Below, piece after piece: positions 1-32,754 of a DNA stretch of 32,754 nucleotides. The stretch is from assembly GCA_900317945.1 (NCBI GenBank), contig ONIT01000027.1:1-32754 (forward strand), written 5' to 3'. A program made the translations under genes and the position numbers. Within the stretch, counting starts at the first letter, position 1; the number at the start of each line of letters is the position of its first letter. The stretch is from an uncultured Pseudomonadota bacterium (GTDB lineage: Bacteria > Pseudomonadota > Gammaproteobacteria > Enterobacterales > Succinivibrionaceae). The notes under the pieces were generated by a model. That model saw only the letters and a program-made list of their open reading frames with translations, ran no database searches and had not been told where the DNA came from.

Positions 1-1
1 G

Positions 2-517
2 AAGATCGTCGGCCTGGTTGGCTACTTCATCGACATTACGAACGCCGCCGCGCTCGCCATGTCCTTCGCAAGGCACTCAAGCACTGACAAGCTCTCCGGC
101 CTCCTCAACGAGAACGGCCTCCTCATGGCGCTCGACAAGGCCGCTGAGCTCTGGGAGAGCGAGAACAGGGACTTCGGCCTCATTGAGTTCCGCATCTCCT
201 CGCTCAGGGGCTTCCGCGACTCGTTCGGGGCAAAGCTCTACGCCGAGCTCGTCAGGAAGATCTCCTCCGCCATCTCCAGAAAGGTTCCTGAAGGGAGCTC
301 GGTTGCGTTCCGTTCCGGCGACAGGTTTGACATCGTCATGGCCTGCGGCAGCTATGCGGATCTTGACGAGACGAGGGAGACCGTTACCGCCTTCCTTACC
401 GGCATGCACGCGGTCGGAGACACCCCGGTTACCCTGAGCTTTGACTCCGGCTACGCGCTCTACTCCAGGTACCGGCATGCACGCGGTCGGAGACACCCCG
501 GTTACCCTGAGCTTTGA
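2..517 (+). CDS. Sensor protein with degenerate GGDEF domain, N-terminal part (5' partial, frame broken)
   Basis: The frame is open from base 2 with no start in view, so the gene begins left of the window. The first ~20 codons (KIVGLVGYFIDIT) look like the end of a PAS-type sensor domain. They are followed by a GGDEF-like fold whose signature is SGDRF instead of GGDEF, with no RxxD inhibitory site before it, so cyclase activity is unlikely. The frame is lost in a perfect 73-bp tandem repeat (398-543) and stops at 517. Removing one repeat unit joins this frame exactly to the one ending at 1529, giving one protein of at least 484 residues. The two entries are therefore halves of one gene, disrupted either by a real mutation or by an assembly error. 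Confidence 0.7.
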   Translation, partial: KIVGLVGYFIDITNAAALAMSFARHSSTDKLSGLLNENGLLMALDKAAELWESENRDFGLIEFRISSLRGFRDSFGAKLYAELVRKISSAISRKVPEGSSVAFRSGDRFDIVMACGSYADLDETRETVTAFLTGMHAVGDTPVTLSFDSGYALYSRYRHARGRRHPGYPEL

Positions 518-543
518 CTCCGGCTACGCGCTCTACTCCAGGT
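398..543 (+). repeat. Perfect 73-bp tandem direct repeat inside the GGDEF gene
   Basis: Unit 398-470 is repeated immediately as 471-543 with no mismatch seen. The unit begins ACCGGCATGCACGCGG and ends CTACTCCAGGT. Because 73 is not a multiple of three, it shifts the frame between the N-terminal and C-terminal halves of the gene. Deleting one unit restores the frame. Confidence 0.95.
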
Positions 544-1529
544 ACGGGGAGCTCAGCCGCATGCAGGATGCCGTCGCCCGCACTGCGTCAGGCAACACTC
601 CGGGCAGCAATCCGGATCACGACGAGCATGTGAGGAACTGGGTCAGGGAGACCAAGCCCGAGTCCGGGCGCCCGGGAGCAGGAGACTTCCCGAGGCTCAC
701 TGCCGCAGAGGCAAGAATCAGGCTGCGCGAGCTCTCGACGCTCTTTGACATGGTCAGGGTGCTTGACGTCAGCAGCCAGGCAGTATTCCAGATCGATGAG
801 GACGGCACCGTCAGGAAAACGAGCGGCATGTGCTTCAACCTGTGGAACAGGGGAGAGCGCTGCGAGAACTGCGTGTCGGCCAGGGCCTATGCCACCAGGT
901 CAAAGCAGATCAAGCTGGAGTTCGCAGGCAGCAGGATTTACATCGTCTTCTCGCAGTATGTCGAGATAGACAGGAAGCCCTATGCCATGGAGGCGGTCTA
1001 CTCAGTTCCGGACAGCGCGCTGAAGTCCGAGGTGGATCTATACTCCCTGAAGAGCCAGATCATGGAGGAGCGCCGCGAGGCATACATCGACGAGCTGACC
1101 GAGGCCAGGAACCGCCGCTACTTCTACGAGCAGCTCGCCTTCCTCCAGGCTGACGGAGTCGTGCTCATCGATGTTGACGGGCTCAGGCTCCTCAATGACC
1201 GCTTCGGGCAGGAGGCCGGCGACGAGATCCTCCGCTCCTGCGCTAAGACGGTAAGAGCCTGCTTCAGGGACAGGGACGTTGTATGCCGCTACGGCGGGGA
1301 TGTGTTCGCGGTGGTCTGCCATGACATCCCGCAGTCTGACTTCATCAGGTGCTGCCGGGAAAGCGTCGAGGAAGTGAGGAAGATCAGCATACCGCAGCTC
1401 GGTGACACCAAGGTTACGGTAAGCGTCGGCGCCCACTACGGGAGGACCACTGCTGAGTCCGGCCTGCAGCTGGCCGAGCATATGCTAAACCTCGTCAAGG
1501 AAAAAGGAGACAGCTTCAGGATTGACTGA
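441..1529 (+). CDS. Sensor protein with PAS-like and second GGDEF-like domain, C-terminal part
   Basis: This is the continuation of the gene interrupted at 398-543. The first possible start here is a TTG inside the repeat, which is probably not a genuine start. The rest of the first GGDEF-like domain is followed by a PAS-like segment containing CENC (a CxxC pair plus another nearby Cys), and then a C-terminal GGDEF domain. The signature of that domain is RYGGDVF: the fourth, metal-related acidic residue of GG(D/E)EF is Val. An RxxD I-site (RDRD) is kept five residues upstream. From family knowledge this suggests weak or no cyclase activity with possible c-di-GMP binding; that is inference. 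No EAL domain is present. The stop codon at 1527-1529 is followed by a GC hairpin. Confidence 0.7.
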   Translation: MTPATRSTPGTGMHAVGDTPVTLSFDSGYALYSRYGELSRMQDAVARTASGNTPGSNPDHDEHVRNWVRETKPESGRPGAGDFPRLTAAEARIRLRELSTLFDMVRVLDVSSQAVFQIDEDGTVRKTSGMCFNLWNRGERCENCVSARAYATRSKQIKLEFAGSRIYIVFSQYVEIDRKPYAMEAVYSVPDSALKSEVDLYSLKSQIMEERREAYIDELTEARNRRYFYEQLAFLQADGVVLIDVDGLRLLNDRFGQEAGDEILRSCAKTVRACFRDRDVVCRYGGDVFAVVCHDIPQSDFIRCCRESVEEVRKISIPQLGDTKVTVSVGAHYGRTTAESGLQLAEHMLNLVKEKGDSFRID

Positions 1530-1538
1530 GCATGAGGC

Positions 1539-1560
1539 GCCCCGGCGCGTCTGCCGGGGC
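1539..1560 (+). terminator. GC-rich perfect hairpin after the GGDEF gene
   Basis: GCCCCGGC (1539-1546) and GCCGGGGC (1553-1560) form an 8-bp perfect stem with a 6-nt loop just after the stop at 1529. There is no T-tract, so a rho-independent terminator is only possible; it may be an mRNA 3' stabiliser. Confidence 0.35.
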
Positions 1561-1591
1561 AGCCCATGCGGCGGCATCCGGTGCTCAGACC

Positions 1592-2122
1592 ATGAAAAGG
1601 ATTGCAGCAGGCTTAATCGCGGCGCTTATGCTTTCTCCCGCCTCATACGCCGCGGGGACCGAGACGTTCGGCGTCTCCCTCGGGAAGACGACTTTTGAGG
1701 AGTTCACCGGGAAATACCCCGCCTATTTCTCAGAGGGGAAAAGCGGCTGTGAGGACTATCAGTCCTACGGCGTATACACCTCGCAGATAGAGGATGACAG
1801 CCTCTTCTCGCTTGAGGTGTCCTTTGACGGGAACGGGCGCGCCGCGGCCGTTGCCGCCAGGCTCAAAAAGGCAAAGGGCGACGAGGTGCTGGGCATCCTC
1901 CGGGAAAAATACAAAGAGGTGAAGACGGCCCATGACGGGAGGCAGGATGACGGAAGCGGCACCGCCTACTCGTTCAGGAACGGCGATGACAAGGTTGACC
2001 TCTTCATCCCCGCGGACGGCGGCCTCATCGAGCTGAGGTACGCCGTTCCGGAGTTCAGATGGACCTGCACGAAGGACAGTAACGGCAACTACAACAGGGA
2101 CGGCCTGCAGGATCTGCTCTGA
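1592..2122 (+). CDS. Small secreted (periplasmic) protein of unknown function
   Basis: 176 residues from the ATG at 1592. I chose this start because it opens directly on a classical signal peptide: MKR, a hydrophobic stretch of about 14 residues, and a likely signal peptidase I site near SYAA. An upstream in-frame ATG at 1532 would place a hairpin inside the coding region and bury the signal sequence. No clear Shine-Dalgarno precedes 1592. The mature part has alternating hydrophobic and charged strands and two cysteines (in SGCEDY and WTCTKD) that could form a periplasmic disulfide. I do not recognise the family. The preceding gene ends 62 nt upstream. Confidence 0.7.
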   Translation: MKRIAAGLIAALMLSPASYAAGTETFGVSLGKTTFEEFTGKYPAYFSEGKSGCEDYQSYGVYTSQIEDDSLFSLEVSFDGNGRAAAVAARLKKAKGDEVLGILREKYKEVKTAHDGRQDDGSGTAYSFRNGDDKVDLFIPADGGLIELRYAVPEFRWTCTKDSNGNYNRDGLQDLL

Positions 2123-2139
2123 CCGCCTGATGATTGATA

Positions 2140-2168
2140 TTGGAGACAGTCGCTCATAACGCTATAAT
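2140..2168 (+). promoter_or_regulatory. Sigma70 promoter of sodB
   Basis: TTGGAG (2140-2145), 17-bp spacer, and a perfect TATAAT (2163-2168), about 60 bp upstream of the sodB start. A strong ribosome site AGGAGA (2219-2224) precedes the ATG. Confidence 0.75.
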
Positions 2169-2229
2169 CAGAGGCAGAACCGGATACCGTAAACCGGATC
2201 AGCAGGTTCGCTTATAACAGGAGATAAAT

Positions 2230-2802
2230 ATGGCTGTTCAGATGCCCGCCCTGCCCTACGCACAGGATGCCCTCGAGGGCTTCCTCTCTGCCAATACACT
2301 TTCCTTCCACTACGGAAAGCATCTTAAGAATTACGTTGATACGACCAATAAGCTCATTGCAGGAACCGCCGATGAGTCAAAGAGCCTGACTGACATAATC
2401 AAGACCGCAAAGGGACCGCTCTTCAACAACGCCGCCCAGGTCTTCAACCATCAGTTCTACTTCGAGTCGATTTCCCCGAAGAGCACCAGCGTTCCCCCTG
2501 AGGTGCTTGCCATCATCGAGCATTCCTTCGGCTCGCTAGACGAGTTCCTCTCAAAGTTCAAGGCTGCCGCAGCCGGCAACTTCGGATCAGGCTGGACCTG
2601 GCTCGTGAAGAAGGGAGGCACGCTCTCCATCGTCAGCACCTCGAACGCAGGCTGCCCGATTACTGACGGCCTCACCCCGCTTCTGACCGTTGACGTATGG
2701 GAGCACGCCTACTACCTCGACTACCAGAACAGAAGGGCTGACTACCTCGCGAAGTTCTGCGAGCACATCGACTGGTCAAAGGTCGCTGAGCGCCTGGTCT
2801 GA
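2230..2802 (+). CDS. sodB: Superoxide dismutase, Fe type
   Basis: 190 residues, normal for FeSOD. It converts superoxide to O2 and H2O2 in the cytoplasm. The four metal ligands are visible: His27 in FHYGKH, the His of FNHQFYF, and the Asp and His of DVWEHAYY. The AAQVFNH context has the Gln typical of iron rather than manganese enzymes. There is no signal peptide. The gene has its own TATAAT promoter and a strong downstream terminator, so it is monocistronic. AGGAG lies six bases from the ATG. This fits an anaerobe or facultative organism needing oxygen defence. Confidence 0.97.
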   Translation: MAVQMPALPYAQDALEGFLSANTLSFHYGKHLKNYVDTTNKLIAGTADESKSLTDIIKTAKGPLFNNAAQVFNHQFYFESISPKSTSVPPEVLAIIEHSFGSLDEFLSKFKAAAAGNFGSGWTWLVKKGGTLSIVSTSNAGCPITDGLTPLLTVDVWEHAYYLDYQNRRADYLAKFCEHIDWSKVAERLV

Positions 2803-2841
2803 TCTGGATTAAGCCGCAGATTCTCATAAATATTTAATGAT

Positions 2842-2872
2842 GCGGATCTCATCTGAGATCCGCCTTTTTTTT
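2842..2872 (+). terminator. Rho-independent terminator of sodB
   Basis: A 10-bp perfect stem, GCGGATCTCA (2842-2851) with TGAGATCCGC (2854-2863), has a very short loop and is followed by a run of eight T (2865-2872). Confidence 0.93.
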
Positions 2873-2886
2873 GTCCGGGGTTTCCC

Positions 2887-3816
2887 ATGTTCGCACTCAG
2901 GCAGTACCTTCTCCTTCTCCTCACAGCCATGCTCTGGGGCGGGGGCTTCGTCGGGCAGAAGCTCGGCATGGACTATGTGTCTCCTTTTACCTTCAACTTC
3001 TTCCGCACGCTCATCGGCGCGCTTTTCCTGCTGCCGGTGATCATGATCGCCTCCAGGATCAGAATAAAGGGAGGGAGCGCAATAAGGAAAAGCAGCAGAT
3101 CTGACCTCATAAAGGGCTCCATCGCGGTCGGAGCATGCCTCATCGCCGCAGATACCTTCCAGCAGTACGGTCTCAAGTACACCGACGTGCACAAGGCATC
3201 GTTCATCACGGCGATGTACGTGGTCCTGGTCCCGGTACTGGGACTCTTCATCGGACAGAAGAACCGGGCGAGGATCTGGATTGCCGTCGCCATCTCGGCC
3301 GCGGGACTCGGGTTCCTCACACTCAGGGGGAACAGCCTCTCAATGGAGCCTGGTGATGCGATGGAGCTCGTCTGCGCACTTCTTTTTGCCGTGCACGTGC
3401 AGGTCATCGACTACTGGGTCAGGAAAGTGGACGGCGTGCTGCTCTCGTTCGGGCAGTTCATCGTCGCCTCAGCGCTCGGGCTCGTGCTTGCCCTTATAAG
3501 CGGCCCGGACTCCTTTGAGAGCATCAGGGCGGCATTCCCTGCCATACTCTACTGCGGCATCGCCTCGAACGGCATCGCCTATACGCTGCAGATTGTCGGG
3601 CAGAGAGGAGTCAATCCGGCGGGCGCGTCGATCATCCTCTCGCTGGAGTCCGCGTTCGGCGCGCTTGCGGGGGTGCTGTTCCTTGGCGAGCTGATAACCA
3701 AGGAGGCGCTCATGGGCTGCGCCCTGATGTTCACCGCGACCATGATTGCGGTAATCCCCGGCAGAAAAAGACGCTCCGCGGCAGGAGGCGCCGCAGAGCA
3801 GAAAAAGGAAGGCTGA
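2887..3816 (+). CDS. DMT-superfamily (EamA) inner-membrane permease
   Basis: 309 residues with about ten hydrophobic helices arranged as two similar five-helix halves. It opens with the family-typical MLWGGGFVGQKL in helix 1. The second half contains a conserved-looking LSLESAFGALAGVLFLGE segment, characteristic of EamA drug/metabolite transporters. The tail is basic (GRKRRS) and presumably cytoplasmic. The substrate cannot be told from the sequence. The start lies 14 bases after the sodB terminator and no clear promoter is visible, so read-through may contribute to expression. It is convergent with ampD, with four bases between the two stops. Confidence 0.9.
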   Translation: MFALRQYLLLLLTAMLWGGGFVGQKLGMDYVSPFTFNFFRTLIGALFLLPVIMIASRIRIKGGSAIRKSSRSDLIKGSIAVGACLIAADTFQQYGLKYTDVHKASFITAMYVVLVPVLGLFIGQKNRARIWIAVAISAAGLGFLTLRGNSLSMEPGDAMELVCALLFAVHVQVIDYWVRKVDGVLLSFGQFIVASALGLVLALISGPDSFESIRAAFPAILYCGIASNGIAYTLQIVGQRGVNPAGASIILSLESAFGALAGVLFLGELITKEALMGCALMFTATMIAVIPGRKRRSAAGGAAEQKKEG

Positions 3817-3820
3817 GCGC

Positions 3821-4390
3821 CTATGCGCGGCTGCCGCTCTTTTCAGCGACAAGCCTCCTGAAGCGCTCCCAGTAAAATGCCTCGCCGGGGTCGGTCTTGC
3901 GCTCCGGCGCTATGTCACGGTGCCCGGTCATCCGGTCGATGGACATCTCCGGATAGACCCTGATGAACTCTGCCATCAGCGAGGAGAGCGCCTCGTACTG
4001 CGCATCCTCATAGGGCTCATGATCCGTCCCCTCAAGCTCGATGCCTATGGAGAAGTCGTTGCACTTCTCCCGCCCCTCATAATGGGAGACACCGGCGTGC
4101 CAGGCGCGCCTCAGGAACGGCACGAACTGCGTTACGCTGCCCTGCCTGTCTATGAAGCAGTGGGATGAGACCCTCATTCCGGCAATCTGCTCAAAGTAGG
4201 GATCTGCCTTCGGATCAAGCGTCCCGGTGAAGAGCTTCTCCACATATCCGCCGCCGAACTTCCCGGGCGGCAGCGAGATGTTGTGCACGACGAGCAGCGA
4301 CAGCTCGCCCTCCGGCCGGTCATCGCAGAACGGGCTCGGCACGCGCCTCACGCCCTCAAGCCATCCCTCACTGTCTATTCTGAAGAGCAT
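3821..4390 (-). CDS. ampD: 1,6-anhydro-N-acetylmuramoyl-L-alanine amidase AmpD
   Basis: 189 residues, the usual AmpD length, with no signal peptide. It is a cytoplasmic zinc amidase that removes the peptide from anhydromuropeptides during cell-wall recycling. Zinc ligands are His36 (VVHN), His157 and Asp167 (GHRDIAPERKTDPG). Lys165 and the Glu in IGIELEGTD fit the catalytic positions. A very good ribosome site GAGGAGG lies about 5 bases before the ATG. The gene sits just after the terminator of the DUF945 gene. A TATAAT sequence (4425-4430 on this strand) overlaps that terminator's T-tract and may be its -10 box, though I see no -35. Confidence 0.95.
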   Translation of the reverse strand: MLFRIDSEGWLEGVRRVPSPFCDDRPEGELSLLVVHNISLPPGKFGGGYVEKLFTGTLDPKADPYFEQIAGMRVSSHCFIDRQGSVTQFVPFLRRAWHAGVSHYEGREKCNDFSIGIELEGTDHEPYEDAQYEALSSLMAEFIRVYPEMSIDRMTGHRDIAPERKTDPGEAFYWERFRRLVAEKSGSRA

Positions 4391-4425
4391 GCTGCCTCCT
4401 CATTGCTGAATATCCTCAGCACTGA

Positions 4426-4466
4426 TTATAAAACAGGGAGCAGGCGGCCGTGCCGCCTGCTCCCTG
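4426..4466 (-). terminator. Strong terminator after the DUF945 gene
   Basis: A perfect 15-bp inverted repeat (4434-4448 with 4452-4466) has a 3-nt loop. On the minus strand it is followed by TTTTATAAT. It ends transcription of the 4495-5802 gene. Because the repeat is symmetrical it might also act on the opposite strand, but no T-tract follows there. Confidence 0.9.
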
Positions 4467-4494
4467 CAGAGTGAGGACCGGAATGGTCCGGAGC

Positions 4495-5802
4495 TTACAT
4501 TACGTTCTTTCCGTTGACCTTCAGGTGGCCGTCCTTGAGCTCCGCGTCAGTCGAGATGGTAGTGTCGGTGATCTTCAGGAAATCCTTGACCATAAGCATC
4601 ATGTCGGAGAGGTTGGCGGTATTGCCGAACGCCTCGCTGGTGTTGTCGATGTCGGCGATCAGGGCCTTCGGGAGGCTTACCGATGCCTTTGCCTCAACCT
4701 TGCCGGCATACTGAGCGTAGTTGGTCGGATCAAAGCCCTTTTGAACCTTGGCGTCAGCCTTAAGGGAGATGTCGCCCTTGCCGTACTTTCCGCCGAGGTC
4801 CGCGCTCATGTCAAGGCCGTTGGCCCTGATGTAGCGGAGCAGGGCCTGCTCGTCGCTGCCGCTCAGAGCCTCCTCGAGGCCCTTCTGCGCGTTTCTCACC
4901 CTGAAGTTCAGCTGCGCGTCATTGACGGTGAAGACGCCCTTCACCGGCTTCTCCGCGCGCTTCCCGGCGATGGTGTAGACCAGGTTCCCGGCTAAGAGTG
5001 CGTAGCCGTAGTCACTGCCGTCCATGCCGCTCTTTACCCTGATCTCCTGCGCGGAGGCATTAAGCGAGTGTGCAGTGTCTGACTTCGGAGTGAAGTCAAA
5101 CGACGCTGACTCGACAAAGGAGTCCATTCTGCCTGACTCCTCGACATCAGTCTTTACCCTGCCGACATTAAGCGAGATCTCTCCGGAGTCATCCTTCGAG
5201 CTGACTACAGCGCCGCCCGCATCAAGGCTGCCGTCAAGAAGCTTTCCGGTCCTGGCGTCGGCGCTGTAGGTGATCTTCGCCTCCCTGAGCTTGAATGAGC
5301 CTCCGTCATTCTCTGACTTGAGCTCAGTCTCAGGCACCTGGACATTGGCGTGCAGGTTCCCGCTTACGCCGCCGTTGATATTGATCCTGATATCGGGGAA
5401 GCTCTTGAGCCCGTACTCCCTGAGCTTGGGATCGAATGAGCTGGAGACGGTCCTGAACCTGCTGTCATAGGAGAGGAAGCCGTAGTCAATGTCTCCCTCA
5501 AGCACGAGGCTCTGCCGCCCGATTGAGGCGATGTCCGCGGGCGAGAGGTTCGCAACGGTGCTGCGGACCGGATCCCAGATCATGGTGATTTTCGCCTTCT
5601 CGCTCATCAGGCCGTCAGAGAGGCGCTCATAGTCTATCCGGAGCCCGGTTCCCTTGGTGTCGAGCTGCCGATTGGCATTCTCGAGCGCAGTGGGGATCAT
5701 CCTGTCAGCCTGATGCTTGGTCATGATGACGCCGCCGAAGTACACGCCGGCTCCGAGGACTAAGGCGGCGCAGCATGCACCGGCAGCAATTTTGTTATTC
5801 AT
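4495..5802 (-). CDS. DUF945 / YdgA-like envelope protein
   Basis: 435 residues. The N-terminus (MNNKIAAGACCAALVLGAGVYFGG) is a single membrane anchor or uncleaved signal. It is followed by a long beta-rich region of repeated strands separated by Gly, Asp and Ser turns, the layout of DUF945 proteins such as E. coli YdgA. An early segment (ANRQLDTKGTGLRIDYERLSDG) resembles the conserved start of that family. The molecular function is not established. The ribosome site GGAG is six bases before the ATG. The gene ends in the strong terminator at 4426-4466, so it is probably transcribed alone or with the lipoprotein genes upstream. Confidence 0.75.
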   Translation of the reverse strand: MNNKIAAGACCAALVLGAGVYFGGVIMTKHQADRMIPTALENANRQLDTKGTGLRIDYERLSDGLMSEKAKITMIWDPVRSTVANLSPADIASIGRQSLVLEGDIDYGFLSYDSRFRTVSSSFDPKLREYGLKSFPDIRININGGVSGNLHANVQVPETELKSENDGGSFKLREAKITYSADARTGKLLDGSLDAGGAVVSSKDDSGEISLNVGRVKTDVEESGRMDSFVESASFDFTPKSDTAHSLNASAQEIRVKSGMDGSDYGYALLAGNLVYTIAGKRAEKPVKGVFTVNDAQLNFRVRNAQKGLEEALSGSDEQALLRYIRANGLDMSADLGGKYGKGDISLKADAKVQKGFDPTNYAQYAGKVEAKASVSLPKALIADIDNTSEAFGNTANLSDMMLMVKDFLKITDTTISTDAELKDGHLKVNGKNVM

Positions 5803-5947
5803 TTGAGCTCCAAAAAGACACCGGCAGGAGCGCCGGGAAACAGTTCCATATGATACAGCACCTGAGCGGCCAATAACAGAAGCATCTGCCTTATGGCGGC
5901 AGTCACAAGGCAGGCAGTGTCGTCTTCTCTATAAAAAGATGGCAGGC

Positions 5948-6508
5948 TCAGTCATCGTAGTCGGCAGAATGGGGCTTTCTGTGGGAGCTGGTCCCGGTCA
6001 TGCCTGTCCTGACCTTCTTATAGTACGACGGGCAGTCGCTCTCGCCGGTATCAGTCGGAGTCCTGAACGCGCCGTCCCTCCAGACCTGCACGTCAGCCCC
6101 CTCGCCGCCCTGGATCACGCGGATCCTGGTGCCGGGCTTCAGATCGCAGGAGAAAGGCTCATCAAGCATATAGGAGCCGTTCTCCGTCATAACCTCAAGC
6201 CTGAGCCCGTCGCCGGTGCGGTTCGCCAGCTCGGTTCCGGCATTGCCGGCAAGAAAGCCGAGCCCTGCCCCGGCAACGGTCGAGCCGGTATGGCCGCCGA
6301 TGAGGTTTCCGATAATGGCGCCGCCGATGCTGCCGAGCACCGAGTTCCTGAAGGAGTCATACTTCCTGGTCCTCATGTCGATCATGGTTGCACCGGTTAT
6401 CTCCCCGTCCTCGAACATGCTGACCTGTCCGGCCGTTGTCGATGATGCCGTGCATCCGGAGAGAGAGACTGCGCCTCCGATGATGAGGAGGCAGAAAAGC
6501 CTGTTCAT
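5948..6508 (-). CDS. Lipoprotein with glycine-zipper (17-kDa antigen-like) domain
   Basis: 186 residues. The signal peptide ends in a clear lipobox, VSLSGC, with Cys19 as the lipidated residue. A glycine-zipper hairpin follows (about residues 57-93; GSIGGAIIGNLIGG, then GAGLGFLAGNAG) and then a small beta-rich C-terminal part. This resembles the outer-membrane SlyB/YcfJ/17-kDa antigen group, which is of uncertain function. GAGG precedes the ATG by about 8 bases. The start is 31 bases after the stop of the other lipoprotein gene, suggesting one transcript. Confidence 0.82.
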   Translation of the reverse strand: MNRLFCLLIIGGAVSLSGCTASSTTAGQVSMFEDGEITGATMIDMRTRKYDSFRNSVLGSIGGAIIGNLIGGHTGSTVAGAGLGFLAGNAGTELANRTGDGLRLEVMTENGSYMLDEPFSCDLKPGTRIRVIQGGEGADVQVWRDGAFRTPTDTGESDCPSYYKKVRTGMTGTSSHRKPHSADYDD

Positions 6509-6539
6509 TGTTTTATCCTCTGAAAACCTTGCGCAAAAA

Positions 6540-6911
6540 TCATTTTCCCATCAGCTTCGGCTGAGGCAGCGTGCCGCCCCGGCCGGTATTGCCCTTCTGC
6601 GTCTCGGGATAGCGCCGCTCGCCGTTCACCGTGATGAGTACTGAGCCGTCATTCATCTTCTTGGCAAAAACTCTGGAGCCGCTGGGCACCAGGCCGTACG
6701 AGACGCGCCCTGCCCTCACTATCCCCTTATGGACGCTGACGGTCGTCCCGCCGATGTTCATGGAGCCGTCAGAGGTGAGCTCGCCTGAGAGCAGCTCCTT
6801 GCCGCCGTCACCGCAGGAGGCAAGGGCAAGGCATGAGAGCGAGAGCATGGCCGCTACGGCGGCCTTCGACATTATTCCCGGTGTCAGGAACCAAAATCTG
6901 CATTTTTTCAT
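6540..6911 (-). CDS. Small lipoprotein of unknown function
   Basis: 123 residues from the ATG at 6911, which has a strong GGAGG site just upstream. An open frame extends further upstream to 7187 but lacks a ribosome site and encodes low-complexity sequence, so I reject the longer start. The signal peptide ends at a lipobox, LALASC. The mature part is short and beta-rich (TTVSVHKGIVRAGRVSYG) with a proline-rich end. I do not recognise the family. It lies upstream of the glycine-zipper lipoprotein in the same direction. Confidence 0.72.
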   Translation of the reverse strand: MKKCRFWFLTPGIMSKAAVAAMLSLSCLALASCGDGGKELLSGELTSDGSMNIGGTTVSVHKGIVRAGRVSYGLVPSGSRVFAKKMNDGSVLITVNGERRYPETQKGNTGRGGTLPQPKLMGK

Positions 6912-6993
6912 AAAACCTCCCCGGAGCGCGCCGGATGGCCGCCGCAAGGCTCTCCGCCTGGAGCGGCAGGCGCGTCTTAGAGCCGCTGTGCAC

Positions 6994-7022
6994 AAAATAC
7001 CCCATTCACCAAGGCACATCAA
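6994..7022 (-). promoter_or_regulatory. Putative promoter of the lipoprotein pair
   Basis: On the minus strand TTGATG (7022-7017), a 17-bp spacer and TATTTT (6999-6994) lie about 80 bases before the ATG at 6911. Apart from this and the nqr terminator, I see nothing else in the gene-free stretch 6912-7280. Confidence 0.45.
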
Positions 7023-7213
7023 GCAGAGGAGAGAAGCCGCGCAGGCAATGTCACGTTTTGGCGCTGCCCCTGCCTGAGCTCCCGCCCCGGCGGCTGTCAT
7101 TTCAGAAAATATACGCCTTTCGGGATGGAAGATGCTGAAGCGCTGCGCAGCTGAGCAGTGATCAGGCAGGCGCCTACAGTTCCGCAAATCCTGAAATGCC
7201 CTGCCGCAGTGAC

Positions 7214-7250
7214 GAAAAAGCCGCGGGAAGGAGCATTTCCAACCCGCGGC
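7214..7250 (-). terminator. Terminator of the nqr operon
   Basis: GCCGCGGG (7220-7227) pairs with CCCGCGGC (7243-7250). On the minus strand the stem is followed by five T (7219-7215). It lies just past the nqrF stop at 7281. Confidence 0.88.
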
Positions 7251-7280
7251 CTGCTTTATCTATCAGACCTGAGTGTCTGA

Positions 7281-8504
7281 TTAACCGCCGAAGTTATCGT
7301 AGAGAATGTTGTCATCCTCAACGCCAAGGCTGTGCAGCATCTTGACAGCCGCCTTGCTCATCATCGGAGGTCCGCACATGTAGTACTCACAGTCCTCAGG
7401 ATTCTTGTGGTTCTTCAGATACATCTCGCAGAGAACGTCACTGATGAATCCGGTAGGGCCGGTCCACTTGTCCTCAGGCTGAGGATCGGACAGCGCAACG
7501 TGCCAGGTGAAGTTCGGGAACTCCTCGGCAAGCTTGTTGAAGTCGTCGGTGTAGAACATCTCGGAGAGCGAGCGCGCGCCGTACCAGAAGCTGATCTTGC
7601 GCTTGGTGTGGAGACGCTTGAGCTGATCGAAGATGTGCGAGCGCATCGGAGCCATTCCGGCGCCGCCGCCGATGAAGACCATCTCGTTCTCGGTGTCGCG
7701 CGCGAAGAACTCGCCGAACGGTCCGGAGATGGTGACCTTGTCGCCGGGCTTCAGAGACCAGATGTAAGAGGACATCTGGCCGGTCGGAACGTTCTTGCCG
7801 CGCGGAGGGGTCGCGATACGGACATCAAGCATGATGATGCCCTTCTCTGACGGATAGTTCGCCATGGAGTACGCGCGCATGATCGGGTGATCAACATGCG
7901 ACTCCAGCTTGAAGAATCCGAAATGCTCCCATGCGGGTCTGAAGCGCTCGTCGATATCGAAGTCGCTGTACTTGACATCGTAGGCAGGAGCCTCGATCTG
8001 GATGTAGCCGCCGGCGCGGAAAGGAACTTCCTCTCCCTCGGGAAGCTGAACCTTGAGCTCCTTGATGAAGGTAGCGACGTTCCTGTTGGAGATGACGGTG
8101 CACTCCCACTTCTTGACGCCGAATACGCTGTCAGGAACACGGATGTCCATGTCGCCCTTGACGCTTACCTGGCACGCGAGCCTCATGCCAGCCTTGAGCT
8201 GCTTCTTGTTGAGGTGCGAGTACTCGACAGGGAGCGGATCGCCGCCGCCTGAGAGCACCGTGCACTTGCACTGTCCGCAGCTGCCCTTTCCGCCGCACGC
8301 GGACGGAATGAAGATCTGCTTCGCAGCAAGGGTGCTGAGCAGCTTGCCGCCGGCCGGAACCGTAACGGTCTTGTCAGGATCGCCGTTGATCTTTATCGTT
8401 ACATCGCCGGTGTTGACGAGCTTGGCCCTCGCAATGAGGATGCAGGCTACCAGCACCACGATGATGGCGACAAACATCAGAACGCCGAGAAATACTGTTT
8501 CCAT
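7281..8504 (-). CDS. nqrF: Na+-NQR subunit F (NADH dehydrogenase, FAD/2Fe-2S)
   Basis: 407 residues. Subunit F is the NADH entry point of the Na+-translocating NADH:quinone oxidoreductase. An N-terminal membrane helix (about residues 4-25) is followed by a ferredoxin domain with 2Fe-2S ligands Cys70, Cys76, Cys79 and Cys111, the same positions as in Vibrio. Next comes a ferredoxin-reductase module with RAYSMANY (FAD), [12 protein letters not shown] (NADH) and CGPPMM near the end, closing with the conserved aromatic tail YDNFGG. It is the last gene of the operon, 12 bases after nqrE, and is followed by a terminator. Confidence 0.98.
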
Positions 8505-8516
8505 TTCCTGCGCTCC

Positions 8517-9113
8517 CTAAATCTGAATACCGGAGAACGACATGAACGCGATGGCCATGAGTCCTGCGGTAATAAAGGTGATTCCGAGCCCGCGGAGTCC
8601 CGCAGGAACGTCGGAGTACTTGAGTCTCTCACGGATTGCCGCCATGAGCACCAGGGCAAGAGCCCAGCTGAGGCCTGAGCCGAAGCCGTATACAACGGAC
8701 TCGGCAAAGTCGTACTCACGCTGCACCATGAAGGAAACGCCGGCGAAAATCGCGCAGTTAACGGTGATGAGCGGCAGGAAGATTCCCAGCGTGTTGTAGA
8801 GGGCCGGGAAGTACTTGTCGAGGATCATCTCGAGGATCTGCACGATTGCAGCAATAACGGCGATATAGGTGATGAACCCGAGGAACGAGAGGTCAATGCC
8901 CTGCACCAGAGCGTCAGGCTTCAGCACATAGGTATAGACCAGGTTGTTCACGGGGACGGCCAGGATCTGGACGAACACCACTGCAACGCCGAGGCCGACT
9001 GCGGTCTTGACGGTCTTCGATACGGCAAGGAAGGTGCACATGCCGATGAAGAATGCGAGAGCGAGGTTCTCGATGAAAACCGATCTCACAAAAAGGCTGA
9101 TGTAATGTTCCAT
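8517..9113 (-). CDS. nqrE: Na+-NQR subunit E
   Basis: 198 residues, all-membrane with about six helices. It starts [19 protein letters not shown], a hallmark of the NqrE/RnfA family. Cys26 (FFIGMC) and the later Cys in VNCAIFAG match the conserved cysteines that hold the intramembrane iron site between NqrD and NqrE. It begins three bases after the nqrD stop, implying coupled translation. Confidence 0.97.
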
Positions 9114-9116
9114 CTA

Positions 9117-9773
9117 TCAGTCCTCCTGAATCTTGAATTCTTCAGGCTCGTCCTGATCAGGGAACTTCGTGCGGAGAGCCCAGATCAGAAGGCCGATGAG
9201 GAAGAAGGCGCTGGGCGGCATTACAAGAAGGCCGCAGGGAACATACCAGCCGCCGTTGTTGACGGTGGGAAGCACGGTGAGCCCGAACCAGGTGCCAGAG
9301 CCGAGAATCTCGCGGATGGTGCCGACGACAAGGAGAACCATGCCGTAGCCGAATCCGTTGGCGAGACCGTCGATGAACGACAGCTTCGGCGGATACTTCA
9401 TGGCGAACGCCTCCGCGCGGCCCATTACGATACAGTTCGTGATGATAAGGCCGACGTAGACGGAAAGCTGCTTCGAGAGGTCATATGAGAATGCCTTGAG
9501 CAGCTGGTCAACCACGATAACGAGAGACGCGATGATGGTCATCTGCACGATGATGCGCACTGCTCCCGGGATCCAGTTCCTTATGCAGGAAATCAGGAAG
9601 CTCGAGCAGGCGGTTACCAGCGATACGCTGATTGCCATGATGAGCGCGGTCTGCATGCTGGAGGTTACGGCGAGTGACGAGCAGACGCCGAGAACCTGAA
9701 GCATGATCGGGTTCATCTTGAAGAACGGTCTGGTGAAGACCTCCTTCGAGGTTAAAACTTCTTCTGCAGCCAT
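9117..9773 (-). CDS. nqrD: Na+-NQR subunit D
   Basis: 218 residues with about six membrane helices, homologous in fold to NqrE and inverted in the membrane. The conserved cysteines are Cys31 (LGVCSS) and the one in [14 protein letters not shown]. The start ATG overlaps the nqrC stop by one base (TAATG), indicating translational coupling. The C-terminal tail is acidic ([13 protein letters not shown]). Confidence 0.97.
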
Positions 9774-10570
9774 TACTTACTGCCCTCCTTGAGAGACGCG
9801 AGGTATTTCTGATAGCCGTCAGAGCCGAGCCAGTACTTGATCTGGTTGTCAACGCCGCGGCTCGTCAGGGTTGCGCCTGAGATGCCGTCAACGTCGAAGT
9901 CCTTGTCCTGGGCCTTGCCGTACTTGGTGACCTGGAGCTTCATGCTTCCGTCATCAGCGTAGACCTTGCGGCCGTTCCACTTGGCTCTCCACTTCGGGTT
10001 GGTTACCTCTCCGCCGAGTCCTGCGGTCTCGCCCTGATCATAGTAAATGATGCCCTTTACGGTGTTGCCGTCAGGAGCTACGGCTAGGTAGCCGTACATG
10101 GTCGACCAGAGGCCCTGTCCGTAGAACGGAAGGATTACGGAGTCCTTGGAGATGTAGACCGGCATGTACTTGGAGCGCATGCGGATGCCGGCTGCGTCAT
10201 TCTCAGACTTAACCTCATAGGTGCAGTTGGGGTTCTTGGCCGCAGACTTGAAGTCGAAGCTGTCAGCGTCGCCGGTTACGCAGGCCTTGTCGCCGAGCTT
10301 CTTCTCGGCTGCGAGGTCAACGGGCTTGCCGGTTGACAGATCGATGATCTGGGTCTTGATGTTCTTCTTGAAGCTGTCAGCGACGGAGGCTCCTGAACCA
10401 AAGCTGATTCCGGCAACCTCGAGAATGTTCTTCTGCATGTCAGTCGCCTTGGCGCGTGCCTGCACAGGGTGCAGCGCAACGGCGGCTCCGGCTACGAAAA
10501 TAGAGCAGACAAGGCAGAGAGCGGTCACAACAGCGAAGGTCTTACCGACCGTATTTACATTATTTGCCAC
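9773..10570 (-). CDS. nqrC: Na+-NQR subunit C (covalent FMN)
   Basis: 265 residues. One N-terminal membrane helix (about residues 11-33) is followed by a periplasmic FMN-binding domain. The flavinylation motif SGAT is present in [10 protein letters not shown], with Thr234 as the FMN attachment residue. Attachment needs the flavin transferase ApbE, which is not in this window. The start overlaps the end of nqrB by 11 bases. Confidence 0.97.
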
Positions 10571-11807
10571 GAGCTATTCTCCGCTTAACATTCAGTTCCT
10601 TGACAACGTAGTCAATGATCGGGGCGCACATGTTGGCGAAGAGGATCGCAAGCATCATGCCCTCCGGATATGCCGGATTGACAACGCGGATAAGGACGAC
10701 CATGCAGCCGATCAGGATGCCGTATGCCCACTTGCCCTTCTTGGTGAAGGAGGAGGTAACGGGATCGGTAGCCATGAAGACCGTTCCGAAGGCAAAGCCT
10801 CCGAGGACGAAGTGCCAGTAGAACGGCATCATCATGATGGAGGATGCGGCCATGTGCTGAGAGCTTCCGTATACGTTGAAGAGCAGCGATACGGCAGTCG
10901 CGCCGAGCAGGATTCCGCAGATGATTCTCCAGGAGATGACGCGCATCAGGAGCAGGGCTACCATGCCGACGCAGATGAGGAGCGTCGAGCCCTCGCCGAT
11001 GGCGCCCGGCATGTTGCCGAGGAAGCAGTCCATCCAGGAGAGCGGCTGGTTGGTGGCGGTGTTCATGAGCTGGTTGTCTCCGAGGCCTGCAGCCCACTGT
11101 GAGAGCGGGGTTGCGCCGGAGAAGGCGTCATTGTTGGTGGCAACCCAGACTACGTCGCCGGAGATGTTCTTCGGATAGGCGAAGAACAGGAACGCGCGTC
11201 CTGCGAGAGCGGGGTTCATGAAGTTCATGCCGGTGCCGCCGAAAAGCTCCTTGGCGATAAGCACGCCGAAGGTGATTCCGAGCGCTGCCTGGTAGAGAGG
11301 CAGGGTGGGCGGAACAATCATGGCGAAGAAGAGGGAGGTTACGAAGAATCCCTCGTTGACCGGCTTCTTCTTCAGGACGCAGAACAGGATTTCCCAGAAT
11401 GCGCCGACCACGAAGCTCACGATGTAGATCGGCAGGAAATAGCACAGGCCGATGATGAGCTTTGAGATCACCCAGCCGTGGACGATGTCAGCCCCGAGGA
11501 GCTGGGCAAGCCAGAGCTGCCAGTGGTTGGTGATTGAGACCTCTCCCTCGATGTTCGCGCCGATGGAGTTGTTTCCGACATTCCACAGTCCCCAGATGAG
11601 GACAGGGAGAGCGGCGAGGAACACCATGATGATGATGCGCTTGAAGTCAGCGCTGTCACGCACATGGGTCTTCGTGGTCGGCTTGGTTACGTCGCCGAGC
11701 TGGTAGGTGAAGGTAAGAGCGCCCTCATACAGCGGATAGAGCTTCGAGAGCTTTCCGCCTTCCTTGAACAGCGGTGCGGCCTTGTCAAATAAAGTCTTGA
11801 GTCCCAT
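10560..11807 (-). CDS. nqrB: Na+-NQR subunit B (covalent FMN, Na+ channel)
   Basis: 415 residues with about ten membrane helices. The flavinylation motif SGAT occurs in [11 protein letters not shown], with Thr233 as the FMN anchor. The soluble N-terminal stretch ([18 protein letters not shown]) is typical. It is the main membrane subunit, involved in Na+ translocation and quinone interaction. It starts six bases after the nqrA stop. Confidence 0.97.
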
Positions 11808-11813
11808 GAGCGG

Positions 11814-13157
11814 TTAGCCCTCCTTCTCAATCTTGTCAAGATTGCGGCGGAGGATCGGCCCCCAGTCGTTCTTGCCCGGATCAACGTAAGTAAGAAGCTG
11901 CATGTCTTCCTCAGTGAGCTCAAGGCAGCCCAGCTTCTGTGCCTCGTCCGTATCTGTTACGGCAAGGCTGCGCAGCAGCAGGACCGGATAGATGTCAAGA
12001 GGCATGACCTTGTCGAAGCTTTCGATCGGAAGGATAGGACGCTTTCCGCCGTAGAGCTTGGTGGTGAACTTGCAGGTAACGCCCTGCAGGAATCCGCCGA
12101 GTGTCGTGCGGGTTACGGAATGCTCCTTTGCGCCCGGCATGATCCAGCCCATGAACGCGTCATGGTCGCCCTCAGGAAGGGCGCTTACCTGGTTGGTGAA
12201 CCTGCCGAGATAGTCGAAGGGGCCCTCTGCCTTGGTTCCGTAAAGAACGGATCCGGAAATCACGCGGACATCCTCATCGGTTACAAGCCCGGTAACGAGC
12301 TCGCTTACCTTGGCGCCGACGGAGGTTCTTACAATCTTCGGGGAGTTTACCGAAGGACCGGCAATGGAGATGACGCGCTTTGAAGCGAGCTCGCCGGTGG
12401 TGAACAGAGCTCCGATCTCCAGCACGTCCTGATAGCCGATATGCCAGACGGTTTTGGTAAGGGAAACAGGATCAAGGAAATGGATATGGGTTCCGGGAAG
12501 GCCTGCAGGATGCTTTCCTACAAAGACCGACTCCTCAACGCGGGGGAGCTTGCTCTTGGGCAGGCTGCCCTCGCCCTTGCAGACGTATACCTTTCCGTCA
12601 GTAAGGCTGGAAAGGACTGCAAGGCCGGCCAGGAAGTCGTCAGGGCGCTCCTCAATGACAATGGACGGCTCAACCGAAAGGGGGTTGGTGTCGATTGCGG
12701 TAACGAAAATGGAGTGCGGAACTGACTTTGCCTGGGGAACATGGCCGAACGGGCGGGCGCGGAATGCGGTCCAGAGGCCTGACTCCATCAGCTCGTCCTG
12801 AGCCTCCTCACGGGTGATGCTCTCAAGTGAGGCAGCGGTGTGCTTCTTGAAGCTTACCTTGCCTGCCTTGTCGTCAACCTTGATGACGAGCGACTGAAAA
12901 GCGCGTCTCTCGCCGCGGTTTACCGCCGTCACAGTACCCGCACGGGGAGCGGTGAACTTCACCCCGGGGTTGTTCTTTATCTCAAAAAGGGGCTGGCCCT
13001 TCTTGACTGTATCTCCCGCTTCGACCAGCATGGTCGGACGCATTCCAGGATAATCTGACGCGAGAATGGCGACCTCAGTCGTCTGGATCTCGCCAGATAT
13101 CTTCTGCTCCGGCTTACCGTCAATCGGGAGGTTCAGTCCTTTCCTGATTGTTTTCAT
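11814..13157 (-). CDS. nqrA: Na+-NQR subunit A
   Basis: 447 residues from the ATG at 13157, the usual NqrA length. The open frame runs another 44 codons upstream, but those codons resemble no NqrA, whereas MKTIRKGLNLPIDGKPEQ is the classical family start. It is a cytoplasmic-face subunit that contacts quinone together with NqrB. Its Shine-Dalgarno is weak (GGGAAAA). It is the first gene of the six-gene operon nqrA-F, whose genes are separated by 12 bases or fewer. Confidence 0.96.
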   Translation of the reverse strand: MKTIRKGLNLPIDGKPEQKISGEIQTTEVAILASDYPGMRPTMLVEAGDTVKKGQPLFEIKNNPGVKFTAPRAGTVTAVNRGERRAFQSLVIKVDDKAGKVSFKKHTAASLESITREEAQDELMESGLWTAFRARPFGHVPQAKSVPHSIFVTAIDTNPLSVEPSIVIEERPDDFLAGLAVLSSLTDGKVYVCKGEGSLPKSKLPRVEESVFVGKHPAGLPGTHIHFLDPVSLTKTVWHIGYQDVLEIGALFTTGELASKRVISIAGPSVNSPKIVRTSVGAKVSELVTGLVTDEDVRVISGSVLYGTKAEGPFDYLGRFTNQVSALPEGDHDAFMGWIMPGAKEHSVTRTTLGGFLQGVTCKFTTKLYGGKRPILPIESFDKVMPLDIYPVLLLRSLAVTDTDEAQKLGCLELTEEDMQLLTYVDPGKNDWGPILRRNLDKIEKEG

Positions 13158-13211
13158 ACGTTTTCCCAAAGATGGCAAACAAAAAGATGAACTGTTCGCT
13201 TGATTTGCGCA

Positions 13212-13251
13212 GAGCTCGGGCGAGCTCACAGCGCGCGCTGTTATTTTATCA
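13212..13251 (-). promoter_or_regulatory. Putative nqr promoter (extended -10) and palindromic operator sites
   Basis: On the minus strand TGATAAAAT (13251-13243) resembles an extended -10 (TGn plus TAAAAT). I found no convincing -35. Just downstream are two perfect palindromes: CAGCGCGCGCTG (13229-13240) and GAGCTCG-gg-CGAGCTC (13212-13227). They sit where the start of the transcript should be and could be repressor sites; that is inference. Confidence 0.35.
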
Positions 13252-13373
13252 GAATTCACCGCCGCGGGGCTAAATGTGACAGAGGGCACGCCTGACCGGC
13301 AGAAAATGGCAGGAAAAATGAATCAAATCAGGAGACAGGCGGAAAATGGCGGCAGGGGAGCTACGCTCTACTG

Positions 13374-13404
13374 GAAAAGACAAATCCCGGGAAGAACCCG
13401 GGAT
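13374..13404 (-). terminator. Terminator after the TM2 gene
   Basis: ATCCCGGG (13384-13391) pairs with CCCGGGAT (13397-13404) around a 5-nt loop. On the minus strand it is followed by the T-rich TTGTCTTTT. It separates the TM2 genes from nqr. Confidence 0.8.
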
Positions 13405-13447
13405 CTCAGGAACCGTCCGTGCCGCAGGCGCGGCATGGAGAGCGGCA

Positions 13448-13663
13448 TCAGATCACGATGTTGCCGTTGGCGTCAGACCTTGCGAAGATGGCCATGATGA
13501 TTCTGACAAGGGCAAAGAGGGCAGGAAGGCCAGTCCAGCAGAAGAGCAGGCAGAGGATGCCAAGCCCGGTGTGGCCTGCGTAGAATTCCTGGATGCCTAA
13601 TCCGCCGAGGAAGAAGGCGATGATGATGTAGACGATCTTGTTGACGGGATGAACATTTGCCAT
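13448..13663 (-). CDS. TM2-domain small membrane protein
   Basis: 71 residues from the ATG at 13663, chosen because AGGAG lies 8 bases upstream and because MANVHPVNK aligns with the start of the TM2 domain in the neighbouring gene. Two membrane helices flank a short loop, with the TM2-type pattern FFLGGLGIQEFYAGHTGLGI and a second helix ending RIIMAIF. TM2 proteins are small and of unclear function in bacteria. It is a paralogue of the adjacent gene at 13775-14161, with strong identity through the TM2 part. Confidence 0.8.
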   Translation of the reverse strand: MANVHPVNKIVYIIIAFFLGGLGIQEFYAGHTGLGILCLLFCWTGLPALFALVRIIMAIFARSDANGNIVI

Positions 13664-13774
13664 GTTTTTTTCTCCTTGAAAATCCTCCCGGACTATATCA
13701 CAAAGCGCACGGAAATCAACCAGGCCACCACATGCACGGCAACCCATGACGCCTGACATATACCAGGAGCTTCC

Positions 13775-14161
13775 TCAGACGGTGATTCTCCCGCTGCTGT
13801 CAGAGGGCTTCAGTATCGCCATGATGATCCTGATCCACGCCCAGAACACCGGGATGCCGGTCCAGCATAGGAGCAGGCAGACGATCCCGACCGCCACGTG
13901 CCCCGAATAGAACTCCTGGATGCCGAAGCCGCCGAGGAAGAAGGCGATGATGATGTAGAGAACCTTGTCAACAGGATGGGGTCCTGCAATGACTGAGCCG
14001 CCGGCGCTGCCCTGCCCGTATCCGGCGCCGCTCCCGCAGGACGTCTCAGTGGTGACCGAGTCAGATGAGAAGCCGTCCTTCTTCATGGGCGCGCCGCACC
14101 TCGGGCAGAAATTGCCCTCAAGATTGTCCGGCTGGAAATATCCGCATTTGCTGCAGTGCAT
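13775..14161 (-). CDS. Zinc-ribbon plus TM2-domain membrane protein
   Basis: 128 residues. The N-terminus is a zinc ribbon with two CxxC knuckles (CSKC at residues 3-6 and CPRC about residues 19-22). A Gly/Ser linker (about residues 30-60) leads to a TM2 domain with FFLGGFGIQEFYSGHVAVGI. GAGG lies about 8 bases before the ATG. It is the larger of two tandem paralogues; the downstream copy lacks the zinc ribbon. Confidence 0.82.
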   Translation of the reverse strand: MHCSKCGYFQPDNLEGNFCPRCGAPMKKDGFSSDSVTTETSCGSGAGYGQGSAGGSVIAGPHPVDKVLYIIIAFFLGGFGIQEFYSGHVAVGIVCLLLCWTGIPVFWAWIRIIMAILKPSDSSGRITV

Positions 14162-14226
14162 TCTTGAACCTCACGAAAAAACGGCATGCACGCATTATAT
14201 GCCATGACGCAGGGCATCTCCATACC

Positions 14227-15432
14227 TCAGGGCCTGGCATTGCCGGCCGGATCCGCGCCCTTCCCGCCTGATGCCCTCTCTGCATCATTCTCCCGCAGAT
14301 CCTCCGCTTTCATCCCGTTCTTCCGGAGGATGCCCGTCAGCGTGTTCCCGGCCTCGGTGAGTAGATCGCGCCTCACATGGGCAAGGCCCTCCCTCTCCTT
14401 CACTGTGAACTCCAGCGGCCTGCAGAGGCGCATCGTCTCCATGCCCAGGCGGGAGGTGAGCACTCCCGAGGTAACTCCCTTTCCGAACCTGCCGCCGAGG
14501 ACCTTCGCGATCATCCAGCCGCCGGCGACGTCAACGCCCAGATCAAGCGCCATGTCCGCGGCGCCGATGACCACGAGGTGCGTGATGATCCTCCTGTAGA
14601 GCATCAGCCTTGAGGCGATGCCCAGCCTGATGCCGTAGCAGGATGCCACCTGATCCATGAGGTAGAGGTTCCGGAGCAGGATGATGAGGAGATCGGTGAG
14701 CGCCATCGGGCTCAGGGCCACATAGACAATCATCCCGGCCCCGGCGCGGCGGATGATCTTCTCGGCCTTCCGGTCAGCGGCGGAGAGCACCTCGGAGCTG
14801 TAGCAGTCCAGGACCTCGCCCGCGCTCATGGAGTCGCCTATCCTCCTCTCAAACTGCGGCATGCGCCGCTTCGCGCCGGCGCCGCTCCTCACGAGCTCCC
14901 GGCAGAACTTCACCGCCTCAGGCGCCCCGCCTCCGCCGAGCCTTATCTCCTCGGAGCGCTTCCGGTAGCCCTCGCCGGTCCTGAGCCTCACCGAGGCATA
15001 GACTTCCCGGAGGACATAGACGAGGGTCAGCAGCGTGAACATGATGAGGACAGTGAGCACCGCCCAGCCCGCGGCCTCGGAGTGCAGGAACACGTCAAGG
15101 ACGAAGTAGTAGGCCTGGTAAATGGCGAAGGCAATGACGAGGAGCAGCCCCCAGAAGAGCGGGGAAAACATCACTCCGAAATGGTGAAGCGAAACCTCAT
15201 CATCAGGGAAATCATCATCTGGCTCCTTCTCCTCAGCGGAAAAGTCCGCCTCGCGGAGATCCTTCAGATCCTCCGGAGACTCCTCCCTGGGCGCGCTCCA
15301 GCGCCTCCTGCCGCCCTCCGGCGCGCCTTCCTTTCCGCTGCCATCGCCCCCGGCGCCCAGCGAGTCAGACACCATGCTGAGATCTTTGAGCTCCTCATCA
15401 GAGAGCTCGTGCGGAGCCTCGTATTTCGCCAT
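14227..15432 (-). CDS. ycjF: YcjF-like (DUF697/UPF0283) inner-membrane protein
   Basis: 401 residues from the ATG at 15432, which has a strong AGGAGG site five bases away. A TTG start at 15453 is less likely. An acidic, Ser/Glu-rich cytoplasmic N-terminus of about 115 residues leads to a pair of membrane helices. The C-terminal region (LSPMALTDLLIILLRNLYLMDQ, then GVDVAGGWMIAKVLGGR) is characteristic of the YcjF family. In E. coli the gene follows ycjX, as here (42-base gap), and is in the stress-linked psp neighbourhood. The exact function is unknown. Confidence 0.88.
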   Translation of the reverse strand: MAKYEAPHELSDEELKDLSMVSDSLGAGGDGSGKEGAPEGGRRRWSAPREESPEDLKDLREADFSAEEKEPDDDFPDDEVSLHHFGVMFSPLFWGLLLVIAFAIYQAYYFVLDVFLHSEAAGWAVLTVLIMFTLLTLVYVLREVYASVRLRTGEGYRKRSEEIRLGGGGAPEAVKFCRELVRSGAGAKRRMPQFERRIGDSMSAGEVLDCYSSEVLSAADRKAEKIIRRAGAGMIVYVALSPMALTDLLIILLRNLYLMDQVASCYGIRLGIASRLMLYRRIITHLVVIGAADMALDLGVDVAGGWMIAKVLGGRFGKGVTSGVLTSRLGMETMRLCRPLEFTVKEREGLAHVRRDLLTEAGNTLTGILRKNGMKAEDLRENDAERASGGKGADPAGNARP

Positions 15433-15474
15433 CAGATCCTCCTGTGGAGGCAATGGGCCGGAGCCCGCCTGCCC

Positions 15475-16911
15475 CTAAAGAAACCCATCGAGAAGGAAGC
15501 CCAGCGCCTGATCAATCCTTATCTGGCGGATGCCTCCCTCCTCCGGCAGATCAGGCCGCAGGAACCTGAAGCTGTCCTTCCACTCAGCGTACTCCTCCCC
15601 ATCCGGCAGAGACTCAGGAACCACGATGCCTGAGAGGTGGAACGCCTTGCCGTTCTCCGTGCCGCAGAGGACCTGCCTCTCCGACTTCCCGCTCCCAAGC
15701 ACTCCGAGCCTGGTGCACTGGGCGGAGGAGATCGTGAGGTACTGCGTCTCGACCGAGGGCGCGCTGTAGCTTACCCCGTCAGAGGCCTTCTCCACCGTGT
15801 TCCTGAGGAGCGTTCTCAGGGAGCCGTGCTGATCCGGCGGGACCGTGTCGCACTTTGCCGCTGCGAAGAGCACCCTGTCAATCCTCCTGCTGAAGAGCCT
15901 CATGAGGAAGCTCCCGGCGCCGTAGCTGAAATTCCTGGTGATGGAGTCGAGCGAGGTGCCGATGTCGCGGTAGCATGCCGGCCCCTCCTCCAGGGCCTTC
16001 AGGCAGTCGACCAGCACGACCTGCCGGTCGATCCTGGAGAAGCACTTCTCATAGAAGCGGCTCACCACCTTCGAGACATATCCGCTGTAGTGATGCTCCA
16101 TCACGCGCCAGAACGAGCTCTCCGGGAGATCAGAAGGATCTGGCGGCATCTCCCCTGCCCAGGGAATGAACTCAAGGAGCGGCGAGTCATGGAACTCGCC
16201 TGGCATGATGAAGCGCCCGGGCTGGATATGCGAGCAGCCGAGCTCATTTTTGAGCATAAGGAGCCACTCTGTGAAGTCCGCGGCAAGCTGCCTCAGCGCC
16301 TGCCTGTCCGCCTCGGCGCCTGCCTCGAGGAGCCGTGCCCGGGAGAGCCAGGGCTCCGCGGTCGAAGAGAGCCTCGGATCGGAGCGGATAAGCGCGAGAT
16401 AGCCCTCTGACCACTCACGGTAGCTCTCTGAGAGGAGCGGCAGATCCATCAGCCACTCCCCCGGATAGTCGATGAAGTCGACGCGGAGGCTCCTGGTGTC
16501 GGAAAAGGAGAAGAGGCTTTTCTCCGCGCGGCTCCGGAGCTCGAGCGTGAGCTCGCTGATGTCCTTCGTGGGCGCCGGCCAGCGCGGCGGCGTGCCGAAC
16601 AGCGCGCCCTCTGCCTCATCGAGCCTGAAGGCCGGCATGTCGCTGTCAGTCTGCTCGCACCTCACCGCGCCCAGGAAGCGCCCCTCCCTTACAGGCGGGA
16701 AGCCCACGAGGCTACGCCAGTCATTGGTGAGGAAATGGGCAAGCGAGGTGAGGAAGGTGGTCTTCCCGTTCCCGGAGAGCCCGGTGAGCCCGATTACGAG
16801 GTGATCGCCCGCGATGGCGTCACGCATGTCGGTTACCGTATCGCTGATGCCGTCCGCGATCCTCGAGACTATCCTGAGCGGGTTGAGGTCAGAGAGGATG
16901 GAGTCACTCAT
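15475..16911 (-). CDS. ycjX: YcjX-family P-loop NTPase
   Basis: 478 residues from the ATG at 16911; a GTG at 16914 is an alternative. The Walker A loop is [10 protein letters not shown] near residue 45. [10 protein letters not shown] motif downstream is a Walker B/G3-like element, and [12 protein letters not shown] resembles a G4 region. It belongs to DUF463 (YcjX), cytoplasmic NTPases of unknown role that are genetically paired with YcjF. The start overlaps the end of tsaD by eight bases, so translation is probably coupled. Confidence 0.9.
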
Positions 16912-17932
16912 CACGGTCCACCGAAATGTCCTCCAGCGCCCAGCGGGGCCTGACCTCGATGGCGTCTCCGGCGACCTGCCCGAGCTTGAGCCTCAGCATG
17001 CCGGCGCAGGCGATCATCGCGCCGTTGTCCGTGCAGAACTCAGGGCGCGGATAGAACACCTCTCCGCCGATTTTTTTCATGTAGTCCCCGATCCTCGCGC
17101 GGAGGTGGCGGTTGGCGCTCACGCCTCCGGCGACTACCAGCTCCTTGAGATGCTCGGCCTTCAGGGCGCGGGACACCTTGGTTATAAGGGTGTCGATAAC
17201 CGCGTCCTCGAAGCCGAAGGCGATGTCTGCCCTGATCTCATCGGTAAGCTCTCCCTCGACCTGCTCAACCGCCGTGGCGGCCGCGGTCTTGAGGCCGGAG
17301 AAGCTGAAGTCGTAGCCCGGGCGGTCGGTCATCGGGCGCGGGAACACGTATTTCCCGCGGTGCCCCTTCTCAGCAAGCGCTGACACACCGGGGCCGCCCG
17401 GATAGGGGATGCCGAGGAGCTTTGCGGTCTTGTCGAACGCCTCGCCCGCCGCGTCGTCAATTGACTGTCCCATGACCTTGTATGAGCCGGGGCGCGCGAC
17501 CTTCACAATCATGGTGTGCCCGCCCGACACGAGGAGAGCTAGGAACGGATAGTGAGGCTTCTTCTCCTCGAGCATCGGCGCGAGGAGGTGGCCCTCCATA
17601 TGGTGGACGGGCACCGCGGGGCAGCCCCAGGCGAAGGCCAGGGATCTGCCGACCGCCGCCCCGACAAGAAGAGCGCCGATGAGGCCGGGACCTGCCGTAT
17701 AGGCAACAGCGTCGATGTCCTTCGGGGTGAGCCCCGCGGAGTCCATGGCCTCGCGCACCAGCGGGATGGCCTTCCTTATATGATCGCGGCTCGCGAGCTC
17801 CGGCACGACTCCGCCGTATTCCCGGTGGAGGGCTATCTGGGTGTAGAGCTTGTTGACGACAAGCCCCTCAGTGTCACTGTAAACGGCTACGCCGGTCTCA
17901 TCGCAGGAGCTTTCAATCGCGAGAACCTTCAT
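16904..17932 (-). CDS. tsaD: tRNA N6-threonylcarbamoyladenosine transferase subunit TsaD
   Basis: 342 residues from the ATG at 17932, preceded by GAGG; the frame runs further upstream, but [14 protein letters not shown] is the invariant family start. It transfers the threonylcarbamoyl group to A37 of ANN-decoding tRNAs, with TsaB and TsaE. The metal-binding HMEGH and the nucleotide-binding SGGHT motifs are present, and the C-terminal TDNGAMIA is intact. In E. coli tsaD is divergent from rpsU-dnaG-rpoD. Here the same arrangement is kept but a pcnB-like gene lies between. Confidence 0.97.
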
Positions 17933-18039
17933 CTGAACCTCATCTATCAAACAGCTGCCGGATCCCCGGCCTCTCAATTTTACCCCACACGGGAGGCTAT
18001 CATGCGGCCCTCAGTGAGAGATGCCGCGGCGCAGGCAAG

Positions 18040-20298
18040 CTACTCTCCGAGGCTCTCATAATCCTCATCTGCCCCGCCATACTGAGCCATGGCCCTGGCG
18101 GCAAACTCATGGATCCTCTTGCCTGCTGAGGCGGCCTGGCCGCGGGTTCCGTCATTCTCAGCGAGGACGATGCCCTCATCGGTAATATCGGGTCTCATGG
18201 AGAGGCTCGCAAGCCCCGACAGCACTCCCTCATGGTCATCGCCCAGCCTGAGTCTCTTCAGGATCCTCACCGCGCCCTCCCAGGTCCTTACCGGGAAGGT
18301 GAAGCTCATGGTGATCATCTCCGAGACGCGGACGCCGAGGTTCCGCCCGCCGAGCACAAAGCAGTCGCCGGCTGTTCCCGGGCGCCAGAGGCCGCTGCTC
18401 TCCGTGAAGAACGCGCACCTGAGCCAGCCTTCGGGCGAACCGAAGATCTTCTCCGGCGTGAACCCGGGATGGATCCTCCTTACAGCCTTCAGGATCTCGC
18501 CTGCGGACGCGGGGGTCTCTTGCCGGAGGACCCGCAGCGCGGATCTCACGTCAGGCCCGCTGATGGCCACGATGCCTGTGCCCTGAGGCTCCAGGTAAAA
18601 GTGGATGTCATCCGACGAGTAGCCCTCCAGCATGCTCCTGATGCCGTCATTCCCGGCAGCCTTCAGCGTTCCGGCCATCGCGTCGCCCAGCATCAGCCGG
18701 ATCTGCCTCGGCGTGAATTTCCGGAAAAATCCGCCGCCCTGGGGAAAGCGTCCCGGGAGCGTTATCCTGCTTGCCGCCTGACTGATGAAGTCCGGGCATC
18801 TCGTGACTTTTCCTTCCTTTATGTAGACGGCATAGCCAGAGGGCAGCGCGCTGACGTCTCCGCCATCCCCGGCGGGATCATTCTCACCGGCATCATCAGC
18901 CTCTGAGAGCTCCTCAGCTGATCCAAAGCCGTGCCGGGAAGCATTGCCCCAAATCCCCGGACGCACGCTCTGAGGCTGCTGCGCAGGAGGCAGAGGAGCT
19001 GCCGGCATGCTCCGGAGCCTTGCCGCCATCTGTCCGCACCACGACCCGCTGCAGACCGACCTCACTGAAACGCGGGAGAGCTTCTCATCAGGGAGCGCCG
19101 AGACAGAATGGCCGTTGTGGTCATAGCCGTCCGGTATTCTTTTCCGGAAGAGCCCGGCAAGGCGCGCCTGATCATCCCCGGAGATCTCTCCCTTCCTCGC
19201 GGCCCTGAGGAAGAGTGCGGATCTTGCCATCGCCCCGCCCGGGTCTCGCTCCTCTCTGATGAGCTGCGCCGCAAGCACCAGCTGCAGCCTCATCGCGTCA
19301 GCCGGCGGGATGAGGGTATAGGCCTGCTGCCTCCTGAGGACAATGCCGGCGCATTTCCTGATCCCATCAGCCGAGATCTTCCCGTCAACGGATCTTGACT
19401 TCGCGAGGGCAAGCATCGGGAGCCAGAGGAGTACAGCGAAGGCCGTGCAGCCGTCAGCTGACGCGCCGTACTCATGGAGCTTCTCAGAAAGCGCTCCGGC
19501 CCTCCTGAGGAACGCGCTCACGTCCGATGGGTTCATCACCCGCCTGACCTCATTCATGCCGGCAATCACAGCGTCCATCAGGCCAAGCCCGAAGAAAAGC
19601 TCAAGCTGCCGGCTCTCGTTCTTGTCAAAGAGCCTGATGAGCTCGGCGGTGAGCCTGCGGTGGTTGACGCGCCTGAGGAGCTCAGAGTGCCGCACTATGC
19701 CCTTCCTGGTGCCATCGTCAAGATGGTATCCCGGCACCGAGGCGAAGCGCACGGCTCGGAGGAGCCTCACCGCGTCGTTGCCGAAGCGCTCCCTTGGATC
19801 GCCTATGAGCCTCACCCGGCGCTCGGCCAGATCCTGCAGCCCGTCAAGCGGATCGAGGATCACTCCGGAGAATGGATCAAGGTAAAGCGCGTTTATCGTA
19901 AAGTCGCGGGCCATGGCGTCATCCATCAGCGAGCCGTAGCGGTTGTTCCCGAACTGCCCGCGCCCTCCGCTGTTCTCCCTGCGGAAGGTCGTAATCTCGA
20001 CAGTCTCCTCTCCGAACTCCCTCACTACGATGACAAAGCGCCTGCCGAGCGTCCTGGAGCCCGGAACTGCCCTCATCACATAGGCGGGCCAGGCCTCGGT
20101 CGCGATGTCGAAGTCGGCAGGGGCGCCGCCTGTGAGCGCGTCGCGCACGGCGCCTCCGACAATGAAGGCGCAGTGCCCCTTTTCCTTTATGCTCCTGATG
20201 ACGGAAAGCGCGTTGGCGCTGACCATGAATGAGCCGGAGAATGCTCCGGGGAGCGCCCTGAGCTCAGGGGCAAGCTGCCCCTTAAAGGTTTTTGACAT
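18040..20298 (-). CDS. pcnB: PcnB-like polynucleotide adenylyltransferase with long unknown C-terminal extension
   Basis: 752 residues from the ATG at 20298; E. coli PcnB is about 465. The N-terminal half is a class II nucleotidyltransferase: FIVGGAVRDAL, the catalytic acidic pair in ADFDIAT, GRRF, ARDFTINAL and the neck motif RLLRAVRFAS. These motifs are shared by poly(A) polymerase and CCA-adding enzymes; GRRF and the length before the extension favour PcnB, although the usual HVxFG after GRRF is replaced by VVREFG. From about residue 440 on, about 310 residues match nothing I recognise: a linker rich in Pro, Ala, Asp and Glu, then a folded-looking region. The start is uncertain because no good ribosome site is seen, and upstream codons overlap the rpsU promoter. 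It lies 107 bases upstream of tsaD. Confidence 0.8.
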   Translation of the reverse strand: MSKTFKGQLAPELRALPGAFSGSFMVSANALSVIRSIKEKGHCAFIVGGAVRDALTGGAPADFDIATEAWPAYVMRAVPGSRTLGRRFVIVVREFGEETVEITTFRRENSGGRGQFGNNRYGSLMDDAMARDFTINALYLDPFSGVILDPLDGLQDLAERRVRLIGDPRERFGNDAVRLLRAVRFASVPGYHLDDGTRKGIVRHSELLRRVNHRRLTAELIRLFDKNESRQLELFFGLGLMDAVIAGMNEVRRVMNPSDVSAFLRRAGALSEKLHEYGASADGCTAFAVLLWLPMLALAKSRSVDGKISADGIRKCAGIVLRRQQAYTLIPPADAMRLQLVLAAQLIREERDPGGAMARSALFLRAARKGEISGDDQARLAGLFRKRIPDGYDHNGHSVSALPDEKLSRVSVRSVCSGSWCGQMAARLRSMPAAPLPPAQQPQSVRPGIWGNASRHGFGSAEELSEADDAGENDPAGDGGDVSALPSGYAVYIKEGKVTRCPDFISQAASRITLPGRFPQGGGFFRKFTPRQIRLMLGDAMAGTLKAAGNDGIRSMLEGYSSDDIHFYLEPQGTGIVAISGPDVRSALRVLRQETPASAGEILKAVRRIHPGFTPEKIFGSPEGWLRCAFFTESSGLWRPGTAGDCFVLGGRNLGVRVSEMITMSFTFPVRTWEGAVRILKRLRLGDDHEGVLSGLASLSMRPDITDEGIVLAENDGTRGQAASAGKRIHEFAARAMAQYGGADEDYESLGE

Positions 20299-20412
20299 GA
20301 GGACTATTGTTCCGCTGAGGTTCTGTGACACATGCAATTTTACCGCATGACGTACAGGAGGCGCACGCCAGTTTCCGGACAGGCGGAAGGGCCCTTTGAA
20401 TGCCTTAATCAA

Positions 20413-20441
20413 TTGCCAAAGCCGGCGCCATGCGCTATAAT
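20413..20441 (+). promoter_or_regulatory. Sigma70 promoter of rpsU
   Basis: TTGCCA (20413-20418), a 17-bp spacer and a perfect TATAAT (20436-20441), about 100 bases upstream of rpsU. I looked for a LexA box (CTG-N10-CAG), present upstream of rpsU in E. coli, and did not find one. Confidence 0.85.
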
Positions 20442-20475
20442 CGCAAAGTTGCGGTATTTTCCGCAGAGACGGGGC

Positions 20476-20503
20476 CCGGCAGGAACGGCATTTCCTGCGC
20501 CGG
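20476..20503 (+). promoter_or_regulatory. Hairpin in the rpsU leader
   Basis: GCAGGAA (20479-20485) pairs with TTCCTGC (20492-20498), extended by CCGG on both sides with one bulge. It is not followed by a T-tract. It could be a control or stability element of the rpsU mRNA. Confidence 0.35.
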
Positions 20504-20548
20504 CTCCAGAGATAAAAAACTGATAAATCCTCCAGGGGTGATTTTTTC

Positions 20549-20776
20549 ATGCCAATCATTAAAGTACGTGAAAACGAGCCGTTCGATGTAGCTCTCCGCC
20601 GCTTCAAGCGTTCCTGCGAGAAGGCTGGCATTCTTGCCGATGTACGCAACCGTGAGTTCTATGAGAAGCCCACCACCATCCGCAAGCGCGCCAAGGCCTC
20701 CGCAGCAAAGCGCCGTGCAAAGAAGCAGGGAAAGGACGGATCACGTTCAAGCGGCATGATGGCAAAGAGCCGTTAA
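20549..20776 (+). CDS. rpsU: Ribosomal protein bS21
   Basis: 75 residues, a few longer than the usual 71. The sequence is strongly basic. It begins [21 protein letters not shown] and has the typical [11 protein letters not shown] segment. It is a component of the 30S subunit near the mRNA exit site that helps initiation. GGGGTGA lies just upstream of the ATG. It is the first gene of the macromolecular-synthesis operon and is followed by a strong terminator that should limit flow into yqeY and dnaG. Confidence 0.97.
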
Positions 20777-20834
20777 TCATGACCGCGCCCCCGGCGCACG
20801 GACGCTCTGACGTCCGGACAGAACAGTGAACAGC

Positions 20835-20873
20835 AGTTCCGGGATCTCAGAGCGAGATCCCGGAACTTTTTTT
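20835..20873 (+). terminator. Terminator/attenuator after rpsU
   Basis: A 14-bp perfect stem (AGTTCCGGGATCTC at 20835-20848 with its complement at 20854-20867) has a 5-nt loop and a T-run to 20873. It corresponds in position to the internal terminator of the E. coli rpsU-dnaG-rpoD operon. Confidence 0.95.
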
Positions 20874-20929
20874 ATGCGGCCGCGGCACAGGCAGGCCGCA
20901 GGTGACAGAAAACAAACAAGGAAGGCGTT

Positions 20930-21367
20930 ATGTCATTAAGGGAAAAGCTCAATGAGGAACTCAAGGCCTCGATGAAGGCTCGTGACAAGGAACGCACCGG
21001 AGCTCTCCGTCTGCTTCTTTCAGAGGTCAAGAAGGAGGTGGACCACGAGAAGCTGCCCGATGAGAAGATCATCAGCATCGTCTCCCACATGATCAAGGAG
21101 CGCGAGGACTCAATCAAGCAGTACAAGGACGCGGGACGCCCTGAGCTCGCGACCAAGGAGGAGGGAGAGATTAAGGTCATCTCCAAGTTCCTCCCCGCCC
21201 AGCTCTCCGATGACGAGGTCTCCGCCCTTATCGACGAGGCGGTCAGCGCAACCGGGGCCTCGGGCATGAAGGACATGGGCAAGGTCATGGCCTATCTGAA
21301 GCCCAAGGTACAGGGACGCACCGACATGGGAGCGCTCTCCGGAAAGGTCAAGGCAAAGATTGCCTGA
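20930..21367 (+). CDS. yqeY: GatB/YqeY domain protein
   Basis: 145 residues, the normal YqeY length. It begins SLREKLNEELKASMKARDK and has FLPAQLSDDEV and the GMKDMGKVMAYLKPKVQGR C-terminal helix, all typical. It is related to the tRNA-binding tail of GatB, but no biochemical role is firmly established. AAGGAAGG lies seven bases before the ATG. The gene is often found between rpsU and dnaG in Gammaproteobacteria, as here, between two terminators. Confidence 0.95.
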   Translation: MSLREKLNEELKASMKARDKERTGALRLLLSEVKKEVDHEKLPDEKIISIVSHMIKEREDSIKQYKDAGRPELATKEEGEIKVISKFLPAQLSDDEVSALIDEAVSATGASGMKDMGKVMAYLKPKVQGRTDMGALSGKVKAKIA

Positions 21368-21430
21368 GAGCACCCGGGATCCTCGGTGAGGATGGTACAA
21401 TCAGAGCCCTGAGGAGGGCTCTTGCAGACG

Positions 21431-21458
21431 GCCGGAGCCTCTTGGCGCCGGCTTTTTT
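21431..21458 (+). terminator. Terminator/attenuator just before dnaG
   Basis: GCCGGAGCC (21431-21439) pairs with GGCGCCGGC (21444-21452) with one mismatch and a 4-nt loop, followed by six T (21453-21458). It ends 19 bases before the dnaG ATG and rules out the in-frame TTG at 21442 as start. Confidence 0.8.
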
Positions 21459-21477
21459 ATTGGCAGCGGACAGGGAA

Positions 21478-24400
21478 ATGAGCGGACAGGGCGGAAGGAT
21501 ACCTAAGGAATTCATAGATGATCTGCTTGGGAGGACCGACATCGTCGACGTCCTCCGCGAGAAGGGGCTCCCGCTCAAGAAGTCGAGCGCCGGCGAGTAC
21601 AGCTGCTGCTGCCCCTTCCACCAGGAGCGCTCGCCCTCATTCTACGTGAGCGAGGCAAAGCAGGTCTACTACTGCTTCGGCTGCCAGGCCAAGGGAAACG
21701 TCCTCTCCTTCCTGATGAGGCACGACAGCCTGGGCTATGTCGAGGCTGTGGAGTACCTTGCCGACCGGCTCGGAATCGATGTGCCGCGCGAGCATGGCGC
21801 GCTCCCCGGCCCGCAGGCCCTGCAGGGCGACCGCCCGGTCCTTGAGAGGTGCCGCGACTTCTATGAGACTGAGCTCAGGACGAGCGCTGCCGGGCAGGAG
21901 ATGCTCAGCAGGTACCATGTCTCCCCGGAGACGGCCGCGGCCATGCACCTCGGGTTCGCCCCTTCTGACCGCTTCATCTCGGACAATGAGAACGGGACTT
22001 TTCTCCAGGCAACGATCGACGCGCTAGCCGAGACCGGCATGATGGCCGCTGACAGCACCGGGACACTGGCGCCGGTGTTCAGGGACGCGCTGATGCTCCC
22101 GGTCATTGACCGGAGGGGGAGGCTCTCGGCATTTTCCGCAGTGCTTCCCTCAGGAGAGCAGATCCTCCCTGCCGCCACGCCGGTGTTCAGCCCTGACGAT
22201 GAGCTCTTCGGACTCTCGGACGCGAGGACCATCGAGAGGAACCCGGAGTATTTCTGCCTCTGCCCCTCTCCCCTTGACGTGCTTGAGCTCCGCGCCGCCG
22301 GCTCCGCGAGGGGCATAGCGCCCTTCAAGGGCACCGTAACGCCCTGGCAGATGAAGAGGATCCTCACCTCGGTCGGGCGGCTTGTTGTTGCCGTGCCGGT
22401 AGGCGAGGAGGGCGAGGAGCTCGCGAAGTCCGCCATGCTCTCAGCCATGCCGTTCCTTGATGACGAGAAGAGAATCACCTTCCGGTTCCTTGACGGCGTC
22501 AGCCCAGGCGAGCTCGTGAGGAAGAGCGGGCTCCAGGGGTTCAGGGATCTTGAGAGGCACGATCTCCAGCTCGAGGACTTCTTCTTCCAGATCCTGAAGG
22601 GCGATGCGGACGGAAAGCAGGATCTGGCGCTTAAAACCGGACTCAGCATGCTTGAGAAGCTGAGCCCCAGCACCGCGCTCAGGGGATCGCTCCTCTACCG
22701 GCTCTACGCGGAGTGCCGGGTAGATCCCTGGGAGCTGCGCGGGGCCTGGGGCGCCTCAGATCCCTGGCAGCAGGAGTCCTCCTCGGCAGTGAGGGGATTT
22801 GACGACGGCGCAGCGTTCCATGCGGAAAAGCATGTCATGCGCGGCTCGGAGCTTGCCTCGGCCATCATGCTGCATATGCCGGCCGCCATAAAGAGCCTCC
22901 CGGACTTCGGCACGCTCCGGAGGAGCATCCCGCAGAGCACCCGCCCGGGGCTCCTCGTGCTCCGCGACGTCTTCAGCATGGTTGCCTCGCTCCCATCCCC
23001 GACGCCTGACGCACTTGCCGGATGTTTCGGAAAGACGCCGGAGGAGCCTTTTCTCCGCGTCCTCGCCGGGACAGAGCTTCCGCCTGAGACAACCGAGGCA
23101 GGCGCGGGAGGGGAGGACGCGCTTCCCGGGATATTCCGGAAGGCGGTGGCTGACGCGATTGAGGAGGACCGTGATGATCCTCTGTCCGTGCAGTCCGCCG
23201 CGGCCGAGGCTGACCGGAGCATCCTGCTGCAGGACGTGATAGCCCGCCGCACGCTTGATCCGGACGGCGGAAGCAGCCCTTCCCTGTGCTGCCCGTTCCA
23301 CCTGGGAACCGACCGGACGCTGAGGGCAGACAAAGACTCGCAGCTTTTCCGCTGCAGCGTCTGCGGCGCAGAGGGTGACGCAGTCGACTTTGTGCGGGAA
23401 TTTGACGCCAGATCCGGCACCGGCGAGGCAGCGGATCTCATTCTCCGCGAGACCGGCCACCAGATCCCGGAGAGAGGGCTGCTCCCCGGGGAGAGGATGC
23501 TCGAAAGGGCCGCCGCCTGGTACCACAGGAACCTCGCCTCGTCCGAAGAGGCGCAGGAGTACCTGAGGAACCGCGGCATAACGCCTGAGACCATTGAGCG
23601 CTACTCCTTCGGCTATGCCCCGGACGAGTGGCATGCCCTGGCGGACGCACTGAGCCCGGGAATCAGCGGGATCAGGATCCTTCTCGAGAACGGGCTCCTT
23701 ATCGAGAACGACAGCCATACCGGGCAGTACGACCGCTTCCGCAACAGGATAATGATCCCGATCCGCGGCAAGACCGGCAGGATAATCGCCTTCGGCGGAC
23801 GCGTGCTCGATGACAGCAAGCCCAAGTACCTCAACTCGCCCGAGTCGCCCCTCTTCTCGAAAAGCCGCGAGCTCTTCGGCCTCTATGACGCTCTGCGGAA
23901 GGAAAGCCGCCCGGAGTTCATCCTCATCGTCGAGGGCTACATGGATGTCATCGCCCTCGCCCAGTACGGCGTGACGAACGCAGTTGCCTCCCTCGGGACA
24001 GCGACGACCCCCGAGCAGCTCAGGCTGATATTCGGGGCAACGGACCATCTGGTCTGCTGCTACGACGGAGACGCCCCCGGCAGGAAGGCCGCCTGGCACA
24101 CGCTCATGACCGCCCTCCCCATCCTGAACGGCAGCCGGAGGATCTCCTTCCTCTTCCTGCCTCCGGAGGACGATCCTGACTCATTCGTCAGGGCCCACGG
24201 AAAGGAGGGGTTCCTCGGCTATCTCAGGGAGCATGAGATGGGGCTCACTGACTTCATCTTCGACCATGAGAGGCGGGGGCTCGGGAACGCCAGGGAGGAT
24301 CAGATCACCCTGCTCTCGAGGGTCATCGACTGCGCCGTGAGGATGCAGCAGGACTCCCCGTGGGCAAGGGAGATCAGGGAGACCTTCCGCCCCGGCGGGA

Positions 24401-24978
24401 GGTTCCCGGGCTTCGAGGAGAGCTACATCAATGCCCTCTACGACAAGAGGCTCAGGGAGTCTAAGGCGCCTGAGCCTCCTCCGGAGCCTGATGAGTCAGA
24501 GGTCCCCCTCTCCTGTATCAACCGGCTCATTGCCACTGCCCTCGCCTGCCCCGGAGGCATCTGCGAGATACCGGACCTGCCGAGCACCATGCAGGTATTC
24601 GCCAGGATGATCCGCAACCCAGCGGCCATGCTCCTTCTCGATGTAATAAGGGTCGCGCAGAGGAACGGAGGCAGGGACTCCGCCGCCTCGCTCCTCCGGG
24701 AGTTTGAGGGAAGCCCCTGCATCCTCTGGCTCCGCCGGCTGGCGAGGAGGCAGGACATCGACCGGGAGGCGGCAATCGACCGGAAGCAGGCGAAGGATGA
24801 GTTCAATAAGGATCTCAATGACATCCTGAGGCAGGAGCTCGGGCAGCTGATCGACGAGCTCAGGCGGAAGATCGCTGCCGGGACCGGGTCAGACGGGGAT
24901 CTCCGGGAGCTGCAGGACTACGTGAGGATGCGCAACAGGATAGACGATGGCTCCGTCAGCGGAAGCGGGAGGCAGTAG
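21478..24978 (+). CDS. dnaG: Double-length DNA primase: inactive primase fused to active primase
   Basis: 1166 residues in one frame; ordinary DnaG is about 580-600. Unit 1 (about residues 1-590) has a CHC2 zinc domain with Cys45, His48, Cys66 and Cys69. A polymerase-like region follows whose TOPRIM signatures are lost: PSPLDV in place of EGYMDV near 263-268, PVGEEG in place of DGDAPG, and SPGELVR in place of DPDSFVR. A helicase-binding-like helical part ends the unit. Unit 2 (about 591-1166) has a second zinc domain (Cys605, His608, Cys626, Cys629) and a canonical TOPRIM core (Glu819 in EGYMD, Asp863/Asp865 in DGD, Asp899/Asp901 in DPD). A C-terminal DnaB-binding domain ends the protein. It makes RNA primers at the replication fork. 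AGGGA precedes the ATG. Unit 2 alone should be able to catalyse synthesis; the role of unit 1 is unknown. Confidence 0.93.
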   Translation: MSGQGGRIPKEFIDDLLGRTDIVDVLREKGLPLKKSSAGEYSCCCPFHQERSPSFYVSEAKQVYYCFGCQAKGNVLSFLMRHDSLGYVEAVEYLADRLGIDVPREHGALPGPQALQGDRPVLERCRDFYETELRTSAAGQEMLSRYHVSPETAAAMHLGFAPSDRFISDNENGTFLQATIDALAETGMMAADSTGTLAPVFRDALMLPVIDRRGRLSAFSAVLPSGEQILPAATPVFSPDDELFGLSDARTIERNPEYFCLCPSPLDVLELRAAGSARGIAPFKGTVTPWQMKRILTSVGRLVVAVPVGEEGEELAKSAMLSAMPFLDDEKRITFRFLDGVSPGELVRKSGLQGFRDLERHDLQLEDFFFQILKGDADGKQDLALKTGLSMLEKLSPSTALRGSLLYRLYAECRVDPWELRGAWGASDPWQQESSSAVRGFDDGAAFHAEKHVMRGSELASAIMLHMPAAIKSLPDFGTLRRSIPQSTRPGLLVLRDVFSMVASLPSPTPDALAGCFGKTPEEPFLRVLAGTELPPETTEAGAGGEDALPGIFRKAVADAIEEDRDDPLSVQSAAAEADRSILLQDVIARRTLDPDGGSSPSLCCPFHLGTDRTLRADKDSQLFRCSVCGAEGDAVDFVREFDARSGTGEAADLILRETGHQIPERGLLPGERMLERAAAWYHRNLASSEEAQEYLRNRGITPETIERYSFGYAPDEWHALADALSPGISGIRILLENGLLIENDSHTGQYDRFRNRIMIPIRGKTGRIIAFGGRVLDDSKPKYLNSPESPLFSKSRELFGLYDALRKESRPEFILIVEGYMDVIALAQYGVTNAVASLGTATTPEQLRLIFGATDHLVCCYDGDAPGRKAAWHTLMTALPILNGSRRISFLFLPPEDDPDSFVRAHGKEGFLGYLREHEMGLTDFIFDHERRGLGNAREDQITLLSRVIDCAVRMQQDSPWAREIRETFRPGGRFPGFEESYINALYDKRLRESKAPEPPPEPDESEVPLSCINRLIATALACPGGICEIPDLPSTMQVFARMIRNPAAMLLLDVIRVAQRNGGRDSAASLLREFEGSPCILWLRRLARRQDIDREAAIDRKQAKDEFNKDLNDILRQELGQLIDELRRKIAAGTGSDGDLRELQDYVRMRNRIDDGSVSGSGRQ

Positions 24979-25114
24979 GGCATCTCCCGGCCCAGCGCCG
25001 AGATGAAAATATTCCGCCGCGGAGAATATCCCGGAAGCGCCTGATCCTGCGTGGCAAAATAAAAAACTTTGCCGGAGCGCAAAAAAACTTCCCCTGTTCC
25101 GAAAAAAATCAGCC

Positions 25115-25142
25115 TTGATTTTATTTTCCTGCGGTATATAAT
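25115..25142 (+). promoter_or_regulatory. Promoter of the first rpoD copy
   Basis: TTGATT (25115-25120), a 16-bp spacer and TATAAT (25137-25142) lie in an AT-rich block after dnaG. A similar arrangement lies in front of the second rpoD copy. It makes rpoD transcription independent of the long dnaG gene. Confidence 0.75.
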
Positions 25143-25148
25143 TCGGCG

Positions 25149-25373
25149 TTCAATTTTTTGCCCGGACTGTTTCTTTCCATGTTCCCAACAAGCCGAGGAA
25201 CGCGGAGAGGCCTTCTTTTTCCCAAAAGGAGGCACGGTCCGGGCTCTGGCGGTCCGGGATCCCCTGAATAAAGAAAATGCGATGAAGCTTTTCATATATG
25301 CCATATGAGGCAGAGAAAAGATCCATTCGCCGCCAAGCTGAATCGGTCAAACTGTAAGAGAGTGCCCAATCAC
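25149..25373 (+). promoter_or_regulatory. Structured ~225-nt leader of the first rpoD copy, with a short uORF
   Basis: From the predicted transcription start to the ATG at 25374. GCCCGGACTG (25160-25169) can pair with CGGTCCGGGC (25235-25244) with one G-U. This encloses a second stem, GCCTTCTTTT (25210-25219) with AAAAGGAGGC (25224-25233). A tiny reading frame at 25282-25308 would encode MKLFIYAI. The leader of the second rpoD copy has matching stems built from different bases and an 8-codon frame at the same place, so structure seems to be kept. The function is unknown; it is a candidate translational or temperature control element. Confidence 0.5.
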
Positions 25374-27056
25374 ATGCAGAATGAAGAAAACAGCAGCCAG
25401 CAGGGGAGCCAGACGTCTGTAACCCTCCTTGCCAACAAAGGACGCGAGCAGGGATTCCTTACCTTCAACCAGATAGCCGACGCGCTTCCGAGCTCCATCG
25501 ACCCAGAGCAGCTCAAGGACATCGTGCAGCTGATGGAGAGCATCGGCATCAAGGTCTGCGAGGACTCCGAGGTTGAGGACGAGCAGCTCCTCTATGACAC
25601 CGAGGCTGTCGCCAGCTCCAACACCACCGACGAGATCCAGCAGGTCGTCCCGGAGAACGGCCATACGACCGATCCGGTCAGGATGTACATGCGCGAGATG
25701 GGGACAGTGCCCCTCCTGAACCGCAGCGAGGAGATCGACATCGCAAAGCGCATCGAGGAAGGCACCCACATGGTACAGCGGGCTGTCGCCGGCTATCCCC
25801 AGGCAATCTCCAACCTCCTCCGCCTCTACGGCGAGTGCCAGAGAGGCAGCCTGCGCCTTGGCGAGCTGGTCTCCGGATTCACCGACGAGAACGGCGAGAA
25901 GCTGGTCCTCACCGATGAGGAGCGCGAGAAGAACGCAGCCCTGCTCGAGAGCATGGCAGCCGCCTGCGCCGAGGAAAAGGCGGGTGACGGCGCATCTGAC
26001 GATGACCAGGATGACGAGGACTTTGAGGATGATGACGAAAGCCAGGACGGAAGCCCGGCAAAGCCGTCAGCCGCAAAGGAGAAGCCCGCTAAAAAGCAGC
26101 CCGCTGGCGAAGTTCAGTCGGATGACTCCTCTGATGATGACTCTGATGAGGTTCCCGATGACGATGATGAGAACGGGCCGGATCCCGAGCTGGCCTTCGT
26201 AATGTTCTCGAAGCTCCGCGACCTCTCCGACGACGCTGCTGGCGCCATACAGAAGTACGGCCGCGGCAAGCAGGCAACCGAGCAGAAGATCAAGAAGCTC
26301 GGCGACCTCTTCTGCCAGTTCAGGCTGGTTCCGAGGCAGTTCGAGCTCCTTGTCCGCAGCATCCGCGACATCGTGAAGAGGATCCGCGATCAGGAGATCC
26401 TGATGCGCGACTGCTGCGTGCGCACCTGCCACATGCCGAAGGAGGAGTTCAACCGCTGCTACCGCCTCAATGCCGCAAACCAGACCAGCGGCGGCAGCGA
26501 CGGGCGCTCTGACTGGATCGAGGCGGCAATCGAGAGCGGGAAGCCCTATGCGGCAGAGCTCAGGAAGAACCGCCGCGAGCTCGAGAGGGCCATGGACAGG
26601 CTGCGTGACATCGAGAACGAGATCGGCATCTCCATCTACGACATCAAGAACATCGCGGTCAACATGAACCGCGGCGAGAACCTCGCGCAGCGCGCCAAGG
26701 AGAAGATGACGAAGGCGAACCTCCGCCTCGTCATATCCATCGCGAAGAAGTACACGAACCGCGGACTCCAGTTCCTGGACCTCATACAGGAAGGGAACAT
26801 CGGCCTCATGAAGGCGGTCGACAAGTTCGAGTACCGCCGCGGCTACAAGTTCTCGACCTACGCCACCTGGTGGATAAGGCAGGCCATCACCAGATCCATT
26901 GCTCAACCGCGTCTCCAGGCAGATGCTGCAGGAGAAGGGCCGCGATCCTACTCCCGAGGAGCTCGCGCAGCAGATGAGCATGCCCGAGGAGAAGATCAGG
27001 AAGGTCCTCAAGATCGCGAAGGAGCCTATCTCCATGGAGACCCCGATAGGCGATGA
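25374..27056 (+). CDS. rpoD: RNA polymerase sigma70 factor RpoD, copy 1, N-terminal part (frame broken)
   Basis: The start at 25374 ([10 protein letters not shown]) matches the usual distance to the GKEQG-like segment of RpoD. Upstream in-frame codons to 25305 differ from copy 2 mostly by amino-acid-changing substitutions, unlike the coding part, so I read them as leader. Order of elements: region 1.1 (about residues 14-64, [16 protein letters not shown]), region 1.2 ([18 protein letters not shown]), an acidic Lys/Asp-rich non-conserved region, then regions 2.1-2.4 ([35 protein letters not shown]). At 26901 the reading frame is lost; the residues after that to 27056 are spurious. Sequence equivalent to DQAR...INK (about 56 nt by comparison with E. 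coli) is absent. The frame resumes in the next entry. Confidence 0.85.
26820..26902 (+). repeat. 83-nt block identical to 29622-29704 in the second rpoD copy
   Basis: The two rpoD copies are identical over these 83 bases (coding for regions 2.3-2.4), ending at the point where copy 1 loses its frame. Beyond both breaks the copies again match closely (CCAGGCAGATGCTGCAGGAG). A block of this kind is prone to collapse or mis-joining in short-read assembly. Confidence 0.9.
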
Positions 27057-27357
27057 CGAGGACTCGCATATCGGAGACTTCCTCGAGGACAGCAACATCG
27101 CGCAGCCCGATGAGGCCGCGACAGCCGACAGCATGAAGGAGACCATCAACGCCTCGCTTGCCTCGCTCACACCGAGGGAGGCCAAGGTGCTGAGGATGCG
27201 CTTCGGCATAGGCACGAACAAGGATCACACCCTCGAGGAGGTCGGCAAGGAGCTCGGCGTTACCCGCGAGAGGATCCGCCAGATCGAGGCGAAGGCCCTC
27301 CGGAAGCTCCGCCATCCCGGACGCGCCGGCCGGCTCAGACCGTTCGTAGACGACTGA
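26899..27357 (+). CDS. rpoD: RNA polymerase sigma70 factor RpoD, copy 1, C-terminal part
   Basis: This continues copy 1 after the break; the TTG at 26899 is only the first possible start and is not a natural one. It contains the rest of region 3 ([41 protein letters not shown]) and all of region 4 ([13 protein letters not shown], then the -35-binding helix [11 protein letters not shown]). The activator-contact stretch [10 protein letters not shown] is as in E. coli sigma70. The end reads RPFVDD, similar to E. coli. Inserting about 56 missing bases near 26901 would rejoin the two frames. Confidence 0.87.
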
Positions 27358-27408
27358 TCACCTGGTCCCCTGCGGCTGCTGCCCAGAGGATCGAATGATG
27401 AAATCACA

Positions 27409-27438
27409 TAAGCCAGGGAGCAGTTCCCTGGCTTAATT
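27409..27438 (+). terminator. Hairpin terminator after rpoD copy 1
   Basis: TAAGCCAGGGA (27409-27419) pairs with TCCCTGGCTTA (27425-27435), an 11-bp perfect stem with a 5-nt loop. The T-tract after it is weak (ATTCGT). Between it and the rpoD copy 2 promoter (27439-27728) I see only AT-rich, gene-free sequence. Confidence 0.65.
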
Positions 27439-27728
27439 CGTCACAGGGAGAGACACCCGCGGCCTGCTTCCTTCTGCTCCTGCCGAGACTTCAGGAGCGC
27501 CTTCCCTGCAGGCGACGCCTTCCTTCCTGTTCTGTTCTTTTTTCCCAATCCATGAGAAGAGCCCTGCGGCTCATGCTGCCGGCTGCATCTCCCTGCCCTT
27601 TGGGCACGGCCTGCTCATTTTCCGTCAAACTCCCTGAAACAGGCGGACAGCAGGGAAATTTTTCCCCGCAGGAAAAATAAAAAATAAAAAAATTTAAAAA
27701 ACAACCCTCTGACCTAAAAAAATCCCTA

Positions 27729-27758
27729 TTGAATTTATTTTTTTAGAGTATATATAAT
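27729..27758 (+). promoter_or_regulatory. Promoter of the second rpoD copy
   Basis: TTGAAT (27729-27734), an 18-bp spacer and TATAAT (27753-27758). It is preceded by a long A/T tract (about 27670-27720) that could act as an UP element. It is similar in sequence to the copy 1 promoter. Confidence 0.7.
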
Positions 27759-27764
27759 GGGGTG

Positions 27765-27989
27765 TTCCATTTTTACCCGAACTGTTTTTATCCGTGTTCC
27801 CAAAAACCGAAGGAGCGCGGATGCGCCTTTCTTTTCAGGAAGGCGCACTGTTTCGGGGTGGCGGTCCGGGATCCCCTGAATAAGAAAACGCGATGATGCT
27901 TTTCACATATGCCATGTAAGGCAGCAAGAAAAGATCCAATCGCCGCCATGCTGATGAATCGGTCAAACTGTAACAGAGTGACAAGTCAC
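27765..27989 (+). promoter_or_regulatory. Structured ~225-nt leader of the second rpoD copy, with a short uORF
   Basis: It is the same length as the copy 1 leader. CCCGAA (27776-27781) can pair with TTCGGG (27852-27857). This encloses a stem GCGCCTTTC (27823-27831) with GGAAGGCGC (27838-27846). These bases differ from those of copy 1, yet the stems remain. A short frame at 27893-27919 would encode MMLFTYAM, again eight codons; its stop is TAA where copy 1 has TGA. The function is not known. Confidence 0.5.
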
Positions 27990-29762
27990 ATGCAGAATGA
28001 AGAAAACAGCAGTCAGCAGGGAAGAGAGTTGCCGATAGCCATTCTGGCAGGCAGGGCGCGGGAGCAGGGGTACCTCACTATCAGCCAGATTGCCGGAGCG
28101 CTTCCGGAAGGCACAGATCCCGCAAAGCTGAGCCAGATCGTCGGGCAGATCAGGAGCCAGGGCATCAGCGTCCGCGAGGACTCCGAGACAGAGGCAGAAA
28201 AATCCGACGAGGACGGCTACGCTCAGCAGGGAGAGCAGACCCCGATTGCCATTCTTGCCCAGAAAGGCCGCGAGCAGGGCTTCCTTACCTTCAACCAGAT
28301 TGCTGACGAGCTGCCGAGCTCCATCGACCCTGAGCAGCTCAATGACATCGTGCAGCTCCTTGAGAGCATCGGCATCAAGGTCTGCGAGGACTCCGAGGTT
28401 GAGGACGAGCAGCTCCTCTATGACACCGAGGCGGTCGCCAGCTCCAACACCACCGACGAGATCCAGCAGGTCGTCCCGGAGAGCGGGCATACGACCGATC
28501 CCGTCAGGATGTACATGCGCGAGATGGGGACAGTGCCCCTCCTGAACCGCAGCGAGGAGATCGACATTGCGAAGCACATCGAGGAAGGCACCCACATGGT
28601 CCAGCGGGCCGTCGCCGGCTATCCCCAGGCAATCTCGAACCTCCTCCGCCTTTACGGCGAGTGCCAGAAAGGCAGCCTGCGCCTTGGCGAGCTGGTCTCA
28701 GGGTTTACCGACGAGAAAGGCGAGAAGCTGGTCCTCACCGATGAGGAGCGTGAGAAGAACGCCGCCCTGCTCGAGACCATGGCAGCAGCCTGCGCCGCGG
28801 AGAGCCCAGAAGGCGATGACGCGGATGACGATGACGAGGATGATGAGGAGAGCGGCGACGAGAAGGCCGCAGGAGAGCAGAAGAAGGCCTCGTCAGGAAA
28901 GAAGCGCGCCGCGGCTGATCCGGATGATGATGACGTGTCCGACGACGCGCCGGAGGACGGCGATGACGAGGAGAGCGGTCCGGATCCTGAGCTTGCCTTC
29001 ATCATGTTCTCGAAGCTCAGGAAGCTCTCCGACGACACCGTGAGCGCCATACAGAAGTACGGCCGCGGCAAGCAGGCGACCGACCAGAAAATCAAAAAGC
29101 TCGGGGACCTCTTCTGCCAGTTCAGGCTGGTTCCGAGGCAGTTCGAGCTCCTGGTCCGCAGCATCGGCGACATCGTGAAGAGAATACGCGATCAGGAGCT
29201 CCTGCTCCGCGACTGCTGCGTGCGCTCCTGCCACATGCCGAAGGAGAAGTTCAACCGCTGCTACCGCCTCAACGCCGTAAGCCAGACCAGCGGCGGCAGC
29301 GACGGCCGCTCTGACTGGATCGAGGCGGCAATTGAAAGCGGGAAGCCCTACGCGGCAGGGCTCAGGAAGAACCGCCGCGAGCTCGAGAGGGCCATGGACA
29401 GGCTGCGCGACATCGAGAACGAGACCGGCACCTCCATCTATGACATCAAGAACATCGCGATGAGCATGAACCGCGGCGAGAACCTCGCGCAGAGGGCGAA
29501 AAAGCAGATGATCGAGGCAAACCTCCGCCTCGTCATCTCCATAGCGAAGAAGTACACGAACCGCGGCCTCCAGTTCCTGGACCTCATCCAGGAGGGGAAC
29601 ATCGGCCTCATGAAGGCAGTTGACAAGTTCGAGTACCGCCGCGGCTACAAGTTCTCGACCTACGCCACCTGGTGGATAAGGCAGGCCATCACCAGATCCA
29701 TTGCAGATCAGGCGCGTACCCAGGCAGATGCTGCAGGAGAAGGGCCGAGATCCTACCCCTGA
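27990..29762 (+). CDS. rpoD: RNA polymerase sigma70 factor RpoD, copy 2 with doubled region 1.1, N-terminal part (frame broken)
   Basis: The start at 27990 ([10 protein letters not shown]) corresponds to that of copy 1. Unlike copy 1 it has two region 1.1 domains 70 residues apart: about residues 14-64 ([16 protein letters not shown]) and 84-134 ([16 protein letters not shown]). The second is nearly identical to the single one of copy 1. Region 1.2, an acidic spacer of different sequence, and regions 2.1-2.4 follow, all close to copy 1. The frame fails near 29719: after SIADQART about 53 nt of conserved coding sequence are missing and the last residues to 29762 are spurious. The true continuation is in the next entry. 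Confidence 0.85.
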
Positions 29763-30165
29763 GGAGCTCGCGGTTAGGATGGGCATGCCCGAGGAGAAAA
29801 TCAGGAAGGTCCTCAGGATCGCCAGGGATCCAATCTCGATGGATACACCGGTCGGAGATGACGAGGACTCTCATATCGGAGACTTCATCGAGGACCGCAG
29901 CATCGCCCAGCCCGATGAGGCGGCAACCGCCTACAGCCTGAAGGAAAACATCACGAGGGCTCTGGAATCGCTCGCGCCCAGGGAGGCAATGGTGATCAGG
30001 TACCGCTTCGGCATAGGGGTAGGCAGGGATCACACGCTTGAGGACGTCGGGAAGCTCCTCGGCGTTACCCGCGAGAGGATCCGCCAGATTGAGGCGAAGG
30101 CCCTGAGGTGGTTCCGCCATCCGAGCCGCGCCGAGGCGCTCCGGAGCCTTGCGGATGACGATTAG
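29701..30165 (+). CDS. rpoD: RNA polymerase sigma70 factor RpoD, copy 2, C-terminal part
   Basis: This continues copy 2 after the break; the TTG at 29701 is not a natural start. It contains region 3 ([31 protein letters not shown]) and region 4. The -35-contact helix [11 protein letters not shown] is unchanged, but the segment after it reads [10 protein letters not shown] where copy 1 and E. coli have ALRKLRHP. Trp thus replaces the Lys used for activator contacts in sigma70, and region 4.1 ([28 protein letters not shown]) has diverged more than in copy 1. This suggests the same core promoter recognition with altered activator interaction; that last step is inference. Confidence 0.85.
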
Positions 30166-30189
30166 GCCCTGATCTGAGGGCTTGGCATG

Positions 30190-30214
30190 CGGCGGGCAGC
30201 AGCCCGCCGTTTTC
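30190..30214 (+). terminator. Terminator after rpoD copy 2
   Basis: CGGCGGGC (30190-30197) pairs with GCCCGCCG (30202-30209) around AGCA, followed by TTTT (30210-30213). A smaller hairpin precedes it right after the stop. Confidence 0.85.
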
Positions 30215-30263
30215 CTCTGGCTGCCGGGTGCATCTCCCTGCGTCAGGAAAATCTCTCAATCTG

Positions 30264-30292
30264 TTTTGAATTCCGCTCTCACGTGCTATAAT
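30264..30292 (+). promoter_or_regulatory. Promoter of the tRNA gene
   Basis: TATAAT (30287-30292) with an extended -10 TG two bases upstream (TGCTATAAT). A weak -35 is TTTTGA (30264-30269, 17-bp spacer). The tRNA starts 39 bases downstream of the -10. Confidence 0.6.
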
Positions 30293-30331
30293 AATCCTCA
30301 TGCCTCTCCGCGCTCATGCGGATCGCACTAC

Positions 30332-30408
30332 GGCCCTTTAGCTCAGTCGGTCAGAGCAGACGACTCATAATCGTTTGGTCCACTGTTCAAGTCAGTGAAG
30401 GGCCACCA
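30332..30408 (+). tRNA. ileX: tRNA-Ile2 (CAU anticodon, predicted lysidine-modified, reads AUA)
   Basis: 77 nt with encoded CCA. Acceptor arms GGCCCTT/AAGGGCC pair perfectly. The anticodon loop CTCATAA is on a 5-bp stem GACGA/TCGTT, and the T arm is CACTG-TTCAAGT-CAGTG. A CAU anticodon could mean Met, but AGAGCAG, CGACTCATAATCG and TTGGTC closely match E. coli tRNA-Ile2 (ileX), and G1-C72 pairing excludes initiator tRNA. In E. coli ileX also lies shortly downstream of rpoD, supporting the call. Identity depends on TilS modification of C34, which the sequence cannot show. Confidence 0.88.
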
Positions 30409-30574
30409 CACTGATATCCTCCCGCTTTTTCAGCCAAAATTAACTCCCGTCAGAAACATCTTCCCCGCAGGCCTGAAGCAGGCAGAAAATTCTGCTAACA
30501 TAACGCTCTTCCGCTCAGGAGAGCCAGGACAGAGAGGCAGTGCGTCTCCGCTCCATGCCAGGAGGAGGGACTGA

Positions 30575-31843
30575 ATGAACTGGAAAATAGCGCTTGCCAT
30601 AATGTCAGCGGCAGTATTCATGATGGGCGGGAGCTACACCATGGTCATCCCGTTCCTCCCGCTCTTCATCGCCCGCGATCTCGGGGCCGCACCAGAGGAT
30701 GTCAACCTGCTGACCGGCATCGCCTTCTCGATTAGCTTTCTCATCACTTTCGTGGCGGCCCCGATCTGGGGAAGGCTCGCGGATCTCTACGGCAGGAAGC
30801 CCATGTTCCTCAGATCCTGCTTCACCATCATGATCTGCTATTTCCTCTTCTTCATAGCTAGGAGCCCGACCGAGCTCATCCTCGCGAGAGCCCTGCAGGG
30901 CTTCGGCGCCGGCATGCTCCCCATTGCCCTCTCGATAACCTCAGCCTGGGCGCCAAAGGAGAAAATCGGCATTGCCATGGGCACCCTTCAGGGCTTCCAT
31001 ATCTCGGGAACAGTGTTCGGCCCGCTCTTCGGCGGGCTCCTCGCCGACAGCTTCGGCATCAGATCCGCCTTCCTCATCGCAGGACTCATACTGCTGTTCC
31101 TCGGTCTCCTTGTCTCCTTTACGGTGAAGGAGCCCAGAAGGAAGAAGGACGAGAAGAGCGGCGAAAAGGGAGCATACCGGAGCCTCCTCCACGACAGCGT
31201 CATACTGACCGTACTGACTGTCACCTCGCTCGCAGCCCTTGCCTGGCTCATGCAGCAGCCGCTCATGGCGCTCTTTGTCAACGAGATCTCCGGAACGGCT
31301 GAGAAGGCGGCCTCGCACGCCGGGATAATCTTCTCCGTGTTCGGGCTCGCCGGCGCCATCGCCGCCCCGATCTGGGGCTGGTGCGGACAGCGCTTCGGCT
31401 TCTTCAGGATGATGGTTGTCTCGGGGATTGCCGGAGGGGCCTGCTGCTCGGCTGTCGCATTCTCATCATCATTCGGCGTCCTGATCGCGGCGTTCTTCAT
31501 CTACGGCTTCTGCTTTGCCGGCGTGATCCCGTCCGCCAACTCCATCCTTATCCTTGCGACAAAGACGGAGATAAGGAGCAGCGCGTTCAGCCTGCAGTTC
31601 TCCGCGCAGATGCTCGGAAGCGCCATCGGGCCGGTAACCGGGGGAATGGTCGCCAATGCTGCCGGGAACGTGTCCGCAGTATTCATAACGGCAGGCCTTT
31701 TCCTGCTCGCACTGATGATCATCCTGGCGTTTGCCGCCCCTCAGAGGGTGAGACGAATCAGCCGTACCAACAGGTCGGGGCTCTCCGATGAGGAGCTCCG
31801 GGCCGCCGCGGCAGAGGATGCGCCGAAGGCTGAGCAGCCGTAA
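30575..31843 (+). CDS. MFS transporter (DHA1/TetA-like exporter)
   Basis: 422 residues with twelve predicted membrane helices in two sets of six, separated by a charged cytoplasmic loop (KEPRRKKDEKSGEKG). Motif A of the major facilitator family is clear between helices 2 and 3 (GRLADLYGRKPM), and the helix 4-5 region (ILARALQGFGAGMLP, then GPLFGGLLAD) is typical of drug:H+ antiporters. The substrate is unknown. GGAGGAGGGA lies 4 bases before the ATG. It is probably transcribed alone; the tRNA upstream is separate. Confidence 0.9.
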   Translation: MNWKIALAIMSAAVFMMGGSYTMVIPFLPLFIARDLGAAPEDVNLLTGIAFSISFLITFVAAPIWGRLADLYGRKPMFLRSCFTIMICYFLFFIARSPTELILARALQGFGAGMLPIALSITSAWAPKEKIGIAMGTLQGFHISGTVFGPLFGGLLADSFGIRSAFLIAGLILLFLGLLVSFTVKEPRRKKDEKSGEKGAYRSLLHDSVILTVLTVTSLAALAWLMQQPLMALFVNEISGTAEKAASHAGIIFSVFGLAGAIAAPIWGWCGQRFGFFRMMVVSGIAGGACCSAVAFSSSFGVLIAAFFIYGFCFAGVIPSANSILILATKTEIRSSAFSLQFSAQMLGSAIGPVTGGMVANAAGNVSAVFITAGLFLLALMIILAFAAPQRVRRISRTNRSGLSDEELRAAAAEDAPKAEQP

Positions 31844-31957
31844 GCTCCGCAGGCTCTTTAGCCTTTTCCGGGCCCCGCGCGCAATAAGTGCCGTTATATG
31901 GGGCCTGATCCCCGGCTTTCAAGTGATTTTCCGAAAAATATAATCAGCTTTATTTTT

Positions 31958-31985
31958 CTTGATTTTGCCCTCCCCGCCCCTAGAT
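31958..31985 (+). promoter_or_regulatory. Sigma32-type heat-shock promoter of the Hsp20 gene
   Basis: CTTGAT (31958-31963), a 13-bp spacer and CCCCTAGAT (31977-31985). This fits the sigma32 pattern CTTGAA-N13-14-CCCCATnT with few mismatches, and it stands about 90 bases before a heat-shock gene. The sigma32 gene itself is not in the window. Confidence 0.7.
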
Positions 31986-32072
31986 AGGTAAGTGTAAGAG
32001 AAAGACAGAAAGAAAAAACAAACGGACAATTTCGGGAACGCCTGATGTTCCCGGCTAACGGAGGCATAAGTT

Positions 32073-32627
32073 ATGTCAAGGTTCTATGATGATGATTTCG
32101 GCAGCACTCCTACTATTTTCGATATCGTAAGGAGCCTTGCGCGCCCGGTTTCCGAATTCGCTGACCACATCGACAGCACTTTCAAGGATGACGAGGCTGA
32201 GGCCGGCGACTCCTTCAGGGCAGACCTCTGCGACCTAGGCGATCACTACGAGCTCAAGGCTGAGCTCCCCGGCGTCAGGAAGGAGGACATCGAGATGTCC
32301 TTCAACGACGGCGTTCTCTCGGTCAAGGCAAAGCACAACACCGATTGCTGCTGCAAGTCCGAAGATGGTGAGTGCAGTGAAGGAGCTAAGGCAGCGAAGG
32401 CTGCGGGAGATGGCAGCGCGGCTCAGCCTGAGGCAGCGAAGGCAGAGAGCGCCGGCGCGGAGCCCAGGTTCATCATCCATGAGCGCACCAGCGGCACCTA
32501 CGAGAGGAGCTTCAGCATTCCTGACGCAGACGCTGAGAACATCAGCGCATCGTTCGAGAACGGCGTGCTGTCAGTAACTCTGAACAAGGAGCAGCCGAAG
32601 AAGGGCAAGGTAATCAGCATCAACTGA
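32073..32627 (+). CDS. Small heat-shock protein Hsp20 with inserted loop
   Basis: 184 residues, longer than the usual ~145. It is an ATP-independent holdase chaperone of the cytoplasm. The alpha-crystallin domain starts about residue 47 (FRADLCDLGDHYELKAELPGVRKEDI) and ends with the conserved FENGVLSVTLNK; the C-terminal IxI-type motif is KVISIN. The domain is split at residues 91-131 by an Ala/Glu/Lys-rich, cysteine-containing insertion (DCCCKSEDGEC at its start) in the loop that normally joins two beta strands. GGAGG lies about 10 bases before the ATG. A heat-shock promoter precedes it, and a group II intron lies 30 bases past its stop. Confidence 0.93.
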   Translation: MSRFYDDDFGSTPTIFDIVRSLARPVSEFADHIDSTFKDDEAEAGDSFRADLCDLGDHYELKAELPGVRKEDIEMSFNDGVLSVKAKHNTDCCCKSEDGECSEGAKAAKAAGDGSAAQPEAAKAESAGAEPRFIIHERTSGTYERSFSIPDADAENISASFENGVLSVTLNKEQPKKGKVISIN

Positions 32628-32656
32628 TAAAAGAGACTGAGCACTTCTTTCGGATA

Positions 32657-32754
32657 ATCGAGTAGGCGGATGTTTTAGCATCACACCTCTCACAACACCG
32701 TACGTGCGGATCCGCATACGGCGTTTCCAGCTTGAATAGGCTAATCCCACCTGT
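32657..32754 (-). mobile_element. Group II intron, 3' end (domains V and VI), truncated by the window edge
   Basis: On the minus strand 32725-32694 folds as domain V. Stem ACGCCGUA/UACGGUGU has the catalytic triad CGC and its conserved G-U wobble. A CG bulge and upper stem UGCG/CGCA complete it. Domain VI follows: GAGAGG pairs with CCU-A-CUC, leaving a bulged A seven nucleotides from the proposed 3' end (CUCGAU), at 32657. Both features are diagnostic. The body and any reverse transcriptase lie beyond 32754. The element is antisense to the Hsp20 gene and ends 30 bases past its stop codon. Confidence 0.85.

Follow-up and report, generated by a model that had tools for sequence, protein, structure and literature searches.

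The sole dnaG-type gene of an uncultured, gut-type bacterium of the Succinivibrionaceae codes, in one frame, for two DnaG modules which appear, from their residues, to have degenerated in a complementary manner. A good zinc-binding domain (ZBD) is found in the first half of the protein, a good polymerase in the second. The preferred reading, to which we assign a probability of about 0.72, is that the only replicative primase of this organism derives from the fusion of a tandem dnaG duplication, the functions of which were then split between the halves. The fused pseudo-primase/primase is a new DnaG variant. No double DnaG was found in the literature searched (open-access papers), as the initial annotation had supposed, and no maintained bacterial pseudo-primase domain was found described in the open-access papers searched.

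The fusion gene, delineated by ORF, Pfam and NCBIfam searches, resides at 21478..24978 on the + strand, as all features below, of the window, i.e. the whole 32,754 nt stretch of contig ONIT01000027.1 analyzed. The uninterrupted 1166-codon frame with two DnaG units, reported in the initial annotation, is confirmed; it opens with the ATG at 21478, its stop codon ends at 24978, and its product has a computed mass of 128.8 kDa (~129 kDa). Between the flanking stops the frame spans 1254 codons, and a TTG at 21442 is therefore a possible alternative start; the context of ATG 21478 is favoured by the sister genome UBA2810. The locus has the usual rpsU–yqeY–dnaG–rpoD order, corresponding to a normal macromolecular-synthesis operon context. 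An rpsU-like gene (20549..20776), a terminator-like hairpin at 20835 and a yqeY-like gene (20930..21367) precede dnaG, the latter immediately, both genes having been identified by inspecting their translations. The first rpoD copy (25305..27357), the frame of which is broken in the current assembly, lies downstream. Profile searches of the 2.89-Mb assembly identified no second, normal dnaG elsewhere. DnaB is encoded by one ordinary gene in the same genome (N-terminal domain, 98.7 bits), so no change of the partner is visible, and an altered or duplicated DnaB was ruled out.

The region 3' of dnaG hosts two rpoD copies in tandem (25305-27357 and 27909-30165), which are 82% identical at the amino acid level over most of their length. 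Both are broken at one common place, inside a stretch which is identical between the two intact copies of UBA2810; the breaks therefore look like a shared repeat dropped by the assembler. Tandem rpoD genes are common to the fusion genome and UBA2810, and two rpoD genes were found also in another genome (G009). The second copy features two region-1.1 domains in tandem (28044-28457). Another rpoD-like gene, the frame of which is intact, resides elsewhere in the fusion genome (C22, L144).

Pfam identifies two zinc ribbons (CHC2), two DNAG_N domains, one Toprim domain, restricted to the second half, and one weak DnaB-binding domain in the fusion protein, and the NCBIfam dnaG model TIGR01391 matches it twice. 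The DNAG_N scores (137.6 and 37.3 bits, the curated cut-off being 26) exclude a chance match. As in bacterial DnaG (TIGR01391), zinc ribbon, DNAG_N, Toprim and a C-terminal DnaB-binding-type domain follow in the usual order, the gene sits in a rpsU-dnaG-rpoD locus, and the catalytic residues are intact, here in the second half. Unlike bacterial DnaG, which is a single module of ~600 residues, the fusion has two modules per chain and double length (1166 aa), a first core that is apparently dead, and a truncated, diverged second ZBD.

The first module starts with ZBD1 (aa 4-108; 21487..21801), a canonical CHC2 zinc ribbon (PF01807, 116.5 bits). RNAP1 (aa 118-375; 21829..22602) includes DNAG_N and Toprim regions, and HBD1 (aa 456-560; 22843..23157) is a diverged, shortened bundle of the helicase-binding type. 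The junction (aa 550-600; 23125..23277), which has a dN/dS of 0.29, leads into ZBD2 (aa 586-662; 23233..23463), which keeps the zinc ligands and has lost the N-terminal helix and the ExxPSFxV motif. RNAP2 (aa 670-932; 23485..24273) features DNAG_N and a Toprim with the acidic metal-binding set (EGYMD at 819, CYDGD at 861-865, DDPD at 898), as expected for a catalytically intact core. HBD2 (aa 1013-1166; 24514..24975) is diverged yet has a full-length DnaB-binding domain fold, its PF08278 score (26.4 bits) being just below the curated 29.1. The claim that both sets of primase domains are complete therefore does not hold, since the first Toprim is seemingly dead, HBD1 shortened and ZBD2 truncated.

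Both halves were placed in an alignment with 45 single DnaGs, the majority of them from the same family and order, and 72 columns at least 95% identical among single DnaGs, spread over ZBD, N-lobe and Toprim, were taken as invariant sites. ZBD1 keeps 19 of 21 such sites, ZBD2 9/21. The trend is reversed in the polymerase core, where RNAP1 keeps 21 of 51 sites (N-lobe 10/23, Toprim1 11/28) and RNAP2 50 of 51 (N-lobe 23/23, Toprim2 27/28). When the domains were scored with family HMMs, ZBD1, RNAP-N2 and Toprim2 turned out to be within the range of held-out single DnaGs, and ZBD2, RNAP-N1 and Toprim1 far below it. Scores were 134 and 33 bits for ZBD1 and ZBD2 (range 129-163), 54 and 158 bits for the first and second RNAP-N (140-195), 32 and 159 bits for Toprim1 and Toprim2 (153-190). 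HBD1 (~11 bits; 10.6) and HBD2 (24 bits) are both below the range of 49-115. RNAP2 is 39-41% identical to the Escherichia coli and Pseudomonas cores.

Changes in RNAP1 affect the active-site motifs. EGYMD is changed to CPSPLD, CYDGD to AVPVG, DPD to SPG, and the D of LD alone is kept. Five out of six acidic active-site residues, presumably corresponding to E265, D309, D311, D345 and D347 in E. coli numbering, are gone, and all are present in the second half. Three conserved basic (R/K) positions, which we take to be E. coli R146, K229 and K241, are replaced by Y, a gap and P, respectively; the second half keeps all three. An arginine is conserved where the HBD begins, and we believe that it contacts the SSB tail; this position is E in the first half and N in the second. 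Judging from these substitutions, the Toprim/polymerase core of the first half is catalytically dead, and one active centre is left per polypeptide. The gene would hence not hard-wire a pair of working primases, contrary to what was first proposed.

The first half was modelled with AlphaFold2 from 28 aligned sequences (mean pLDDT 79). Residues 115-423 of the model align with the P. aeruginosa DnaG core 5vaz over 305 residues (Z 32.2, rmsd 2.3); the structural matches of ZBD1 and HBD1 are 1d0q (Z 14.9) and 4im9 (Z 11.7), respectively. RNAP1 is thus predicted to retain the DnaG core fold, in a model the alignment of which includes single DnaGs, and favours this fold. Z-scores in the model of the full-length protein (mean pLDDT 73) are 35.7 for RNAP2 against the E. 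coli core and 13.9 for HBD2 against the DnaG C-terminal domain (6cbt). The pTM of this model is 0.45, the placement of domains is not reliable, and docking of ZBD1 on RNAP2 is unreadable.

The same fusion is carried by UBA2810, the one other genome of the genus examined. The two proteins are 82% identical, 1166/1166 codons can be aligned with no gap, and dN/dS is 0.18 over the whole gene. The view that the halves are old, strongly diverged and not produced by misassembly is upheld. The same contig has an assembly deletion in two near-identical rpoD copies, and one may suspect that two dnaG genes were joined by an assembly or binning artefact. However, UBA2810 is an independent species, the halves have diverged too far for shared k-mers and for mis-joining, and no further dnaG is found in the genome; an artefact is already largely refuted, and its residual probability is negligible.

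Selection is uneven along the protein. Comparison of the two species gives dN/dS values of 0.125 for ZBD1, 0.172 for ZBD2 and 0.243 for HBD2. RNAP1 (0.244; 0.172-0.343) and RNAP2 (0.081; 0.045-0.126) have non-overlapping intervals. RNAP1 is therefore less constrained than RNAP2, but is not drifting, being under purifying selection. Since the fold is seemingly kept and dN/dS is 0.24, RNAP1 may be viewed as a maintained pseudo-primase, and possibly as the first example of such a domain in bacteria. The retained fold, the purifying selection and the conservation of the substituted motifs between species would suit also a RNAP1 which is not dead, but neofunctionalised for alternative chemistry or nucleotide binding. 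This is very improbable, as five of the six acidic metal positions and three basic NTP/template positions have been lost jointly, and no obvious new conserved acidic cluster is found in RNAP1.

The halves might be separate in the cell, due to an internal start or to proteolysis, and form a heteromeric primase made by a pseudo-primase and a catalytic subunit. Stretches near the junction are flexible and of low confidence in the model, and a GTG at codon 587 is present in both species. Yet the junction has equal length in the two species, a start at 587 would fall inside ZBD2, and no conserved Shine-Dalgarno-like site is found in the junction (aa 550-600) of the two species ahead of an in-frame start for a second protein. 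An internal start giving a separate second half was rejected on this ground, and separate halves are altogether improbable.

The fusion is known from two genomes, both MAGs. No frame with two DNAG_N domains was found either in 55 other Succinivibrionaceae genomes, belonging to 13 genera, or in 139 others from across the phylum; no double-dnaG fusion was found among the matches listed for a less strict, order-wide sample of 394 other genomes. The search in relatives thus recovered the fusion in UBA2810, but not in the rest of the family sampled. On the evidence of two genomes, the fusion is a genus-level trait.

ZBD1 groups with DnaGs of a sister genus (g5; SH-aLRT 97), and RNAP2 is placed inside the Succinivibrionaceae (SH-aLRT 97). 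These placements fit vertical descent of both. A foreign origin of either half is unsupported, as ZBD1 and RNAP2 both group with DnaGs of the family. Branches are long in the whole-module tree, and a constraint making the halves sisters (p-AU 0.35) is neither rejected nor demonstrated. The simplest reading of these data is that a native dnaG was duplicated in tandem, was fused in frame, and underwent complementary decay, as the sequences suggest. An unfused tandem dnaG was found in Candidatus Anaerobiospirillum pullistercoris, which belongs to another genus of the family, and the duplication step has therefore occurred at least once more. Adjacent duplication within the same family is shared with the fusion. 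In contrast, the Candidatus Anaerobiospirillum pullistercoris genes are two separate frames, the first of 464 aa (no HBD) and the second of 2062 codons, which includes a low-complexity insert, and catalytic motifs are found in both.

Unusual dnaG frames occur also in other members of the order. Three long DnaG frames were read in an Anaerobiospirillum-like genus (g2; L080, L082, L083), and feature long, low-complexity Q/N/G-rich inserts between polymerase and HBD. A DnaG frame of 1387 codons in another family (L081) has a middle part that is long and Q/G/S/T-rich, and is much extended at the C-terminus. The dnaG of Succinivibrionaceae bacterium WG-1 is spread over two overlapping frames, probably by a sequencing frameshift.

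In the mechanism that we propose, an old tandem dnaG duplication would have been fused in frame and then subfunctionalised. The first half would have kept the template-reading zinc domain, its polymerase dying while the fold was preserved; the second half would have kept the polymerase centre, its zinc domain losing the conserved DNA-contact motif along with the N-terminal helix. HBD2, perhaps aided by the degenerate HBD1, would dock on DnaB. ZBD1 would read the start site and hold the 5' end of the primer, and RNAP2 would make the RNA. Because ZBD1 and RNAP2 are the two well-kept parts of the protein, we infer that they work together, ZBD1 serving RNAP2 across ~560 residues of scaffold. The RNAP1-HBD1-ZBD2 region would act as an internal scaffold replacing a second primase molecule. 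ZBD2 may still assist RNAP2, as it keeps four zinc ligands and has a dN/dS of 0.17.

The main rival to the cooperation of ZBD1 and RNAP2 is that ZBD2 serves RNAP2 in cis. The second half would then be an ordinary, self-sufficient DnaG, and the first a degenerate appendage for regulation or scaffolding, e.g. an extra DNA- or DnaB-binding arm. The second half holds all DnaG domains in order, and ZBD2, besides keeping all zinc ligands, is under purifying selection of its own. Against this, ZBD2 lacks the N-terminal helix and most invariant sites (9/21 kept), and ZBD1, on which constraint is no weaker than on ZBD2, has the look of an ordinary primase ZBD. Service in cis is a rather unlikely explanation, albeit the first to be considered after cooperation of ZBD1 and RNAP2.

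PMC12418098, citing Corn 2005, describes the zinc domain of one DnaG molecule as acting in trans, on the polymerase domain of another. Such crosstalk resembles that proposed here, in that the ZBD of one unit would work with the polymerase of another, but takes place between separate, identical and complete molecules; in the fusion, the two halves of a single chain would have specialised as partners. The idea of a trans-acting zinc domain in the initial annotation is sharpened by the finding of the well-conserved ZBD and polymerase in different halves, but its premise of two complete domain sets is not supported. In T4 primase, template reading and retention of the primer 5' end fall to the ZBD, and extension of the primer to the RPD (PMC10359460). 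T4 gp61 and T7 gp4 (PMC10359460), like the fusion, have ZBD and RPD as separate lobes. In T4 the linker is a loop of 18 residues (PMC10359460), whereas the ~560 residues between ZBD1 and RNAP2 are mostly folded domains.

The T4 linker has been considered a measure of primer length, but the effect of its length is subtle (PMC10359460), and a change in primer length is therefore not to be assumed. Altered stoichiometry or primer length might still result from the fusion. We see about even odds that the protein is an obligate intramolecular pseudo-dimer, in which the pseudo-primase half would serve template recognition and the other half catalysis. Optional trans crosstalk would thereby be fixed in one gene, and DnaB stoichiometry, primer length and contact with SSB would have changed to match.

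It is a standing question whether DnaG zinc domains act in cis or in trans, as is the number of primases needed per DnaB ring. In these bacteria evolution appears to have divided the two tasks among fused copies of their only primase, which is presumably essential, and the fusion offers a natural test of the roles of zinc domain and polymerase, set in separate halves.
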